From contig CALWLS010000009.1 in NCBI GenBank assembly GCA_944381575.1, positions 1-64,000 on the forward strand: DNA of 64,000 bases, read 5' to 3'. The notes under the pieces are model-generated. The model was not told where the DNA came from. It saw only the letters and a list, made by a program, of their open reading frames with translations, and searched no databases. This document shows, in pieces, positions 1-64,000 of the stretch. Every line of letters begins with the position of its first letter. Position 1 is the first letter of the stretch. The stretch is from an uncultured Lachnospiraceae bacterium. GTDB taxonomy: Bacteria; Bacillota; Clostridia; Lachnospirales; Lachnospiraceae. The translations under genes and the position numbers were made by a program.

Positions 1-70
1 GATTTTCAATACCTCTGTGCTTTCCATAACTTTTTGTCAGTCCATCTAACATTATCACCGCTTGTTTCAT
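1..70 (-). CDS. ABC transporter ATP-binding protein (N-terminal fragment, cut by window edge)
   Basis: Only the first 23 codons are inside the window; the gene continues beyond base 1. They read MKQAVIMLDGLTKSYG and then KHRGIEN, the usual first beta strand of an ABC ATPase (hydrophobic residues, then L-T-K-S-Y-G), so this is most likely the nucleotide-binding subunit of an exporter. The ATG at 68-70 overlaps the TGA stop of the TetR-type gene at 67-69, and a GGAGG Shine-Dalgarno lies inside the last codons of that gene, which implies translational coupling. The pair is probably a regulator-plus-exporter cassette. Substrate cannot be told from this fragment. Confidence 0.7.
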   Translation of the reverse strand, partial: MKQAVIMLDGLTKSYGKHRGIEN

Positions 71-678
71 AATAAATATTCCTCCTTGTAGAAATGATAT
101 TTTAACATTTTCAGAATATTCTCCATTTCGCACACGATTCTATCAAAATCTGACACACCTTCAATCTCGTCTACAATACCGTATCCAATATGCATCAATG
201 TGCGGAACAGTAGTGGCGCATCTTCGGGATGCTTGAATTTTACCAGATCGGCATCACGGAGCATCAGATCATGCAAGTGTTTTTCACCTTCTTGCATTAA
301 GTCCTTAATGTGCTCCGAAATTTCAATGGATGGCTCTTTTGCAACACTTATAATAAAAGCGACGATATAGGGATTCTTTTTCAAATTATCTATCTTCATG
401 ATTATGGCTTGCTGTACACGATCAAAGAAATCTGCGTTTGCATATAACGCCTGTTCCTGATAAACTGCTTTCATTTGTGTGCTGCTGTGTTCAACCAGAT
501 ATTCATAGAGGTTTTGCTTTGTACCAAAATATTGAAAAAGGGATGCCTTAGAGATGCCCGCCATTTTTGCAATGTCGTTAATCGATGCTTTTTCGTATCC
601 ATGCTGAGAGAAGCAAGATAGTGCTGCATTTCTAATTAAGGTTTGCTTTTCGTCAGAAAGTGCTAAAAATTTTTCCAT
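67..678 (-). CDS. TetR/AcrR family transcriptional regulator
   Basis: A 203-residue TetR-type repressor. Residues 10-55 form the helix-turn-helix domain (ISKASLFQYFGTKQNLYEYL region, matching the family pattern of S-x-LFxYFxxKxxLY), followed by a helical ligand-binding domain without recognisable specificity. ATG 676-678 is chosen because GGAGG sits five bases upstream; an in-frame TTG five codons earlier lacks a ribosome site. The gene is followed at once by an ABC transporter ATPase, with stop and start overlapping. Two copies of ACCGATTCGGT flank its promoter, so it very probably represses itself and the transporter. It lies in the segment interpreted as an integrative element. Confidence 0.85.
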   Translation of the reverse strand: MEKFLALSDEKQTLIRNAALSCFSQHGYEKASINDIAKMAGISKASLFQYFGTKQNLYEYLVEHSSTQMKAVYQEQALYANADFFDRVQQAIIMKIDNLKKNPYIVAFIISVAKEPSIEISEHIKDLMQEGEKHLHDLMLRDADLVKFKHPEDAPLLFRTLMHIGYGIVDEIEGVSDFDRIVCEMENILKMLKYHFYKEEYLL

Positions 679-691
679 AATAACCTCCAAC

Positions 692-712
692 AAATAACCG
701 ATTCGGTTATTT
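692..712. promoter_or_regulatory. TetR operator copy 1 (21-bp palindrome)
   Basis: AAATAACCGA-T-TCGGTTATTT is a perfect inverted repeat with 10-base arms around one central base. It overlaps the predicted +1 of the TetR promoter and ends just before the ribosome binding site. The core ACCGATTCGGT recurs once more 37 bp away (centre to centre). TetR-family proteins usually bind such dyads near their own promoter. Confidence 0.75.
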
Positions 713-718
713 TGCTAT

Positions 719-747
719 ACTATATCACGAATAACCGATTCGGTCAA
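719..747 (-). promoter_or_regulatory. Promoter of the TetR/ABC transporter operon
   Basis: On the minus strand a TTGACC -35 box (742-747) and a TATAGT -10 box (719-724) are separated by exactly 17 bases. The predicted start of transcription falls near 711, about 33 bases upstream of the ATG. Operator copy 2 covers the -35 box and adjoining spacer, and copy 1 covers the transcription start, the layout expected for repression by the encoded TetR protein. Confidence 0.7.
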
Positions 748-748
748 T
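731..748. promoter_or_regulatory. TetR operator copy 2
   Basis: ATAACCGATTCGGT (731-744) repeats the core of operator copy 1. The perfect dyad is ACCGATTCGGT at 734-744, with weaker symmetry outside it. It overlaps the -35 box TTGACC of the same promoter. Confidence 0.65.
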
Positions 749-770
749 ACAAATGTGCGTTTTTGTTCAT

Positions 771-802
771 AAAAATCGCCCGTGAGATATCTCCCACGGG
801 CG
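771..802 (-). terminator. Rho-independent terminator downstream of the DUF6061-like gene
   Basis: Read on the minus strand, an 8-bp perfect stem CGCCCGTG/CACGGGCG (777-784 with 795-802) is followed by a run of five T (771-775). It lies ten bases after the stop codon of the small gene at 812-1060 and separates it from the TetR promoter. Confidence 0.75.
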
Positions 803-811
803 GCAAAATAA

Positions 812-1060
812 TCAGCTTTCTAAAGGCTTATATTCAGTTACAGTTTTCAAATAGGTTTCAGGATTGCCGTTCAAAATCAAGTCTGCATATCCAATCGGGT
901 CAGTGTAAATCAGATAGTCAAGCTCTGACCGCTGATACATATTGTCAGCAACTTCATTCTCCACGGCGATGGTATCAATGGCAATCATGCTGCCATCAAA
1001 GAATTTCAGCTCCACACAAGCGGTATCCATGTTAAACTCACAAGAAATCAATCTATCCAT
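812..1060 (-). CDS. DUF6061-like small protein, mobile-element associated
   Basis: An 82-residue acidic protein without signal peptide or membrane segment. I recognise the pattern (LISCEFN near the start, VELKFFDGS, AVENEVADNMYQRSELDYL, LILNGNPE, YLKTVTEYKP near the end) as the DUF6061 family, which is common in Bacillota integrative elements; the function is unknown. A TGGAGG ribosome site precedes the ATG. It starts 24 bases after the stop of the rRNA methyltransferase tail and ends in a terminator, so it may be co-transcribed with that gene. Its presence supports the view that this end of the window is element DNA. Confidence 0.6.
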   Translation of the reverse strand: MDRLISCEFNMDTACVELKFFDGSMIAIDTIAVENEVADNMYQRSELDYLIYTDPIGYADLILNGNPETYLKTVTEYKPLES

Positions 1061-1084
1061 AAGAAACCTCCATTTTACGGGATG

Positions 1085-2677
1085 TTAGATTATCCCAAAA
1101 TATTTGAATGCTTCTCGGATTGCTTTCTCTTTTTCTGGCGGACACAGGGGCTGTCTGGAATCTTCGGATTTTGGCAGATTGTAGTTCTTGCCAACCTCAA
1201 TCCCACATTTCCGCTTAATCTGTGAGATATACAGGTTAGACACCTTTAATCCGCTATGTTCCAGTACATAGTCCTTGATCTGCGTGTAGGTTGCCCCATC
1301 CTGAAATTCGGACATATCCATATCTTCCAAAGAGAACTCAACCCGAATCTTTTTCGAGTCGACCTCGCCCTTGGAAAGCAAGACAACCGTCTCCACATTA
1401 TTGGTCCAAGGGAACTGGTCGACAGCCACGGCCTTAATGAGCCTGTATCCTGCATCATTTAAGACCACCAGGTCCCTTGCGAGGCTTTCCGGCTTACAGC
1501 TCACGTAGATCATGTTTTTGACTCCGTAGGCTATTATCTTTTTTAAGGCCTTTGGATTTACTCCGTCCCTCGGAGGGTCCAGGACTATCACATCTGGAGC
1601 CGGGAGCTCGTCAAGGGCCTTTAAGACATCCCCGGCAATAAAATCACAGTTTGAAAGCCCGTTCTTCTCCGCATTTTCCCTGGCAGCCTCAACAGCCTCC
1701 TCAACTATCTCCACTCCAGTCACATGTCCTACGCATGGAGCAAGTATCTGGGCTATGGTCCCGGTCCCGGAATACAGATCGTAGACCGTCATGTCCTTAT
1801 CAAGCTCGTCTATTATAAATTCCCTCACCTTGGAATATAAGACCTCAGCTCCTTTGGAGTTGGTCTGGAAAAACGAGAACGGCGAGATATCAAATTTAAG
1901 TCCCAGGAGCTCCTCGGAAATGTGGTCCCCACCGTACAGCACGCTGGTGCCCTCATTTTTAACGGCGTCAGCCTTCGAGTCATTCACGGTATGGAGTATA
2001 CCTTTTATGCTTCCCTCAAGCTCACCCCTTTTGGAAAGCTCCGTAAGGCAGTCCCTTAACCCTGAAAGCAGCTCCTTTTCGTCTACATATGACGCCTCAT
2101 AAGCTTCATTTAAACTTCCGTCTTCATTATAGAGGTCAGGAGCATATATGTCGGAATGCTTTTTGACCTTAACCGGCTTTTGTGTGGTGGTGACCAGGTC
2201 TATCAGCATTTCTCCCGTATTTACGGCTCTCCTGATTATGAGATATCTGAGATATCCCTTATGGGACCTTTTGTCCTTGTAGGTGACTCCAAGTCCCCTG
2301 AAATACTCCGCAGCGGCTCTTACCACCCGGTTGCAGTCCTCGTGTACCAGCAGACAGCAGTCCACGTCTATCACATCGTAAAAGCTTTTTTTTCTGTGGA
2401 GCCCCAGGGTAAGCGGCCCGTCCTTCATACAGTCTCCGAAGCTGTACTCCATCTTGTTGCGATAGGCGAATATCAGAGGGCTCTCGATTATCTCCTGATA
2501 CTCAAAGCCATAGCTGCAGGCCCCCTCAAGAAGGCTCCTTACTCTATTATCCTTTTCCAAAAGCTGTTCCGAGCATTTTTTTCCACAATAAAAACAGCCT
2601 CCGCATATACCGCCGAGGCTGCAATCATTTGTCATATCACGCGGAACAGACTGTTCCTTATTATTCATAATCCTCAT
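1085..2677 (-). CDS. rlmD: 23S rRNA (uracil-5-)-methyltransferase, RlmD/RumA type, with foreign C-terminal extension
   Basis: SAM-dependent m5U methyltransferase acting on 23S rRNA. Residues ~18-26 carry the iron-sulfur motif C-x5-CGGC. The catalytic domain has YDLYSGTGTIA (SAM binding), VLDPPRDG, and the nucleophile cysteine in YVSCKPESLARD. The conserved end N-V-E-T-V-V is near residue 428; family members usually stop soon after, but this protein has ~100 extra residues (YTQIKDYVLEHSGLKVSNLY, CGIEVGKNYNLPKSE, ALKYFG-like end), resembling a small DNA-binding or recombinase-linked tail. I read this as frame restoration after an element inserted. The start is uncertain: ATG 2677 or ATG 2668, the latter nearer a GAGG. 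It overlaps the upstream small gene by up to 17 bp. Confidence 0.85.
   Translation of the reverse strand: MRIMNNKEQSVPRDMTNDCSLGGICGGCFYCGKKCSEQLLEKDNRVRSLLEGACSYGFEYQEIIESPLIFAYRNKMEYSFGDCMKDGPLTLGLHRKKSFYDVIDVDCCLLVHEDCNRVVRAAAEYFRGLGVTYKDKRSHKGYLRYLIIRRAVNTGEMLIDLVTTTQKPVKVKKHSDIYAPDLYNEDGSLNEAYEASYVDEKELLSGLRDCLTELSKRGELEGSIKGILHTVNDSKADAVKNEGTSVLYGGDHISEELLGLKFDISPFSFFQTNSKGAEVLYSKVREFIIDELDKDMTVYDLYSGTGTIAQILAPCVGHVTGVEIVEEAVEAARENAEKNGLSNCDFIAGDVLKALDELPAPDVIVLDPPRDGVNPKALKKIIAYGVKNMIYVSCKPESLARDLVVLNDAGYRLIKAVAVDQFPWTNNVETVVLLSKGEVDSKKIRVEFSLEDMDMSEFQDGATYTQIKDYVLEHSGLKVSNLYISQIKRKCGIEVGKNYNLPKSEDSRQPLCPPEKEKAIREAFKYFGII
1383..1397. other. Candidate attachment-site core in the rRNA methyltransferase gene
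   Basis: On the minus strand GTGGAGACGGTTGT (1383-1396) encodes V-E-T-V-V, the last strongly conserved motif of RumA-type enzymes and a known target region for rum-specific integrases. Native enzymes normally end a few residues later, but here the frame runs on for about 100 more codons. The exact crossover base cannot be fixed from one end. Confidence 0.4.
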
Positions 2678-2942
2678 CCGAAACTAATACTTCAGGCTCC
2701 TCATCGTCATCGAAGAGATCATCGATGTCATCATAATCATCGGCGAAGTCGCCAATGTTCCTGTATACTATATACGCTATAACTCCAATAAGAGTAAGCG
2801 CTCCAAGTACTGAGAGGATAATGATGAGGATCCTCCTGGTCTCCGTCTCATTGTCTCGCATGCTGTTCTTGACCTTTGAGATGAGCTCGTCGATCGTCTG
2901 CTTTGCTTCGTTAAGTGATACTAAAGCTGCTATCTTATCCAT
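2661..2942 (-). CDS. Small single-pass membrane protein with acidic tail, function unknown
   Basis: A 93-residue protein. Residues ~1-35 are a helical cytoplasmic-looking segment (MDKIAALVSLNEAKQTIDEL), ~36-60 one membrane helix (ILIIILSVLGALTLIGVIAY), then a strongly acidic tail of Asp and Glu clusters. ATG 2940-2942 is chosen because a GGGAGG site precedes it; the longer frame to 2993 lacks one. It has its own promoter and overlaps the start of the methyltransferase gene. Similar small proteins are known in Lachnospiraceae, but I cannot assign a role. Confidence 0.7.
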   Translation of the reverse strand: MDKIAALVSLNEAKQTIDELISKVKNSMRDNETETRRILIIILSVLGALTLIGVIAYIVYRNIGDFADDYDDIDDLFDDDEEPEVLVSDEDYE

Positions 2943-2983
2943 ATCAAAACCTCCCGGCAACTTATCGTTTTTGTCCTGTTTCG

Positions 2984-3012
2984 ATAATAACACAACTGAT
3001 AATCAAATGCAA
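2984..3012 (-). promoter_or_regulatory. Promoter of the small membrane protein / rRNA methyltransferase genes
   Basis: Minus-strand TTGCAT (3007-3012), 17-base spacer, TATTAT (2984-2989). It begins just beyond the end of pcrA (stop at 3018) and would start transcription about 35 bases upstream of the ATG at 2942. Confidence 0.55.
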
Positions 3013-3017
3013 TTTGA

Positions 3018-5513
3018 TCATATTTTTTTCAGCTTTGCAAAGCCGGCGTACATGACCTTTGTGCCGTATTCGTCAAACTCCACCGTAACCTTGTAATCCG
3101 TAGGCTCGTCGGATATGGAGATCACACTGCCGTCTCCGAATTTAAAATGCCTTACCCGGTCTCCCTCACCGTAATCCGGTTTCTGCTTTACCATGTTCTG
3201 GCCTTTGTTTAAGCCCGATATCGAAGACAGGGAACGTTTCCTTCCCCTTCCGGCGGCTGAAGTATCCAGCGAACCGTACCTTCCAAAGACTGCCTCGCCG
3301 TTTTTGTCCCCGTATCTGTAAGAGGAGGTGTTAAAGGCGTTATAGGCGCTGTATGCCCTTTCCTCGCTGCTCCTTTCATCTCCGTTAAATGACGTTTCTC
3401 CTATGGAACCGTATGAAAGCTCCTTTTCGAGCCTGCCCTCATAGCCCCCGAAGTTTGAAAAAGCAGGCTTTTCAGAAAGAGTGCGCCTTCTGAAATATTT
3501 TTCCGCGCAGCTGTCGGGGATCTCCTCTATAAATCTTGAGGGCTTCATGTAGTGCATCTCGCCGTTCACCATGCGCTCCCTGGCCGAGCTTAAGAACAGC
3601 TTTTTCCTTGCCCTCGTTATGCCAACGTAGCACAGCCTTCTTTCCTCCTCTATCTCTGCCACGGGATCGTCAGAGTTTATTGATGCTGCCGAAGGGAAAA
3701 GCCCCTCCTCCATACCGCTCAGATATACCACATCGAACTCCAGTCCCTTGGCGGAATGCAGGGTCATCATGGTCAGCACATCGTCGGTATCGTTCATCCT
3801 GTCGATATCCGCTACTAAAGACACCTCTTCAAGAAATGCGGAAAGCTCTGAAAGCCCGTTTGCAGGCCTGACCTCTGACTCGTCTTCCGCAATTTTGCCA
3901 TCATCGGCATTTTCCAAAGCGCCCGTTGTATTTTCAGGACTGCTCTGGTGATCAGCAGCCTTATTTATAAGCTCCTCTATATTTTCGAGCCTTGTCTCGG
4001 CAGTGACCGGATCTTCTTTTTTAAGCTCGTCGCCGTATCCCGTATCATTTACGATATTTCTAATGGCGTCGGTGATATCAAGCTCATTTTCCGCGATCCG
4101 TTTCCTGATATTTTCTATGTAATCCGTAAAGGCACGGATCTTTTTTGCCGTTCCCGAGGTTATGCCCGGTATGTTCTCAGGCCTCAGGAGAGCCTCATAA
4201 AATGATCCCCCGTTTATATCCGAAAATGCAGTCACCCTGTCAACGGTGGTCTGCCCTATACCCCTCTTCGGGACGTTGATTATCCTGCGGCATGACACAT
4301 CGTCGGTGCCGTTGGCTATGACTCTCAGATAAGAAAGAATGTCCTTTATCTCCCTCCTCTGGTAGAAATTCACTCCGCCGACTATGGTATACGGGATATT
4401 TCTTGAAATGCACTTTTCCTCAAGAAGCCTCGACTGGGCGTTTGTCCTGTATAATACGGCCTGGTCCTTAAGAGGATATCCGCTCTCGGACATAAGCAAT
4501 GCCTCCCGTATTATGCTTTCAGCCTCTCCCGCCGCCGTGTCATATTCATTGTAAACAGGAAGCTCTCCTGTTTCATTTTCCGTCCACAGGCTCTTATCCT
4601 TTCTGCCGGTATTGTTCTTAATGACCTCATTGGCAGCATTTAAAATGCTCTTTGTGGATCTGTAATTCTGCTCAAGCTTTATTACCTTTGCCCCCGGGAA
4701 TGCCTTTTCAAAGTTCAGGATATTTTCTATATTAGCTCCCCTGAATTTGTATATAGACTGGTCATCATCCCCGACCACGCAGAGGTTTTTGTATTTGTCC
4801 GCCAGCATCCTTACGAGCTCAAACTGCACATTGTTGGTATCCTGGTACTCGTCGACCATAATATACTTAAAGCGCTCCTGCCAGTACAAAAGTACATCCG
4901 GGTGCTCGTTAAAAAGCTCCACGGTCTTTATCAGCAGGTCGTCAAAATCCAAAGCGTTATTGGCCTTAAGCTCCTTTTCGTACTCGGCGTATATCTTTGC
5001 CACATTCCTGTCATAGAAATCACCGGCCTCGTTTTCCATATCCTCCGCTGATATCATGAGATTTTTATTTGAAGATATGATGCTTAAGACGCCTCTTTCC
5101 CTGTATATCTTGGTATCGAGATTGAGCTTTTTTATGCAGGCCTTTATCAGCGTCTTCTGATCGTCAGTATCATAGATGGTAAAGTCCGATGCATAGCCGA
5201 GCTTATCTATATCACGCCTTAAGAGCCTTACGCACATGGAGTGGAAGGTGGATACGAATACCCTTCCTGCGTCATAGCCGGAAAGAAGGCCGTTCACCCT
5301 TTCCCTCATCTCCCCTGCCGCCTTGTTTGTAAAGGTTATGGCAAGGATGTTCCATGGAGCAGTTCCATTTTCTATCAGATATCCTATCCTGTGGGTCAGC
5401 ACCCTGGTCTTTCCTGAGCCGGCTCCTGCCAAAATAAGAAGCGGCCCTTCTGTATATTCGACCGCTTCCTTCTGCTCTTTATTTAATCCGTTTAAGAGTC
5501 CTTCTCCGTACAT
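3018..5513 (-). CDS. pcrA: ATP-dependent DNA helicase PcrA/UvrD
   Basis: An 831-residue superfamily 1 3'-5' helicase for nucleotide excision repair and removal of RecA or stalled polymerase. Motifs in order: Q motif LNKEQKEAV, Walker A AGAGSGKT (~30), TFTNKAA (Ia), VDEYQDTN (II, ~225), GDDDQSIYKFRGA (III), LEQNYRS (IV), TLHSAKGLEFD (V), and YVGITRARKKL (VI). The last ~50 residues form the Tudor-like domain that contacts RNA polymerase (GDRVRHFKFGDGSV). Length is slightly above the typical ~740 because of a long linker before that domain. The ATG follows GGAGTGATGA. It sits 17 bases downstream of serS and may be read from the same transcript. Confidence 0.97.
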   Translation of the reverse strand: MYGEGLLNGLNKEQKEAVEYTEGPLLILAGAGSGKTRVLTHRIGYLIENGTAPWNILAITFTNKAAGEMRERVNGLLSGYDAGRVFVSTFHSMCVRLLRRDIDKLGYASDFTIYDTDDQKTLIKACIKKLNLDTKIYRERGVLSIISSNKNLMISAEDMENEAGDFYDRNVAKIYAEYEKELKANNALDFDDLLIKTVELFNEHPDVLLYWQERFKYIMVDEYQDTNNVQFELVRMLADKYKNLCVVGDDDQSIYKFRGANIENILNFEKAFPGAKVIKLEQNYRSTKSILNAANEVIKNNTGRKDKSLWTENETGELPVYNEYDTAAGEAESIIREALLMSESGYPLKDQAVLYRTNAQSRLLEEKCISRNIPYTIVGGVNFYQRREIKDILSYLRVIANGTDDVSCRRIINVPKRGIGQTTVDRVTAFSDINGGSFYEALLRPENIPGITSGTAKKIRAFTDYIENIRKRIAENELDITDAIRNIVNDTGYGDELKKEDPVTAETRLENIEELINKAADHQSSPENTTGALENADDGKIAEDESEVRPANGLSELSAFLEEVSLVADIDRMNDTDDVLTMMTLHSAKGLEFDVVYLSGMEEGLFPSAASINSDDPVAEIEEERRLCYVGITRARKKLFLSSARERMVNGEMHYMKPSRFIEEIPDSCAEKYFRRRTLSEKPAFSNFGGYEGRLEKELSYGSIGETSFNGDERSSEERAYSAYNAFNTSSYRYGDKNGEAVFGRYGSLDTSAAGRGRKRSLSSISGLNKGQNMVKQKPDYGEGDRVRHFKFGDGSVISISDEPTDYKVTVEFDEYGTKVMYAGFAKLKKI

Positions 5514-5530
5514 TCATCACTCCGCAAATA

Positions 5531-6838
5531 TCATTTGCCTTTTATTGAATTATACTTAGGTATGAGCACTTCCTTGCCTCCCATGTAAGGCCTTAAGACC
5601 TCAGGGATCCTTACCGATCCGTCAGCCTGAAGATTATTCTCAAGGAAGGCTATGAGCATACGCGGAGGCGCAACACAGGTGTTGTTCAGCGTATGCGCAA
5701 GATGATTGCCCTTTTCCTTTGATTTGATCCTTATCTTAAGTCGTCTTGCCTGAGCATCTCCAAGATTGGAGCAGGAGCCTACCTCAAAGTATTTCTTCTG
5801 CCTCGGTGACCAGGCTTCTACGTCGCAGGATTTTACCTTGAGATCTGCAAGATCTCCCGTACAGCACTCAAGCTGCCTTACCGGTATATCGAGAGAACGG
5901 AAGAAGTCTACCGTATTCTTCCAGAGGACGTCGTACCACTTCATGCTGTCCTCAGGCTCGCATACCACTATCATCTCCTGCTTTTCAAACTGATGAATAC
6001 GGTATACTCCCCTCTCCTCTATGCCGTGGGCTCCCTTTTCCTTTCTGAAGCAAGGAGAATATGAGGTCATGGTGATAGGCAGCTGATCCTCGTCTATAAG
6101 CTGATCGATATATCTGCCTATCATGGAATGCTCCGATGTACCGATTAGGTAGAGATCCTCTCCCTCGATCTTATACATCATGGCGTCCATCTCGGCAAAG
6201 GACATAACACCGTTTACAACTCTCGATCTGATCATGAATGGAGGTATGCAGTAGGTAAATCCCCTGTTAATCATGAAATCTCTTCCATATGCCAAAACCG
6301 CCTCATGAAGTCTTGCTATATCGCCTATAAGGTAGTAGAAGCCGTTTCCGGAAACCCTTCCGGCAGCCTCCATATCTATGCCGCCGAAGCTCTCCATTAT
6401 ATCCGTATGATAAGGCACCTCAAAATCAGGCACCTTTGGCTCGCCGAATCTCTGGAGCTCAACATTCTCAGAGTCATCCTTTCCAACCGGTACAGAAGGG
6501 TCCACCATGTTAGGTATGATCATCATCCTCTTTGTAAGCTCTTCGGAAAGCTCATTCTGCTTTACGGAAAGACTGTCTATCTTATCTCCGTCAGCCTTCA
6601 CCTCTGCCTTGATGCGCTCTGCCTCATCCTTAAGGCCCTTGGCCATCAGTCCTCCGATCTCCTTAGAGAGCTTGTTTCTCCTGGCCTTCAGCTCATCCGC
6701 CTCCTGCTGTACCTTCCTCAGCTCGGCGTCAAGAGCCACGCACTCATCTACAAGCGGAAGCTTTTCATCCTGGAACTTCTTTTTGATGTTTTCCTTTACA
6801 AGCTCAGGATTTTCTCTGACAAATTTGATATCTAACAT
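5531..6838 (-). CDS. serS: Seryl-tRNA synthetase
   Basis: A 435-residue class II aminoacyl-tRNA synthetase charging tRNA-Ser. The N-terminal ~110 residues are the long antiparallel coiled coil that grips the tRNA variable arm. The catalytic core has motif 2 CFRKEKGAHG and a motif 3 region NNTCVAPPRMLIAFLEN that keeps the key arginine but differs from the common NGSGLAVGR form. ATG 6836-6838 follows a GGGGTAA site. No T-box leader is visible upstream, so expression is probably constitutive from a nearby TATAAT-like promoter. Confidence 0.96.
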   Translation of the reverse strand: MLDIKFVRENPELVKENIKKKFQDEKLPLVDECVALDAELRKVQQEADELKARRNKLSKEIGGLMAKGLKDEAERIKAEVKADGDKIDSLSVKQNELSEELTKRMMIIPNMVDPSVPVGKDDSENVELQRFGEPKVPDFEVPYHTDIMESFGGIDMEAAGRVSGNGFYYLIGDIARLHEAVLAYGRDFMINRGFTYCIPPFMIRSRVVNGVMSFAEMDAMMYKIEGEDLYLIGTSEHSMIGRYIDQLIDEDQLPITMTSYSPCFRKEKGAHGIEERGVYRIHQFEKQEMIVVCEPEDSMKWYDVLWKNTVDFFRSLDIPVRQLECCTGDLADLKVKSCDVEAWSPRQKKYFEVGSCSNLGDAQARRLKIRIKSKEKGNHLAHTLNNTCVAPPRMLIAFLENNLQADGSVRIPEVLRPYMGGKEVLIPKYNSIKGK

Positions 6839-6896
6839 TGCTAATTACCCCTATGATAAATATTTGGAATCTTGATCCTGATATATCAACTTTTAA

Positions 6897-6902
6897 ATTA
6901 TA
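6897..6902 (-). promoter_or_regulatory. Candidate -10 box of the serS promoter
   Basis: A perfect TATAAT on the minus strand about 60 bases upstream of serS. No good -35 hexamer is found at 16-18 bases, so the call is tentative. The rest of 6839-6987 shows no terminator or T-box. Confidence 0.35.
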
Positions 6903-6987
6903 CCACAGTTTGACCGTATGTAGGCGCTTTTTTAAAAGCATTAAACCGGGCTTTACGGCTTATGCCTGCCATATATCCGCAATGGGT

Positions 6988-7917
6988 TCAGTTTTTTATG
7001 TTTCCGGACTGATCCGCCGTAGCGCTCAAACGAGACATTATCCTTTCAAACATAACGCCCTCAGCGACAGGCATTCCCGCAGCCTCGCTTAAGGCTATGG
7101 CCGAGCCTACAAAATCCGCCGCCTTTCTCACGGCATGTTCAAGGCTCATGTTCAGCATAAGTGAGGACAAAAGCACTGAGGAAAATATATCTCCGGTACC
7201 GCTCCTGTTCTGTCCTGTCTTCCTCACGGAAATGAACTTTACCCCGTCCTTATCCGCAAGGGTGTTAAGGATCCTGTCTCCCCTGTCGAGGCCCGTTATA
7301 ACTACATCCACCGGGCCAAGCTTCCTTAAGTCGTCGACGATATACATGAGATGGGATTTAAGCCGCCTCATTGTATGCTCCCTTGCAGCGCTTACTATCT
7401 CCCCGTAATCAAAACCTGTGAGCATGCAGGCCTCAGTTATATTCGGCTTTATCACCGTCGCCTGTCTTACGAGCCTGTCCTTAACATATCCTACATAGTC
7501 CTCTGTAAATCCCCTGTACAGCCTTCCATGATCCGCCATGGCGGGATCCACCAAGACTATGGTATTATCCTTTTTGAATTTAGTAATAAAATTAGAGGCT
7601 ATCTTCACCTGCTCATCATAATTCATGTAGCCGGCCATTATGCCGTCAAAATTCAGTTTGAGCTGCTCCCAGGCCTGTATGTAAGGCTCCATGTGATCCG
7701 TAAAGTCATACTTGTATTCGCTTGGAAACCCGGTGTGGTTGGAAAGTATTGCGGTAGGTACCGGACACGCCTGCAGCCCGAGGGCGGATATTATGGGAAG
7801 AACCACTGCCAGGGAGCAGCGGCCGTAGCCTGAAAGATCATTTATCACCGCTACCTTTTTTGGAGCCTCGACCTTCCCAGATGACATTGATTTTATTATT
7901 GATGCTTTAGTTTTCAT
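6988..7917 (-). CDS. Pyridoxamine/pyridoxal kinase (PfkB/ribokinase superfamily)
   Basis: Phosphorylates pyridoxal, pyridoxamine or pyridoxine to the B6 cofactor. Motifs of the PdxK/PdxY family: VINDLSGYGRCSL near the start (substrate loop), LSNHTGFP, VVDPAMADHG-like segment VLVDPAMADHGRLY, IKPNITEA, and the C-terminal anion-hole motif NRSGTGDIFSSVL with the catalytic Asp. About 309 residues from ATG 7917, five bases after the rpe stop; an ATG at 7935 inside rpe is an alternative, and neither has a strong ribosome site, so coupling to rpe is likely. In many Bacillota this position is held by thiN instead. Confidence 0.88.
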   Translation of the reverse strand: MKTKASIIKSMSSGKVEAPKKVAVINDLSGYGRCSLAVVLPIISALGLQACPVPTAILSNHTGFPSEYKYDFTDHMEPYIQAWEQLKLNFDGIMAGYMNYDEQVKIASNFITKFKKDNTIVLVDPAMADHGRLYRGFTEDYVGYVKDRLVRQATVIKPNITEACMLTGFDYGEIVSAAREHTMRRLKSHLMYIVDDLRKLGPVDVVITGLDRGDRILNTLADKDGVKFISVRKTGQNRSGTGDIFSSVLLSSLMLNMSLEHAVRKAADFVGSAIALSEAAGMPVAEGVMFERIMSRLSATADQSGNIKN

Positions 7918-7921
7918 TTTC

Positions 7922-8590
7922 TTAAAATTTCTCATGTCCGCCGAGTATCTCAAGGAAATTGCGGATGTTTCCATCCCTGTCTCCCTTAAATACCGCAGAG
8001 CCCGCCACAAGCACATTTGCCCCGGCAGCTATTATCTCTTCAGCGTTATTTAAATTAACGCCTCCGTCCACCTCTATGTCGGCCGTGCTCTTATATTTTT
8101 CCATCAGGCGCTTAAGCTTTTTTATCTTGTCAGTTACATATGGAATATATTTCTGGTTTCCAAATCCTGGATTAACGCTCATTATAAGTATCATATCCGG
8201 CTCGCATATAATATCCTCCAATACCGAAACAGGCGTTGCCGGATTCAGTGCGACTCCCGCCTTCATGCCGCAGTCTTTTATAAGCTGAAGCGTCCTGTCA
8301 AGATGTCTGCAGGCCTCATAATGCACCGTTACGATATCCGCTCCGGCGTCTTTAAATGCCTCTATATATCTTGAGGGCTCTTCTATCATGAGATGAGCGT
8401 CAAACACCTTGTCAGTATATCTTCTGAGGGCTTTTATGACCGGAGGCCCAAAGGTGATGTTGGGCACAAAAAGGCCGTCCATCACATCCAAATGTATATA
8501 TTCAGCCCCGGCGGCAGCGCAGGCGGCAACTTCGCTTCCGAGCATCGAAAAATCCGCCGACAGTATGGACGGCGATAATATATATCTCAT
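7922..8590 (-). CDS. rpe: Ribulose-phosphate 3-epimerase
   Basis: A 222-residue TIM-barrel enzyme interconverting ribulose 5-phosphate and xylulose 5-phosphate in the pentose phosphate pathway. Conserved elements: SPSILSADFS (N-terminus, Ser and catalytic Asp nearby), YIHLDVMDGLFVPN (metal His and catalytic Asp), HLMIEEP, MSVNPGFGNQ (phosphate loop), and EVDGGVN (second catalytic Asp). Full length. A GGAGG site precedes the ATG. It follows rsgA by 15 bases, the usual rsgA-rpe order of Bacillota. Confidence 0.97.
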   Translation of the reverse strand: MRYILSPSILSADFSMLGSEVAACAAAGAEYIHLDVMDGLFVPNITFGPPVIKALRRYTDKVFDAHLMIEEPSRYIEAFKDAGADIVTVHYEACRHLDRTLQLIKDCGMKAGVALNPATPVSVLEDIICEPDMILIMSVNPGFGNQKYIPYVTDKIKKLKRLMEKYKSTADIEVDGGVNLNNAEEIIAAGANVLVAGSAVFKGDRDGNIRNFLEILGGHEKF

Positions 8591-8605
8591 ATTTCCTCCA
8601 TGTTT

Positions 8606-9490
8606 TTATCTGTGCTGAGCTGTTTTAAGCTCCTCGTATATCTGAACGTAGCTTTTGTATCTTTCCATGCTTATGAGTCCGTTTAAGGCCGCTCTTTTTA
8701 CGGCGCAGATATCCTCCGCTTCCTTTATATGGCTGCAGCCGGCAAATCTGCACTCAGGTATGAAGCCTGCGAACTCATTAAAATACCTGTCAAGCTCTCC
8801 CGGCTCTATGCCGCTCAGATAGAGGGATGTAAATCCCGGCGTATCCAGCAGATAGCTGTCCTCATCAAGGCTGAAGAGCTCAGTATGCCTGGTAGTCTGT
8901 CTGCCTCTTTTTATCTTGCGGGACAGCTCTCCGACCTCCATCCGGTCATTATCAAAAAGCCTGTTGGTCAGGGATGACTTGCCGACCCCTGAGGGCCCGG
9001 CAAGGACCGTGGTTTTGCCCTTAAGGGCGTTTTTGATCTCTTCGATGGTGCTCTCAGCATTGGTCGACCCCGAGATAACCCGGTATCCCGCCTTCTCATA
9101 TATACGGCGGTATACGTCCTTAAGTCCTGAATCATCCAGGTCTGCCTTATTAAAGTATATGGTCACGGGTATATCCTGCAGTGCCATATATATCAGAAAT
9201 CTGTCCAGCAGGCCGAAATTCGGATCCGGCTCCCTTAAGGCAAATACTATCATGGCCTGATCTACATTGGCCACCGCAGGACGTATGAGTACATTTTTCC
9301 TCGGATGTATCCCGGAGAGACTTCCTTCAAGAGCCTGTTCGTCGATAATGTCAAAATCCGCATTATCCCCCGGCAGCGGCTTTATGCCGAGCTTTCGGAA
9401 TATTCCCACCGCCCTGCATGAAAACACCTTCCCGTCACGGGTATGTATGTAGTAAAACCCGCCGATGCCTTTTATTATCTTACCTTCCAT
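8606..9490 (-). CDS. rsgA: Ribosome small subunit-dependent GTPase RsgA
   Basis: A 294-residue circularly permuted GTPase that checks late 30S subunit maturation. Order of motifs is permuted as expected: G4 NKADL, then G1 AGPSGVGKSSL, switch region RHTELF, and G3 DTPGFTSL. The OB fold occupies residues ~1-70. The C-terminal zinc knuckle shows C-x5-C-x-H-x6-C (CRFAGCSH, then DIC). The gene follows prkC by 22 bases, the conserved kinase-rsgA-rpe arrangement; PrkC-type kinases are known to phosphorylate RsgA. Confidence 0.97.
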   Translation of the reverse strand: MEGKIIKGIGGFYYIHTRDGKVFSCRAVGIFRKLGIKPLPGDNADFDIIDEQALEGSLSGIHPRKNVLIRPAVANVDQAMIVFALREPDPNFGLLDRFLIYMALQDIPVTIYFNKADLDDSGLKDVYRRIYEKAGYRVISGSTNAESTIEEIKNALKGKTTVLAGPSGVGKSSLTNRLFDNDRMEVGELSRKIKRGRQTTRHTELFSLDEDSYLLDTPGFTSLYLSGIEPGELDRYFNEFAGFIPECRFAGCSHIKEAEDICAVKRAALNGLISMERYKSYVQIYEELKTAQHR

Positions 9491-9512
9491 TGGACCTCTG
9501 TACCCGAACTGA

Positions 9513-11897
9513 TCATGAAGCCGGACCGAAGCTTATGGAATATGTTGCAAATATTTCCATAGTATCGGCGTCAAAAACCTCTACAAATCCTTCCGTAACG
9601 CCGTAAGCGCCTCTTATATTTCTGAATGTCACAGGGATCCTCGAGCCAAGAGCTACCGGTATTGGATCCATAAGCTGCGTGTATTCGTCCGATCCGTTTA
9701 CCTGCTGCCTGAGCCTGATCCCCACATTGATATGGTCGCTCGCTCCAGGCCCCTCTCTGCTTCCTATGCTGCAGGAGGTATCGATATCCCCGTAAAAATA
9801 CTCATCGCTTAAGCTATGTGACTGGTCTGCAGCTGTCCCCTGACTAAGGTTTATATCAGGTGAATCAGTAATATCAGTCCCGTCAGCTATACCGCTTCCG
9901 GAGCCCACGCTTAAGGATATATCCACTGAGCTTCCCTTTTTGATATATTCTCCGGCTGCCGCAGACTGTCCCGCAACCATGCCTGCCGCATATTCAGATG
10001 TATTTAACGCCGTCACCTTTCCAAGCTTAAGCTCCGCTGTGCCAAGCTCAAGTATGGCCGAAGGCCTTGTCATTCCGCTTAGATCAGGCATGAGAGAGTA
10101 TCCTGATTCACTTCCACGGCTCACAGAGAGCCTTACCCATTTACTGTCAGGCCCTGCGGTATCGTATCCCCGCGGGCTTTCCGTTTCTCCGTCTGCACCG
10201 GAGCTTTCAGTTCCTTCAGCCGATCCCTCCTGCAGGCTTTCCTCAGGCGGACTTAAAGATATCGGCTGTCCGTTTTCATCAAGCAGCGTATAGCCGCATA
10301 CATTTCCTTCCTGGACAACGTCGCTGAATACCTGCTCGGTAGTGTTGTCAACGGTATATCCCTCGCTTACCAGCTTATCCGTGGCAGAAGCAACGGAATC
10401 ATTCTGCAGATCATCCAGTACCGATCCCTTTGATACCGTCACGAACACCGTAGTCTCGGATGTGATGATGGTTCCCTTTGCAGGCTCCTGATTTATTATC
10501 TCTCCAGCCTCATATACATCGGAGTAGGCTTCGGAGGAAGAATCCATGCTGAGCTGCAGGTCCGCAAGCCTTGCCCTTGCCGTATCCACATTTACTCCAA
10601 GGAGATCCGGCATGAGATCCTCGCCGCTTATGCTTATGGTATAATCCATCTCCGTTTCAGCTTCGGAGGCCGGGGAAATGGAGGCAGCTTCTACCTCCTC
10701 AGTTTCCGCAAGACTCGCCATAAGCTCCGGATCCCCGGCTCTCTTTATCATAATAAGAGAGAATATGCCAAGTCCTAACACAATGGCGATAAGGGCTGCC
10801 ACAGGAGCCACGCGTTTTATTGCAGAACCCTTGGCCGGTTTCTGGCCGTCATGCGGCTCCCTGCTTCCGGCATCGTTTTTTTCTGGTGTTTCAGACTGTT
10901 CTTCCTTAGCATCCCTGCCGCCTTCAGATGCGGCGTCGGACTTTGCTTCACCTGTTCCTTCATTCTGCGGCTTTGTCCCTTTGGTATCCGCTTCATTATC
11001 CACGGGATCATTTTTCTGATCAACGGCCTCAGCAGATCCTGCCGCAGAATCGAACAGCTTTACAAAATGCCCTGTGGGATCATTTACGGCGTGCCTGAGG
11101 TCTTCAATAAGCTCATCCGCCGTCTGGTATCTTTCGTCAGGATCCTTTTTCGTAGCCTTTACTATTATGTCGTTCAAGGCAGGATATATATCGTGATTAT
11201 ATACCGAAGGCGGTACCAGCACATTCTGTATATGAGCCATCACTATGCTTACGGTATCCTCCCCGTCATAAGGAAGCACGCCGGTGATCATCTCATACAT
11301 GCTTATGCCAAGGGAATATATGTCCGACCTGGCGTCCGTTATGCCGGTCTTTGCCTGCTCCGGGGCCATGTAATGGGCTGAGCCTATCACTATATGGTTT
11401 CCCTTATCATCCTCGGCTGCAGCCTGGGCTATGCCAAAATCCGCAACCTTTATCTTACCGTCCTTGGATATGATTATATTCTGAGGCTTGACGTCCCTGT
11501 GGACGATGCCGTTTTTATGGGCTTCCGATATGCCTGAAGCTGCCTGAAGCGCAATGCCTATGGTTTCCTTGTTGGTGAGAACGCCCTTTTTGGCGATATA
11601 GTTTTTCAGGCTTATGCCCTCAACAAGCTCCATCACTATATAGTGAAGCTCTCCGGAATCAACTATGTCATAGGCAGCTACTATATTAGGATGCGTAAGT
11701 CTGGCAGCCGACCTGGCTTCGTTTTTAAAGCGCTCAACAAATTCCTCGTCGGCAGACAGCTCCTCCTTAAGCACCTTTATCGCAACTTCCCTGCCAAGCT
11801 TTTTATCCACGGCGCGGTAAACATAGGACATGCCTCCCTGTCCTATCCTTCCGGTTATCTCATATCTTTCATCAAGCAGATCATTTATATTAAGCAT
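9513..11897 (-). CDS. prkC: PASTA-domain Ser/Thr protein kinase (PrkC/Stk)
   Basis: Membrane receptor kinase sensing muropeptides or lipid II. Kinase domain residues ~10-270: GRIGQGGMSYVY (P-loop), VAIKVL (Lys), IVHRDVKPQN (catalytic loop), VADFGIAQ (DFG). A charged juxtamembrane stretch precedes one membrane helix (APVAALIAIVLGLGIFSLIM). Outside are three PASTA repeats (MPDLLGVNVDTARA, an internal divergent one, and MPDLSGMTRPSAI), with a Ser/Glu-rich insert in the second, then a ~100-residue extra C-terminal domain. ATG 11895-11897 (MLNINDLLDERY) overlaps the stop of the phosphatase gene by 8 bases. Confidence 0.95.
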   Translation of the reverse strand: MLNINDLLDERYEITGRIGQGGMSYVYRAVDKKLGREVAIKVLKEELSADEEFVERFKNEARSAARLTHPNIVAAYDIVDSGELHYIVMELVEGISLKNYIAKKGVLTNKETIGIALQAASGISEAHKNGIVHRDVKPQNIIISKDGKIKVADFGIAQAAAEDDKGNHIVIGSAHYMAPEQAKTGITDARSDIYSLGISMYEMITGVLPYDGEDTVSIVMAHIQNVLVPPSVYNHDIYPALNDIIVKATKKDPDERYQTADELIEDLRHAVNDPTGHFVKLFDSAAGSAEAVDQKNDPVDNEADTKGTKPQNEGTGEAKSDAASEGGRDAKEEQSETPEKNDAGSREPHDGQKPAKGSAIKRVAPVAALIAIVLGLGIFSLIMIKRAGDPELMASLAETEEVEAASISPASEAETEMDYTISISGEDLMPDLLGVNVDTARARLADLQLSMDSSSEAYSDVYEAGEIINQEPAKGTIITSETTVFVTVSKGSVLDDLQNDSVASATDKLVSEGYTVDNTTEQVFSDVVQEGNVCGYTLLDENGQPISLSPPEESLQEGSAEGTESSGADGETESPRGYDTAGPDSKWVRLSVSRGSESGYSLMPDLSGMTRPSAILELGTAELKLGKVTALNTSEYAAGMVAGQSAAAGEYIKKGSSVDISLSVGSGSGIADGTDITDSPDINLSQGTAADQSHSLSDEYFYGDIDTSCSIGSREGPGASDHINVGIRLRQQVNGSDEYTQLMDPIPVALGSRIPVTFRNIRGAYGVTEGFVEVFDADTMEIFATYSISFGPAS

Positions 11898-12633
11898 CGC
11901 TGTCACCGTCCTTATCATATTTGATCAGAATGACGGCTATGTTATCGTTTCCGCCGTTGGCATTTGCCGTTTCAATGAGAGTTTTTGCCTTGTACTGAAG
12001 GCTTCCGTGTCCGGAGATTATCGCCAGTATCGTATCGTCGTCCACCATGTTGGTGAGACCGTCAGAGCACAGAAGTATCTGGTCGTTCTTAAGGAGCTCG
12101 ACCTCAAAGAAATCGGCTGATACCGACTCATCTATTCCGACTGCCCTTGTGATTATATTCTTCTTCCTGTGATATTCCTCCGAATCCCTGGTTATCCTTC
12201 CTGCCTTGACAAGCTCCTCCACATACGAGTGATCCCTGGTGACCTGTGTGATCCCGTCCCTGATGATGTAGAGCCTTGAGTCGCCTATATTGGCAGCGGT
12301 AAGTATATTTCCGGTTATCACCCCTGCCACAAGGGTGGAGCCCATGCCCCTTAAAGCCTCATCCGAATGTGATTTTTCAAGTATGAGGGCGTTGGCAAGA
12401 TCTATCGCGTTCCTTAATACCTTTACTATGTCGCAGCTGTTGGCACGCGAAACATATCCCACCATGGTTTCCGTAAGATATTTGGATGCAAAATCCCCGC
12501 CCTTATGGCCTCCCATCCCGTCTGCCAGGATAAAGAGATTAGGGAAAGCTCCGACAGGATCTATGCTTTCAAAAATATAATCCTGATTCACCTGTCTTTT
12601 CCGCCCTATATCAGTCAGAGCCTGAACCTGCAT
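11890..12633 (-). CDS. prpC: PP2C-family Ser/Thr phosphatase (PrpC/Stp)
   Basis: A 247-residue metal-dependent phosphatase that reverses PrkC phosphorylation. Signature segments: RKRQVNQD (metal Asp), FILADGMGGHKGGDFAS (DGMGG metal motif), GSTLVAGV, NIGDSRLYI, VTRDHSYVEEL, LLCSDGLTNMV and GNDNIAVILI (last metal Asp). No membrane segment; cytosolic. It overlaps the kinase start by 8 bp and overlaps the end of rlmN by 23 bp, so rlmN, prpC and prkC form one coupled unit. Confidence 0.96.
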   Translation of the reverse strand: MQVQALTDIGRKRQVNQDYIFESIDPVGAFPNLFILADGMGGHKGGDFASKYLTETMVGYVSRANSCDIVKVLRNAIDLANALILEKSHSDEALRGMGSTLVAGVITGNILTAANIGDSRLYIIRDGITQVTRDHSYVEELVKAGRITRDSEEYHRKKNIITRAVGIDESVSADFFEVELLKNDQILLCSDGLTNMVDDDTILAIISGHGSLQYKAKTLIETANANGGNDNIAVILIKYDKDGDSDA

Positions 12634-13696
12634 TTTCTATATATCTCCTTCTCAGCTGACCGCAGGCAGAGCTTATGTCCCTGCCCATCTCTCTTCTTAC
12701 AGTTACGTTTATTCCTTCGCTCTCAAGCGTATCCTTAAACCTCATAAGCGTGGATCTGTCCGGACTTCTGTAGGATCGTTCCTTTATCGGATTTACCGGT
12801 ATCAGGTTTATATGGAAGGCTCCATCCCGTCCTCCGCGGGAAGCGCCCTTAAACCTCTTAAGAAGCCCTGCAAGCATCCCAGCCTCAGTAACATTGTCAT
12901 TTACTCCGCTTATAACGGAATACTCAAAGCTCAGTCTCCTGCCGGTTTTCCTGTAATAATGCATGCATGCGTCCAGTACCTCATTCAGCCTGTATTTTTT
13001 AGCTATTGGCATTATCTCTTCCCTTTTCTCCTGACTTGGAGCATGGAGGCTCAAAGCCAGCGTTACCGGTATGCCCTCATCGGCAAGCTTCAGTATTCCC
13101 GGCACTATTCCACAGGTGCTTAAGGTTATGTTCCTTGCTGAAATATTAAGTCCGTTTTCATCAGTTATCATCCTTAAGAATTTTACGACTTCATCATAAT
13201 TATCAAGAGGTTCTCCTGAACCCATTATCACTATATTGGATATTCTTTCTTTTATATCACGCCCGATCCTGTAGACCTCAGCCAGCATCTCCGCTGCCGT
13301 AAGGTTCCTGACACAGCCGTCTATGGTGGAAGCGCAAAACCTGCAGCCCATGCTGCAGCCCACCTGCGAGCTTATGCAGACTGAATTCCCGTGCTTATAA
13401 CGCATAAGTACGGCTTCGATACAGTTTCCGTCATACAGGCTGAATATATACTTTCTTGTGCCGTCCAGCTTCGATATCAGGATGTCTTCCGCCTCCATCA
13501 CGGTGATCCTGTACCTTTGCCCAAGCTCTTCCCTTAGGGACAGCGGTATATTTGTCATTTCCTGAAAGCTCAGGACGCCGCGCTTATGCAGCCAGTCATA
13601 TATCTGCGCCGTTCTGAAGCTTTTGACTGAAAGAGGCTTCAGCGCCTCCGTAAGCTCATCCATATTTAATTCGCAGATATCGACTGTGTCTACCAT
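12611..13696 (-). CDS. rlmN: Dual-specificity rRNA/tRNA adenine-C2 methyltransferase RlmN
   Basis: Radical SAM enzyme making m2A2503 in 23S rRNA and m2A37 in tRNAs. The 4Fe-4S motif C-x3-C-x2-C is seen as GCSMGCRFCAS, preceded by CISSQVGCS. GSGEPLDNYD and LSTCGIVPG follow the family pattern, and CGQLR near the C-terminus holds the mechanistic cysteine. ATG 13696 (MVDTVDICELN) is chosen because it lies just beyond the rsmB stop at 13704; the longer frame runs into rsmB. ATG 13663 is another option. Length ~361 fits the family. Confidence 0.95.
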   Translation of the reverse strand: MVDTVDICELNMDELTEALKPLSVKSFRTAQIYDWLHKRGVLSFQEMTNIPLSLREELGQRYRITVMEAEDILISKLDGTRKYIFSLYDGNCIEAVLMRYKHGNSVCISSQVGCSMGCRFCASTIDGCVRNLTAAEMLAEVYRIGRDIKERISNIVIMGSGEPLDNYDEVVKFLRMITDENGLNISARNITLSTCGIVPGILKLADEGIPVTLALSLHAPSQEKREEIMPIAKKYRLNEVLDACMHYYRKTGRRLSFEYSVISGVNDNVTEAGMLAGLLKRFKGASRGGRDGAFHINLIPVNPIKERSYRSPDRSTLMRFKDTLESEGINVTVRREMGRDISSACGQLRRRYIENAGSGSD

Positions 13697-13703
13697 AAAC
13701 TGA

Positions 13704-15086
13704 CTAAAATTTCCTTTCAAAGACGGCAATGTAAAATCCGTCGTTATGCTCACCCGGCAAAAGCTGCCCCTTTGTTATGAGCCTGAATCCAAGCTCCTCT
13801 GAGATCCACCTGGCGTTTTCATCATTTTCCGCCCTGGTTATGGTACAGGTGGAATAGACTAATTTCCCCTTTGGCTTTACATATCTGCTCACTATACTGA
13901 GCATATCCCTCTGCAGGTTTTTCAGCTCCTCCACGCTGTAAGGCATGAAATTAAGCTTAATGTCCGGTTTTTTTGCAATGACTCCGAGCCCTGAACACGG
14001 AAGATCGGCTATCAGCACATCCGCCCGGTAAAAACTTTCCTCATCCACATGCAGGGCGTCAAGAACTCGGACATTTATATCCTCAAATCCGCAGCGGTTT
14101 ATGTTATCGGTGATCAGAGCCGTCTTCGCTGCGGAAACGTCCCTGGCCTCTATATTGCCCTTTCCCTTCATCAGGTCAGCCATAGCCATGGCCTTTCCTC
14201 CGGGAGCGGCACACACGTCTATCACCGTGTCATTCTCCTTAGGATCCGCATAGGAGGCTACAAGGGCTGAGGCCGGATCCTGAACGGTTATCAGGCCCTT
14301 TTTGAAGGCAAGGCTCTTTGTTATGTCTCCACCGCCCGTGATCTCATATACGACCGGCAGCCTGCCTGAGGGCATCTCCATTCCGTTTTCACGGATCAGT
14401 GCCTCCATGTCTAAAGGAACTATCGAAAATCCTTCCTCTGCTATGCTCTCAGCTATCCTCTGCTCTGCATCCGGCCCTTCCGACCGCGACAGATTGAACC
14501 TTACCGTATCCCGCCTGTCGATAAGCAGTGCCTCGAATATCCTTTCGTGATCTTCCTTATGATCTTCCTTTATGATATCGTACATGCTTTCAGGAAGAGA
14601 ATACCTCCTGAAGCCCTCCAGACCGTATTCGCTTATCCCTTCGGCTTCCTTTTCCCGTATCATGGACCTTAATACGCCGTTTACGAATCCGCTCAAGCCG
14701 TCCAGTCCATGCAGCTTGACCAGTCTTACTCCCTCATTGCAGGCTGCCGCATCAGGAACTCTGTCCATATACAGTATCTGATATACCGAAAGCCTTAAAA
14801 TGGCCCTTATCACTGGCTTCTGCGCCTTTAAGGGCTTCTTGAGATAGGGCTCCGTCAGCGCGTCTATGGTGATCATCCTTCCCAGGGTCCCTATGACGAG
14901 TCTCTCAATGAACGCCTTATCCGTACGGGTAAGCCCGTAACCGCATCTGTCGGATTCGTCAAAGATCTCCCGCAGTATGGAATTTGATTTGCGGTTTTCC
15001 TCGGTTATCTTAAGAAACACAAAAAGCGCCACGTCCCTGGCGTTGCTTTTATCCTTTATCGTGAAATTCCTGCGCCTGCTGAACAT
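13704..15086 (-). CDS. rsmB: 16S rRNA (cytosine-5-)-methyltransferase RsmB
   Basis: A 460-residue m5C967 methyltransferase. The first ~150 residues are the NusB-like RNA-binding domain (ARDVALFVFLKI, TRTDKAFIERLVIGTL). The catalytic domain carries VIDVCAAPGGKAMAMADLM (SAM site), DLPCSGLGVIAKKPD (motif IV with cysteine) and LVYSTCTI (motif VI, catalytic cysteine). The ATG is one base after the stop of the yugP-like gene. It belongs to the conserved fmt-yugP-rsmB-rlmN array. Confidence 0.96.
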   Translation of the reverse strand: MFSRRRNFTIKDKSNARDVALFVFLKITEENRKSNSILREIFDESDRCGYGLTRTDKAFIERLVIGTLGRMITIDALTEPYLKKPLKAQKPVIRAILRLSVYQILYMDRVPDAAACNEGVRLVKLHGLDGLSGFVNGVLRSMIREKEAEGISEYGLEGFRRYSLPESMYDIIKEDHKEDHERIFEALLIDRRDTVRFNLSRSEGPDAEQRIAESIAEEGFSIVPLDMEALIRENGMEMPSGRLPVVYEITGGGDITKSLAFKKGLITVQDPASALVASYADPKENDTVIDVCAAPGGKAMAMADLMKGKGNIEARDVSAAKTALITDNINRCGFEDINVRVLDALHVDEESFYRADVLIADLPCSGLGVIAKKPDIKLNFMPYSVEELKNLQRDMLSIVSRYVKPKGKLVYSTCTITRAENDENARWISEELGFRLITKGQLLPGEHNDGFYIAVFERKF

Positions 15087-15087
15087 A

Positions 15088-15774
15088 TCAGTCGCTGTCC
15101 CTGTTCCTTGCTATTATAAGAAGCCTTAAAAGTGTGAGTACTGAAGATGCAGCAGCTGCCACATAAGTAAGGCCTGCCGATCTCAATACTTTCGTCGCTC
15201 CGTACATCTCATCCTCCTGAAGAAGGCCTGAGCTTTTCAGTATCTCAAGGGCCCTGTCCGATGCGTTATACTCTATCGGAAGCAGCAGTAACGTTACGAG
15301 CACGCCCAGGGTAAATAGCATTATACCGGCGTTTACGAGCGGCCCTGCCGAAAAAATAATACCCGCCAGCACTATATATACTCCTATGTTGGAAGCCACT
15401 GAACATGCAGGCGCCACGGTGTTCTTTAATACCAGCGGAGCGTAGCCCTCAGCGTCCTGTATGGCGTGTCCGCATTCGTGGGCAGCTATGCCTATCGCGG
15501 CTATGCTGGTGGAGTCATAATTTGATTTTAAAAGGCATAATTCCTTTGTCCTCGTATTGTAGTAATCCGATGCGCCGCTGTTTATCATCTTGATCTGCAC
15601 GTTATGGATATCATGGGACTTAAGTATCAGCTCCGCCGCCTCATAAGCAGTAAGTCCGGACTTTGCCTTTATCTTGCTGTACTCCCTGATCTTGCTGTTG
15701 ACATTGCTCGATGCCCAGAGCGAGAGCAGCATGCCGATTATCACCAGTATGTATGTAGGGTCAAAATAAAACAT
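15088..15774 (-). CDS. Zinc metallopeptidase, YugP family
   Basis: A ~228-residue membrane protein of the neutral zinc metallopeptidase family found between fmt and rsmB in Clostridia. An N-terminal helix (ILVIIGMLLSLWA) is followed by the zinc motif HECGH in AIGIAAHECGHAIQ and two or three further membrane helices (ASNIGVYIVLAGIIFSAG, AGIMLFTLGVLVTLLLLPIE). The glutamate and aspartate pattern NASDRALEIL after the helices is typical. ATG 15774 is preceded by AAAGGTGA, which also holds the fmt stop codon. The biological substrate is not known to me. Confidence 0.9.
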   Translation of the reverse strand: MFYFDPTYILVIIGMLLSLWASSNVNSKIREYSKIKAKSGLTAYEAAELILKSHDIHNVQIKMINSGASDYYNTRTKELCLLKSNYDSTSIAAIGIAAHECGHAIQDAEGYAPLVLKNTVAPACSVASNIGVYIVLAGIIFSAGPLVNAGIMLFTLGVLVTLLLLPIEYNASDRALEILKSSGLLQEDEMYGATKVLRSAGLTYVAAAASSVLTLLRLLIIARNRDSD

Positions 15775-15778
15775 CTTA

Positions 15779-16726
15779 TCACCTTTCGTGTTCAAACCGG
15801 TCGAGATTATTTCCCTTGAGATAATCTCCCGCAGTCATCCTTTTCTTTCCTTCCGCCTGAAGCTCGTCTATCCTTAAGGCTCCGCTGCCGCAGATGACAT
15901 ATATGCTGCCATCCTCGGTGATCACGTCACCTGAGGCGTATCTGCCTTTACAAAGCTCCGCCGTTTTCTCTTCATCAGGGATAGAGGCCTTATGGATCTT
16001 TATCATCTTTCCCTTTGAAAATGTAAATGTTCCGGGCCACGGACAAAGTCCCCTTACAAGCCGTTCTATGTCTGCTGCCGGCATATTCCAGTCTATGTTG
16101 CCCATCTCTTTTTTAAGCATCGGGGCGTATGTGGCTTTGCCGTCATCCTGTTTTTCAGCCCTGAGGCTGCCATCACTAAGGTCCTTTAAGGTATCTACGA
16201 TAAGCCGGCTTCCAAGCTCCGCAAGCTTGTCAAAAAGTGAGCCTCCCGTCTCATCCTCCGCTACAGGTATGCTTGATTTTAAAAGCATATCTCCCGTATC
16301 AAGGCCTTCATTCATCATCATTGTGGTAACTCCGGCTTCGCGGTCCCCTGCAATGACGGCCCACTGTATCGGGGCGGCACCTCTCCATTTCGGAAGCAGG
16401 GACGCATGCACGTTTATGCATCCATAGCGCGGTATGTTAAGCAGCTCAGGCTTTAATATCTTTCCGTATGCCGCTACGACTATTACGTCCGGAGCCATGG
16501 CTTTAAGCTTATCTATGAAATCAGGATCCGACGCCTTTTCAGGCTGCAGCACCGGTATGCCAAGCTCCTCGGCCTTCATTTTGACCGCTGTGGGCTTAAG
16601 CTCCGCATGCCTTCCCACCGGCTTATCTGGCTGGCTCACGGCAGCTTCTATCATATATCCTGCGTCAAAAAGCGCTGAAAGTATGGACGCCGCAAAATCC
16701 GGTGTACCCATGAAAACTATCTTCAT
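15779..16726 (-). CDS. fmt: Methionyl-tRNA formyltransferase
   Basis: A 315-residue enzyme that formylates initiator Met-tRNA with 10-formyl-tetrahydrofolate. Conserved: KIVFMGTPDFA at the N-terminus, PDVIVVAAYGKIL, the catalytic region NVHASLLPKWRGAAPIQWAV (Asn, His) and GVTTMMMNEGLDTGDML (Asp). The C-terminal OB-like domain is complete. ATG 16726 is used since the longer frame runs into def. It follows def by 23 bases, the usual def-fmt pair. Confidence 0.97.
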   Translation of the reverse strand: MKIVFMGTPDFAASILSALFDAGYMIEAAVSQPDKPVGRHAELKPTAVKMKAEELGIPVLQPEKASDPDFIDKLKAMAPDVIVVAAYGKILKPELLNIPRYGCINVHASLLPKWRGAAPIQWAVIAGDREAGVTTMMMNEGLDTGDMLLKSSIPVAEDETGGSLFDKLAELGSRLIVDTLKDLSDGSLRAEKQDDGKATYAPMLKKEMGNIDWNMPAADIERLVRGLCPWPGTFTFSKGKMIKIHKASIPDEEKTAELCKGRYASGDVITEDGSIYVICGSGALRIDELQAEGKKRMTAGDYLKGNNLDRFEHER

Positions 16727-16749
16727 GTCCTGTGAAAGCCTCCCTGTGA

Positions 16750-17235
16750 TCATTCCTCAGGATCAACCTCCTCCAGTTCACCCTCGACCTTATCCTTATA
16801 GAGTATGCCGTGAAGATGGTCTGTCTCATGCTGTATGCACCTTGCCCAAAATCCATGGGCCTCCATCTCCTGCTCCTCCATATTTATGTCAAAAAACCTT
16901 ACCCTGATATGCTCGGCCCTCGTGACCACGCCCTGATAACCCGGTAAGCTTAAGCACCCCTCGGTCCCAGTCTGCTCCCCTTCGGCAAATACTATCTCAG
17001 GATTGATGAATACCATAGGCATGGGTTCATCGTCCTCTTCTACATTACAGTCCGCCACGAAAAACTGCTTAAGTATACCTATCTGCGGAGCTGCAAGACC
17101 TACACCTGAAGCGTCATACATGGTCTCGAACATATCGTCTATGGTCTCCTTAAGCCTGTCCGTAAGCTCCGTAACAGGCTTGCATTCCTTCCTTAAGCAC
17201 GGATCTCCGTCTACTCTTATCTCTCTTATAGCCAT
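16750..17235 (-). CDS. def: Peptide deformylase
   Basis: A ~161-residue metallohydrolase removing the N-formyl group from nascent proteins. All three motifs are present: GVGLAAPQIG, EGCLSLPG with the metal cysteine, and QHETDHLHG with HExxH-type metal ligands. ATG 17235 with upstream AGGTAGGTG is preferred over the GTG at 17244 directly after the priA stop. Short C-terminal acidic tail. Confidence 0.97.
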   Translation of the reverse strand: MAIREIRVDGDPCLRKECKPVTELTDRLKETIDDMFETMYDASGVGLAAPQIGILKQFFVADCNVEEDDEPMPMVFINPEIVFAEGEQTGTEGCLSLPGYQGVVTRAEHIRVRFFDINMEEQEMEAHGFWARCIQHETDHLHGILYKDKVEGELEEVDPEE

Positions 17236-17244
17236 TTTCAGCAC

Positions 17245-19275
17245 CTACCTTATATCTGACGTCAAATACAGCTTTCTCGGCGAAAATCTCTCCGAGATAC
17301 GTTTATTTAATTCATTGCGTATTCTAATGATTATATCATGCCGTGAATGCTTAATATATAAAATCTTTCTGTAATAGTCATTAATTTTATATACGCTCTC
17401 ATTGCATGGCCCTATTACCGATGTTTCCGGAAGGCCGAGACCTTTTACAAGATCCGCCGCAAACCCGGCCGCCTCATTTAACATATCCTCATCCATGGAC
17501 TTTAAACCGTAAAACAGCATCCTTGTCTCAGGCGGATATTTCATGAGGCTGCGATAGCTCATCTCCCTTTCATAAAAGCTTTCGTAATCCTGGGCCGCGG
17601 CACAGGCGATGGCATAATGTGAAGGATCGTAGCTCTGTATGACAACGTCCCCTCTTATATCGGCCCTGCCGCTCCTTCCCGCAGCCTGGGTTATAAGCTG
17701 GAACGTGCGTTCGGACGCATCGTATTCCGGCGTATTTAAAGAGAGGTCCGCGGATACTATGCCTACCAGCGTGACAAAGGGGAAGTCATGGCCCTTTACT
17801 ATCATCTGCGTACCTATAAGTATATCTGCCTTTCTCTCCCTGAAGGCAGAAAGTATCCTTTCATACTGTCCTTTTTTTGCCGTTGTATCGGCGTCCATCC
17901 TGAGCATCTTCGCCGATGGGAATTTCTCCCTTACAAGGCTTTCAAGCTTCTCGGTACCGGCGCCGAATGGAGCTATGAACCTGCTGCCGCATTCCGGACA
18001 GAGAGAAGGAAGCGGCGCGGCGTATCCGCAGTAATGGCATGACAACAGAGGATATTTTCTTCCGCTTGAACTGTCTCTGTACCAGGAATTGTGAGCTGTC
18101 ATGGAAACATCGCAGTGAGGGCACTTTATGACATGGCCGCAGCTTCTGCAGGAAACAAAGCCCGCATAACCTCTTCGGTTTAAAAACAGCATTATCTGTT
18201 CATTTTTACTGAGCCTGTCATCCATAAGCCCTGCAAGCTCTGAGGAAAAAATACTCCTGTTTCCGCCCTTAAGCTCTTTTCGCATATCCACTATGTGGAC
18301 CTTTGGAAGCGAGGCGTCCCTGTGGGCCCTCTCCTTAAGCTTAAACAGCCTGAAGCCGCCTTTAAGAGCCGCTTTATAGCTTTCCATGGATGGAGTTGCG
18401 GAACCGAGCACCAGCTTTGCCCGGTTATACCGGGTCCTCCACAGGGCCACTGCCCTCGTATCATATCTTGGGGATGTATCAGATCTGTAAGTCCTCTCAT
18501 GCTCCTCATCTATTATAATAAGTCCCAGTCTTGAAAAAGGAGTAAATACCGCCGACCTTGGTCCTACCATAACGTCGATCTCTCCACTCAGGGCTCTCAT
18601 ATACTGCTCGTATTTTTCTCCCTCGCTGAGCTTTGAATGCATTACGGCTATGCTGCTTCCAAGGTATTTTACGAGCTCCCTTACCGTCTGATACGTGAGA
18701 GATATCTCCGGGATCAGAACTATGGTCTGCTTTCCCATTTCACGCATTTTCTTTATAAGCTCTATATATACCCTTGTTTTCCCGCTGCCGGTCACTCCAT
18801 ATAGCAGCGACGGCCTGTCCGCTCTTAATATTCCGCTGACTGCATTTTCCTGATCCCGGTTAAGGCTCAGGCATAAATTTTCCCTGTCTATACCTTCGCT
18901 TAATGCTGAAAGCGGATCCCTGCGCCTGCTGTTTTTTCTGACGGTCCTTTTGACCGGCAGTACCGCCGTCAGGGCCTGATTCATGGTGCAGCCGTACTCC
19001 CCTGCCATAAATGCGGCGAGCTTTATGAGCTCACCGTTCACGTCAGTTTTTCCCTCCGCAGCGGATATGATCCTCTTAAGCCTTGAGGCCTCTATATCAG
19101 ACTCCTCCGAGATCCCGATGATAAAGCCCTCCCGTAAAGCGTTATGACCGCCAAAAGGCACCTGCACACGCGATCCTACAGTGACGATATCCTCAATATC
19201 CTCAGGTATCACGTATGTAAATGCCTTATTTACTGACTGTGCCGATATATCGATTATAACCTTTGCGTATCTCAA
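17245..19275 (-). CDS. priA: Primosomal protein N' (PriA helicase)
   Basis: A 676-residue replication-restart helicase. N-terminal 3'-end-binding domain (AFTYVIPE, GSRVQVPFG), then Walker A GVTGSGKTRVYIEL, the DEEHERTY box II, and four zinc-binding CxxC pairs (CRSCGHVIKCPHC, CHYCGY, CPECGS) inserted in the helicase core, then GTQMIVKGHDF and QAAGRSGR. It is shorter than the usual 730-800 residues, mainly because the winged-helix segment between the N-terminal domain and the helicase is reduced. The start codon is TTG, five bases after GAGG and directly after the murF stop; no ATG fits. Confidence 0.95.
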   Translation of the reverse strand: MRYAKVIIDISAQSVNKAFTYVIPEDIEDIVTVGSRVQVPFGGHNALREGFIIGISEESDIEASRLKRIISAAEGKTDVNGELIKLAAFMAGEYGCTMNQALTAVLPVKRTVRKNSRRRDPLSALSEGIDRENLCLSLNRDQENAVSGILRADRPSLLYGVTGSGKTRVYIELIKKMREMGKQTIVLIPEISLTYQTVRELVKYLGSSIAVMHSKLSEGEKYEQYMRALSGEIDVMVGPRSAVFTPFSRLGLIIIDEEHERTYRSDTSPRYDTRAVALWRTRYNRAKLVLGSATPSMESYKAALKGGFRLFKLKERAHRDASLPKVHIVDMRKELKGGNRSIFSSELAGLMDDRLSKNEQIMLFLNRRGYAGFVSCRSCGHVIKCPHCDVSMTAHNSWYRDSSSGRKYPLLSCHYCGYAAPLPSLCPECGSRFIAPFGAGTEKLESLVREKFPSAKMLRMDADTTAKKGQYERILSAFRERKADILIGTQMIVKGHDFPFVTLVGIVSADLSLNTPEYDASERTFQLITQAAGRSGRADIRGDVVIQSYDPSHYAIACAAAQDYESFYEREMSYRSLMKYPPETRMLFYGLKSMDEDMLNEAAGFAADLVKGLGLPETSVIGPCNESVYKINDYYRKILYIKHSRHDIIIRIRNELNKRISERFSPRKLYLTSDIR

Positions 19276-20784
19276 TCAGACCTCTTCCCCGGTCATTTCC
19301 TTTGCCAGCTTCCACAGCCCCATGGAATTTGATCCCTTAAAAAATACTGCGTCTCCTTTTCTTACCTCAGCCTTAAGATATTTTAAAAGGCTTTCCGCAT
19401 CCTTAAACATCACTGCCCTGATCCTGAATGACTCGGGCAGCTCGAGCAGCGCCGTGTCCCCTGAGGCAGCCGCATTCACTTTTCCATTAACAGCCTCGGC
19501 CTCATCTATCATCGCAGCATATATGTGCCTGCTCAGACCGCCCAGCATAAGCACTTCGTCAATGTCCCTTATCTCACGGATAATGGATCTGCCTATATCC
19601 GAATGCAAGCTTTCAGCCAGATCTCCAAGCTCAAGCATATCCGCTATGACTGCGATACGCCTTCCTGATGGCTCAGGCTTTAAGGCTCCAAAGGCCTTAA
19701 GACCGGCTTCCATGGACTGAGGCGACGCATTATAGGCGTCGTTTATGATCCTTATACCGTCCCTGACCGTTTCGGCTCCTCTGCCCTCAAGGCTTTTGAA
19801 TGTAAAAAGAGCCCTGGCCGCCATTTCCGGATCAGCCCCGAGGACTACTGCCGATGCCATGGCCGCAAGAGAATCCATAAGCATATGGTCTCCCGGTACT
19901 GAGAGACGCACATGGGCCGCTAAAGCATTTCCTGTATAAAAATCATACTCTGAAGGCGCGGTCCCGTCATGCTCTATGTTTAATGCCCTGAAATAAGCAT
20001 TCTCTTCAGTTCCGTAAAAATATATCCTGATGTCCTTCCTTAAGGATAGTCCCATGGCTTTCAGACTTTCATGGGTGACATGCCTTAACAGCTCATCGTT
20101 TCCATTTAACAGAAGACATCCGTTTTCCTTCATGAAATCAGCTATATGCAGCTTTTCCTTCATGATGTTTTCTCTGGATCCAAGGTTGCTGATATGGCTG
20201 ACTCCTATCATGGTAACGACTGCGGCGTCGCATTTTACCACCTCCGAGATCTTAGTCATCTCGCCCGGCTCGGATATGCCCATCTCAATGACACCTGCCT
20301 TCGCCGTTTCCGTGGTCTGGCACACCGTTATCGGAACACCGATCTGGGAATTTGCATTTCCCTTTGTTCCGTATGTCTCAAAGCTCGCGTTAAGGGCGCA
20401 GACTATCATTTCCCTTGTAGTGGTCTTGCCGACGGATCCCGTGACGCCTATATAAGGGATATGCACATAATTATCCCTGTAATAGCTTCCCATGCGCTGC
20501 AGGGCCTTTACAGTGTCATCCACCCTGATCAAAGGCCTGCCTCCTGCGGCTGCAAAAACCTCTTCCGGAAGCTCCTCAGAGGTAAATGCCGCTTTTGCCC
20601 CGTTTTCAAAGGCCTTGGCTATAAATCTGTGACCATCGACCCTGGCGCCTATCACCGGTACGAAAATACATTCTGTTCCTATGGCGTTGGAATCCGTCGC
20701 TATGCTGCTGAGGACGGTATTCCCGTCGCCCGATATCAATGTGCCTCCTGAAGCCTTCGCCGCCTCAAATGCATTTATCCTCAT
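19276..20784 (-). CDS. murF: UDP-N-acetylmuramoyl-tripeptide--D-alanyl-D-alanine ligase
   Basis: A 502-residue ATP-dependent ligase adding D-Ala-D-Ala to the muramoyl tripeptide in the cytoplasm. The P-loop is GVTGSVGKTTTREM, followed by GTKGNANSQIG, EMGISEPGEM, and the C-terminal domain IINDAYNASPQSM (substrate Asp/Tyr/Asn). Its ATG overlaps the murE stop by four bases (ATGA). Domain order and length are normal. Confidence 0.97.
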   Translation of the reverse strand: MRINAFEAAKASGGTLISGDGNTVLSSIATDSNAIGTECIFVPVIGARVDGHRFIAKAFENGAKAAFTSEELPEEVFAAAGGRPLIRVDDTVKALQRMGSYYRDNYVHIPYIGVTGSVGKTTTREMIVCALNASFETYGTKGNANSQIGVPITVCQTTETAKAGVIEMGISEPGEMTKISEVVKCDAAVVTMIGVSHISNLGSRENIMKEKLHIADFMKENGCLLLNGNDELLRHVTHESLKAMGLSLRKDIRIYFYGTEENAYFRALNIEHDGTAPSEYDFYTGNALAAHVRLSVPGDHMLMDSLAAMASAVVLGADPEMAARALFTFKSLEGRGAETVRDGIRIINDAYNASPQSMEAGLKAFGALKPEPSGRRIAVIADMLELGDLAESLHSDIGRSIIREIRDIDEVLMLGGLSRHIYAAMIDEAEAVNGKVNAAASGDTALLELPESFRIRAVMFKDAESLLKYLKAEVRKGDAVFFKGSNSMGLWKLAKEMTGEEV

Positions 20785-22283
20785 AATGAAAGCTCATCCC
20801 TGATCTTTAATATTTCTTCCTTGTCGAGGAAATGCTTCCTCACGCCGTTTTCCTCCTGATAATCCTCATGGCCCTTTCCTATAACGGCAATGATATCTCC
20901 CTTACGGGCGTTTTCCATGGCGTATCTTATGGCTTCGCGCCTGTCCTTTATCTTGACATAGCCTGAAGGATCGCCCCCGGCCTTGAGATAGGCCTCCTCA
21001 ACATCCGCCATTATATCCTCAGGCCTTTCATTTCTGGAATTATCCGATGTGAATACCGCAAAATCAGCCGACCTTGCCGCAGCCTTGCCCATGCCTATGC
21101 GTCTTTCCTTGGAACGGTTTCCTCCGCAGCCGAATACCACCACAAGGCGGCCATGCTCATAGTCCCTTAAGGTCTGCATGAGGTTTTCCATGCTGACCCC
21201 GTTATGGGCGTAATCCACGATAACGGTGAAAATATCTGATTTATAGACCACCTCCATGCGTCCGTCCACATGGACGTCCTTAAGCGCCCTTACGATATCT
21301 TCATTTTTGATACCGGAGTCCGCTGCAGCGGCAATCACAGGAAGAGAATTTGAAACGTTGAATATCCCCGGTATGGAAAGCCTCGCCGTAAGTTCAATAA
21401 TACCCCCTGTCTTAAAGGCCGTACCCGTAAATTCCGAAGACCTTAAAAATTCAAGATCAAAAGCATAGAGATCAGCCATGCTGTTTCCAACGGAGGTCCT
21501 TATGAGTCTTTCATAAAACTCTCCTGCCAGCGAAAGTATTTCCTCGCAATGCTCATCGTCAGCATTTACTATGGCCACACGGCACTGAGTAAGGAGCCTT
21601 GATTTACAATACATGTATTCATCGAAATCCTTATGCTCAAGAGGCCCTATATGATCCGGGCTTATATTGAGGAAAACTCCGTAATCAAACCTCAGCCCTG
21701 CCGTTCTGTCCATTTTAAAGCCCTGGGAAGAGCACTCCATTACGATGGTATCACAACCGGCGTCCGCCATTTTTCTGAAATAGGAATTGAGCTCGTAGCT
21801 GTCAGGCGTGGTATTGAGGGTCTCAAAGCGTTCCTCTCCTATGACACAGCCGTTTGTCCCGATGACTCCGACCTTTCTTCCCGCCGTTTCAAATACCTTT
21901 TTGAACATGTATGAAGTCGAGGTCTTTCCCTTTGTTCCTGTAATACCTATGAGAGTAAGCCCCTTTGCAGGGTAGCCGAAACGCGCTGCCGAAAGATATG
22001 CAAGGGTCCTTCTTGCGTTATCCGTCCTGATGATGTTCAGTTCACAGGAGGCCTTTATGTCCAGCTCCTCCAGATCCTTCTCCACCACAAATGTCCTGCA
22101 GCCGTTTTTTACCACGTCCGAAATAAAATCATGCGAATCGATACGGCTTCCCTTCATGCATACAAATACCGTTTCCGGCTCAGCCTTTCTTGAATCGAAT
22201 ATAACATCCGATACTTCAGTATCGTCGGTACCCATAAGAACGCTGTATTCAGTTCCCTTAAGCCAATCCCTAAGAACTCCCAT
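20781..22283 (-). CDS. murE: UDP-N-acetylmuramoyl-tripeptide synthetase (MurE)
   Basis: A ~500-residue Mur ligase adding the third stem-peptide residue. P-loop GITGTKGKTSTSYM, then TTPDSYELN (UDP-MurNAc binding), VMECSSQG, and the third-residue specificity box DNSRNERPE. The arginine at the fourth position of that box is the one used for meso-diaminopimelate recognition (usual DNPR), so a DAP-type wall is likely. ATG 22281-22283 lies just after the spoIIIE stop with GAGG upstream; the longer frame enters spoIIIE. Confidence 0.95.
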   Translation of the reverse strand: MGVLRDWLKGTEYSVLMGTDDTEVSDVIFDSRKAEPETVFVCMKGSRIDSHDFISDVVKNGCRTFVVEKDLEELDIKASCELNIIRTDNARRTLAYLSAARFGYPAKGLTLIGITGTKGKTSTSYMFKKVFETAGRKVGVIGTNGCVIGEERFETLNTTPDSYELNSYFRKMADAGCDTIVMECSSQGFKMDRTAGLRFDYGVFLNISPDHIGPLEHKDFDEYMYCKSRLLTQCRVAIVNADDEHCEEILSLAGEFYERLIRTSVGNSMADLYAFDLEFLRSSEFTGTAFKTGGIIELTARLSIPGIFNVSNSLPVIAAAADSGIKNEDIVRALKDVHVDGRMEVVYKSDIFTVIVDYAHNGVSMENLMQTLRDYEHGRLVVVFGCGGNRSKERRIGMGKAAARSADFAVFTSDNSRNERPEDIMADVEEAYLKAGGDPSGYVKIKDRREAIRYAMENARKGDIIAVIGKGHEDYQEENGVRKHFLDKEEILKIRDELSL

Positions 22284-22284
22284 A

Positions 22285-25200
22285 TCAAACCTCGTTTTCT
22301 TCTCTAAGTAGAGCCTCAAAGGCATCTAAATCCATGAGTATCTGTCTTTCCTTCGTCCCTTCGGAATCTCCGACAACTCCGGCGTCATGCAGCTGGTCCA
22401 TGATCCTTGCCGCCCTGTTGAAGCCCACCTTGAATTTTCTCTGCAGGGCTCCTATGGACGCTTTTTTACTGCTGATTATCATTCGGCCGGCGTCTCCGAA
22501 ATACTCGTCCCTGTCCAGCCTTCCGGATTCCGTTCCGCCGCTGATGGCGTCAAGATCCAGCTCAATCTGAGAATTGATCGCTTCCTCAAAGCCTGAACCA
22601 TCATCCGCCGCCTGATTATTCTTTCTGATAAAATCAACAACGGATTCGACCTCCTCATCGCTTAAGAACGCTCCCTGTATCCTCTCGGGGGAGTTCTTAT
22701 CCCCAGGTTTATACAGCATATCTCCGTTTCCAAGCAGCGTCTCGGCTCCTCCGGCGTCGAGTATGGTCCTGGAATCGACTGCAGACGGAAGCCTGTAGGC
22801 TATACGGCTCGGAATGTTTGACTTTATGACTCCGGTTATGACATCCACTGAAGGCCTCTGGGTAGCTATCACTATATGGATGCCCGAGGCTCTTGCCAGC
22901 TGAGTGAGGCTTACGATAGCTGCCTCCACATCCTTTTTTGAATGCATCATGAGCTCTGACAGCTCGTCTATGACTATCAGTATATAAGGCAGCTTCTTAG
23001 GCCTTTTCTCCTCATCCGTATCCTCCGGAAGCCTGCTCAAGGTCTTTTCCACCTTTTCATTATATCCGGCTATGTTCCTTGTAGCAGACTGCTGGAACAG
23101 CTTATAACGGTTGTTCATCTCAGCCACGGCCCAGTTCAGGGCGCTTATGGCTCTTTCAGGCTTTGTGACCACCTCAGTCAGAAGATGCGGTATGCCGTTA
23201 TATACTGAAAGCTCCACCACCTTCGGATCTATCAGTATCATCCTGACGTCTTCAGGCGAGGACCTGTAGAGTATCGACATTATGAGCGAGTTAATACCCA
23301 CTGACTTACCGGATCCGGTGGTTCCCGCTACCAGTACGTGAGGCATCTTTGCTATATCCGCCACCACCGGCTTTCCCTGTATATCCAGTCCTATGCCCCA
23401 AATGAGCTTTGACTTTGCGTTCTTGAATTCATCTGACTCAAGGATATCCCTGAACCTGACGGTCTGGCTCTCGGTATTCGGCACTTCTATCCCGACCGCG
23501 GACTTTCCCGGTATCGGGGCCTCTATCCTGAGCTCTGCTGCAGCTAAAGCAAGCTTTATGTCTCCCTCAAGGGAAGTTATCCTTGAGACCTTGACTCCGG
23601 TGTCCGGTATCATTTCATATCTGGACACCCTCGGTCCCCGGATCACATTCGTGACCGTAACTCCTACGCCGAATTCCTTTAATACACGCTCTAACTTTCT
23701 GGCGTTTGCGACAGCCTCGTCCCTGCCGCCCTGGGCTCCCTTTTTGCCCCTGACCAAAAGCTCTGCTCCCGGAAATCTGTAAGGCCTTGGCTTAGGCTTT
23801 ATTACTGCTTCCGGCTTTAGCGCAGCTTTTTTGGCCTGAGCCTGTGATACGGATGCCGGGCCTTCATCCGACCCTGCTGCTGAGAACTTTTTAGACTGCT
23901 TGAGCTTTTCATCCAGTATCCTTGAGGCCTCATATGCATCTGGTGCCTCCATTTCCTTACCGGTTGAAGTCATGTAAGTGTCTTCTGTCTCGGGAACATA
24001 GGAAATATCCCCGGTAAGGCCCTGTCCTTCTCCTGCATATTCATTCACAGGATCTGCAGCCGCCGGCTCCGGCGAAATTCCGCTGTCAGGTTCTTCTTCA
24101 TATGCTTCATAAGGGTGCTCCGTTTCGGAAGGCTCCTGCTCCTCATGCATATAAGCAGCATCATCCATACCGCTTATGCTTATACCGTGATAGCTCTCCT
24201 CCTGCGGCTCCTTAAAGGCGTCAAAGGATTCGGCCACACTGCTGGCCGCACCTGCCATATTCCGCGGCATGTCTTCATCAGGCATCCGCCCTGCCGCAAA
24301 TCCATGCATCCCTGCCGTTTCAGCGCTTAATACCCCAAGCTTTAGTATGTCCGTATAGGACCTGTATTTTTCCGATTTATCTGCTTCGAAGGGAACCGTA
24401 TCCTCCTCGTAATTTATCTCCTTTATGCTGACCGGCTTTTTAATGGTGCCGATATCTTCCGGAAGCGAGGTAATGACGCCCGTATCAAAGTTCATATCGG
24501 AGGTATCGATGCTTGAGCGGTATTTTCTTCTGATAAGAGGTTCCTTTATGGTTCCAAGGTCCCTGATGCCCGGCTGGCCGCTGCCGATTATCTCCCGGCC
24601 GTATCTTATGTAGGCCTCGGCGTCATGTCCGCCAAGATCAAACCCGTCGTGATCAGCAGCCTCTCTTCTTACAGTCTCCTGCTCTTCCCTGTGCCTGATG
24701 CGTCTCTGTTCCCTGTGCTCGTTATATCTTTCGCGGCCCTCTCTTGCAGCCACCATGGTCTTTTCGGCGCCTGTCCTGAAGGCGTCCGCAGTTTTTTCCG
24801 CGCCTATCCTTGCAGCATTTACGAAGCTTTTTTCCGTAATGATCACAACAGCTATTATCACTATGACTATAAGGACAAAGTATGTCCCCACATAGCCTAT
24901 TACAGATTCAAAGCTTCCTGCAATGACGCCGCCTATGGCTCCTCCTCCAAGGGCTCCTCCGGCTCCCAGCCTGTACAGCTCGCCTGCAGAATATGCTCCA
25001 GCTCCCCTCTCTCCGAAAAGAAGCTGGACGATCGAAACTATGGCAAGAAAAGCGGCGGTAAGTCCGGCCACCTTGAATTTCATGAGGTAGCGGCCCCTCT
25101 CCATATACGCTATGGCTGCTGCCGCTCCGATAAACAGGCCTATAAGCGGATAGGCTGTACCGACAAGACCCTTCTGTACCGTAACAACGGCGTTTCCTGC

Positions 25201-25428
25201 CGCGCCCATAAGTCCCAGGTCGCTCAGTATCAGGAATATGCCTGCCGCGATAAGGACTATCGATCCCACCTCGGATTTAAGGAACTTCCTTTTCTTTGCG
25301 GCTGTCCTCTTTGTGTCCTTCCTTACGGTTTTTCGCGCACCTGAAGAAGAGCTCCTTGTTTTTCTTCCTGCTGACGAGCTTCTTTTTGTACCTGTATTCT
25401 TTTTTGCTGTGGTTCTTTTATTTGCCAA
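22285..25428 (-). CDS. spoIIIE: DNA translocase FtsK/SpoIIIE
   Basis: A 1047-residue DNA pump acting at the division or sporulation septum. A very basic N-terminal tail (TTAKKNTGTKRSSS and on) precedes about four membrane helices between residues ~50 and ~205; a long low-complexity acidic linker follows to ~520. The motor has Walker A VAGTTGSGKSVGIN (~695), Walker B MILIDPK and IVIDELSELM, and ends in the gamma winged helix (ALQRKFKVGFNRAARIMDQL) that reads orientation sequences. The start is TTG at 25428: GGAG lies five bases upstream, and the nearby ATG is in another frame. Confidence 0.95.
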   Translation of the reverse strand: MANKRTTAKKNTGTKRSSSAGRKTRSSSSGARKTVRKDTKRTAAKKRKFLKSEVGSIVLIAAGIFLILSDLGLMGAAGNAVVTVQKGLVGTAYPLIGLFIGAAAAIAYMERGRYLMKFKVAGLTAAFLAIVSIVQLLFGERGAGAYSAGELYRLGAGGALGGGAIGGVIAGSFESVIGYVGTYFVLIVIVIIAVVIITEKSFVNAARIGAEKTADAFRTGAEKTMVAAREGRERYNEHREQRRIRHREEQETVRREAADHDGFDLGGHDAEAYIRYGREIIGSGQPGIRDLGTIKEPLIRRKYRSSIDTSDMNFDTGVITSLPEDIGTIKKPVSIKEINYEEDTVPFEADKSEKYRSYTDILKLGVLSAETAGMHGFAAGRMPDEDMPRNMAGAASSVAESFDAFKEPQEESYHGISISGMDDAAYMHEEQEPSETEHPYEAYEEEPDSGISPEPAAADPVNEYAGEGQGLTGDISYVPETEDTYMTSTGKEMEAPDAYEASRILDEKLKQSKKFSAAGSDEGPASVSQAQAKKAALKPEAVIKPKPRPYRFPGAELLVRGKKGAQGGRDEAVANARKLERVLKEFGVGVTVTNVIRGPRVSRYEMIPDTGVKVSRITSLEGDIKLALAAAELRIEAPIPGKSAVGIEVPNTESQTVRFRDILESDEFKNAKSKLIWGIGLDIQGKPVVADIAKMPHVLVAGTTGSGKSVGINSLIMSILYRSSPEDVRMILIDPKVVELSVYNGIPHLLTEVVTKPERAISALNWAVAEMNNRYKLFQQSATRNIAGYNEKVEKTLSRLPEDTDEEKRPKKLPYILIVIDELSELMMHSKKDVEAAIVSLTQLARASGIHIVIATQRPSVDVITGVIKSNIPSRIAYRLPSAVDSRTILDAGGAETLLGNGDMLYKPGDKNSPERIQGAFLSDEEVESVVDFIRKNNQAADDGSGFEEAINSQIELDLDAISGGTESGRLDRDEYFGDAGRMIISSKKASIGALQRKFKVGFNRAARIMDQLHDAGVVGDSEGTKERQILMDLDAFEALLREENEV

Positions 25429-25468
25429 AGCATCTCCATGTCGCGGCCCGGCCGGAGCCTGTTGATTT

Positions 25469-27049
25469 TTATTCGCCTATGACGTTCCTTATGGCTACAG
25501 GCGTCCTGTAGTTCCATCTGGTTATCCTTATGCCGCTCTTTGCGGAAGCGGCGCTTATTACCTGCCCGTTTCCTATATACAGGGCCACATGATTGATCGT
25601 ACCGGAGCTGTTTGCATAAAATACAAGATCTCCCGGCTTCATATTGGCGGAGGTGACTCTTACCCCGACCTTGGCCTGCTCACGGCTGGTCCTCGGTATG
25701 CTGATGCCGAAATGCTCCATTACCCTCATGGTAAAGCCTGAGCAGTCGGTGCCGTTCGTAAGCGACGTTCCGCCCCATACATATCTGTTGCCGACAAACT
25801 GGCAGGCATAGTTTACAATACTGTTTCTGAATGCCGCCGCGGCGTTCGCAGCCTCTACCGCAGGATAATACTCTATCGCCTCGCTTAAACCATACCTGAC
25901 GTCCACGTTATTATCCCTGGTGGATATGAACGCCCTGTCAGTCTCCTCATCTCCGTCACCCGAATCAAGCTCTATCTCGACCCAGCCGTCCAGCTGATTG
26001 ATGACGTCGTAGGCCTGATTTTTAGTAACGCTTGTCCATACGCCGGCGTCAAGATTAGGTTCGCTTCTGACATTTAAGGAGTCTACATTTATGTAAGCTG
26101 TGAGCTTGGCATAGTCCAGAGCCGCGTTTTCCGCGTTTTTACCGGTCATGCAGTAGTCTGCTCTCACATATCCGGTCACAGGACCGGACTTGATCTTATA
26201 CCAGGTATTGCCGTCCTCTCCCGTCACCGTCTCCAAAAGCTCGCCTCCGCTGCCCTCGGTAAACTGTCCGATTATATTGTTGATGCCGTCATCCTCAGGC
26301 GTTTCCCTGATGTTCACATATCCGTCGGTAGCGGCAAGCACAAGCTGATCGTACTGAGTTGTGGCCATGGTCCTTAAATCCAGTCTTCTTGCGGCGTTTA
26401 AGCAGGTGGCTATCTTAGCATTTCCGTCGCCGACATTGATATAGCCCTCTGTTTTTTCACCGCTTTCAGTCTGCGCCTCTATCTTTGCCCAGTCTCCGTC
26501 TCTGCTGATGAAAACATATCTCTCACCAAGCCTCGCTTTTCCGATAACATTCATCGGATCTATCTCCGGAGCCGACCTGATGTTAAGCACGTCAGTTGTT
26601 ATGACCGCCCTCATTTTGGCGTCGGAAAGGGCAAGTTCCTCCGCTTCCTCTCCTGTCACTATATACTCCGACTTGCAGTAGCCACGTATATTTCCTGACT
26701 TTATCAGGCTCCAGTCTCCGTCATCCTCAAGTATGTCAAGAGCTGCGCCGTTTTCAAGCTTTCCGATTATATTGGTCATGTCCAGCTCGTTAGGCTGTGA
26801 CCTTAAGTTTATGTAGCTGCTGGTACTGATTATGCCGAAATTCTCATAGTCTTCCGTAAGCTCCTCAAGCTTTTCTTCCCTTTCCATCTCCTGAAGCTCC
26901 TCGGGAGTCAGATTGCTGATCTCAGCTATTATCTCCTGATCCGCATCCTTTTTTCCCGTTTTAACGATGGCAAGTATTATCAGCAGGACCACTATGAGTA
27001 TTGCCCCGGCAGCAAATTCAATTTTTTCCTTTCTGAAAGGTCTGTTCAA
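25469..27049 (-). CDS. SH3b-repeat NlpC/P60 cell-wall endopeptidase
   Basis: A 526-residue envelope hydrolase. Residues ~13-32 form an N-terminal membrane anchor (AAGAILIVVLLIILAIV). Four SH3b-type repeats follow (recurring YINLRSQP, VLNIRSAPE, YVNIRETPE, LNVRSEPN). The last ~120 residues are an NlpC/P60 domain with catalytic cysteine in GTDCSGFTMRV and histidine in INHVALYIGNG, so it probably cleaves D-Glu-DAP bonds in peptidoglycan. It starts with TTG, preceded by GGAGG seven bases upstream and inside the end of the PBP gene, so the two are likely made together. Confidence 0.92.
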   Translation of the reverse strand: MNRPFRKEKIEFAAGAILIVVLLIILAIVKTGKKDADQEIIAEISNLTPEELQEMEREEKLEELTEDYENFGIISTSSYINLRSQPNELDMTNIIGKLENGAALDILEDDGDWSLIKSGNIRGYCKSEYIVTGEEAEELALSDAKMRAVITTDVLNIRSAPEIDPMNVIGKARLGERYVFISRDGDWAKIEAQTESGEKTEGYINVGDGNAKIATCLNAARRLDLRTMATTQYDQLVLAATDGYVNIRETPEDDGINNIIGQFTEGSGGELLETVTGEDGNTWYKIKSGPVTGYVRADYCMTGKNAENAALDYAKLTAYINVDSLNVRSEPNLDAGVWTSVTKNQAYDVINQLDGWVEIELDSGDGDEETDRAFISTRDNNVDVRYGLSEAIEYYPAVEAANAAAAFRNSIVNYACQFVGNRYVWGGTSLTNGTDCSGFTMRVMEHFGISIPRTSREQAKVGVRVTSANMKPGDLVFYANSSGTINHVALYIGNGQVISAASAKSGIRITRWNYRTPVAIRNVIGE

Positions 27050-29707
27050 TCAATTACCTCCGGGCCCAGGACCCTGTGGGGACTGATTAATAGTTACTCC
27101 AGGCGATATTATCACGCCGTTTCCTCCTGACGGAGCCGTCTCAGCAGGGGAATCCACTATCTCAGCTTCCCCGGCTCCCGATGTCTCGGTCTCTGATGCT
27201 TCAGTCCCTGAGCCTCCCGATGAATATGAATGTCCGCTGTCATCCGTATATTTCCCTCTGTCTTCCTCCGGCACTATTATGCTTCCGTATGAAGTATGAT
27301 GATCACATTTTTCAGTCGGAACGTTATCCTCATCAAAATATTCGGTATAAACTGCGTTGCTTCCTCCCCTGTAATCAGCGTAGCATCCGCTGTGAGGCAG
27401 TTTTCCGCTCTTTCTGCATACCTCGACCTCTACGATGCCTTCAGGGACTTCGAAGCCTGTATCCTCCATGCCCTCATGGACTCTGTCCATTATGTTCTTC
27501 CATATATCCTTATGAAAGGAGGTTCCGCCGTTATATTCTCCGGTCTCAGGATCGCTTAAGGACTGGTTGTCGTCACAGCCCGCCCATATGCCTGCCGTAT
27601 AGTACGGCGTAAAACCAACGAACCAGACGTCGTTATTGTTTGTAGTGGTTCCTGATTTTCCGGCAGTGGTCATATCGTCAAGATGAGCTCTTGTGGAGGT
27701 ATTGTTGACGGTATAGCCGCTCGACCACTTTGTATGCGGCTCAGTGGCTCTCTTCAGAGCATCCGTAAGCAGGAAAGCCGTAGTTTCCTTCATGACCCTG
27801 TCCGGCTCATCCTCTTCAAGGTCTATAAGGACATTTCCGTTTTTGTCGTATATCTTGGTAAACAGCTTTGCCTCTGAATACAGGCCTCCGTCTGCTATAG
27901 TTGCAAAGGCGTTTGTAAGCTCAAGATTGGTGACGCCCTTCGTTATTCCTCCAAGAGCAGTTGCCACGTTATAATCCTCGTCCGTAAGTGAGCTTATGCC
28001 GAGCTTCCTTGCAAACTCAACTCCTCCTTCCGGAGTCACTGTCTCGTACATACACCTTACGGCAACTATATTCATTGAGAACTCTATTCCGTCCCTTATG
28101 CTGGAGTAACCAAAATAGTTTCCTCCTCTCCACCAGTTCCTGAAGGTCTTATCCCCGACTGTGAACTCGCAGTCATAATAACATGTGCCAAGCGTTGCGC
28201 CGTAATCCTCAAGGGCAGGCGCGAAGGCGGTTATTACCTTAAATACGGAACCCGGCTGCTTATAGGTATTATAGGCTCTGTTGATGGTCAGGGAATATTT
28301 CTTTTCTCCGCGGCCTCCGCTTATGGCCTTTACTTCCTTAGTTCTCTGATCCATAAGTACGAAGGATACCTGAGGCTGGAGCGCAGTATCCAGTGTTTCC
28401 GCTATGATCTCGTCTCCCGCGGCCTCATCATATATGGTGCTCCTGTACTCAGCTATCGCCTCTTTTACTGCATCTTCGGTCTTGAAAAGTCCGTTATAAT
28501 TGCTCCTGTGCTCTTCAAAATACCTGTCGGCGTCCTTTTCACTGTAATGCTTCAGTCCCCCGTCTGCATGCTGGATGGAACACCTCCACTTATAGCTGTA
28601 TTTTGCCGTATCATAATTATCAGGATCATTGACCTCGCTGTCCACTATGGCCTGCATCTCAGGATCCTGGGTTGTCATTATCTTAAGGCCTCCGGAATAC
28701 AGAAGGTCCTTTGCTTCAGCCTCCGTAAGCTTTAATCTTTCCTTAAGCACCTCCTGTACCTGCTCTATGAGCGCATCAGTAAAATAACTGTATATCCTCG
28801 GCGACGCATTGTACTCCTCATCATGGATCCTTATCTCATCATATACCTCCATGCCCGAGGCGTCCCGCATATCATCCTCTGATATATACCCCTGCTCATA
28901 CATGTTCTCAAGCACCTGCAGGCGTCTCTCCTGGTTTTCCTCCGGATGTGTAAGCGGATTGAGCCTCGAAGGATTCTTGGTTATTGAGGCCAGCACCGTA
29001 CACTCTGCAAGATCGAGCTCTCCAAGCTCCTTTCCGAAATATCTCTCAGCCGCCACCTTGACCCCAAGGGTATTGTTGCCAAGGTTGATGGTATTGAGAT
29101 AATCCGTCATTATCTGCTTTTTTATCTCTTCCTTTTCTATGCCCGGCTGGTTTTCAAGCCTGAGCGCTATATACCACTCCTGAAACTTTCTCTCGTACAG
29201 GGCGAAGCCAGACTCGTTGCCACCCGAAAAAACGCTGTTTTTTATCAGCTGCTGTGTAATGGTGGAACCGCCTCCCGCCGAGCTGTCTCCCGTAAGCACT
29301 CCTTTTACCGCTCTTGTGATGGAACGTATGTCAATTCCGTTATGCTTCCAGAACCTCTGGTCCTCTATCGCAACGAATGCATTTATCAGATCCTCCGGAA
29401 GCTCTTCAAACGCAGCCGCCTCCCTGTTTGAGCCCTCCTGTACAAGAGTTGCGACAAGGTTTCCGTTCGTGTCATATGTCGTCGTGGCGTAGCCGCTTGG
29501 AGAAAAATCGAGTGTATCTATATCCGGCGTATTATCTATTATGCCTATGAGCATACCGGTCCCGAATGCCGCTCCGCATAAAAAAAGCATGAGAAAAACA
29601 CAGCCGGCTAATAGCTTAATGCTGTGTATCCTCCTGTTGGCCGCCTTCTGGTCACCGTATGTTATGTCTTCAAGCTGCTCATTGACAGACTTTCTGGTAA
29701 ATTTCAT
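27050..29707 (-). CDS. Class A penicillin-binding protein (PBP1A type)
   Basis: An 885-residue bifunctional glycosyltransferase/transpeptidase. One membrane helix (~33-57). The GT51 domain has EDQRFWKHNGID and GGGSTITQQLIKN. The transpeptidase domain has the serine motif KQPGSVFK, the SMN triad FSMNIVAV, and KSGTTT. The extracellular C-terminal tail is rich in Ser, Glu, Gly and Pro (ending QGPGPGGN). ATG 29707 with GAGGACGGG upstream is preferred over TTG 29725. It precedes the NlpC/P60 gene without a gap, pairing wall synthesis with wall cleavage. Confidence 0.95.
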   Translation of the reverse strand: MKFTRKSVNEQLEDITYGDQKAANRRIHSIKLLAGCVFLMLFLCGAAFGTGMLIGIIDNTPDIDTLDFSPSGYATTTYDTNGNLVATLVQEGSNREAAAFEELPEDLINAFVAIEDQRFWKHNGIDIRSITRAVKGVLTGDSSAGGGSTITQQLIKNSVFSGGNESGFALYERKFQEWYIALRLENQPGIEKEEIKKQIMTDYLNTINLGNNTLGVKVAAERYFGKELGELDLAECTVLASITKNPSRLNPLTHPEENQERRLQVLENMYEQGYISEDDMRDASGMEVYDEIRIHDEEYNASPRIYSYFTDALIEQVQEVLKERLKLTEAEAKDLLYSGGLKIMTTQDPEMQAIVDSEVNDPDNYDTAKYSYKWRCSIQHADGGLKHYSEKDADRYFEEHRSNYNGLFKTEDAVKEAIAEYRSTIYDEAAGDEIIAETLDTALQPQVSFVLMDQRTKEVKAISGGRGEKKYSLTINRAYNTYKQPGSVFKVITAFAPALEDYGATLGTCYYDCEFTVGDKTFRNWWRGGNYFGYSSIRDGIEFSMNIVAVRCMYETVTPEGGVEFARKLGISSLTDEDYNVATALGGITKGVTNLELTNAFATIADGGLYSEAKLFTKIYDKNGNVLIDLEEDEPDRVMKETTAFLLTDALKRATEPHTKWSSGYTVNNTSTRAHLDDMTTAGKSGTTTNNNDVWFVGFTPYYTAGIWAGCDDNQSLSDPETGEYNGGTSFHKDIWKNIMDRVHEGMEDTGFEVPEGIVEVEVCRKSGKLPHSGCYADYRGGSNAVYTEYFDEDNVPTEKCDHHTSYGSIIVPEEDRGKYTDDSGHSYSSGGSGTEASETETSGAGEAEIVDSPAETAPSGGNGVIISPGVTINQSPQGPGPGGN

Positions 29708-29751
29708 CCCGTCCTCGATATCCAAACAGTATATGCGTTTTTATCCGATCC

Positions 29752-29814
29752 ATTATATTTTATCACATGCCAAGCATGCCGCACAAATTATAATATCGCG
29801 CAGTTTCTTACAAA
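29752..29814 (-). promoter_or_regulatory. Candidate promoter region of the PBP gene
   Basis: Two minus-strand TATAAT boxes (29752-29757 and 29787-29792) lie between the small membrane gene and the PBP gene. The second has TTTGTA 16 bases upstream (29809-29814). Neither pair is perfect. Confidence 0.35.
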
Positions 29815-29851
29815 TGTATTATAGTGTTTTAAGAAATCAGCAGTTGCCCCG

Positions 29852-30055
29852 TCAGTCCTCTTTTTCGTCTCCGCCGTCTTTTTTAGACAGTCTGAAAAAC
29901 ATGATGAACGCGTATATCACCGCCGGGACGACTATAAGGAAAAACAGCAGCAAAAGAGTTATCCTCTGGTCAGTGCCGAAAAACGCGTTTGCCAGAAGAC
30001 ATGCCAGTATAAGCACTATTAAGGCAAGGGCCGCTGCCGCAAGCTTTCTCTTCAT
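29852..30055 (-). CDS. Small two-helix membrane protein, function unknown
   Basis: A 67-residue protein made almost wholly of two hydrophobic helices (LAAAALALIVLILACLLANA and TLLLLFFLIVVPAVIYAFIM) joined by a short polar turn, with a charged C-terminus (KKDGGDEKED). GAGAGGATCAA precedes the ATG, and it follows the ABC-F gene by 11 bases, so translation is likely. I do not recognise the family. Confidence 0.6.
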   Translation of the reverse strand: MKRKLAAAALALIVLILACLLANAFFGTDQRITLLLLFFLIVVPAVIYAFIMFFRLSKKDGGDEKED

Positions 30056-30066
30056 TTGATCCTCTC

Positions 30067-32052
30067 TTAAAAATCCTCTATCTCCTCCGATATGCGCTCC
30101 CAGTCGGCGTACAGCTTATCGAGCCTTTCCTTTACCTTCATCTGTTTAGATGAGATCTCGTTAAGCCTTGCCGAATTAACGGCCACCTCCGGCCTTGACA
30201 TTTCCTCATCCATATCAGATATGGCCGTCTCAGCAGCATTTATATCCTTTTCACAGGCCGACAGCTGGTTCTTAAGCTTTTGGAGCTGCTGTTTCCTTTC
30301 CTTCTGCTCCCTGAAGCTTAATTTCGCCGCTGTATCTTCTGTTTTATCTCCTTCAGTCCTGTCACAGCTGACTGATCCTGCCGTCTCATCTTTTGGTTCA
30401 ATACCGTAATAATGACTCAGGCTGCCGCTCACTGCCTTAAGCTTGTCAAAGGAGGGATCAGACTGTTTTTCAAGATAGTAATCGTAATTTCCCTGATAAT
30501 TGATAAAATGCCCGTTATCGAGCTCAAGTATCCTTGTAGCCGTCCGGTTTATGAAATACCTGTCATGGGAAACATATATCACCGTTCCCTCGTAATTTTT
30601 TACGGCCTCCTCAAGGATCTCCTTTGAGGTTATATCCAAATGGTTGGTAGGCTCGTCAAGGATAAGCAGGTTGGCTTTACTCAGCATGAGCTTTGAAAGT
30701 GAGAGCCTGCCCTTTTCTCCTCCCGAAAGATCCCTTACATACTTGAAAACATCTTCTCCCGTAAACAGGAAGGATGCCAGGAGATTCCTTATCTCGGTAT
30801 TATCCATTGAAGGATAAGCGTCCGATATCTCATCAAAGACCGTATTATCGGGATCAAGGACGTGATGCTCCTGATCATAATACGCCGTTTCCACCCTGCT
30901 TCCGAATTCCAGCTCTCCGGTATCCGCCTTTATTTCCCCGGAAATGATCTTAAGAAGCGTCGTTTTTCCGGTACCGTTGGGACCGATGATGGCTAATTTC
31001 TCGCCTCTTTTCACATCGAGATCGACGCCTGAAAAAAGGACCTTATCTCCAAAGGCCTTGCTTAAGCCGTCCGCAAACAGAACATCCTTTCCTGACTGCT
31101 TTGACGGCCTGAACTTAAGCCTCATGGCATCATCTATGTCGAAGGGTTTTTCAACCTTTTCCATCTTCGCAAGAGCCTTTTCCCTGGACTCGGCCCTCTT
31201 TATGGATTTCTCCCTGTTAAAACGCTTAAGCTTCTCAATGACCTCCTGCTGATGCTTTATCTCAGCCTGGTTGTTGAGATATGCCTTCATACGGTCCTTC
31301 CTTAACGCGGCCTTTTTTTCCGCAAAGGCCGTATAATTGCCCGTATACATGGTTCCCCTGCCATTTTCGATATCAAATACCTTATTGACTATGCGGTCAA
31401 GGAAATATCTGTCATGGGAAACTATTATTACTGCGTTTTTCCAAGATCTTAAATAGTTTTCAAGCCACGATACCGAAGCTATATCCAGATGGTTCGTAGG
31501 CTCGTCAAGTATCAGTATGTCAGGAGCCTTAAGCAGGAGCTTTCCCAGCTCAAGCCTTGTTTTCTGCCCTCCGGAAAGCTGGCGGACCTTTAAGTCGAAC
31601 TCTTCCTCCTTAAAACCAAGTCCCTTAAGGACTCCCGTCACATTGGATCTTACGGCATAGCCGTTTTCAAGCTCGAATCTGTGGGAAAGCTCGGAATATC
31701 TCTTAAGGAGCTCCTCGTCGGATGAGGCCTTCATCATCCCTTCCAGACGCCTTAACTCATTTTCCATGTCAAGTACGTCTTTTTTTACATCCAGGACCGC
31801 GTCATATATCGTTTTTTCCCCGTCGATATCCGGCATCTGTGACAGATAGCCGAGCCTGATATCCTTTGAAACAGACACGCTGCCGCTGTCCGGCTGCTCC
31901 TCGCCTATCAGCTGCCTTAAAAGAGTAGTTTTCCCGGCGCCGTTTGCTCCGGTTATGGCCAGCCTGTCCCTTGCTTCTATATGGAAGCTTATATTTTTAA
32001 TAATGTCCCTGCCGTCATATGATTTTGTCAGATTATTGACTGCCAGTATCAT
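30067..32052 (-). CDS. ABC-F family ATPase (ribosome-associated)
   Basis: A 661-residue soluble protein with two ABC domains and no membrane part. Walker A sites GANGAGKTTLL and GPNGTGKTTLL; signatures LSGGQKTRLEL and LSGGEKGRLSLS; Walker B ILILDEPTNHLD and LLILDEPTNHLD. The ~80-residue inter-domain linker is charged and helical (FNREKSIKRAESREKALAKM), and a C-terminal coiled coil (~570-661) follows. This fits the YdiF/Uup branch, which acts on ribosomes; antibiotic protection cannot be claimed from sequence. It overlaps the end of a MarR-type gene by 20 bp. Confidence 0.92.
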   Translation of the reverse strand: MILAVNNLTKSYDGRDIIKNISFHIEARDRLAITGANGAGKTTLLRQLIGEEQPDSGSVSVSKDIRLGYLSQMPDIDGEKTIYDAVLDVKKDVLDMENELRRLEGMMKASSDEELLKRYSELSHRFELENGYAVRSNVTGVLKGLGFKEEEFDLKVRQLSGGQKTRLELGKLLLKAPDILILDEPTNHLDIASVSWLENYLRSWKNAVIIVSHDRYFLDRIVNKVFDIENGRGTMYTGNYTAFAEKKAALRKDRMKAYLNNQAEIKHQQEVIEKLKRFNREKSIKRAESREKALAKMEKVEKPFDIDDAMRLKFRPSKQSGKDVLFADGLSKAFGDKVLFSGVDLDVKRGEKLAIIGPNGTGKTTLLKIISGEIKADTGELEFGSRVETAYYDQEHHVLDPDNTVFDEISDAYPSMDNTEIRNLLASFLFTGEDVFKYVRDLSGGEKGRLSLSKLMLSKANLLILDEPTNHLDITSKEILEEAVKNYEGTVIYVSHDRYFINRTATRILELDNGHFINYQGNYDYYLEKQSDPSFDKLKAVSGSLSHYYGIEPKDETAGSVSCDRTEGDKTEDTAAKLSFREQKERKQQLQKLKNQLSACEKDINAAETAISDMDEEMSRPEVAVNSARLNEISSKQMKVKERLDKLYADWERISEEIEDF

Positions 32053-32554
32053 TTATATTATCGTTCTCCGTCTTTTTATCTCCAAGATATTCATTGAATA
32101 TATCGAATTCCTGCCAGAGTTTTCCGCTTATTTTCTCAATAAACATTTCAAGGAACTGCCTGCTTTCCTCAGAGGCGCTCTGAAGAAGGCTTTCTACAAA
32201 CAGATTCAGCTCCTTATGGAACTGGTCGTGTCTCTCGTACATCCTTCTGCCGAGGGATGTAAGGCTTATGGCCCGCTTTGCGGCATTTTCCTCGTCTACT
32301 TTTTTTATTATGAGCCCCTTTTTTTCCAGCTTCGTAAGCTGCTGTGAGACCGCGCCCTTTGTGACTCCGAGCTTTTTGGCCAGCTCCGTCACATATATCG
32401 GCTCATTATCTCCTATTGCCTTTATGGTATCCATCTCGCTTGCCATGATAGTTACGTAGCCCGCATCGTAAACTGAAGACTTACGTATGCGTTCTACCTT
32501 TTCTATCAGCCTCAGGATGGACGGAGTATCCATTTCTGTGTTTTTCTCAGTCAT
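32033..32554 (-). CDS. MarR family transcriptional regulator
   Basis: A ~173-residue winged-helix regulator. The DNA-binding part is YVTELAKKLGVTKGAVSQQL, followed by the wing (KKVDEENAAKRAISLTSLG) and a long dimerisation helix. ATG 32554 (MTEKNTEMD) is chosen; the upstream frame to 32608 would run through a transcription terminator. It overlaps the ABC-F start by 20 bp, suggesting an operon in which MarR controls the ABC-F gene. The ligand is unknown. Confidence 0.85.
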   Translation of the reverse strand: MTEKNTEMDTPSILRLIEKVERIRKSSVYDAGYVTIMASEMDTIKAIGDNEPIYVTELAKKLGVTKGAVSQQLTKLEKKGLIIKKVDEENAAKRAISLTSLGRRMYERHDQFHKELNLFVESLLQSASEESRQFLEMFIEKISGKLWQEFDIFNEYLGDKKTENDNINDTGSQ

Positions 32555-32567
32555 ATCGTCTTTCTTT

Positions 32568-32598
32568 ACAAAACAGCACCCGCAAATACGGGTGCTGT
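32568..32598 (-). terminator. Rho-independent terminator of rpsO
   Basis: A perfect 10-bp stem (ACAGCACCCG at 32573-32582 with its complement at 32589-32598) and a six-base loop, followed on the minus strand by TTTTGT. It lies about 50 bases after the rpsO stop and 14 or more bases before the MarR gene, so it could also act as a read-through control point for the MarR/ABC-F pair. Confidence 0.8.
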
Positions 32599-32647
32599 AA
32601 GCGCGCAATTTTGTGTTATATTTAAATGATGAAATAATCGTTTTAGA

Positions 32648-32914
32648 TCACTTACGGATCCCGAGTTCCTTGATGAGGTTTCTGTAACCGTCAAGGTTCT
32701 TCTTCATAAGATACTGGAGCAGGCTCCTTCTCTTACCTACCATCATAAGAAGTCCCTTTCTTGAATGGTGATCCTTAGGGTTCTCCTTAAGATGAGCTGT
32801 GAGTTCATTGATCCTCTCTGTAAGGATGGCTATCTGGACCTCAGGTGAACCCGTATCGCCTTCGGTACGTCCATAGGCCTTGATAATCTCAGCTTTTTTC
32901 TCTTTGGAAATCAT
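32648..32914 (-). CDS. rpsO: 30S ribosomal protein S15
   Basis: An 88-residue primary 16S rRNA-binding protein of the small subunit platform. The family signature is clear ([40 protein letters not shown]). Normal length. The ATG follows AGAAAGGAG. It has its own promoter, a ~110-base leader that may be autoregulated, and a terminator. Confidence 0.98.
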
Positions 32915-33017
32915 GTTTTTCTCCTTTCTGTTTATTGACCGGAGCTTACCCGGCCTCTCTTACCGTAAGACAAAGCCTCCGTCAAGGAGTACGTAAAGCT
33001 GTGCCTCGGCGCTAAGC
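32915..33017 (-). promoter_or_regulatory. rpsO 5' leader, possible S15 autoregulatory RNA
   Basis: The ~103-base leader contains several G/C-rich complementary segments: GCCGAGGC, GACGGAGGC, and GGCCGGG...CTCCGG. The last part lies just before the ribosome site. S15 represses its own synthesis in several bacterial groups through lineage-specific leaders; a fold prediction has not been run. Confidence 0.4.
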
Positions 33018-33023
33018 TTTAAG

Positions 33024-33052
33024 ATTTTATCATGTTTTAAATGATATTTCAA
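33024..33052 (-). promoter_or_regulatory. rpsO promoter
   Basis: Minus-strand TTGAAA (33047-33052), 17-base spacer, TAAAAT (33024-33029). It overlaps the very end of the truB-ribF gene (stop at 33049). Confidence 0.7.
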
Positions 33053-34833
33053 GTCATGTCAAAGTATTTTTTAGCTTCCGGGATATCCGAACAGAACACC
33101 TGATTTTTAAGCTCTGAAATGCTCTCAAACATCCTCTCGTGCCTGATAAAGTAGCAGAGCTCCACTCTTGCATCCTTACCGTAGCAGTCCCCTATGTCCT
33201 CAAAAACATGGGTCTCAAGCCTCAGGCTTCCGTTTTCATCCTCGCCGTTTACCGTAGGAGCGACTCCAAGATTTGCTATCCCCCTGCCGCTTGTCTTTAC
33301 GGCCCCGGTTTTTCCGTCATATATGATGACATTGACCGCGTAAACCCCGTTAGGCGGAAGTATCAGGCCTCTCGGCACCGCAATGTTAAGCGTAGGAGCC
33401 GACAGCCTGTCCGTACCTATATGTCTTCCGTGCACCACAAGCCCGCTTATGGCATACGGAGTACCCAGCAGCCTTGTGACATGCAGCATGTCCCCCTTTA
33501 TAAGCTCAGCCCTGAGCAGCGTGGAGCTTATCACCGTATCGGCCTCCGACAGATTTGAGGAGGTCTTCAGCTCCGCGTCCTTTTCGCCCTTATACACCTC
33601 TCCGTTATCCGCGATATACTCCTGCGTTCCCGGATCCTCCGCAGTCTTATTCAAGTCTATGCTTATCTTCTTTATAAGGTGGACGCTGTAGCCGTATTCT
33701 GCTGCATGTTCTCTGAGGAAATCCGCATTGCCTCGCCTGTCCTTTCCGAAGCTGACATCCTCGCCTCCTGCTATGGCTTTCATGTTATATCTGCCTATCA
33801 GGATCTTTTCAAGGAAATCCTCCGCGGACATATTCCTCATCCTGTCGTCGAACTGGAGCTCTATGCAGTAGTCTATGCCAAGCTCATACATCTTACGCTT
33901 TCGCTCCGTATCCGAAAGCACGGAGCTTTTGGCGAATCTGAACATAATGACACAGGTCTTCAGCCGGTTTCTGTCAGCAAGCTTTTTAAGCTCCTTAAGC
34001 AGCGCCTGATGTCCGATATGAGTGCCGTCAAACTTACCGATGGCCACTGCCGTAGGCGCGATTATCCTGAATACGCCGTCCAGCTCTCCTTTATCCTTAA
34101 GCCCGCTTATTTCATCCAGCCTTAAGGCGTCCTCCAGTCCAAAATCACCCACCCGGGTCCTTAAGAGGGATTCCATGCACGCCCCGCAGCCAAGCTTTTC
34201 TCCTATGTCCCTGCAGAGGGTGCGTATATATGTCCCCTTTGAACATCTTACGGTAAATGTAACGTGGGGCAGATCGATGCTGTCAATGGTGATCCCCAGT
34301 ATCTCCACGGTCTTTTTTTTACGCTCCACCTCAATGCCAGCCCTGGCATATTCGTAGAGCTTTTTACCATTCACCTTCCTTGCGGAATATTTCGGGGTCA
34401 GCTGCTCATATACTCCCACAAATGAAAGTATCGCGGCCCTCACATCCTCCTCAGAGGGAAGACCGGCTTTGTCTATGCCTGATACCGCTTCTTCAAGAGC
34501 CTGCTGCCTGCTGCAGGAATTATCCATGGCGGCTTTATCCGTTTTTTTACCATTTACGGATATTATGCTGCCTGTTATATCCTCAGTCTCAGTTTCTACT
34601 CCAAGCAGCATCCCGGCCTTATATTCCTTGATGCCGTTTCCTACGAGATCTATATCCTTTGTGGCCCGGCCCACCGCAACCGGAAGGACCCCCTCCGCCA
34701 TCGGATCCAAAGTCCCTGCGTGGCCTATCCTTTTTACTCCGAGTATGCCCTTAAGCTTTGCGCAGACATCCATTGAAGTCCAGCCGGACTGTTTATAAAT
34801 ATTTATAAATCCATTATAGTTATAAAAATTCAT
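33049..34833 (-). CDS. truB-ribF: TruB-RibF fusion: tRNA pseudouridine-55 synthase fused to riboflavin kinase/FAD synthetase
   Basis: One 594-residue frame joins two normally separate enzymes. Residues ~1-255 are TruB: GHAGTLDPMAEGVLPVAVG with catalytic Asp43, the KYSARKVNGKKLYEYAR tract, and GTYIRTLCRDIG; the usual C-terminal PUA-like extension is short. From ~258 (near base 34060) RibF begins directly with VAIGKFDGTHIGHQ (nucleotidyl-transfer motif), GGEDVSFGKDRRGN and SSTLLRAELIKGD; riboflavin kinase occupies ~465-594 (LSAPTLNI, GVYAVNV, LETHVFED). The ATG overlaps the nrnA stop by one base with GGGGAG upstream. truB and ribF are neighbours in many Bacillota, so loss of the stop and linker explains the fusion. 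Confidence 0.93.
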   Translation of the reverse strand: MNFYNYNGFINIYKQSGWTSMDVCAKLKGILGVKRIGHAGTLDPMAEGVLPVAVGRATKDIDLVGNGIKEYKAGMLLGVETETEDITGSIISVNGKKTDKAAMDNSCSRQQALEEAVSGIDKAGLPSEEDVRAAILSFVGVYEQLTPKYSARKVNGKKLYEYARAGIEVERKKKTVEILGITIDSIDLPHVTFTVRCSKGTYIRTLCRDIGEKLGCGACMESLLRTRVGDFGLEDALRLDEISGLKDKGELDGVFRIIAPTAVAIGKFDGTHIGHQALLKELKKLADRNRLKTCVIMFRFAKSSVLSDTERKRKMYELGIDYCIELQFDDRMRNMSAEDFLEKILIGRYNMKAIAGGEDVSFGKDRRGNADFLREHAAEYGYSVHLIKKISIDLNKTAEDPGTQEYIADNGEVYKGEKDAELKTSSNLSEADTVISSTLLRAELIKGDMLHVTRLLGTPYAISGLVVHGRHIGTDRLSAPTLNIAVPRGLILPPNGVYAVNVIIYDGKTGAVKTSGRGIANLGVAPTVNGEDENGSLRLETHVFEDIGDCYGKDARVELCYFIRHERMFESISELKNQVFCSDIPEAKKYFDMT

Positions 34834-35819
34834 CAATGCTCCCCGGCCTTTTCAAGCTGGATGCCGAACTCCTCTGAGATCTCCCTGATATTATTTTCCA
34901 TATCCAGGGACATAAAGCATCCGGCTGCCCTTTTATGTCCGCCGCCGCCGTATTTTGCAGCTATAACGCTGACGTCTATGTCGTCCGTATTGGACCTGAG
35001 GCTTGTTTTTACTCTTCCGTCCGCGGTCCCGTACATATATACCGCAGCCATGGCTCCGGACGTGGTCCTGATATTATCTATCATACCGTCCATATCCATT
35101 TTTTCAGCTCCGAGCCTCTTCCTCTCCTCCATGCTGATATACGAATAGACAAGCTTTCCTCCGTGTTCCTGCCTCAGGTTTAAAAGCAGATAACCAAGGA
35201 GCTTCTTCTGCTCAAAGGTCATGGCAAAAAAGGATTCCTCTATTATAGAGCCAAAATCTATGCCTTTTTCAATACATTTTCCGGCTATCTCCATGGTGCT
35301 TTTATGGGTACTGCTGTGTCTGAATACCCCGGTATCATGCACTATGCCGGTATAGATGCACTCCGCTATGGCCTTGTCAAAATATGCCTCGTCCATCAGC
35401 CCGAACAGCACCTCGGATGCGGAGGACGCCGTACCCTCCACTATGGAATGAGCTCCGAATCCCTGATTGGTGATATGATGATCTATCACTGCCGAATCCT
35501 TTGCTTCCCTGAAAAGCTTCAGGAACCTTCCCATTCTGTCAGGATCAGCGCAGTCGCATACGACCGCAAGATCGTACCTGCGGTCGTCCCTTTCACTCCT
35601 CACGGCGTCATAGCCGCTTAGGAATGAAAACTTTTCATTCAGCTCCTCAAGATACGGCACCACATCCATGTCATCACCGCGCATATTTTTTATGTAATTA
35701 TATGCTCCAAGTACGGACCCGGCACAGTCCCCGTCCGGACTCACATGCCCTATGATGCATATGCTGGACGCGTTCCTTATCTTTTCTTCAAATATTTCCT
35801 TAGTTAAGATCTCCGTCAT
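34833..35819 (-). CDS. nrnA: DHH-family bifunctional oligoribonuclease / pAp phosphatase NrnA
   Basis: A ~328-residue phosphoesterase degrading nano-RNA and 3'-phosphoadenosine 5'-phosphate. The DHH domain has HVSPDGDCAGS (metal Asp) and VIDHHITNQ (DHH motif); the C-terminal DHHA1 domain has YGGGGHKRAAGC. ATG 35819 (MTEILTKEIF) lies inside the end of rbfA, overlapping it by 20 bp. The rbfA-nrnA-truB order is standard in Bacillota. Confidence 0.94.
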   Translation of the reverse strand: MTEILTKEIFEEKIRNASSICIIGHVSPDGDCAGSVLGAYNYIKNMRGDDMDVVPYLEELNEKFSFLSGYDAVRSERDDRRYDLAVVCDCADPDRMGRFLKLFREAKDSAVIDHHITNQGFGAHSIVEGTASSASEVLFGLMDEAYFDKAIAECIYTGIVHDTGVFRHSSTHKSTMEIAGKCIEKGIDFGSIIEESFFAMTFEQKKLLGYLLLNLRQEHGGKLVYSYISMEERKRLGAEKMDMDGMIDNIRTTSGAMAAVYMYGTADGRVKTSLRSNTDDIDVSVIAAKYGGGGHKRAAGCFMSLDMENNIREISEEFGIQLEKAGEH

Positions 35820-36225
35820 CGCCACTTGCGCTTTCATCCGTTTCATCAGCGGAAACGTCATCTCCAAGACCGCCTTCCCTTGCGAGCTTTTCGATCTTCA
35901 TTGACATTTCCATCGCGTATTCCATACTTCTGTCCGGAACGAACTGAAGTTCCGGAGTTTTTCTTAAATTGACCGAATGTGCCAGGCTCCTTCTGATGAA
36001 GCCTTCGGCATTCTTAAGCCCTTCTATGCTTTCCATAAGCTTTTCATCAGAACCAATGGTGGAGACATGTACCTTACAGTACTGGAGATCCGGAGTCACC
36101 TCAACTCTCGTAATGGAAAGAAGAGGATCTATCCTCGGGTCCTTTACCTCGTTCCTGATTATAACGGAGAGCTCCCTCAAGACCTCTCCGTTTATCCTGT
36201 TGTTTTTTATGCTGCCTTTTCTCAT
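35800..36225 (-). CDS. rbfA: Ribosome-binding factor A
   Basis: A 141-residue KH-type protein that helps mature the 30S subunit, notably the 16S 5' helix. Family features: NRINGEVLRELSVIIRNEVKDPRI, the strand segment VEVTPDLQYCKVHVS, and RTPELQF-like KTPELQFVPDRSMEYA. ATG 36225 is chosen for its AAGGAG site; the track to 36279 has none. It has an acidic tail. It follows infB by 72 bases. Confidence 0.95.
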   Translation of the reverse strand: MRKGSIKNNRINGEVLRELSVIIRNEVKDPRIDPLLSITRVEVTPDLQYCKVHVSTIGSDEKLMESIEGLKNAEGFIRRSLAHSVNLRKTPELQFVPDRSMEYAMEMSMKIEKLAREGGLGDDVSADETDESASGDDGDLN

Positions 36226-36297
36226 ATACTTCTCCTTACGGCTCCCGGACCTTCTATCCGTAAAAAGAGCCTGGATCATATAATACGGATCCTGCCA

Positions 36298-39219
36298 TCA
36301 AGCCCTTGGGACCTGCACCATCTTGTAGATCTCAAGAGTATCGTCCACCTGTACGTCCGTGAAGTCGTCCAGTACGATACCGCATTCAAATCCGAGCTTG
36401 ACTTCCTTGACCTCGTCCTTGAAACGCTTGAGTGAAGCTATATCTCCGTCAAATATCTGTTTATCGCCTCTGAACAGACGGGCCCTTGAGCCTCTCTCAA
36501 TAACTCCGTCCGTTACATAGCAGCCTGCTATGGTTCCTACTCCAGAAGCCTTGAATATCTGCCTTACTACCGCACGTCCGGTATTCTGAGGTTCATAGAC
36601 AGGCGCGAGCATTCCGGTAAGAGCGCTCTGAAGATCCTCTATGGCCTGATAGATGACCCTGTAGAGCCTCATGTCTATCTTTTCCTGCTCTGCCTTTGCC
36701 TTCGCCACGGCATCCGGCTTTACGTTGAAGCCTATAATGATGGCGTTGGCAGCTGAAGCCAGATTGACGTCGGACTCATTTATATTTCCGGCTGCCGCAT
36801 GGATGACGTTTACGGCCACCTCCTCATTTGACAGCTTGCCAAGGCTCTGCTTGACCGCTTCCACCGAACCCTGAACGTCAGCCTTGATAATTATCGGAAG
36901 CTCCTTTATGTTTCCTGCCTTGATCTCGTCGAACAGATCGTCAAGATTCATCTTCTTCTTGGTCTCATCAAGCATATGCTTCTTCTGCTCGGCAATAAAG
37001 GTCTCGGCTATGCTTCTGGCCTCCTTTTCATCCTTGCAGACCATGAACACCTCTCCCGCGTCAGGAACGTCGTTAAGTCCGAGTATCTCTGCCGGATATG
37101 ATGGAAGAGCCTTCTTTATCTGATTATGCTTATCATCGAACATGGCGCGGACCTTGCCGTAGCATGAGCCTGCCACCACGTTATCGCCGACATTTAAGGT
37201 ACCCTTCTGTACCAGTACGGTAGCTATAGGGCCTCTGCCCTTATCTAACTGCGCCTCTATGACAAGTCCCCTTGCTTTTCTGTCAGGGTTCGCCTTAAGC
37301 TCCATAACATCGGCCTCAAGGAGTATCATGTCAAGCAGGTCAGAGATGCCGGCTCCGGTTTTTGCCGATACCTCTACCATAGGAGTCGTTCCACCCCATT
37401 CCTCTGCAATGAGACCGTACTCTGACAGCTCGTTCTTTACCATATCAGGGTTGGCCGTAGGCTTATCCATCTTGTTGATGGCTACTATGACCTCAACATT
37501 TGCAGCCTTTGCATGACTTATGGCCTCTATGGTCTGAGGCTTAACTCCGTCATCTGCCGCAACCACCAGCACGGCGATATCCGTGGACTGGGCTCCCCTT
37601 AAACGCATTGCGGTAAATGCCTCATGTCCCGGGGTATCAAGGAAGGTTATGTACCTGTCTCCCGCGCTTACCACAGACGCTCCTATGTGCTGTGTAATGC
37701 CTCCGGCCTCACGGCTCGTAACATTTGTATTCCTTATGGCGTCAAGAAGCGATGTCTTTCCGTGATCTACATGTCCCATTACGCAGACTACAGGATTCCT
37801 TAAGACGAGCTTTGACTCATCCTCATCCTCCTCCTTAAGGAGCTCGGCGATCACATCCTCCTCAACTTCCTTCTCGCAGAGGATATCGTAATCCATGGCG
37901 ATCTCCTCAGCTTCCTCGTAGCTTAAGTCAGTATTAGGAGTCACCATCTTTCCGGCAAGGAAAAGCTTCTTGACTATAACACTTGGCTGAAGATGAAGCT
38001 TTTCCGCAAGATCCTTGATCGTAAGCGTCTCAGGGATCACTATCACCTTGATCTCCTCCTCAGGCTTCTCCTTTTTAGGCTCAGGCTTTATGAAGGCTCC
38101 CTTTTTGGTCTTTCCTGCAGCAGCAAGATCGTCAACATACTTGTCCTTCTTGTCCTTTCTGTTGTCCTTTCCTGCAAAGGCGTTCCTTCCCCTTGGCGAC
38201 TTGCCGGCAGGAGCATCAAAGCCTCTCTGGGCTCCGGCCTGCTGACTTCTCTTATCTCCAGGCTGTCCCGGTCTCTGGCCTCTCTGATCCTGAGGCTTGC
38301 CGGCAAAGCTCCTTCCGCCCTGCCTCTGATTATCTCCGTGCTGCCTTCCTGACTGTCCTCCCTGATCCTGCTTTCTCTGAGCATCTCCGGTCCTTCCCCT
38401 GTGCTGTCCGTCGGAAGAACCGCCTCTCTGGGAGTTTCTTAAGCTGTTTTCCTTCTTGGCCTGTCTTGATGCCTCGGCTATGACTGCCGCCGCATCGTAG
38501 TTGGCGTAGGATTTTACTATCTTTACCTTAGGTATGACAGGATCTGCAAGACTTGGAGCCTTTGGTTTTTCAGCCTTTTCTCCTGCCGCTTCTTCCTCCC
38601 TGGCCGGGCTCTGTGCATTTTTTTCAACCTCAGGCTCGGCGGCCTCAGCCTCTGAAACAGCTTCTGAAGGCTCCTTATCCGCTGTCTCCGCCATGGCAGC
38701 CTTGTCATTAGCAGCCTCTCTTTTTACCGTTTCCTCAGCCGCAGCAGCTTCTTCCTTAACGGCCTTTGCGTTATCCGTGTCTTTTACGGCGTTTTCCGTT
38801 AATGCTGTTTCCGGCGTATCCTGAGCTGTCATTTCCTTAACGCTTGTCTCGGCTTCCTTTACCTTTTCCTCGATCGGCTTAGTCTCTGGCTTAGTCTCTG
38901 GCTTTATGGTATTTTCATTGGCGGCGGCCGCTTCAGCCTTTTTATCTGAAAGGTTGGCCGCCGGTCTTACAGGCTTCGTTCCTGCCGGCAGCGGCCTCGG
39001 CCTTTTGGCAGCTCCCGCATTTCCCTGGGAACTTTCAGCCTTGCCCTTATGCTCTGACATATCCGCTGCATTCTTGAGTCTTTTAGGGAGTTCCTTTATG
39101 CTGGTAGAATTCTGCTTACGGAAAACTATATTAAGCTTTTTTTTCGGTGCTGCAGGCTTTCCTGACTGAGCGCCTTCCTGAGAATTATTTATATCCTTTT
39201 TATTATTTTCATTAGCCAC
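36298..39219 (-). CDS. infB: Translation initiation factor IF-2
   Basis: A ~973-residue GTPase that places initiator tRNA on the ribosome. Residues ~1-400 are a low-complexity charged region (Glu/Ala/Lys-rich, then Gly/Gln/Arg-rich). G-domain: [14 protein letters not shown] (G1), GGITQHIGA (switch), DTPGHEAF (G3), NKMDK (G4). The C-terminal tRNA-binding beta barrel ([13 protein letters not shown]) is present. Two starts are possible: ATG 39225, only two bases after GGAGG, or GTG 39219 eight bases after it; the GTG is preferred. It overlaps ylxQ. A 12-bp direct repeat encodes KPETKPET. Confidence 0.96.
38876..38904. repeat. Short tandem repeat in infB (12-bp unit, two copies plus part)
   Basis: GGCTTAGTCTCT occurs at 38876-38887 and 38888-38899, followed by GGCTT. 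It encodes repeated Lys-Pro-Glu-Thr in the disordered N-terminal part of IF-2 and keeps the frame, so copy-number change would be tolerated. Confidence 0.8.
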
Positions 39220-39547
39220 AGGCATTACCTCCCTCTATAAGTTCCAATATACGCTTGGCGAAGCCCTCATCCTCCACGGTGACTACGGATCTGAGATCCT
39301 TGCCCATCATGTGTCCGAGCTCCTCCTTTGAAATATCCATCAAGACCATCGGAATGCTTTTGTGTGAGCACATGTCCTTAAACTTTTTCATGGTCCCTTC
39401 CGAAGTATCTCCGGAAACCATGCAAAGCTTTGCTGTCCCTGACCTGACCGACTCTTCTGCCGCAAAGCCTCCGGATCTTATCCTTCCTGCCTTATACGCC
39501 AGCCCGATCATCGACCCAAGTCTTTTATCAGATGTTTTTTCCGTCAA
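39212..39547 (-). CDS. L7Ae-family RNA-binding protein YlxQ
   Basis: A 111-residue protein of the L7Ae/L30e/S12e fold, between nusA and infB as in many Bacillota. LGSMIGLAYKAGRIRSGGFA and AKLCMVSGDTSEGTMKKF match the family. The start is TTG at 39547 with GAGGG seven bases upstream; the next Met is 12 residues inward. Its stop overlaps the infB start. ylxR, normally just upstream, is missing. It probably binds a kink-turn-like RNA, but its role is not settled. Confidence 0.85.
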   Translation of the reverse strand: MTEKTSDKRLGSMIGLAYKAGRIRSGGFAAEESVRSGTAKLCMVSGDTSEGTMKKFKDMCSHKSIPMVLMDISKEELGHMMGKDLRSVVTVEDEGFAKRILELIEGGNACG

Positions 39548-39566
39548 ATCTTTCCCTCTTTATAAA

Positions 39567-40820
39567 TCAAACGGATCCCTCTCCGTCTTCCTCAGCCTCT
39601 TCCTCATACGCTTCAGTGTCATCGGCTTCAACAGCATCCTCAAGGGCTTCCCCGTCATAGACTTCGTCATCCTCATATCCATCCGCGGAATAATCAGCCT
39701 CATCATAATCAGCACCCTCATATTCCTCATCGCCGTACTCAGCGTCTCCCATGGCTTCCATGCCCAGCTCTTCCAAAAGTCCGGACTCTTCGGCCTGAGT
39801 CTCTGATTTGATATCTATCTTATATCCGGTGAGCTTAGCCGCAAGCCTTGCGTTCTGTCCTTCCTTACCTATCGCAAGTGAAAGCTGATAGTCCGGAACT
39901 ATGACAACGGCAGCCTTTGAATCCTCGTCGGCCACTACGCAAATGACCTTTGCCGGGCTCAGTGCGTTTTCTATGAGGAAGGCAGGGTTATCATCCCAGT
40001 TGATGATATCGATCTTTTCTCCTCCAAGCTCGTCAACTATGGCGTTTACCCTTGCTCCGTTGACTCCGACGCAGGCTCCCACAGGATCCACGTTCTCATC
40101 ATGGGAAATAACGGCCATTTTTGTCCTTGATCCGGCCTCTCTTGCTATCTCCTTGATCTCTACCACGCCCTCGCCTATCTCTGATACCTCATCCGTAAAC
40201 AGGCATTTTACAAGATCCGGATGTGTGCGTGAAACGGATATCCTCGGTCCGCGCGGATTGTTCTTTACCTCTAAAACATAAACCTTTATCCTCTGGTTAG
40301 GCTTGAGCTCCTCTCCCTTGATCTGCTCGCTTTCCGCAAGTATCGCGTCAGCCTTTCCGAGATTGACCGTAACGTTCCTTCCCAGATTCCTCTGGACTAT
40401 ACCTGTCATGATGTTATGTTCATGCTCTATGAATTCCCTGTAGATGGAGTTTCTCTCCTCCTCACGGATCTTCTGCTTTATGACGCCCTTTGCATTCTGC
40501 GTCGAGATACGTCCGAACTTCTGGGAATCCACCTGTATCTGGATCACATCGCCAAGCTGAGCGTTTTTATCTATCATGAGGGCGTCAGGAAGGCTGATCT
40601 CCTCGATGGGATCGAGCACATCCTCCACCACCGTCTTTTCCTGGAATATCTTATAATCGTAGGTGTCCTTATCTATCTTTACAACACAGTTGTCAGCCCT
40701 GCCGAAATGGTTCTTGCACGCCGTTATCAGCGAGCTTTCGATAGCCTCAAACAAAGCCTCCTTCGGAATGCCGCGCTCTTTGCCGAGTATTTCGAGTGCT
40801 TCCTTCAATTCATTGTTCAT
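39567..40820 (-). CDS. nusA: Transcription termination/antitermination factor NusA
   Basis: A 417-residue RNA polymerase-associated factor. N-terminal polymerase-binding domain (~1-130, KEALEILGKERGIPKEALFEAI), S1 domain (~135-200, IMTGIVQRNLGRNVTVNL), then two KH domains (VKCLFTDEVSEI; CVGVNGARVNAIVDELGGEKIDI; LAIGKEGQNARLAAKLTGYKIDI cut here as separate motifs). The C-terminal ~60 residues are Asp/Glu/Tyr-rich. Start ATG with AAGGAGAG. It follows rimP by 29 bases. Confidence 0.97.
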   Translation of the reverse strand: MNNELKEALEILGKERGIPKEALFEAIESSLITACKNHFGRADNCVVKIDKDTYDYKIFQEKTVVEDVLDPIEEISLPDALMIDKNAQLGDVIQIQVDSQKFGRISTQNAKGVIKQKIREEERNSIYREFIEHEHNIMTGIVQRNLGRNVTVNLGKADAILAESEQIKGEELKPNQRIKVYVLEVKNNPRGPRISVSRTHPDLVKCLFTDEVSEIGEGVVEIKEIAREAGSRTKMAVISHDENVDPVGACVGVNGARVNAIVDELGGEKIDIINWDDNPAFLIENALSPAKVICVVADEDSKAAVVIVPDYQLSLAIGKEGQNARLAAKLTGYKIDIKSETQAEESGLLEELGMEAMGDAEYGDEEYEGADYDEADYSADGYEDDEVYDGEALEDAVEADDTEAYEEEAEEDGEGSV

Positions 40821-40849
40821 GCTGATCTCTCCTTAAAATAAAACCTCTG

Positions 40850-41197
40850 TCATCCTTCATTAAGAAATCCCTTTGAGCACACCTCAAGGGTATATGTTTC
40901 ACTTATAAAATCAGTCTTATCGAGCCATGTGCTCAAATATCTTGATACTTTGGCACAGTCGTTGATACCTATGCCCGGCTCATGCCTTTCCTCACCGGTC
41001 TCTTCATCCGGTTCGGACTGTACTGGCTCAGCAGCGGCGCGTTTTTCCGCCTCGGCGTCGCTCAAGTCTATATAAAGCCTCAGATACCAGTTATGGTCCT
41101 CCTCGGTAAACTCGCTTGTTATCAGCTCATAGCCGTTTTTCTTAAGAAACGGTACTATGAATTCCTCCACCCGGGTAAGGTAATCATTGTGTTCCAT
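40850..41197 (-). CDS. rimP: Ribosome maturation factor RimP, lacking the C-terminal domain
   Basis: A 115-residue relative of RimP, which binds S12 and helps 30S assembly. The N-terminal domain is recognisable: VEEFIVPFLKKNGYELI, WYLRLYIDL, INDCAKVSRYLSTWLD, and SETYTLEVCS. A ~26-residue acidic insertion (AEKRAAAEPVQSEPDEETGE) interrupts it. The protein stops at LEVCSKGFLNEG, where normal RimP reads EVSSPG and continues ~70 residues into an SH3-like domain that contacts S12. No C-terminal piece is found in other frames before nusA. The ATG has only a poorly spaced GGGAG. It may be partly active, or a remnant. Confidence 0.85.
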   Translation of the reverse strand: MEHNDYLTRVEEFIVPFLKKNGYELITSEFTEEDHNWYLRLYIDLSDAEAEKRAAAEPVQSEPDEETGEERHEPGIGINDCAKVSRYLSTWLDKTDFISETYTLEVCSKGFLNEG

Positions 41198-41214
41198 ACA
41201 TTCTCCCGCAAAGA

Positions 41215-41244
41215 TTAAGGAGTGGACCGCTGCCCACTCCTTAA
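41215..41244 (-). other. Stable hairpin in the rimP-nusA leader
   Basis: An 11-bp perfect stem (TTAAGGAGTGG at 41215-41225 with its complement at 41234-41244) and an eight-base loop, ending 18 bases upstream of the rimP ATG. No T-run follows on the minus strand, so it is not a standard terminator. The plus-strand-like arm holds AAGGAG, a Shine-Dalgarno-like sequence, inside the stem. It could be an autoregulatory structure of the nusA operon. Confidence 0.5.
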
Positions 41245-41269
41245 ATACTGATTGATTATTTCCTCATAA

Positions 41270-41298
41270 AGACTATCACAAACCGGCATCTTTATCAA
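41270..41298 (-). promoter_or_regulatory. Promoter of the rimP-nusA-infB operon
   Basis: Minus-strand TTGATA (41293-41298), 17-base spacer, TAGTCT (41270-41275). The -35 box is good, the -10 box weak. It lies between the end of topA and the leader hairpin. Confidence 0.5.
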
Positions 41299-41344
41299 GG
41301 GTATTTTGTCCTGTTTTTAAGCATTCAAGCCGTTTTCAGGTATT

Positions 41345-43342
41345 TTATGTCTTTACTTTCCCGGCTTCCCCGCCAAAGGCCTCCGCCTCCTTTGCCGCGC
41401 TCTTTACCGTCGGTTTCCTCCAGTTCACATAATCGCAGTCAGGATATCTCTCGCATGAATAAAACAGCCTTCCCTTTTTCGTACGTCTTTTTACTATATC
41501 GCTTCCGCATTTAGGGCATTTCACGCCGATCTTTTCAAGAAGCGGTTTTGTGTTCCTGCACTCCGGGAATCCGGGGCAGGCAAGGAATTTGCCGTGTGGT
41601 CCGTATTTTATGACCATGTTTCTTCCGCATTTATCGCATATGACATCCGTTACCTGATCCGCCACCTTTATCCTGCCGAGGTTGGTCCTGGCCGACTCTA
41701 TGGAGTTTTCAAGCTTTGGATAAAAATCTCCTATGACAGTCTTCCAGTTGAGCTGGCCTTCAGCGACCTTGTCCAGCTCCTCCTCCATGGCTGCTGTAAA
41801 TCCGGTATCCACGATCTCAGGAAACGCCGTGACCATCAGCTCATTTACGGCCGTACCGAGCTCCGTGACATACAGGTTCTTTTTCTCCTTTGTTATATAA
41901 TTCCTTGCTAAAAGCGTCGTGATCGTAGGAGCATAAGTAGAAGGCCTGCCTATGCCGTCCTCCTCGAGAGCCCTTACAAGAGTTGCCTCGGTATAATGGG
42001 CCGGCGGCTCGGTGAAATGCTTTATGTCCTCCACCTTATTGAACCTTACCGTGTTTCCCTGCTTCAGGAAACTTAAGTCCTGTTTATTTTCATCTTCCTC
42101 GGTTTCGTTTTTGTAAACGCTTAAAAAGCCGTCAAATATCCTTTTTGATCCTGAAGCAGTAAAGGTATGTCCATCGCACTCAAGCCTTACTCTTGTCTGG
42201 GCGTATACTGCCGGCGACATGCGGCTTGCCGTAAATCTCTTCCAGATAAGCTGATAAAGCCTGAATTCATCACGGCTCAGCTTATCCTTTAACATGGCCG
42301 GAGTATTTTCTATATGAGTAGGCCTGATGGCTTCGTGGGCATCCTGTATGTTGCCTCCTGCCTTGCCGTGTGCCGGCCTTGCGGAAACATATGCCGTGCC
42401 GTAATTGGCCTCTATGTACTGCTTTGCAGACGCTACGGCCTCATCGCTTATCCTTATGGAGTCAGTCCTGAGGTAAGTGATATATCCGTCCTCATACAGC
42501 TTCTGGGCGATGCGCATGGTCTGCTGTGTGGAAAGGTTCAAAAGCCTCGATGCGTCCTGCTGCATCGTCGATGTTGTAAAAGGCCACGGGGCGTTCTTAA
42601 CGCGCTCTGAATCAGTGACCTCTGCCACCAGCACATCCTTACCCCTTACATCCTCTACTATTGCTGCGGCTGAAGCCTCATCCTCAAGGCTGTTCTTTTT
42701 CCCGTTTTCACCATAATATAACGCCCTGACCGACTTCTGTCCGTTTTTGATGTCAGCCTCCACAGTATGATATTCCTTAGGGATAAAGGCGTTTATCTCC
42801 GCCTCTCTGTCGCACACCATCCTTAAGGCCACCGACTGGACTCTTCCGGCCGACAGACCCCTCTTGATCTTTTCCCAGAGTATAGGGCTTATGGAGTAAC
42901 CTACTATCCTGTCCATCACTCTGCGTCCCTGCTGGGCGTCCACAAGGTTCATATCTATGTCTCTCGGATTTTTGAGTGCTTTTGTAACGGCGTCCTTCGT
43001 GATCTCATTAAATGTTATCCTGTAAGCCTTCCTGCTGCCTTCAAGCCCCAGAGCCGTCTTAAGGTGCCAGCTTATGGCCTCTCCCTCACGGTCCGGGTCG
43101 GTCGCAAGATATACGCGGTCAGCCTTTGCCGCCTCCTTCTTAAGCTCCGCGATAAGGTCTCCCTTGCCGCGTATGGTTATGTACTTCGGCTCGAACCCGT
43201 GCTCTATGTCTATACCCATGGAGGATTTTGGCAGATCCCTAACATGTCCCATTGACGCGCTTACGGTATAGCTGCTGCCGAGAAATTTTTTGATGGTTTT
43301 CATTTTAGCCGGTGACTCGACTATTACTAAATTTTTTGCCAT
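41345..43342 (-). CDS. topA: DNA topoisomerase I (type IA)
   Basis: A 665-residue enzyme relaxing negative supercoils. TOPRIM domain at the N-terminus (VIVESPAKMKTIKKFL; ATDPDREGEAISWH). The catalytic tyrosine is in YITYLRTDSIRI, with QDAHEAIRPTH after it, then RPSTYAPTI. The C-terminus has two complete CxxC zinc ribbons (CDKCGRNMVIKYG; CPKCGSDIVKRRTKKG with matching CERYPDC). ATG 43342. Length and domain order are normal for Bacillota. Confidence 0.97.
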   Translation of the reverse strand: MAKNLVIVESPAKMKTIKKFLGSSYTVSASMGHVRDLPKSSMGIDIEHGFEPKYITIRGKGDLIAELKKEAAKADRVYLATDPDREGEAISWHLKTALGLEGSRKAYRITFNEITKDAVTKALKNPRDIDMNLVDAQQGRRVMDRIVGYSISPILWEKIKRGLSAGRVQSVALRMVCDREAEINAFIPKEYHTVEADIKNGQKSVRALYYGENGKKNSLEDEASAAAIVEDVRGKDVLVAEVTDSERVKNAPWPFTTSTMQQDASRLLNLSTQQTMRIAQKLYEDGYITYLRTDSIRISDEAVASAKQYIEANYGTAYVSARPAHGKAGGNIQDAHEAIRPTHIENTPAMLKDKLSRDEFRLYQLIWKRFTASRMSPAVYAQTRVRLECDGHTFTASGSKRIFDGFLSVYKNETEEDENKQDLSFLKQGNTVRFNKVEDIKHFTEPPAHYTEATLVRALEEDGIGRPSTYAPTITTLLARNYITKEKKNLYVTELGTAVNELMVTAFPEIVDTGFTAAMEEELDKVAEGQLNWKTVIGDFYPKLENSIESARTNLGRIKVADQVTDVICDKCGRNMVIKYGPHGKFLACPGFPECRNTKPLLEKIGVKCPKCGSDIVKRRTKKGRLFYSCERYPDCDYVNWRKPTVKSAAKEAEAFGGEAGKVKT

Positions 43343-43454
43343 ATGACACTCTTCTCCGAATTAAGAAACTCTCCGTAAAACTCCGATAACCTGATCTTAT
43401 GGATAACTCATTCTATATTATTTATATTTATACATAGATTTTACCGATAACCGA

Positions 43455-43483
43455 TTGAATTCTCCGGAAAATTACAGTAAATT
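43455..43483 (+). promoter_or_regulatory. Candidate promoter of the DAHP synthase gene
   Basis: Plus-strand TTGAAT (43455-43460), 17-base spacer, TAAATT (43478-43483). It lies back to back with the topA promoter. No T-box or other attenuator was seen in the ~95-base leader. Confidence 0.45.
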
Positions 43484-43484
43484 A

Positions 43485-43514
43485 ATCATTACTATAAATA
43501 ATCCCTTCTGTCAA
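43485..43514 (-). promoter_or_regulatory. Candidate topA promoter
   Basis: A perfect TTGACA on the minus strand (43509-43514) with AATGAT 18 bases downstream (43485-43490). The -10 box is weak. The 43343-43580 intergenic region is 238 bases of A/T-rich DNA without a gene or obvious riboswitch and holds this and the divergent promoter. Confidence 0.4.
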
Positions 43515-43580
43515 TTATATAATCTTGAGATTTACTTAAGATTTTTTGTGATAGGGGCTGTCAAAGGCAGGTAAAAAGAT

Positions 43581-44624
43581 ATGCAGGAAAAAAATATAAC
43601 ATTTCACAGAAAGCTCATCGTGCCTCTGGAGCTTAAGCAGATGTTCCCGCTTACCGCGGAGCTTGAAAAGCTCAAGGCTGAACGCGATGAGATAATCAAA
43701 AACATCATCACCGGTGCAGACAGAAGGATGCTGCTCCTTATCGGCCCGTGTTCCGCTGACAGGGAGGACGCCGTTCTCGACTATATCACAAGGCTCATCC
43801 CGGTGCAGGAGAAGGTAAAGGACAGGATCTTCATCGTGCCGAGGGTCTATACCAATAAACCCCGCACTGTCGGCAAGGGCTATAAGGGCATACTCCACCA
43901 GCCTGATCCGGAAAAGGCCCCGGATCTTTTAAAAGGCATCATAACCATACGTGAAATGAACATGCGCATCATCAGGGAGACCGGCTTTACCTGCGCCGAC
44001 GAGATGCTTTATCCCGAGGTCTACCGTTTTAATTCAGACCTGCTCTCCTATGTTGCCATAGGCGCAAGATCCGTTGAGGATCAGGAGCACAGGCTGCTGT
44101 CCTCCGGCATAGATATCCCTGTTGGAATGAAAAACCCGACCAGCGGCAACTTGAACGTAATGCTGAATTCCGTGACCGCCGCCCAGTCGGAACAGAATTT
44201 CATATACAGAAACTGGGAGGTTTCCACCACCGGTAATCCTCTGGCCCATACCATACTCCGCGGCTACGAGAACCAGAACGGCGAAACCTTCCCTAACTAC
44301 CACTATGAAACGCTGCAGGAGCTCTTAAGCCTCTACGAGAAACGCAGCCTTAAAAATCCTGCCGTGATAATAGACTGCAACCACGCCAATTCGGGCAAAA
44401 AATATCTGGAACAGATCCGCATCAGCAAGGACATCCTCTACAGCCGCAAGCACAATGAGGATATCAAAAAGCTCGTTAAGGGCCTCATGATAGAGAGCTA
44501 TATAGAGGACGGCAACCAGAAGGAGACCGAGCACTGCTACGGCAAGTCCATCACCGACGCCTGCATAGGCTGGGAAAAGACTGAAAAGCTTATCTATGAG
44601 CTCGCTGAGGAGTGGCAGATGTAA
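43581..44624 (+). CDS. aroF: 3-deoxy-7-phosphoheptulonate (DAHP) synthase, class I alpha
   Basis: A 347-residue enzyme condensing phosphoenolpyruvate and erythrose 4-phosphate, first step of aromatic amino acid synthesis. AroF/G/H features: LLIGPCSADREDAVLDY, VPRVYTNKPRTVGKGYKG, LLSYVAIGARSVEDQEHR, KNPTSGN, IIDCNHANSGKK (metal His), and GLMIESYIEDGNQ. The N-terminal arm used for feedback inhibition is present, so regulation by an aromatic amino acid is likely, though which cannot be told. It stands alone on the plus strand, between topA and the Liv operon, with its own promoter and a shared two-way terminator. Start ATG follows GGCAGG at a fair distance. The symbol is uncertain among aroF/G/H. 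Confidence 0.93.
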   Translation: MQEKNITFHRKLIVPLELKQMFPLTAELEKLKAERDEIIKNIITGADRRMLLLIGPCSADREDAVLDYITRLIPVQEKVKDRIFIVPRVYTNKPRTVGKGYKGILHQPDPEKAPDLLKGIITIREMNMRIIRETGFTCADEMLYPEVYRFNSDLLSYVAIGARSVEDQEHRLLSSGIDIPVGMKNPTSGNLNVMLNSVTAAQSEQNFIYRNWEVSTTGNPLAHTILRGYENQNGETFPNYHYETLQELLSLYEKRSLKNPAVIIDCNHANSGKKYLEQIRISKDILYSRKHNEDIKKLVKGLMIESYIEDGNQKETEHCYGKSITDACIGWEKTEKLIYELAEEWQM

Positions 44625-44675
44625 ACAGTTTAAACAGACAGTTTTAACAGAAACATGCGCCGCCAGGCGCAGCTT

Positions 44676-44724
44676 AAAAACCGGTTTTAAGATCCTATCG
44701 CAGGACCGAAAAAACCGGTTTTTG
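44676..44724. terminator. Bidirectional terminator between aroF and the Liv operon
   Basis: AAAAACCGGTTTT (44676-44688) pairs with an equal copy at its right side (about 44710-44724), around an inner TCCT/AGGA pairing. The A-run before and T-run after the stem let it stop transcription from both convergent genes. Confidence 0.8.
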
Positions 44725-44750
44725 TAATTTAACTATTATATCTGCATTTC

Positions 44751-45461
44751 TTACTTCGCCTTTACTCCAAGGTAAGCCTGCTGTACTCTCTCATCCTGCA
44801 GAAGCTCTTTTCCTGTGCCCTGCAGTGTGATCTTTCCTGTTTCAAGAACAAAGGCATAATCAGATATCTCCAGCGCCTTAAAAGCATTCTGCTCTGCAAG
44901 GAGTATCGTCATACCCTGTTTCTTAAGCTCGCCGATAATGTCGAATACCTGCTGTATCACTATCGGAGCAAGCCCCAGCGAAGGCTCGTCCATGAGCAGG
45001 ATCTTCGGTCTGCCCATAAGGCCTCTCGCTATGGCAAGCATCTGCTGCTCTCCTCCCGACAGGGTTCCCGCATACTGCTTTTTTCTCTCGCCAAGTATTG
45101 GGAACATCTCCTCCATTTTTTTAATATCGGACCTGATTCCGTCCTTATCCTTCCTTAAATGAGCTCCCATGAGCAGATTCTCGTACACGGTCAGATTTGC
45201 ATATAGCCTTCTTCTTTCCGGCACCAGGGCCATCCCCTGTCCCAGGACATGGTTTGCATCCTTTGCAAGCGCTTCCCCGTTTATCTCTATGGATCCGGTC
45301 TTTGACTTGAGCACTCCCGCAAGGGTCATCATCAGGGTCGATTTTCCGGCTCCGTTTGCTCCTACCAGGGAGACCGTCTTATTATCAGGGACCTCAAAGC
45401 TTACATCTCTCAGAGCCTGTATACGTCCATAAAATACATTTATGTCATTGACCTTAAGCAT
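44751..45461 (-). CDS. livF: Branched-chain amino acid ABC transporter ATPase LivF
   Basis: A 236-residue ATPase, one of two energising the importer. Walker A SLVGANGAGKSTLM, signature TLSGGEQQMLAIARGLM, Walker B LLMDEPSLGLAP, and the family end segment ISDYAFVLETGKI. Its ATG overlaps the livG stop by 8 bp. Last gene of the operon, before a terminator. Confidence 0.95.
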   Translation of the reverse strand: MLKVNDINVFYGRIQALRDVSFEVPDNKTVSLVGANGAGKSTLMMTLAGVLKSKTGSIEINGEALAKDANHVLGQGMALVPERRRLYANLTVYENLLMGAHLRKDKDGIRSDIKKMEEMFPILGERKKQYAGTLSGGEQQMLAIARGLMGRPKILLMDEPSLGLAPIVIQQVFDIIGELKKQGMTILLAEQNAFKALEISDYAFVLETGKITLQGTGKELLQDERVQQAYLGVKAK

Positions 45462-46251
45462 CTGCCTCGCCTCCTAAATATGCTTCAAGTACTTTAGGAT
45501 CGTTCTGTATCACCTCCGGCGTGCCCTCAGCAAGGAATTTACCGAAGTTGATTACATATAAGTGATCGCAAAGGTTCATTACAAGATCCATATGATGCTC
45601 AATGAGCAGAACGCTTAAGTCAAACTTTTTCGCAAGCGTCCTGATAAGCTCGGTAAGCTCCCTCGTTTCCTCCGGATTCATTCCGGCAGCCGGCTCATCC
45701 AGTAATAAAAGCCTCGGATTGAGCGCAAGGGCGCGGGCTATCTCAAGCTTACGCTGCAGGCCGTATGGAAGGCTCTCCGCAGTCTTATAGGCGTATTCCT
45801 CTATACCGACGTCTCTTAAGTACTTTTTAGCTTCCTCTCTCAACTCGATCTCACTTTTCTTTATCTTATTGTTTACGAAAGGAAAGTTGGTAAAGAGTGC
45901 CTGCATTACGTTATACTTAGGGTTATTAAGATCCAGAGCGGTTATTACGTTCTCTATGACCGTAAGCTTTTTAAACAGCCTGATGTTCTGGAAGGTCCTG
46001 GCTATGCCGAGCTTTACTATCTCCTCCGGCTGTTTTCCGGTGATATTCTGTCCTTCAAAATAAATATTTCCCTCAGTCGGCTGGTAAACGCTCGTTATAA
46101 GATTGAACACGGTCGTCTTACCGGCTCCGTTGGGGCCTATGATGCCCATTATCTCACCGGTTTTAAGTTCGAATGAAAGATTCTCGACGGCCTTTATGCC
46201 TCCAAACGCCTTGGTAAGTCCGTCTATCTTAAGAGCCGTATCTTTACTCAT
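45454..46251 (-). CDS. livG: Branched-chain amino acid ABC transporter ATPase LivG
   Basis: A 265-residue ATPase of the Liv importer. Walker A GIIGPNGAGKTTVF, the LivG-specific RTFQNIRLFKKLTVIENV, signature SLPYGLQRKLEIARAL, Walker B LLLLDEPAAGMNPEE, switch His in LLIEHHMDLVM. The ATG overlaps the livM stop by 8 bp. Confidence 0.95.
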   Translation of the reverse strand: MSKDTALKIDGLTKAFGGIKAVENLSFELKTGEIMGIIGPNGAGKTTVFNLITSVYQPTEGNIYFEGQNITGKQPEEIVKLGIARTFQNIRLFKKLTVIENVITALDLNNPKYNVMQALFTNFPFVNNKIKKSEIELREEAKKYLRDVGIEEYAYKTAESLPYGLQRKLEIARALALNPRLLLLDEPAAGMNPEETRELTELIRTLAKKFDLSVLLIEHHMDLVMNLCDHLYVINFGKFLAEGTPEVIQNDPKVLEAYLGGEADA

Positions 46252-47146
46252 CTATCTCAACCCCCTCAGGACCGATCAGCTTTTGCTTTCGGAGCCTTCT
46301 TACCAGATTTCTCATTCCCCTTATGGTTATCTCCTTATATCCGAATATTCCTGACGGACGGAGTACCATGATCGCTACAAGCACGGCACCATAGGCCACC
46401 ATACGCCACTGATCGGCAACGCGGAGCACCTCCGGTATCATGGTAAATATGCACGCCGCTATGCAAGGACCGGTTATGCTTCCCATTCCGCCTGCAACTA
46501 CTATCGCCGTATACAGGGTGGACTGAGTGCTGATGAACATGCTCGGCTGTATGAAACGTATATAGTGAGCGTATATGGCTCCTCCTATACCTGCGCATAT
46601 GGCGCTGAATAAAAGAGCCCTGAGCCTTACCTGTACAACATTTATTCCTGCCATCTCGGCAGCTATCGGATCTTCCCTTACGGAAATGGACATACGGCCA
46701 TACCTCGAAAAGATATAGTTTTTTGTCACCCACAAAACTATCACGAGTATCACAAATACAGTTATCGGATGGGAATAATTTCCAAGGCCGCCTATGCCTC
46801 TTGCCCCGTTCGTTATCTCAAGGTTCTCAAGAATGACTCGCATGGCTTCTCCAAAACCAAGGGTCGTAATTGTAAAATAATCGCTCCTGAGCTTTGCCCT
46901 CAGCGTAGGATAACCGATTATCAGACTGGCAAGGCCGCTGGTAAGAGCCGCGCCTATGACTCCAACAAAGAATGGAAGCTCAAATGTTTTTGTGAGAATC
47001 GCACAGGTATACGCACCTATGGCCACGAAGGCAGCGTGTCCCAAAGACACCAGACCCGTAAATCCGGTAAACACCGCAAGCCCCACGACTATAATGGACG
47101 TATACATGCAGACCGTTATGACACCCCATATATAGGACGAAAACAT
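46244..47146 (-). CDS. livM: Branched-chain amino acid ABC transporter permease LivM
   Basis: A 300-residue integral membrane permease with about eight or nine helices. Family marks: GHAAFVAIGAYTCAIL, GLASLIIGYPTLRAKLRSDY, EDPIAAEMAGINV (ATPase-contact loop), GGMGSITGP. The RBS is GGGAGG. It follows livH by 15 bases. Confidence 0.94.
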   Translation of the reverse strand: MFSSYIWGVITVCMYTSIIVVGLAVFTGFTGLVSLGHAAFVAIGAYTCAILTKTFELPFFVGVIGAALTSGLASLIIGYPTLRAKLRSDYFTITTLGFGEAMRVILENLEITNGARGIGGLGNYSHPITVFVILVIVLWVTKNYIFSRYGRMSISVREDPIAAEMAGINVVQVRLRALLFSAICAGIGGAIYAHYIRFIQPSMFISTQSTLYTAIVVAGGMGSITGPCIAACIFTMIPEVLRVADQWRMVAYGAVLVAIMVLRPSGIFGYKEITIRGMRNLVRRLRKQKLIGPEGVEIDE

Positions 47147-47161
47147 GTATATACCTCCCTC

Positions 47162-48046
47162 TTATACCTTTTCCTCAAGATACTTTCCGAACAGACCTGC
47201 CGGACGTATCAGCAAAATAATTATCAGTATCGCAAAACTGAATACATCCCTGTATGTAGAGGTGATATAAACAGAAACAAAGGCCTCAACTATCCCAAGG
47301 ATAACTCCGCCGTATATGGCTCCCGGAAGAGATCCAAGACCACCGATGACAGCCGCGATATAAGCTTTATTTGTGATCCATCCCATATTAGGGTAGGCCA
47401 TGTATTTTATGCCGAGGAACATTCCGGATATTCCCGCAAACGCTCCCGCAATAACGAATACAAGCCCTATCACCACGCTTAAGTTGACGCCGTTTAACGT
47501 TGCCACCGTGGAATCATAAGAAGCCGCCCTTATCGCTATTCCGGTCCTCGTCTTATTTATGAAATAGTTCATGATCGCTATGGCTATTATTGAAAAGACT
47601 ATTGCGAAAAGATCCATTTTACCAAGGGCAGCGCCAAATATATTGATGGTCGTCTCCTCAAATATGATCGGGTACGCATAGAAATGTGCTCCAATAGTCG
47701 CATATACCAGGTTTTCAATAAATATCGAAAGTCCCATGGCGCTTATCATAAAGAACATAGGCGGAGCATTCCTTTTCCTGAGCGGGCTGTAGGCCACTCT
47801 CTCGGTTGCAAGGCTGACCACTGCCATGGCTGCCATGGAGATAATTAAGGCAACGAATACATTGGCCCCCAGCAGAGTCATGGCGTAATACCCTGCAAAG
47901 GAAGCAAGCATTATCACGCCTCCATAGGCAAAGTTACTGAAGTTCAAAATACTGAATACCAGAGAATATCCGACTGCCATAAGCGAGTAGATACCTCCTA
48001 TGGCAAGGCCTGTGATAAGTGTCTGGAACAATAATGAAAGTTCCAT
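47162..48046 (-). CDS. livH: Branched-chain amino acid ABC transporter permease LivH
   Basis: A 294-residue permease with about eight helices, partner of LivM. Family marks: LAIGGIYSLMAVGYSLVF, NFAYGGVIMLASF, GIAIRAASYDSTVATLNGVN (EAA-like loop), GGLGSLPGAIYGG. CAGGAGGAAAAAT precedes the ATG. It lies 81 bases after livK, with a hairpin between. Confidence 0.94.
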   Translation of the reverse strand: MELSLLFQTLITGLAIGGIYSLMAVGYSLVFSILNFSNFAYGGVIMLASFAGYYAMTLLGANVFVALIISMAAMAVVSLATERVAYSPLRKRNAPPMFFMISAMGLSIFIENLVYATIGAHFYAYPIIFEETTINIFGAALGKMDLFAIVFSIIAIAIMNYFINKTRTGIAIRAASYDSTVATLNGVNLSVVIGLVFVIAGAFAGISGMFLGIKYMAYPNMGWITNKAYIAAVIGGLGSLPGAIYGGVILGIVEAFVSVYITSTYRDVFSFAILIIILLIRPAGLFGKYLEEKV

Positions 48047-48070
48047 ATTTTTCCTCCTGTCGGAAAATCA

Positions 48071-48093
48071 GGGGCAGCTTTTATCGCCGCCCC
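48071..48093 (-). other. Intercistronic hairpin between livK and livH
   Basis: GGGGC and GCCCC (48071-48075 with 48089-48093), plus two inner pairs after one mismatch and a seven-base loop. No T-run follows. Such hairpins often protect the 3' end of the binding-protein message and raise its level over the permeases. Confidence 0.45.
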
Positions 48094-48127
48094 GGATCCT
48101 TAAACTTCAAATACAGATAGTTATGAT

Positions 48128-49309
48128 TTATTCTGCGTCAGATACCGAAGCCGCAACCGTGGTCACGTATTCAAATTCGGTTCCGTTGACCTGCTCTATT
48201 ACGGCGTTCTTGCCGATAGGGTTATGGGTTGCAGGATCGTTCGTAAATACTCCCGTAAGAACTTCAACGTCCTTGGCGTTCTCAAGCCAGTCGGCTATGG
48301 CTGTAGGATCGGTTCCAACCTCCGTTATGGCGTCCTCTAAAAGCATGATGGCGTCAACTGCAAATGCAGGGTTAGGCATTACCGGATCCTCATTATACTT
48401 TTCTCTGTATTCCTCAACGAAATCAGCAAGTATAGGGTCGGCAAGGGAAGCTGAATTTATGATGTATGCTCCCTCTGCTGCCGTTCCGGCTATCTCGAAC
48501 AGCTCCTCTGTAGGCCAGTTATCACAGCCTATGAATACACAGTCCATTCCAAGCTCTCTTGCCTGCTTCATCGCAAGGGCTCCCTGCGTATGAGTGGTAG
48601 GCAGATACAGAACGTCAGGATCAAGCTCTTTTATCTTCGCCAGCTGAGCCTTATACTCAAGCTCCTCAGAACGGAAGGACTCTTCTGCCACAACCTCTCC
48701 TCCGAGCTCCGTAAAGGTGTCATGGAAATACTTTCCGAGGAAGGTGGAGTAATCCGATCCAACGTCCGTAAGTATCGCAGCCTTTACGCAGGAAAGATCG
48801 TCATGGGCGAAGGTCGCAGCCACTGAACCCTGATAAGGGTCTATGAAGCAGACTCTGAAAATGTACTGAAGGGCTTCATCCGAACCCTCAGGCACGGTGA
48901 GCAGTTCACTTGTTCCCGTTGTGGTGATAAGCGGTATCTGCTCCTCCTCACATATAGATGAGCAGGCTATTGCATTTCCCGACTGGGAAGGTCCTATCAT
49001 GGCTATGGCCCCATCCGAGATAAGCCTCTTGCAGACGTTTACGGCCTCAGCCTGGTCAGACTTATTGTCATAATGTATGACCTCTACCTGCCTGCCGTTT
49101 ATTCCGCCCTCGGCGTTAAGCTTTTCCACATACATATCTATCGCCTTGACCTCGGCCTGTCCCCACTTGGCTCCGGTACCGGTAGTGGACGACTGATGAC
49201 CTATTATTATTGGTCCGTCATCAGAAGCTTCCTCAGCACCGCATCCTGAAAGGAAAGCCGAGCATGCCATGAGTCCGGCTAACAGAATCGATAAATATCT
49301 CTTTTTCAT
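48128..49309 (-). CDS. livK: Branched-chain amino acid-binding lipoprotein (LivK/LivJ type)
   Basis: A 393-residue solute-binding lipoprotein of the periplasmic-binding type 1 fold. The N-terminus is a lipoprotein signal (MKKRYLSILLAGLMACSAF, lipobox LSGC), so the mature protein is anchored outside the membrane. Conserved blocks: IIIGHQSSTTGTGAKWGQAE, GGINGRQVEVIHYDNKSD, MIGPSQSGNAIACS. ATG 49309 has GGAGGAGCAAT upstream; the longer frame to 49360 does not. It is first in the operon, behind the G-tract promoter. Specificity for Leu/Ile/Val is by family and context. Confidence 0.93.
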   Translation of the reverse strand: MKKRYLSILLAGLMACSAFLSGCGAEEASDDGPIIIGHQSSTTGTGAKWGQAEVKAIDMYVEKLNAEGGINGRQVEVIHYDNKSDQAEAVNVCKRLISDGAIAMIGPSQSGNAIACSSICEEEQIPLITTTGTSELLTVPEGSDEALQYIFRVCFIDPYQGSVAATFAHDDLSCVKAAILTDVGSDYSTFLGKYFHDTFTELGGEVVAEESFRSEELEYKAQLAKIKELDPDVLYLPTTHTQGALAMKQARELGMDCVFIGCDNWPTEELFEIAGTAAEGAYIINSASLADPILADFVEEYREKYNEDPVMPNPAFAVDAIMLLEDAITEVGTDPTAIADWLENAKDVEVLTGVFTNDPATHNPIGKNAVIEQVNGTEFEYVTTVAASVSDAE

Positions 49310-49345
49310 ATTGCTCCTCCTTTGGTATGCAATAGCTTTATTATT

Positions 49346-49361
49346 CTTGTATTTGTACAAG
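49346..49361. promoter_or_regulatory. Dyad in the Liv leader, candidate operator
   Basis: CTTGTA-TTTG-TACAAG, a perfect 6-base inverted repeat, lies between the predicted transcription start and the livK ribosome site. Its position fits an operator for a repressor, though no known motif (for example a CodY box) was matched. Confidence 0.4.
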
Positions 49362-49373
49362 CTTTACGCTGTG

Positions 49374-49402
49374 ATTGTATAACAATTACCCCCCCCAGTC
49401 AA
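49374..49402 (-). promoter_or_regulatory. Liv operon promoter with an eight-G tract in the spacer
   Basis: Minus-strand TTGACT (49397-49402) and TACAAT (49374-49379) are exactly 17 bases apart. Eight consecutive G (49389-49396 on the complementary strand) follow the -35 box directly. A change of one G would change the spacer length. Confidence 0.7.
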
Positions 49403-49555
49403 GCATTACTTACAAATTAATCAACGTTTAAGGCCGTCTTTATGTATAATATTCACAAACGAATGCCCTGTCCTGTTGAATAATCGTTGGAAATATTGTA
49501 AAATCCGAGTGACAGACATTTAATTTCTATATTCAATCTTTCAGGATCCCCTAAG

Positions 49556-50626
49556 ATGCAGATAATAAAGATCAGTGAATATGACTCCGGCAAGAGGCTG
49601 GATAAGTTTCTTTTTAAATTTTTCGACTCGGCCCCCGCAAGCTTTGTCTACAAAAATCTGCGTAAGAAAAATATCAAGCTCTGCAAAAAAAAGGCTGCAG
49701 GCAATGAGATATTAAAGGCCGGAGATGAGATCGAGCTGTTTTTTTCTGAAGAGACCTTAATTTCCTTAAGCAGTCTGGCTGCCAGACTGTTCACCGCAAA
49801 CGATACTGTTTCCGGCCCGGATGCTGCAGAAACGCTGAAAACTGACAGGAGTCATCGGACAGAACACTTTGATCTTAGGGATTTCTGCGATATCATCTAC
49901 GAGGATGACAATATCATCCTTGCCAATAAGCTTTCCGGCATATTGAGCCAGAAATCCTCTCCCGGAGACTTCAGCCTTAATGAAGCTCTTATTATGTACT
50001 GCGGCTTAGACCGGGATAAGGCCGATCCCATTTCTGCCTTCCGTCCCTCCATATGCAACAGGCTTGACCGCAATACCTCAGGGCTTATAGTATTTGCAAA
50101 AAACTATGCTTCAGCCAGAGAGATAAACGGTCTTATCAGGGACAGGAGCATCCGGAAATACTATCTTGCAGCCGTGACGGGACGTGTAAACAATAAAAGC
50201 TCAGTAAGGGCATGGCTTATAAAGGACCGCTCTGAGAACATCGTAAGGATATTTGACAGTGAGATCGAAGGGTCATCTTTTATTGAGACCACCTATGAGC
50301 CCTTAGGGCACGGTGTATTTCAAAACTTTGACATAACCCTGCTGAAGGTCGGCCTTATCACCGGAAAGACACACCAGATAAGGTCTCATCTTGCCTACCT
50401 CGGCCATCCGATACTTGGGGACACAAAATATGGAGGTACCGGCACCGGCAGTGTTCCTTACTCCAGGACCGGCAAAAATAAGCAGAGGCAGCTGCTCCAC
50501 TCCTGGATGCTGCATTTTCCGGAGGACATTTCAGATCCGCTTTCATATCTTTCCGGAAAAACATTTACCGCTGATCTGCCAAAATATTTTTTAGACGTAA
50601 TTTCCACAAGCGGGATCCATATCTGA
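49556..50626 (+). CDS. RluD/RluC-family rRNA pseudouridine synthase
   Basis: A 356-residue enzyme. An S4-like RNA-binding domain covers residues ~1-65 (SGKRLDKFLFKFF). The catalytic domain has CNRLDRNTSGLIVFAK with the essential Asp, KYYLAAVTG, and KTHQIRSHLAYLGHPILGD. A ~30-residue polar insertion separates the domains. The target uridine cannot be assigned. AGGA precedes the ATG. It begins a short plus-strand run with comM and dprA. Confidence 0.92.
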   Translation: MQIIKISEYDSGKRLDKFLFKFFDSAPASFVYKNLRKKNIKLCKKKAAGNEILKAGDEIELFFSEETLISLSSLAARLFTANDTVSGPDAAETLKTDRSHRTEHFDLRDFCDIIYEDDNIILANKLSGILSQKSSPGDFSLNEALIMYCGLDRDKADPISAFRPSICNRLDRNTSGLIVFAKNYASAREINGLIRDRSIRKYYLAAVTGRVNNKSSVRAWLIKDRSENIVRIFDSEIEGSSFIETTYEPLGHGVFQNFDITLLKVGLITGKTHQIRSHLAYLGHPILGDTKYGGTGTGSVPYSRTGKNKQRQLLHSWMLHFPEDISDPLSYLSGKTFTADLPKYFLDVISTSGIHI

Positions 50627-50677
50627 TCCCGCTCTCATCTCACCCCAGACATAAAACATAATATAAGGAGGTTCAAA

Positions 50678-52252
50678 ATGTTTGCCAAAGCAAGTACGGC
50701 AGGCCTTTTTGGCATTGACGGATTCAGTGCGGAGGTCGAGGCCGACATACAAAACGGCATTCCGGGACTTTATCTCACGGGAGCCATTGCCCCTGAGATA
50801 CGCGAAGCCCAGTACAGGATATGGAATGCTTTAAAAAACAGCGGTATCAGGATCGAACCAAAAAAGATCACAGTAAACATAAGCCCCGCCTCATTAAAAA
50901 AGCACGGGACCCACTATGATCTGCCCATTGCGGCCGCGATCCTGGCCGGAACCGGCGTGCTTGGATCCGGCGTCCTGGCTGACTCCGGATTTTTGGGAGA
51001 GCTCGGACTGGACGGACGCTTAAAGCCGGTAAGAGGCGTGTTGCCGCTCAGCATAAGATTAAATCAGGATTCCGTTAAAAGGATATTCGTTCCATACGAA
51101 AACGCCCGGGAGGCCGCTCTTATAGAAGGCCTGACGATCATAGGCGTAAAGCGCCTTGGAGATATGATAGATTTCCTTAACTCTTCGAGGATAAACGAAG
51201 GAATAACCATGCTTAAGGGTCCTCTTTATCCTTCCATTAATGATGGCCCATATTGCAGTACTCAGGGTCAGGATGTGGATTTTTCCGACGTCCGGGGCCA
51301 GGAATACCTTAAAAGAGCCGCAGAGATCGCAGTGAGCGGCCATCATAATATCCTGTTCACCGGACCGGCAGGAACCGGAAAGACAATGATAGCAAAGCGC
51401 ATGGCTACAATACTGCCTCCCCTTTCTCGAAACGAGGATCTGAAGATATCCCAGATATACAGCATTCTCGGTCTTCTTCCTGAGGACCGTCCTCTTTTGT
51501 CAAAGCGTCCCTTCCGAAGCCCTCATAACTGCATATCCGAGGCCGCCTTTTCCGGCGGAGGTGCATCTGCCCTCCCAGGAGAGCTTTCACTTGCTTCCGG
51601 AGGCATACTTTTTTTAGACGAGCTCCCGCTATTTAAACGCAATGTCCTTGAGACCTTAAGACAGCCCCTTGAGGAAAGAAGGATCACAGTATCAAGAATG
51701 AATATAAGCTGCACCTATCCGGCGGATTTCATTCTTGCCGCTGCCATGAATCCCTGCGCCTGCGGATTTTATCCAGACAGATCAAAATGCAGCTGCTCTC
51801 CCGCTCAGATAAGGGCCTATACCGGCCGGCTTTCAAAGCCTCTCCTGGACCGCATAGATATCTGCGCAGCCGCAAGGCCCTCCGAGCTTTCTGAATTAAA
51901 ACAGAACTCAAAGCCCGCAGAGAGCTCCTCAGACATAAGAAAAAGAGTTGAAAAGGCCCGACTGATACAGGCAGAGCGCTTCAAAAATTCTTCCGGGATA
52001 TTGTTTAACGGACAGATGGGGATACAGGAAATAGAAAAGTTCTGTCATCTCGAAAACAAAGAGGCAGCACTTGCCGAAGATATATTCGTAAAACGCGGAC
52101 TGTCTCTGAGGACCTATCACAAAATGCTCAAGATAGCCCGTACCATTGCAGATATGGACGGTTCATTAAGGATACTTCCGCACCATATTTTAGAGGCCGC
52201 CGATCTTAAGGCCGGTTCAGAATCATTCTTTGGCACCGCTATAAAATATTAA
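50678..52252 (+). CDS. comM: ComM/YifB family Mg-chelatase-like AAA+ ATPase
   Basis: A 524-residue hexameric helicase-type protein aiding branch migration during transformation. The N-terminal Lon-protease-like domain (~1-170; GLFGIDGFSAEVEADI) is followed by the AAA+ core with Walker A GPAGTGKTMIAKRM, FRSPHNCISEAAFSGGG, Walker B ILFLDELPLF, and a zinc motif MNPCACGFYPDRSKCSCSP. The C-terminal domain is complete. AAGGAGG precedes the ATG. It sits directly upstream of dprA, as in many naturally competent bacteria. Confidence 0.94.
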   Translation: MFAKASTAGLFGIDGFSAEVEADIQNGIPGLYLTGAIAPEIREAQYRIWNALKNSGIRIEPKKITVNISPASLKKHGTHYDLPIAAAILAGTGVLGSGVLADSGFLGELGLDGRLKPVRGVLPLSIRLNQDSVKRIFVPYENAREAALIEGLTIIGVKRLGDMIDFLNSSRINEGITMLKGPLYPSINDGPYCSTQGQDVDFSDVRGQEYLKRAAEIAVSGHHNILFTGPAGTGKTMIAKRMATILPPLSRNEDLKISQIYSILGLLPEDRPLLSKRPFRSPHNCISEAAFSGGGASALPGELSLASGGILFLDELPLFKRNVLETLRQPLEERRITVSRMNISCTYPADFILAAAMNPCACGFYPDRSKCSCSPAQIRAYTGRLSKPLLDRIDICAAARPSELSELKQNSKPAESSSDIRKRVEKARLIQAERFKNSSGILFNGQMGIQEIEKFCHLENKEAALAEDIFVKRGLSLRTYHKMLKIARTIADMDGSLRILPHHILEAADLKAGSESFFGTAIKY

Positions 52253-52263
52253 GGAGTATCTCT

Positions 52264-53379
52264 ATGTATATGGACAGAAAAACCGCCTGTTACCTCTTAA
52301 GCTGTGCCGGAGATATCGGTCCCGCCTCCATTGGCAGATTAAGGCTTACGGCGGGAAGCTATCAGGACATGATCCTTACTGACCCCGACCTGTTTTTAAG
52401 GTCCGGCATAATTAATAATAAACAGGCTGAAAAGCTTCATAAGGTGCGTTCGGATATGGACAGGCTCCTTTTAAAATACGAAGAGCTCACGGCCTCAGGC
52501 GTAAGCATATTTACTCTTGAGGATTCCGGCTATCCCGAAAGACTCGCCAAGATAAGCGATCCCCCTTTTATATTGTATGTCAGGGGACGTCTGCCTGATG
52601 AAACTATGCCTTCAGCCGCCGTCATAGGTTCCAGGACCTGCAGTGATTACGGTATTTCGGCCGCAGAGTTTTTCAGTGAAGAGCTTTCAGAAAACGGTGT
52701 CCAGATAATAAGCGGCCTCGCTCACGGCATAGATACAGCAGCCGCTGTAGGCGCTTTGAGATCAGGTCATGATACCTTTGCCGTCCTTGGAACAGGCATA
52801 AATATATGCTACCCGAAGGAAAACTATCCCCTGTACCGCAGTATAACCGGAGAAGCTGAAGGAACTCATAACAGAGGCGGCGTCATCACGGAATTTGCCC
52901 CGGATGAAAATGCCCTCCCATTTCACTTTATTATGAGGAACAGGATAATAGCCGGCCTGTGTGACGTATTACTGGTCATAGAGGCGAGAGAAAAAAGCGG
53001 CACATCCATAACCGTAAACTATGCCCTCTCTCAGGGAAAGGATGTGTTTGCCATGCCCGGAAGGATAAACGACCCCTTAGGCAGAGGCTGCAACGGCCTG
53101 ATACGTGACGGTGCATTTCCTCTTACGGAGCCCGGTGACGTGCTTACATACCTTGGCATTGATTCATCTGAAAAAAATATCATGGGAAAAAGAGACACAG
53201 CCTGTCTTTCCCATGATGAAAAAAATATTTATTCAGTTCTTACAGAGGAGCCCTCGCATCTTGAGGACATATCCGAAGCAAGCGGCATACCCATCCTAAA
53301 GCTCCCCATGATCCTGTTTGACCTTGAACAAAAGGGTTATGCCTTAAATACAGGCAACGCCTTCTATAAAAGGCTCTGA
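52264..53379 (+). CDS. dprA: DNA-processing protein DprA/Smf
   Basis: A 371-residue protein loading RecA on incoming single strands. An N-terminal SAM-like region precedes the Rossmann-like core: AVIGSRTCSDYGIS, IISGLAHGIDTAA, VLGTGINICYPKEN, MRNRIIAGL. The C-terminal winged helix DML1 is present (LEDISEASGIPILKLPMIL). AAGGAG precedes ATG 52264. Its stop abuts the stop of the convergent HAD gene with no gap. Confidence 0.95.
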   Translation: MYMDRKTACYLLSCAGDIGPASIGRLRLTAGSYQDMILTDPDLFLRSGIINNKQAEKLHKVRSDMDRLLLKYEELTASGVSIFTLEDSGYPERLAKISDPPFILYVRGRLPDETMPSAAVIGSRTCSDYGISAAEFFSEELSENGVQIISGLAHGIDTAAAVGALRSGHDTFAVLGTGINICYPKENYPLYRSITGEAEGTHNRGGVITEFAPDENALPFHFIMRNRIIAGLCDVLLVIEAREKSGTSITVNYALSQGKDVFAMPGRINDPLGRGCNGLIRDGAFPLTEPGDVLTYLGIDSSEKNIMGKRDTACLSHDEKNIYSVLTEEPSHLEDISEASGIPILKLPMILFDLEQKGYALNTGNAFYKRL

Positions 53380-54042
53380 TCACTTCATAAGCTCGCCGTA
53401 ATCAGAAATATAATGATCCGCAAGGCTGATCTTTTCAGACGTAAGATCTCTGGAAAAATCGTCGTACACCGCGACTGTTTCCATCCCCGCAGCCCTGCCT
53501 GAAGCAATGCCGGCAGGTATATCCTCAAAAACCACGCAGTTTTCAGGATCTGAACCAAGCAGGCTTGCAGCATGAAGATATACGTCCGGAAAAGGCTTTC
53601 CCCTTGCCACATCGCTTGAGGTTATCACAACATCGAAAAAGCTTTCCAGCCTGTTGGACTTAAGGCAGATCCTGACATTTTCCACGGCATTGCTGGTGGC
53701 AATGCCCATCTTTACGCCCCTGTCCTTTAACAGGCTTATAAACTCCCTGGCATAGGGCTTTGGCTTCACCTCATGCTCATACCTGTACAATGTCATGGCT
53801 ATCCAGTCGTCTCTCATCTCGGAAACAGACCTCGGCACCCCAAGCACATCCCTGAAGTAAACGGCTGTTTCCTCAACGCTCATGCCTTCGATATCGCGCT
53901 GTATCTCCTGACGGAAATCAATGCCGAACCTTCCGAGATATTCTATATCTATGTCGGTCCACATCCACATCGAGTCGACTATGGTCCCGTCAAAATCGAA
54001 TATTACCGTATCAAAATCACGCGTCAGTCCGTTCAGTCTCAT
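53380..54042 (-). CDS. HAD-superfamily hydrolase (beta-phosphoglucomutase-like subgroup)
   Basis: A 220-residue haloacid dehalogenase-like protein. Motif I DFDGTIVDSMWMW has the Asp nucleophile; a helical cap follows; motif II ITSSD... is IATSNAVENV; motif III Lys in ARGKPFPDVYLHAA; motif IV CVVFEDIPAGIASG. The substrate is likely a small phosphate ester but cannot be told from sequence. It overlaps the upstream coiled-coil gene by 26 bp. Confidence 0.88.
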   Translation of the reverse strand: MRLNGLTRDFDTVIFDFDGTIVDSMWMWTDIDIEYLGRFGIDFRQEIQRDIEGMSVEETAVYFRDVLGVPRSVSEMRDDWIAMTLYRYEHEVKPKPYAREFISLLKDRGVKMGIATSNAVENVRICLKSNRLESFFDVVITSSDVARGKPFPDVYLHAASLLGSDPENCVVFEDIPAGIASGRAAGMETVAVYDDFSRDLTSEKISLADHYISDYGELMK

Positions 54043-54598
54043 CTGTATCTGCTGCCGCTCCGGTAACGCCTAATTTGCTGCGGTTCTCACTGCACTCATT
54101 ATAAATGCTCTCCAATGATGAGAACATCTGATCAAGCCTCGTCCTGCTCTCTGAAGCATGAGTCGAGATGATTCCCTGTATCTCCTGAAGAAGGGAATCC
54201 GTATACTGTATGGCTCCCTCCCTTATGGCGGAAGCATCGGCATAGGCGTCGTTAAGGATCCCCTCTGCCTGTCCCCTGGCCTCTTCCACTACTTCGTTGG
54301 CCTTTTGATAAGCCCTCTGCATCACCTCGTGGTCGCTTATAAGCACATCGATCTGCGACTGGGCGTCATTGATCATATTCTGGGCCTGGAGCTGAGCATC
54401 CTTAAGTATGGCATCCTGCTGATTGACGATCTTCTGATATTTCTTTATCTCATCAGGTACCCTCATCCTCAGCTCTGCAATAAGCTCATCTATCTCTTCC
54501 TTATTGACGATGATCTTGCTGTTTGAAAGCGGCTGATATTTGCAGGTATCAATATATTCCTCTATATCATCGATGATCTCTTCAATCCTGTTGCTCAT
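54017..54598 (-). CDS. Conserved coiled-coil protein (ATP synthase b-subunit/DivIVA-like), function unknown
   Basis: A 193-residue protein almost entirely alpha-helical: VPDEIKKYQKIVNQQDAI, DAQLQAQNMINDAQSQIDVL, ANEVVEEARGQAEGILNDAY show heptad-type coiled coil. It has no membrane helix or catalytic motif. The N-terminal segment (EIIDDIEEYIDTCKYQPLS) recurs in Lachnospiraceae homologues, which I know only as hypothetical or ATPase-labelled. It overlaps coaD by 17 bp and a good AAGGAG site precedes it. A role in envelope or division scaffolding is speculation. Confidence 0.7.
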   Translation of the reverse strand: MSNRIEEIIDDIEEYIDTCKYQPLSNSKIIVNKEEIDELIAELRMRVPDEIKKYQKIVNQQDAILKDAQLQAQNMINDAQSQIDVLISDHEVMQRAYQKANEVVEEARGQAEGILNDAYADASAIREGAIQYTDSLLQEIQGIISTHASESRTRLDQMFSSLESIYNECSENRSKLGVTGAAADTDETERTDA

Positions 54599-55088
54599 TA
54601 TATCTCTCCTTATACTTTTCTTTGATCATATCCGCTATGAACGGCGGTACAAATGATGAGATATCCCCTCCGTATGACGCAAGTGTCCTGACGGAGCTTG
54701 AGCTCACGTAAGAATACCTTCTGTCATTAAGCAAAAGCACTATCTCAAAGTCCGGATCAAGCATCTGGTTAGTACGGCCTATGGTAAGCTCATACTCATA
54801 ATCCGCAGCATTCCTTATGCCCCTCACTACGGCGTCCGCGTGCTCCTGCCTGTAAAAATCCACCTGCAGCCCGGAAAAGCATTTGACTTCGATGTTATCA
54901 GTTCCGTCAAAGGCCTTGTTAATCATATTAACACGTTCATCTATAGAAAACAACGGACTTTTTTCAGTGTTGCTGAGCACTCCGACTATGAGCTTTCCGC
55001 ACATTGCAGCCGCTCTCTTTATAATATCAATATGCCCGTATGTAAGCGGATCAAAGCTCCCCGGATATATCCAAACAGTGTCTCTCAT
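54582..55088 (-). CDS. coaD: Phosphopantetheine adenylyltransferase
   Basis: A 168-residue enzyme making dephospho-CoA from 4'-phosphopantetheine and ATP. Nucleotidyltransferase motif YPGSFDPLTYGHIDII, then VVRGIRNAADYEYELT and the SSSVRTLASYGGD loop (usual ISSTxVR). Full length. GAGG precedes the ATG. It follows rsmD by 29 bases, the standard rsmD-coaD pair. Confidence 0.96.
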   Translation of the reverse strand: MRDTVWIYPGSFDPLTYGHIDIIKRAAAMCGKLIVGVLSNTEKSPLFSIDERVNMINKAFDGTDNIEVKCFSGLQVDFYRQEHADAVVRGIRNAADYEYELTIGRTNQMLDPDFEIVLLLNDRRYSYVSSSSVRTLASYGGDISSFVPPFIADMIKEKYKERYNEQQD

Positions 55089-55117
55089 GACGTCCTCTTT
55101 TTTCCGACGGCAAGCCG

Positions 55118-55681
55118 TCAGCCTCGTATTTTTATAAATAAATGCTTCTGATTTTTATATTCCTTGACCCTTGTGATCTCAAGGCCCAGCTCATCAAGGC
55201 CTTTTAATTCTGTCTCAAGCGACTCTTCTACTATGATCAGAGTATCCATACCAAGCCTCCCTGACAGCATGAGCTGCTTAAGCGCTTTAAGCTCAAGCCC
55301 CATATTGTACGGCGGGTCCATAAATATGATGAGTCTGTCATCCTCCGACAGATCCTTCGGAAAATAGACGTTTACGTTTTCGGCATCCGTCCTTACTATC
55401 CTTGCACGGTCATAAAAGCCGCACTTTCTCACATTTGCCTCTATGACGTCTATGGACGCCTTTCTGTTATCCACAAATACCGCCCTTTTGGCTCCCCGGC
55501 TTAAGGCTTCTATGCCTATGGCACCGGAGCCGGCAAACAAGTCAATAAATACAGCCCCCTGCAGATCAAACTGGAGTATGTTAAATAAGGTCTCCTTTAT
55601 CCTGTCCGTGGTAGGTCTTGTATCCATGCCCTCCGGTGCCTTTAAGGGTATGCTCCTCGCCGTTCCGGCAATAACTCTCAT
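55118..55681 (-). CDS. rsmD: 16S rRNA (guanine(966)-N2)-methyltransferase RsmD
   Basis: A 187-residue SAM-dependent methyltransferase. Marks: MRVIAGTARSIPLKAPEG, RPTTDRIKETLFNIL, FIDLFAGSGAIGIEALSRGA (SAM site), and FMDPPYNMG (catalytic DPPY). GGAGG precedes the ATG. It follows recG by 43 bases. Confidence 0.96.
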   Translation of the reverse strand: MRVIAGTARSIPLKAPEGMDTRPTTDRIKETLFNILQFDLQGAVFIDLFAGSGAIGIEALSRGAKRAVFVDNRKASIDVIEANVRKCGFYDRARIVRTDAENVNVYFPKDLSEDDRLIIFMDPPYNMGLELKALKQLMLSGRLGMDTLIIVEESLETELKGLDELGLEITRVKEYKNQKHLFIKIRG

Positions 55682-55724
55682 ATATATCCTCCAGAAAACT
55701 CCGTTTCATAAGTGAACGGCAGTT

Positions 55725-57821
55725 TTACAGTATGTTACCCGTTTCCATGTATTTTAAAAGCATCTTATTGAGCTTAAGATCCTCAGGCTCCTCCAACTCA
55801 GGGTCTGTTTTCAGCAGCATATCCACGGCCCTTCTTGCTTTTTTCAATATATCCGTATCCCTGTATATGTCGGCTATCCTGTAGCTGGCCTCACCGCTCT
55901 GCTTAAATCCGAATATATCTCCAGGTCCTCTAAGTTTAAGATCCTCCTCAGCTATCTTAAAGCCGTCATTTGAAGCATTAAGTATGCCAAGCCTCTCCGC
56001 CGCTTTTTCACTGTCGGAGGTATTTATCATGATACAGTAGGACTGTTCCTTTCCGCGTCCGACCCTTCCCCTCAGCTGGTGAAGCTCCGCAAGTCCGAAC
56101 CTTTCCGCATTCTCCACCATCATTACTGAAGCGTTCGGCACATCGACTCCCACCTCGACTACGGTAGTGGATATGAGAAGATCTATGTCCCTCTCCTTAA
56201 AGCTCTCCATGATCCTGTCCTTATCCGCGTCTCTCATCCTTCCGTGGAGTATGCCTATCCTCACCTCGGGCGGAAATACTCTTTTAAGCCTTTCAGCATA
56301 ATCGGTCACGTTTTCCAGCTCTGAGAGTCCGGCGGTCTTATCCGTGCCGTCCTCCGATGTGTCCTCTATGGCAGGACAGATAATATAGGCCTGACGGCCC
56401 TTTTTTATTTCATCATATATGAATCTGTAGGCGGTCTTCCTGTATGACGGACCCACCACGCAGTTTTTTATCGGGAGTCTCCCCGTAGGTCTCGCATCCA
56501 GTATGGAAACATCCATCCCGCTGTATACGATGAGCGACAGCGTCCTCGGGATAGGCGTCGCACTCATGATAAGGGTATGCGGAATGTCCCCTTTATTAAA
56601 TATGGCCTCTCTTTGTCCAACGCCGAACCTGTGCTGCTCGTCAGTTACCACAAGGCCAAGATCGTGATATTCAGTCTTTTCCTGAAATACCGCATGAGTT
56701 CCTATGATTATATCCGCCTCATGCTCCCTTATCCGCTTAAGGGCAGTCCTTTTTTCCGCGGCTCCCATGCCTCCGGTAAGCAGCACCGTGCTGATCCCAA
56801 GCTCAGCCCCTCCCATATCCTCGTTAGCAGATATGGAATCAAGGAGACTGTTTAATGTATCAAAATGCTGACGCGCAAGCACTGCCGTTGGAGCCATTAT
56901 AACCGACTGATAACCGTTAAGCGAAGCGTATATAGCTGAAAGCAGGGCAACTATGGTCTTTCCGGAACCCACATCCCCCTCCACAAGGCGGTTCATCACA
57001 TGTCCTGAATTCATATCGGAGGATATGTCCCTGTAGGCCCTTACCTGGGCCTTCGTAAGTTCAAAGGGAAGTCCGGCCATCACCTTCATCATCCTCATAT
57101 CAGGCCTGCACCTGTGTGACGATACGGATTTTCTGGCATTATCGCTCAGCTTTGAGCCTGCCAGCATGCTCATGAAAAACTCGTTGAAAACGGCTCTCTC
57201 CCTCGCAGCCGAAAGTTCCTGTTCAGATCTTGGAAAATGCAGCCTTATCAAAGATGAATCCATGCTGCCAAGCTTTAGCTCATCCCTGATGCGCTCTGGA
57301 AGAAATTCTCCCGCCCTGCCGTACCGATTCAGGGCTTCAGCCACGGCGTTCATGACGGTGCTGTTCGTTATCCCCTTTGAAAGAGGATAAACCGGCATTA
57401 TCCTGCCGGCATATTTTTCCCTATAGGCGTCAGCGTCGTATATCTTTGGCTGGATCATCATAAGCCTGCCGTTTTTCTCGGATATCCTGCCCCTGAACAC
57501 AAGATGTCTGCCGGCCTTCAGGCTGTTTTTTAAGAATGGGGAATTGAACCATGACAGCTGCAGTCTTCCTGTCATATCAGATAGATAGGCGTTTACTATC
57601 ACCCTGCCGTTATAACGGTTTACGGATGCATCGCTGTTAAGTACTCCTTCAACTGCCATGGTGCTTCCAGGACAGAGCTCATATATCGGCGATGGTTCAT
57701 TAAACCTTTCATAATCCCTCGGATAATAATATATCAGATCCTCTGCCGAGAAAATGCCGAGGCGATTAAACGCCGCGGCAGTTTTTTCTCCTATTCCCCT
57801 AAGTGTCGTCAGCTCTGACAA
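55725..57821 (-). CDS. recG: ATP-dependent DNA helicase RecG
   Basis: A 698-residue fork-reversing helicase. The N-terminal wedge/OB domain (GEKTAAAFNRLGI; TMAVEGVLNSD) precedes motif I EGDVGSGKTIVA, motif Ia APTAVLARQHF, motif II VTDEQHRFGV, motif III MSATPIPRTL, and motif VI LRGRVGRGKEQSYC. The start is TTG at 57821 with GAGGTG six bases upstream, right after the yloV stop. Slightly short but complete. Confidence 0.96.
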   Translation of the reverse strand: MSELTTLRGIGEKTAAAFNRLGIFSAEDLIYYYPRDYERFNEPSPIYELCPGSTMAVEGVLNSDASVNRYNGRVIVNAYLSDMTGRLQLSWFNSPFLKNSLKAGRHLVFRGRISEKNGRLMMIQPKIYDADAYREKYAGRIMPVYPLSKGITNSTVMNAVAEALNRYGRAGEFLPERIRDELKLGSMDSSLIRLHFPRSEQELSAARERAVFNEFFMSMLAGSKLSDNARKSVSSHRCRPDMRMMKVMAGLPFELTKAQVRAYRDISSDMNSGHVMNRLVEGDVGSGKTIVALLSAIYASLNGYQSVIMAPTAVLARQHFDTLNSLLDSISANEDMGGAELGISTVLLTGGMGAAEKRTALKRIREHEADIIIGTHAVFQEKTEYHDLGLVVTDEQHRFGVGQREAIFNKGDIPHTLIMSATPIPRTLSLIVYSGMDVSILDARPTGRLPIKNCVVGPSYRKTAYRFIYDEIKKGRQAYIICPAIEDTSEDGTDKTAGLSELENVTDYAERLKRVFPPEVRIGILHGRMRDADKDRIMESFKERDIDLLISTTVVEVGVDVPNASVMMVENAERFGLAELHQLRGRVGRGKEQSYCIMINTSDSEKAAERLGILNASNDGFKIAEEDLKLRGPGDIFGFKQSGEASYRIADIYRDTDILKKARRAVDMLLKTDPELEEPEDLKLNKMLLKYMETGNIL

Positions 57822-57834
57822 TCAGTGCACCTCT

Positions 57835-59535
57835 TTATTCCACGCTTATTATATAATAGTAGACCGGCTGTTCTCCTCTTTCTACCTCTGTCTCTATATC
57901 AGGGTGCTTTTCAGATATCCTGTCCGCAAGCAGCCCTGCGGATTCATCATCTATTCCCTCGCCGGCGTAGATCGTAACCATGGAGGAATCCTCGTCTATC
58001 ATCTTATCCAGCATATCGGCGGCAGTGTCGTTAAGTATCTGGCCCACGGAAAGTATTCCCCGGTCGCCGATACCCATTATATCTCCCTCACGGATCTCCA
58101 TTCCGTCTATGACCGTATTCCTTACCGCATAGGTAAGCTCTCCTGTCTTAATGGCCGATATCGCTTCCGACATGGCTTCAAGATTAGCCTCCGGAGTATC
58201 GCCTTCGTTAAAGGCTATAACGGCGGCTATGCCCTGAGGCACGGTTTTTGTAGGCACGACATGGATCCTTACGTCCTTATTGATCCTTGCAGCCTGCTCT
58301 GCTGCGAGGATTATATTTTTATTATTCGGAAGGATGTATACGTCTTCGGCGTTGACCTCCTCTACGGCCTTAAGCATATCCTCCGTACTTGGATTCATGG
58401 TCTGTCCGCCTTCTATGACATAGCTTACTCCCAGCTCCTCAAAAATGTTCTCAAAGCCCTTTCCGGAGCAAACGGCTATAAATGCCGAAGGCTTTTTCGG
58501 TCCCTTTTTTGCCGCTTCGTTTTCCTCGTTGAGCTTTTCCATAGCGGCGATCTTTGAAGCGTTCTTTATGAGAGTTTCCTCATGCTCCTCCCTCATGTTG
58601 TCCACCTTCATGTGGGAAAGAGACTCGCCTATCTCAAGGCCCTTTTCAAACACAAGTCCCGGATGATTGGTGTGTACGTGGACCTTGATCATTTCATCAT
58701 CGCTCACGCACACAATGGAATCTCCTATACTCTCAAGATATCTCTTAAAGCCGGCGATCCTGTCTGCATCAAGAGGCTCCTTAAGATTAACTATAAGCTC
58801 GGTGCAGTATCCGAATTTTATATCGTCCGTGGATATCCTGTTCCTCGTTCTGCCTTCCGTGTCCTGACTGCCAGTCTCATCCGCAGCCTGATAAACTGAA
58901 ATATCGGTATCCGTATCCTCCCCTGAAAGCGCTGCAAGAGCCCCCTCAAGAAATACTATAAGTCCCTGTCCTCCGGAATCCACGACTCCAGCTTCCTTAA
59001 GTACCGGAAGCAGCTCCGGTGTCCTCTTAAGAGCTTCCTTTCCGCTATCAAGGGCCTCCCTTACAAGCTCGCATATATCATCGGTCACCGGCGCTATCTC
59101 GGATGCCTTGTCGGATATGCTCCTTGCAACGGTGAGTATGGTGCCCTCCTTTGGTTTCATTACAGCCTTATAGGCAGTTTCCACCGCCTTATTTACGGCT
59201 GAGGCAAGAAGCAGGGAATCAATGGTCTTGGAGCTTCCCACAGTCTTGCAGAATCCCCTGATAAGCTGGGACATTATAACTCCGGAGTTACCTCTTGCAC
59301 CGCGAAGGGAACCTGAGGACATGGTCTTTGCCACGGCCTCCATATCATAATCCCTTAACTCCGACAGAGCCCTGGCCGCCGCCATGACGGTCATGGACAT
59401 ATTGGTTCCGGTATCGCCGTCCGGTACCGGAAAAACATTAAGTTCATTAATGTAGGCTTTATTAAGATCAAGTTTTTTCGCGCCGGCAATAAAGCATTTT
59501 CTTAAAATGCCGGCGTCAAGAGTATTGGTCTTCAA
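57835..59535 (-). CDS. DAK2/DhaL-DegV domain protein YloV (FakA-like)
   Basis: A 566-residue protein of the YloV family, the ATP-binding part of fatty acid kinase in some Bacillota. The DhaL domain (~1-200) has PVPDGDTGTNMSMTV and SGSLRGARGNSGVIMSQL (nucleotide and metal ligands). A DegV-like C-terminal half follows (GGQTMNPSTEDML, PNNKNIILAA). The start is TTG at 59535 with AGGAGA upstream. It sits between yloU and recG as in most Bacillota. A FakB partner is not in the window, so kinase activity is inferred from the family. Confidence 0.9.
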   Translation of the reverse strand: MKTNTLDAGILRKCFIAGAKKLDLNKAYINELNVFPVPDGDTGTNMSMTVMAAARALSELRDYDMEAVAKTMSSGSLRGARGNSGVIMSQLIRGFCKTVGSSKTIDSLLLASAVNKAVETAYKAVMKPKEGTILTVARSISDKASEIAPVTDDICELVREALDSGKEALKRTPELLPVLKEAGVVDSGGQGLIVFLEGALAALSGEDTDTDISVYQAADETGSQDTEGRTRNRISTDDIKFGYCTELIVNLKEPLDADRIAGFKRYLESIGDSIVCVSDDEMIKVHVHTNHPGLVFEKGLEIGESLSHMKVDNMREEHEETLIKNASKIAAMEKLNEENEAAKKGPKKPSAFIAVCSGKGFENIFEELGVSYVIEGGQTMNPSTEDMLKAVEEVNAEDVYILPNNKNIILAAEQAARINKDVRIHVVPTKTVPQGIAAVIAFNEGDTPEANLEAMSEAISAIKTGELTYAVRNTVIDGMEIREGDIMGIGDRGILSVGQILNDTAADMLDKMIDEDSSMVTIYAGEGIDDESAGLLADRISEKHPDIETEVERGEQPVYYYIISVE

Positions 59536-59549
59536 CTCAAGTCTCCTCC

Positions 59550-59909
59550 TTAATCGATCCGTCTTACACCCTCAACATAAACATCGATGCTGCTTACCTT
59601 AAGCCCGGTGTGCTCTTCCACCTGGTATTTGACAGTCTCGATAAGGTTGTTGGAAACCGTAAAAATATTTACACCGTAAGCGACGATAATATGTATCTTC
59701 AGAATGATCTCATTAAGATCATTGACAGCAACCTCTATCCCCTTTCTCAGGGAATCCTTTTTGAGCATCCTGACAAGGCCGTCCCTTATGCTCACTGCGG
59801 CCATCCCCACGATGCCGAAGCACTCCACCGAGGCCGATCCGGCTATCGTGGCAATAACATCCTCGGAGATGGTTATATTGCCAAGTTCGCTATTAAGCTT
59901 TCCTTTCAT
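59550..59909 (-). CDS. Asp23/Gls24-family envelope stress protein YloU
   Basis: A 119-residue protein of the Asp23/YloU family: GNITISEDVIATIAGSASVE, CFGIVGMA, IEVAVNDLNEIILKIHIIVA, GVNIFTVSNNL, EHTGLKVSSIDVYVEG. ATG 59909 is chosen because AAGGAGG lies seven bases upstream; the frame to 60041 has none and would reach rpmB. The protein is usually membrane-associated through a partner. It opens the yloU-yloV-recG-rsmD-coaD group, divergent from rpmB. Confidence 0.93.
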   Translation of the reverse strand: MKGKLNSELGNITISEDVIATIAGSASVECFGIVGMAAVSIRDGLVRMLKKDSLRKGIEVAVNDLNEIILKIHIIVAYGVNIFTVSNNLIETVKYQVEEHTGLKVSSIDVYVEGVRRID

Positions 59910-59970
59910 GACTTCCTCCTTGCTTTTATGAAATATTATCATAAATGCATACCTTTTTAAAGTGAAATGC

Positions 59971-59999
59971 TTGCATTTAAAATACAATTCTGCTATCAT
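59971..59999 (+). promoter_or_regulatory. rpmB promoter
   Basis: Plus-strand TTGCAT (59971-59976), 17-base spacer, TATCAT (59994-59999). It lies in the 130-base region divergent from yloU; the yloU promoter is less clear. Confidence 0.55.
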
Positions 60000-60039
60000 A
60001 ACATTTGCGCAATTTTGAGTTAAGTAAGGAGGTGCTACC

Positions 60040-60267
60040 ATGGCAAAATGTTCAGTATGTGGAAAGTCTGTACTGTTTGGTAACGCAGTGAGCCATTCTC
60101 ACAGAAGATCAAACAAGATCTTCAAGCCAAACGTAAAGAAGGTCAACATTCAGACAGAAGCAGGTAATAGAAAAGTGTACGTATGCACATCTTGCTTAAG
60201 ATCCGGTAAGGTTCAGAGAGCTTCCGTTGTTAAGGCTGCTGCTCCTGTTGTTGCAGACGCTGAATAA
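60040..60267 (+). CDS. rpmB: 50S ribosomal protein L28 (zinc form)
   Basis: A 75-residue ribosomal protein. The start MAKCSVCGKSVLFGN and the pair VCTSCLRSG give the CxxC...CxxC zinc knuckle (C+ form), and RRSNKIFKPNVKKV is the L28 signature. AAGGAGG precedes the ATG. It has its own promoter and terminator. C+ ribosomal proteins are often replaced under zinc limitation, but no paralogue is seen here. Confidence 0.97.
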   Translation: MAKCSVCGKSVLFGNAVSHSHRRSNKIFKPNVKKVNIQTEAGNRKVYVCTSCLRSGKVQRASVVKAAAPVVADAE

Positions 60268-60297
60268 TACTTCCAGACTGACCAAAATCTATAAAAC

Positions 60298-60328
60298 GCT
60301 GCCTGTGTTTTTACACGGCAGCTTTTTT
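60298..60328 (+). terminator. Rho-independent terminator of rpmB
   Basis: GCTGCC/GGCAGC with an inner GTG/CAC pairing (one bulged T), followed by six T (60323-60328). It lies 30 bases after the rpmB stop. Confidence 0.85.
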
Positions 60329-60400
60329 AGTTCATTACTATCTTACATATAAAACTCGGGTTATTGGGACTGATCACCAGCATGTTTTGCCCTATACCCC

Positions 60401-60448
60401 AAAAACTTCCTGTCATGTATCCGTTTCTACGGAATACATGGCAGGAAG
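60401..60448 (-). terminator. Terminator of the NfnAB-like operon (unusually long stem)
   Basis: An almost perfect 18-19-base stem (CTTCCTGTCATGTATCCG at 60406-60423 with 60430-60448; one mismatch and one bulge) and a six-base loop, followed on the minus strand by TTTTT (60401-60405). The rest of 60329-60520 holds nothing else recognisable. Confidence 0.8.
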
Positions 60449-60520
60449 CTTATCTTATCGCAGTATAAAAGCATAAGCTCTATGCTTATCCCTTTTACTG
60501 TATTAAACAGACCTCAGCTT

Positions 60521-61924
60521 TTATTTTGCTGAAAGATACCCGTCTATCGCTGCCGCCGCGGTCTTTCCCGCACCCATGGCGGATATTACGGTAGCCGCTC
60601 CGGTGACTGCGTCTCCTCCGGCATATACGCCCTCCCTTGAGGTAAGGCCGTACTCATTTACTATTATTCCGCCCTTTTCATTTACCTCAAGTCCCTTTGT
60701 GGTATTCTTTATGAGAGGGTTAGGAGATGTTCCGATGGCAATGACCACCGTGTCCACCGGGATATCAAACTCGGAGCCCTCCACCGGCACAGGCCTGCGC
60801 CTGCCCTTTGCATCCGGCTCTCCAAGCTCCATCCTGATGCATCTGATGGCCGTAACGTCTCCGTTACGAGGATCCTTCTTATCCTCAGGATTGTCATATC
60901 CGATTATCTCCACAGGATTATTAAGGAGCTTAAACTGGATACCCTCTTCCTCAGCGTGCTCCACCTCTTCCTTCCTTGCAGGAAGCTCTTCCATGGATCT
61001 TCTGTATACTATATAAACATTATCGGCTCCAAGCCTTAAAGCGGTCCTTGCAGCATCCATGGCAACGTTTCCGCCGCCGACTACCGCAACGTTTCCGCCC
61101 TTTTTGACAGGAGTCGTCGGATCATCAAGATAGGCCTTCATGAGGTTGCTCCTTGTCAGGAATTCATTCGCCGAATAAACCCCCTTAAGGGACTCTCCAG
61201 GTATATGCATGAAATTAGGAAGTCCGGCGCCGGAGCCGATGAACACGGCCTCGTAGCCCATATCGAACAGCTCGTCTATCGTAAGGGTCTTTCCTATGAC
61301 CACGTCGGTATTTACCGTAACCCCGAGCTTATTTAAGGTGTCTACTTCCTTTGCCACTATGGTCTTTGGAAGACGGAACTCAGGTATTCCGTAAACAAGG
61401 ACTCCTCCGGCCTTATGCAGCGCCTCATATACGGTAACGTCATAGCCCTTTTTCGCAAGATCACCTGCGCAGGTAAGGCCTGAAGGTCCTGACCCCACAA
61501 CGGCTACCTTATGTCCGTTTTTCTCTGGAAGCTCCGGATCAGCCTTAACATTTTCATTATGCCAGTCAGCAACGAATCTCTCGAGCCTTCCGATACCCAC
61601 GGGCTCAAACTTGATGCCCATGGTACATTTTGATTCGCACTGGGTCTCCTGAGGACATACCCTTCCGCACACGGCAGGAAGCGATGAGGTCCTTGTAATA
61701 ACCTTATATGCACCTTCAAAATCCTGCTCTTTTATATGTCCTATAAATTCCGGGATGCTGATATTTACGGGACAGGCATCCACACATGGCTGATTTTTGC
61801 AGTTAAGGCATCTCTCAGCCTCTGCCACTGCCGTCTCCATGGAATATCCGAGGGCAACCTCATTAAAATTATGGGCTCTTACCTCAGGCGCCTGTGAAGG
61901 CATCTCATGTTTTTTAGGTTCCAT
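60521..61924 (-). CDS. gltA: NADPH-dependent glutamate synthase small subunit-like / NfnB-like flavoprotein
   Basis: A ~467-residue iron-sulfur flavoprotein. Two N-terminal 4Fe-4S motifs (CLNCKNQPCVDACPVNI; CGRVCPQETQCESKC), then FAD site VAVVGSGPSGLTCAGDL and NAD(P) site VAVVGGGNVAMDAARTAL, ending in the FAD motif GVYAGGDAVTGAATV. ATG 61924 has GGGAGG seven bases upstream. Because an NfnA-type subunit precedes it by 16 bases and no large GltB subunit is near, the pair is more likely the electron-bifurcating NADH-dependent ferredoxin:NADP+ oxidoreductase than glutamate synthase; related names are sudA/sudB. Confidence 0.88.
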   Translation of the reverse strand: MEPKKHEMPSQAPEVRAHNFNEVALGYSMETAVAEAERCLNCKNQPCVDACPVNISIPEFIGHIKEQDFEGAYKVITRTSSLPAVCGRVCPQETQCESKCTMGIKFEPVGIGRLERFVADWHNENVKADPELPEKNGHKVAVVGSGPSGLTCAGDLAKKGYDVTVYEALHKAGGVLVYGIPEFRLPKTIVAKEVDTLNKLGVTVNTDVVIGKTLTIDELFDMGYEAVFIGSGAGLPNFMHIPGESLKGVYSANEFLTRSNLMKAYLDDPTTPVKKGGNVAVVGGGNVAMDAARTALRLGADNVYIVYRRSMEELPARKEEVEHAEEEGIQFKLLNNPVEIIGYDNPEDKKDPRNGDVTAIRCIRMELGEPDAKGRRRPVPVEGSEFDIPVDTVVIAIGTSPNPLIKNTTKGLEVNEKGGIIVNEYGLTSREGVYAGGDAVTGAATVISAMGAGKTAAAAIDGYLSAK

Positions 61925-61940
61925 ACCTTTTCCTCCCTTC

Positions 61941-62786
61941 TCAGGCATTTTTAAAGAGATTGCAGGTCTCTTCGTATGCATGTCTCTCAAAGTCCGTATA
62001 CATCCTGCTTCTCATGATGGCGTTATCAAAATCCACCTTGTATCCGTCGAAATCAGGACCGTCTACACAGGCAAATTTAATAATGTCCTTTCCGTCCTCA
62101 TGAAGCGTGAGCCTGCAGCCTCCGCACATTCCGGTTCCGTCTATCATGATAGGGCTCATGGAAACAGTTATAGGCGCATTGAATTCCTTTGCCGTAAGCA
62201 CGGTAAATTTCATCATTACAAGCGGTCCGATGCAGATGATGTTATCGAATTTTTCCTTTTCAAGAAGCTCTCTTAAAGGCACGGTGCAGTTTCCCTCCCT
62301 GCCGTAGGAGCCGTCGTCCGTCATGACTATGAGCCTGTTGGATGCAGCCCTGAACTCGTCCTCAAGGATAACAAGATCCTTATTTCTGAATCCAATGATG
62401 CTTGTTACATCAGCGCCTATCCTGTGGAATTCCTCAGCCACCGGAAGCGCTATGGCACAGCCTACTCCGCCTCCGACTATGCAGACCTTTTTGATCCCTT
62501 CAGTCTCAGTGGCATTTCCCAAAGGTCCTACGAAATCCTGTATGTATCCGCCCTCCGGCACATGATTGAGCTTTGTCGTCGTGGCTCCTACCACCTGGAA
62601 TATTACCTTTACGGTACCTTCCTCTTTGTTTACTCCGGCAACCGTAAGCGGTATCCTCTCTCCGTCCTCATCTACTCTTAAGATGATGAACTGCCCCGGC
62701 TTTGCCTTATTTGCTACAAGCGGAGCTTCCACCTCGATCTGTGTGACCGTAGGCCTTAGGGATCTTCTGTGAACGATCTTAAACAT
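61941..62786 (-). CDS. NfnA-like ferredoxin-NADP+ reductase subunit alpha
   Basis: A 281-residue FAD/NAD-binding protein with a C-terminal 2Fe-2S centre. An FNR-type barrel at the N-terminus (KPGQFIILRVDEDGERIPLT) binds FAD; VCIVGGGVGCAIALPVAEEF binds nucleotide; the cluster region is DGTGMCGGCRLTL plus FACVDGP, with the Asp-Cys-Cys-Cys ligand set described for NfnA. ATG 62786 has AGGAGAG upstream; the longer frame overlaps the CPBP gene. Together with the next gene it probably forms NfnAB. Confidence 0.9.
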   Translation of the reverse strand: MFKIVHRRSLRPTVTQIEVEAPLVANKAKPGQFIILRVDEDGERIPLTVAGVNKEEGTVKVIFQVVGATTTKLNHVPEGGYIQDFVGPLGNATETEGIKKVCIVGGGVGCAIALPVAEEFHRIGADVTSIIGFRNKDLVILEDEFRAASNRLIVMTDDGSYGREGNCTVPLRELLEKEKFDNIICIGPLVMMKFTVLTAKEFNAPITVSMSPIMIDGTGMCGGCRLTLHEDGKDIIKFACVDGPDFDGYKVDFDNAIMRSRMYTDFERHAYEETCNLFKNA

Positions 62787-62814
62787 TTTTCTCTCCTGAA
62801 AATGAAAAATAATT

Positions 62815-63798
62815 TTAAAGCGGCGACACCGAAAGCGCCGTTTCAAGTATCTCCCAAATAAAAAATACTATGAACCAGATATTGATGAGGTCCTTAAAGA
62901 CCGGCTTTTTATCCTCTGCATATTTCCCCTTGCCGGATATTTCCCTCAAATAAAGGAAAGCTGTCACCAGACATACTGCTGCCACGGCCATATATGCCCA
63001 GACAAAAACATCTTCCGGCATGCTTTCAGCCGCAAGCGGCAGCAGCGTTCCAAGCACTCCGTTATTAAAAACATGCAGTATCACCGCCCAGCCCAATGAA
63101 TACCTTAATGCAGCATGGGCAAGTATCAGTCCGGCCATAAAGGTAAATGCAAGCTGCGATATATCACCGTGCATGAATGAAAATGCGAGGGCCGAGATGA
63201 TAATGGCCCTTTTCTTCCCGTATGGCAGCAGGCCTTTCAGCACAAAACCTCTGAATACGATCTCTTCAATGACCGGTCCCCATATAACGCTGTATATCAC
63301 CAGCGCCCAGTTAAGCGTGTAATCAGCCGTAGCAGCAGGACTCAGTTCTGAGGTATATCCAAAGAAGTTCAGCAGAGCTTCTATAGGAATATCCGCGGCT
63401 ATAGCAAGGATCTGGGCAGATATCACGGCGGCCATAAGACACATGAGATCCCTGACCTTCATACTCTCTGTCTTTACCGACAGTCCTTTAAGGAAGCTGT
63501 ATTTATGGTCCGCCGATACCGCAGTATAGCCTCTAAACTCAAAAAGCCCGTACCGCTTATCTATATCGCAGAAATAAATTCCTGCGGCCAAAAGTCCGGT
63601 AAAAGTGGCTGCAAGAGATATCAGCCCGACAGCCATGTCTCCATCTATAAGAAAATTCAGATCAGGAGACAAAACTATAAAGACCGCGGCCGTAATGACA
63701 TAGAAAATCTGGATGAGGACCATGGTAAGGATATATATGTTCAACCCGAGAAAAACCTTTTTGGCATAATTTATACCCGGGTCAGCTTTGCCTCTCAT
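62815..63798 (-). CDS. CPBP-family intramembrane glutamic endopeptidase (CAAX-type)
   Basis: A 327-residue membrane protein with about eight helices. The family motifs are EEIVFRGFVLKGLL (EExxxR) and SALAFSFMHGD with HVFNN later in ILHVFNNGV. The substrate is unknown; relatives are linked to bacteriocin self-immunity or prenyl-protein processing. AGAGGATCTGAA precedes the ATG. It lies 28 bases upstream of the NfnA gene and may share its message, though no functional link is obvious. Confidence 0.88.
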   Translation of the reverse strand: MRGKADPGINYAKKVFLGLNIYILTMVLIQIFYVITAAVFIVLSPDLNFLIDGDMAVGLISLAATFTGLLAAGIYFCDIDKRYGLFEFRGYTAVSADHKYSFLKGLSVKTESMKVRDLMCLMAAVISAQILAIAADIPIEALLNFFGYTSELSPAATADYTLNWALVIYSVIWGPVIEEIVFRGFVLKGLLPYGKKRAIIISALAFSFMHGDISQLAFTFMAGLILAHAALRYSLGWAVILHVFNNGVLGTLLPLAAESMPEDVFVWAYMAVAAVCLVTAFLYLREISGKGKYAEDKKPVFKDLINIWFIVFFIWEILETALSVSPL

Positions 63799-63827
63799 TT
63801 CAGATCCTCTCTTAATCCCCTCCTGTA

Positions 63828-64000
63828 TCAGCGGCAGGCCTCCATGATGGCGTCATAGAGCTCATCATAGGTCTCATATCTCTTTAAGTCAGGTCTTTCT
63901 GCCTTAAGCTTTTCCGTTGTCCTGAAGAGGAAGCCGGCCTTTGAGGCGTCTATCATTCCTATGTCGTTATAGCTGTCTCCTGCCGCTATTGTATCAAATC
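63828..64000 (-). CDS. ThrH/SerB-like HAD phosphatase (C-terminal fragment, cut by window edge)
   Basis: The last 57 codons are inside the window: TIAAGDSYNDIGMIDASKAG and then FLFRTTEKLKAERPDL, and YETYDELYDAIMEAC at the end. A-G-D-S-Y-N-D is HAD motif IV, and the downstream pattern fits ThrH (phosphoserine phosphatase/homoserine phosphotransferase). The N-terminal nucleophile motif lies outside. It precedes the CPBP gene by 29 bases on the same strand. Confidence 0.75.
   Translation of the reverse strand, partial: FDTIAAGDSYNDIGMIDASKAGFLFRTTEKLKAERPDLKRYETYDELYDAIMEACR

What the first reader, a model, noticed from the sequence alone, without database searches (positions are those of the whole stretch)
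1..1396. Element end inside a rumA-type gene, with the reading frame restored by a foreign 100-codon tail
The rRNA methyltransferase (1085-2677) keeps all its motifs through N-V-E-T-V-V near residue 428 and then runs ~100 extra residues that are not part of the family fold. Just beyond lie a DUF6061-like gene and a TetR/ABC cassette, typical cargo. rumA/rum is a known target of serine-recombinase elements. The tail itself (YTQIKDYVLEHSGLKVSNLY) looks like a conserved element-borne domain that could have a role of its own, for example in keeping the host enzyme working.
Basis: partly seen in the sequence, partly recalled or inferred. Interest (0 to 1): 0.7.

Follow-up and report, generated by a model that had tools for sequence, protein, structure and literature searches.

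The report
Protein tail traded by a recombinase
A ribosome-methylating enzyme in this gut bacterium ends in a conserved tail of about 100 residues that other genomes also carry on the recombinases of mobile elements, so an element that likely inserted here would have swapped protein ends with the enzyme, a swap predicted to change how its own recombinase behaves.

Summary
The RlmD (RumA)-type gene at 1085-2677 (-) looks native to Glu429, then carries an element-borne tail; its best orthologs in the genus lack it. The window starts at the contig end, so the other junction of this element is unseen.

Relatives show the mechanism. These elements carry the attachment site inside their large serine recombinase (LSR) gene. 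In 19 integrated elements RlmD has the tail at one end and an LSR lies at the other: ending in a short RlmD-like stub (10), a full foreign tail (3), a partial, cut or longer extension (5), or frame-broken (1). C-termini are traded in frame. The crossover most likely lies at GA of the Glu codon, the residue aligned with general base E443 of pneumococcal RlmCD.

The tail is under purifying selection (median dN/dS 0.09) and weakly predicted to be helix-turn-helix. It co-varies with the LSR (Mantel r = 0.94), not with RlmD (0.03). A related group of LSRs keeps it permanently. I infer an integration-dependent recombinase switch; linkage alone could explain the co-variation.

Exchange with a frame change was already reported for streptococcal rumA elements (PMC4701971). 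The in-frame, conserved domain is the new part.

The parts
1391..2677 (-). native part of the RlmD/RumA-type 23S rRNA uracil methyltransferase, residues 1-429
   Evidence: TIGR00479 to residue 429; tail-free orthologs in the genus
1392..1393 (-). likely crossover dinucleotide GA, first two bases of the Glu429 codon
   Evidence: inferred: only dinucleotide compatible with attL/attR in 18 of 18 elements aligned at this codon; its own identity follows from the alignment
1370..1390 (-). element-encoded TVVLLSK that refills the end of the RlmD motif
   Evidence: sequence; median dN/dS of ETVVLLS 0.089 in 87 RlmD-fused tails
1295..1369 (-). linker of the element-borne tail
   Evidence: alignment A2; dN/dS of tail residues 8-33 0.104
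1088..1294 (-). predicted helix-turn-helix-like domain of the tail (residues 462-530)
   Evidence: AF2 and weak LacI-headpiece-like matches; dN/dS 0.085
812..1060 (-). DUF6061 gene next to the tail, likely element cargo
   Evidence: PF19537 E 3.6e-42; DUF6061-like gene within 1.5 kb downstream of 32 of 99 tails with enough sequence
67..693 (-). TetR-type regulator, likely cargo
   Evidence: PF00440 E 3.6e-15
1..70 (-). start of an ABC-transporter-like gene, cut by the contig end
   Evidence: read by eye from the sequence; not tested
2661..5513 (-). chromosomal flank (small membrane-type protein 2661-2993, UvrD-type helicase 3018-5513) shared in order with the tail-free G305 locus
   Evidence: ORFs of L062; gene names from sequence, not tested against a library

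Best explanation
The junction is most likely the left attachment site of a serine-recombinase element that inserted at the catalytic-Glu codon of rlmD and would have traded C-termini with it, giving RlmD a ~100-residue tail that likely works as a removable domain of the element's own recombinase. In the free circle the attachment site would lie inside the recombinase (LSR) gene, which would read: catalytic body, V-E-T-V-V-L-L-S, linker, predicted helix-turn-helix. Integration puts the tail on RlmD and leaves the LSR with a few residues of native RlmD. Shown by comparison with other genomes: tail on RlmD at one end and LSR ending at the motif at the other, in-frame exchange, selection on the tail, tail-LSR co-variation, LSRs with the tail fixed. 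Inferred: the circle itself, the exact GA crossover, that the tail acts on the LSR (for example by extra DNA contact that favours integration), that losing it helps lock the integrated state, and that TVVLLSK lets RlmD stay active.
For: Near-identical tails on RlmD and on full-length LSRs. In 19 of 37 loci RlmD+tail is followed 4-16 kb downstream by an LSR on the same strand; 10 LSRs end in a short RlmD-like stub. Tail-free RlmD in the genera of the window and of C. fessum. Median dN/dS 0.093 over usable pairs of 87 tails. Mantel r = 0.94 with the LSR, 0.03 with the RlmD host, n = 19. Nine LSRs with the domain fixed, 9 of 9 directly followed by a second LSR. Tail-bearing RlmD very likely active: RlmCD data.
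Confidence: 0.6

Rival explanations
1. Host patch: the element carries a replacement 3' end so that RlmD keeps its frame, last strand and activity, which lowers the cost of insertion; the long domain is tolerated baggage or stabilises the enzyme.
For: TVVLLSK refills the conserved RlmD end and is selected at protein level. RlmCD with its long C-terminus is strongly active (PMC5614603). In the second LSR class the tail is in frame with RlmD only.
Against: RlmCD without the extension is ~25% more active, so the domain is not needed. It does not co-vary with the RlmD host (r = 0.03) and it is fixed on LSRs that have no exchange site before it.
Confidence: 0.18
2. Gain of function in the integrated state: the RlmD-tail fusion, or the tail as a small separate protein, binds DNA and serves the integrated element, for example as a regulator, an excision factor in trans or a block against a second insertion.
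For: Predicted helix-turn-helix, a 69-residue stand-alone phage family matches the domain (phrog_27283), and the out-of-frame class can make the domain only as an RlmD fusion or apart.
Against: Tandem insertions do occur (L053, L054, L060), so exclusion is at best incomplete. No target DNA is known. DNA binding by the tail is untested.
Confidence: 0.17
3. The tail is an ordinary lineage-specific extension of RlmD, not tied to mobile elements.
For: Databases annotate tailed proteins simply as RlmD.
Against: Best orthologs lack it; near-identical tails sit on unrelated RlmD backbones and on LSRs; no correlation with the RlmD host.
Confidence: 0.02

Closest known systems
Streptococcal ICEs integrated in rumA (Ambroset et al. 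2016, PMC4701971, sections 23 and 31 part 1 read) and phage phi m46.1 in rum (PMC4288039, passages)
   Same: Serine integrase, att site inside the integrase gene, reciprocal exchange of the 3' parts of rumA and integrase; the authors already suggest two functional forms of the integrase.
   Different: There the exchange is said to change the reading frame of both proteins; here it is in frame on both sides and moves a conserved, selected domain that is also found fixed on related recombinases.
Myxococcus phage Mx8 (tyrosine integrase; known to me only as cited in PMC4701971)
   Same: attP inside the integrase gene; integration replaces a 112-residue C-terminus by 13 residues and the integrase becomes less active.
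   Different: Unrelated recombinase family; no host protein is reported there to receive a conserved domain.
Integration-dependent immunity of mycobacteriophages (search listing; details recalled)
   Same: Integration changes the C-terminus of a phage protein.
   Different: The split gene there is a repressor that loses a degradation tag (recalled); here it is the recombinase.
S. pneumoniae RlmCD, SP_1029 (PMC5614603, section 5; PMC6235398, passages)
   Same: Same enzyme family; the 1-454 construct ends inside the motif (HHVE443TVALLSKLDVD) and the full protein has 543 residues, as does a tailed S. agalactiae RlmD that aligns with it over 1-453.
   Different: Described there as a self-inhibitory C-terminal region; by this analysis very likely an element tail. 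Its C-terminal sequence was not seen here.

Membership tests
rumA/rlmD-targeting serine-recombinase elements | one junction inside rlmD at the conserved C-terminal motif | tested here: met
   window junction at E429; tail-free orthologs
rumA/rlmD-targeting serine-recombinase elements | large serine recombinase at the other end with its 3' end in the second junction | tested here: inconclusive
   shown in 18 of 19 related elements with the motif readable in the LSR; for the window's own element the contig ends first
rumA/rlmD-targeting serine-recombinase elements | circular form with attP | not testable with these tools
   no reads; no circular record found
streptococcal rumA ICEs (Ambroset 2016) | exchange that changes the frame of both proteins | tested here: not met
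   in-frame on both sides in the main class; the frame change is seen only with the second LSR class
LacI-type helix-turn-helix headpiece | three-helix HTH fold | tested here: inconclusive
RlmD (TIGR00479) | score above the curated cut-off and general-base Glu present | tested here: met
   238.1 bits against 183.55; Glu429 aligns with E443 of RlmCD
integration-dependent immunity | attP inside the repressor gene | tested here: not met
   the split gene is the recombinase; the defining feature itself is recalled

The most novel reading that the evidence does not exclude
A commuting domain switch: the recombinase carries a detachable DNA-binding domain beside its own attachment site, so that each integration strips the domain from the recombinase and hangs it on the host's 23S rRNA methyltransferase at the codon of its catalytic glutamate, making the insertion self-locking while the host enzyme stays active; paired-recombinase elements keep a fixed copy of the domain on a partner recombinase that can supply the function after integration.
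Probability: 0.4. Interest if true: 0.85.

Novelty: new variant of a known kind. Interest (0 to 1): 0.7.

Why it matters
How serine integrases control direction is an open and applied question. Here nature offers the same recombinase with and without one compact domain, set by integration itself, so the effect of the domain can be tested directly. It explains why many RlmD proteins in databases (the tail searches returned 7990, 2025 and 4856 proteins of all kinds) have an odd C-terminus, and it probably re-explains the 'self-inhibitory' C-terminus of pneumococcal RlmCD as a mobile-element remnant. The view that serine-recombinase elements simply disrupt rumA (PMC5704250, passages) would need correction: the insertion keeps the catalytic Glu and refills the end of the fold.

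Tried and rejected
AC as crossover dinucleotide: proposed from two elements, rejected because it is identical in only 15 of 18. GA replaced it, with a limit: I aligned attL and attR at a Glu codon found by a motif, so GA agrees in 18 of 18 by construction; what the test shows is that no other dinucleotide survives. Un-anchored, the longest common string covers GA in 9 of 19; in the other 10 a string of 7-9 bases elsewhere is longest. L055 was dropped from the 18 because its LSR frame ends before the motif.

A named family for the tail: no match over a cut-off in Pfam or NCBIfam, none in PDB sequences at E below 0.04; Foldseek found nothing at E below 1 in the PDB or viral libraries.

Permanent-tail LSRs as the ancestral state: not claimed. 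In the tree they are one of several branches of an unresolved fork. L159_524 was mislabelled permanent by my motif pattern, ten LSRs whose ends the pattern missed were left out, and the LSR-a of L184 was not in the tree.

Circular forms: one plasmid record with tails, 34 viral loci, 11 phage records; none shown to be an excised element.

The C-terminus of SP_1029: no S. pneumoniae entry is named among the 120 listed rows of each of three protein searches, so the tail there rests on length and alignment.

Empty-site flank test for C. fessum: the DNA flank found no match in the relatives' loci, so empty sites there rest on protein ends only.

Literature: searches (open-access library; no preprints, most subscription journals missing). 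Only PMC4701971 was found to describe the exchange; I found none on the in-frame domain.
Full report
WHAT IS IN THE WINDOW. The gene at 1085-2677 (-) encodes 530 residues. TIGR00479 (RlmD) fits to residue 429 and related models to 436; the tail has no Pfam or NCBIfam match. Residue 429 is the Glu of N-N-V-E-T-V-V-L-L-S-K. Beyond the stop lie DUF6061 (812-1060) and TetR (67-693), then an ABC-like start (1-70, by eye). Window position 1 is the end of contig C9 of an 18-contig, 2.0-Mb genome, so nothing can be read further left.

THE TAIL IS FOREIGN. In 24 other genomes of the genus the best RlmD match ends before residue 457 in 22; G117's reaches 494 only through four stop codons; G311's full-length match is a 47%-identical paralog. 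The 75%-identical ortholog of G305 has the same two upstream genes and ends WTNNVETVCLLRKVLA*; G304's ends WTKNVETVVLLSRAGAFRQA*; G308's ends in what looks like a decayed tail. Tails do occur in the genus on other RlmD paralogs (G299, G306, G309, G311, G312). In the window's own genome a second RlmD paralog begins contig C10 with a near-identical tail start (94% over 16 residues) cut by the contig end, and contig C7 ends in a serine recombinase whose C-terminus is V-E-T-V-V-L-L-S plus a divergent tail.

WHERE ELSE IT OCCURS. Searching with residues 432-530 gave 7990 proteins (7993 candidates scored, a capped set). Of the 120 listed, 99 carry the methyltransferase domain PF05958 (my hand count); the other 21 include full-length large serine recombinases (LSRs: P0017, P0018, P0024, P0038), LSR parts, four aldo/keto reductases and one Ig-like protein. 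In the 19 sequences that I read the shared part begins at E-T-V-V-L-L-S-K. A tail match at E 1e-6 is in 119 of 299 genomes sampled from the family and in 6 of 398 sampled from the phylum, both samples including the window's own genome. Of 118 tail matches in the 114 loci L092-L205, 69 are on RlmD, 22 on LSRs, 23 have at most 39 residues before the tail, 3 lie in no open frame and 1 is on something else.

BOTH ENDS. I examined 37 loci. In 19, RlmD+tail has an LSR downstream on the same strand, 4-16 kb away; in the other 18 one end was missing from the stretch or not recognised. Of the 19 LSRs, 10 end shortly after the motif like native RlmD (for example VETVVLMSKVKE*, VETVVLMSRK*, VETVCLLSCK*, IETVVLMSRVKN*); 3 carry a full tail of another type, as expected for tandem insertions (L053, L054, L060); 5 end in a partial or longer extension or are cut by the contig end (L049, L052, L061, L251, L254); in L055 the frame ends before the motif. 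Tail-free RlmD genes in the genus of C. fessum end in the same style: GHCECVVKLERKGRI*, GHTESIVLLQKSVK*, GHVETVTLLVREP*, RHVETVVQLSQ*; the flanking DNA of the C. fessum element found no match in those loci. So RlmD gives a short native end and receives the tail, and the LSR does the reverse, in frame on both sides.

THE CROSSOVER. I aligned attL and attR at the Glu codon in 18 of the 19 elements (L055 dropped). No dinucleotide other than GA, the first two bases of that codon, is identical in all; the next best reach 15 of 18. GA itself agrees by construction, because both motifs begin with Glu. Without the anchor, the longest common string covers GA in 9 of 19 (8-17 bases); in the other 10 strings of 7-9 bases elsewhere are longer, about what chance gives. 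The direct repeats are thus very short, as PMC4701971 reports for its elements (2-21 bp), and GA is the best candidate, not proven. An earlier proposal of AC was wrong. The Glu aligns with E443 of S. [quoted passage not shown]

IT FOLLOWS THE RECOMBINASE. Across the 19 elements tail distance correlates with LSR-body distance (Mantel r = 0.94, P = 0.0001) and not with the RlmD it is fused to (r = 0.03, P = 0.27); for the 16 without a full tail on the LSR the values are 0.935 and 0.12 (P = 0.07). Tail and LSR sit at opposite ends of the integrated element but would be adjacent in the circle, so linkage alone could give this. A second line is a group of LSRs with the domain and no exchange motif before it. 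Nine were found, and 9 of 9 are directly followed by a second LSR (six overlap by 4 bp; the others -44, +9 and +24 bp). Seven of these second LSRs end at the motif or carry an exchangeable tail, one is cut by its contig end inside the motif (L190), and one goes out of frame within its tail (L184). A profile built from 81 rows without the permanent domains finds them at 83-105 bits. Eight of the nine are in the tree and form one clade (99/100). They are not independent: L188/L190 and L059/L189 are close relatives.

AGAINST A PURE RECOMBINASE ROLE. A second LSR class has the same core but reads it in another frame: in 4 of 4 loci with an adjacent tail (L086, L099, L181, L252) the tail is one frame off. 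This agrees with Ambroset et al. 2016 (PMC4701971, section 23 and part 1 of section 31 read), who report reciprocal exchange with a frame change in streptococcal ICEs and already suggest two functional integrase forms, by analogy with phage Mx8. In that class the domain could be made only as an RlmD fusion or as a separate small protein.

RLMD WITH A TAIL STILL WORKS, VERY LIKELY. Full-length RlmCD has 543 residues (PMC6235398, passages). The 1-454 construct ends HHVETVALLSKLDVD. A 543-residue S. agalactiae RlmD aligns with it over 1-453 and runs on into a tail. Both RlmCD forms are strongly active, the short one ~25% more. I did not see the SP_1029 C-terminus, so 'RlmCD carries a tail' is inferred from length and motif.

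ELEMENT TYPE. Related elements carry relaxases (PF03432 and PF01076 in L050, MobA/MobL in L057), a ParB-like protein and an IS110-type transposase (L050), which fits mobilizable elements. The window element's cargo beyond the ABC-like start is unknown.

VERDICT. The finding is real: an element end with a foreign, conserved, in-frame tail. The exchange is a known kind. The in-frame, selected, probably DNA-binding domain that follows the recombinase and is fixed on partner recombinases is a new variant. The switch function is inferred and directly testable.

Noticed in passing
L010:1-1304 (own genome, contig C10 start): A second RlmD paralog carries a near-identical tail start (94% over 16 residues), cut by the contig end; the genome probably holds at least two such elements.
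   Followed up: partly
L011:7759-19459 (own genome, contig C7 end): A serine recombinase cut by the contig end carries a divergent tail (37%); downstream lie a gene that looks like a type I restriction-modification methyltransferase and phage-like genes (labels by eye).
   Followed up: partly
L059:3405-7081; also L180, L182, L184, L185, L186, L188, L189, L190: Pairs of adjacent serine recombinases in which the first keeps the tail domain permanently and the second has the exchange motif (9 of 9).
   Followed up: yes
P0012-P0015, P0022: The same tail is fused to an aldo/keto reductase and to an Ig-like protein, probably off-target insertions; only P0012 and P0022 were read.
   Followed up: no
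P0149, P0154, L086:1333-1728: The same tail sequence is on RlmD of S. agalactiae and Aerococcus mictus and, with one residue changed (by eye), on an Anaerococcus plasmid that holds two tail copies: recent transfer between genera.
   Followed up: no
phrog_27283: A 69-residue phage protein family of unknown function matches the tail domain; it could be a stand-alone form.
   Followed up: no
L064 (G308): The RlmD ortholog ends in what looks like a decayed tail (VCLLSRRKPDDTIKVSVNMDDYYQIRDAEEAEKNPS*), a possible remnant of a lost element.
   Followed up: no
G282:C1 (one contig, 2856089 bases): A tail at 9340-9663 and its likely recombinase at 2844731-2846503, both on the minus strand, suggest an element spanning the ends of the record.
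   Followed up: no
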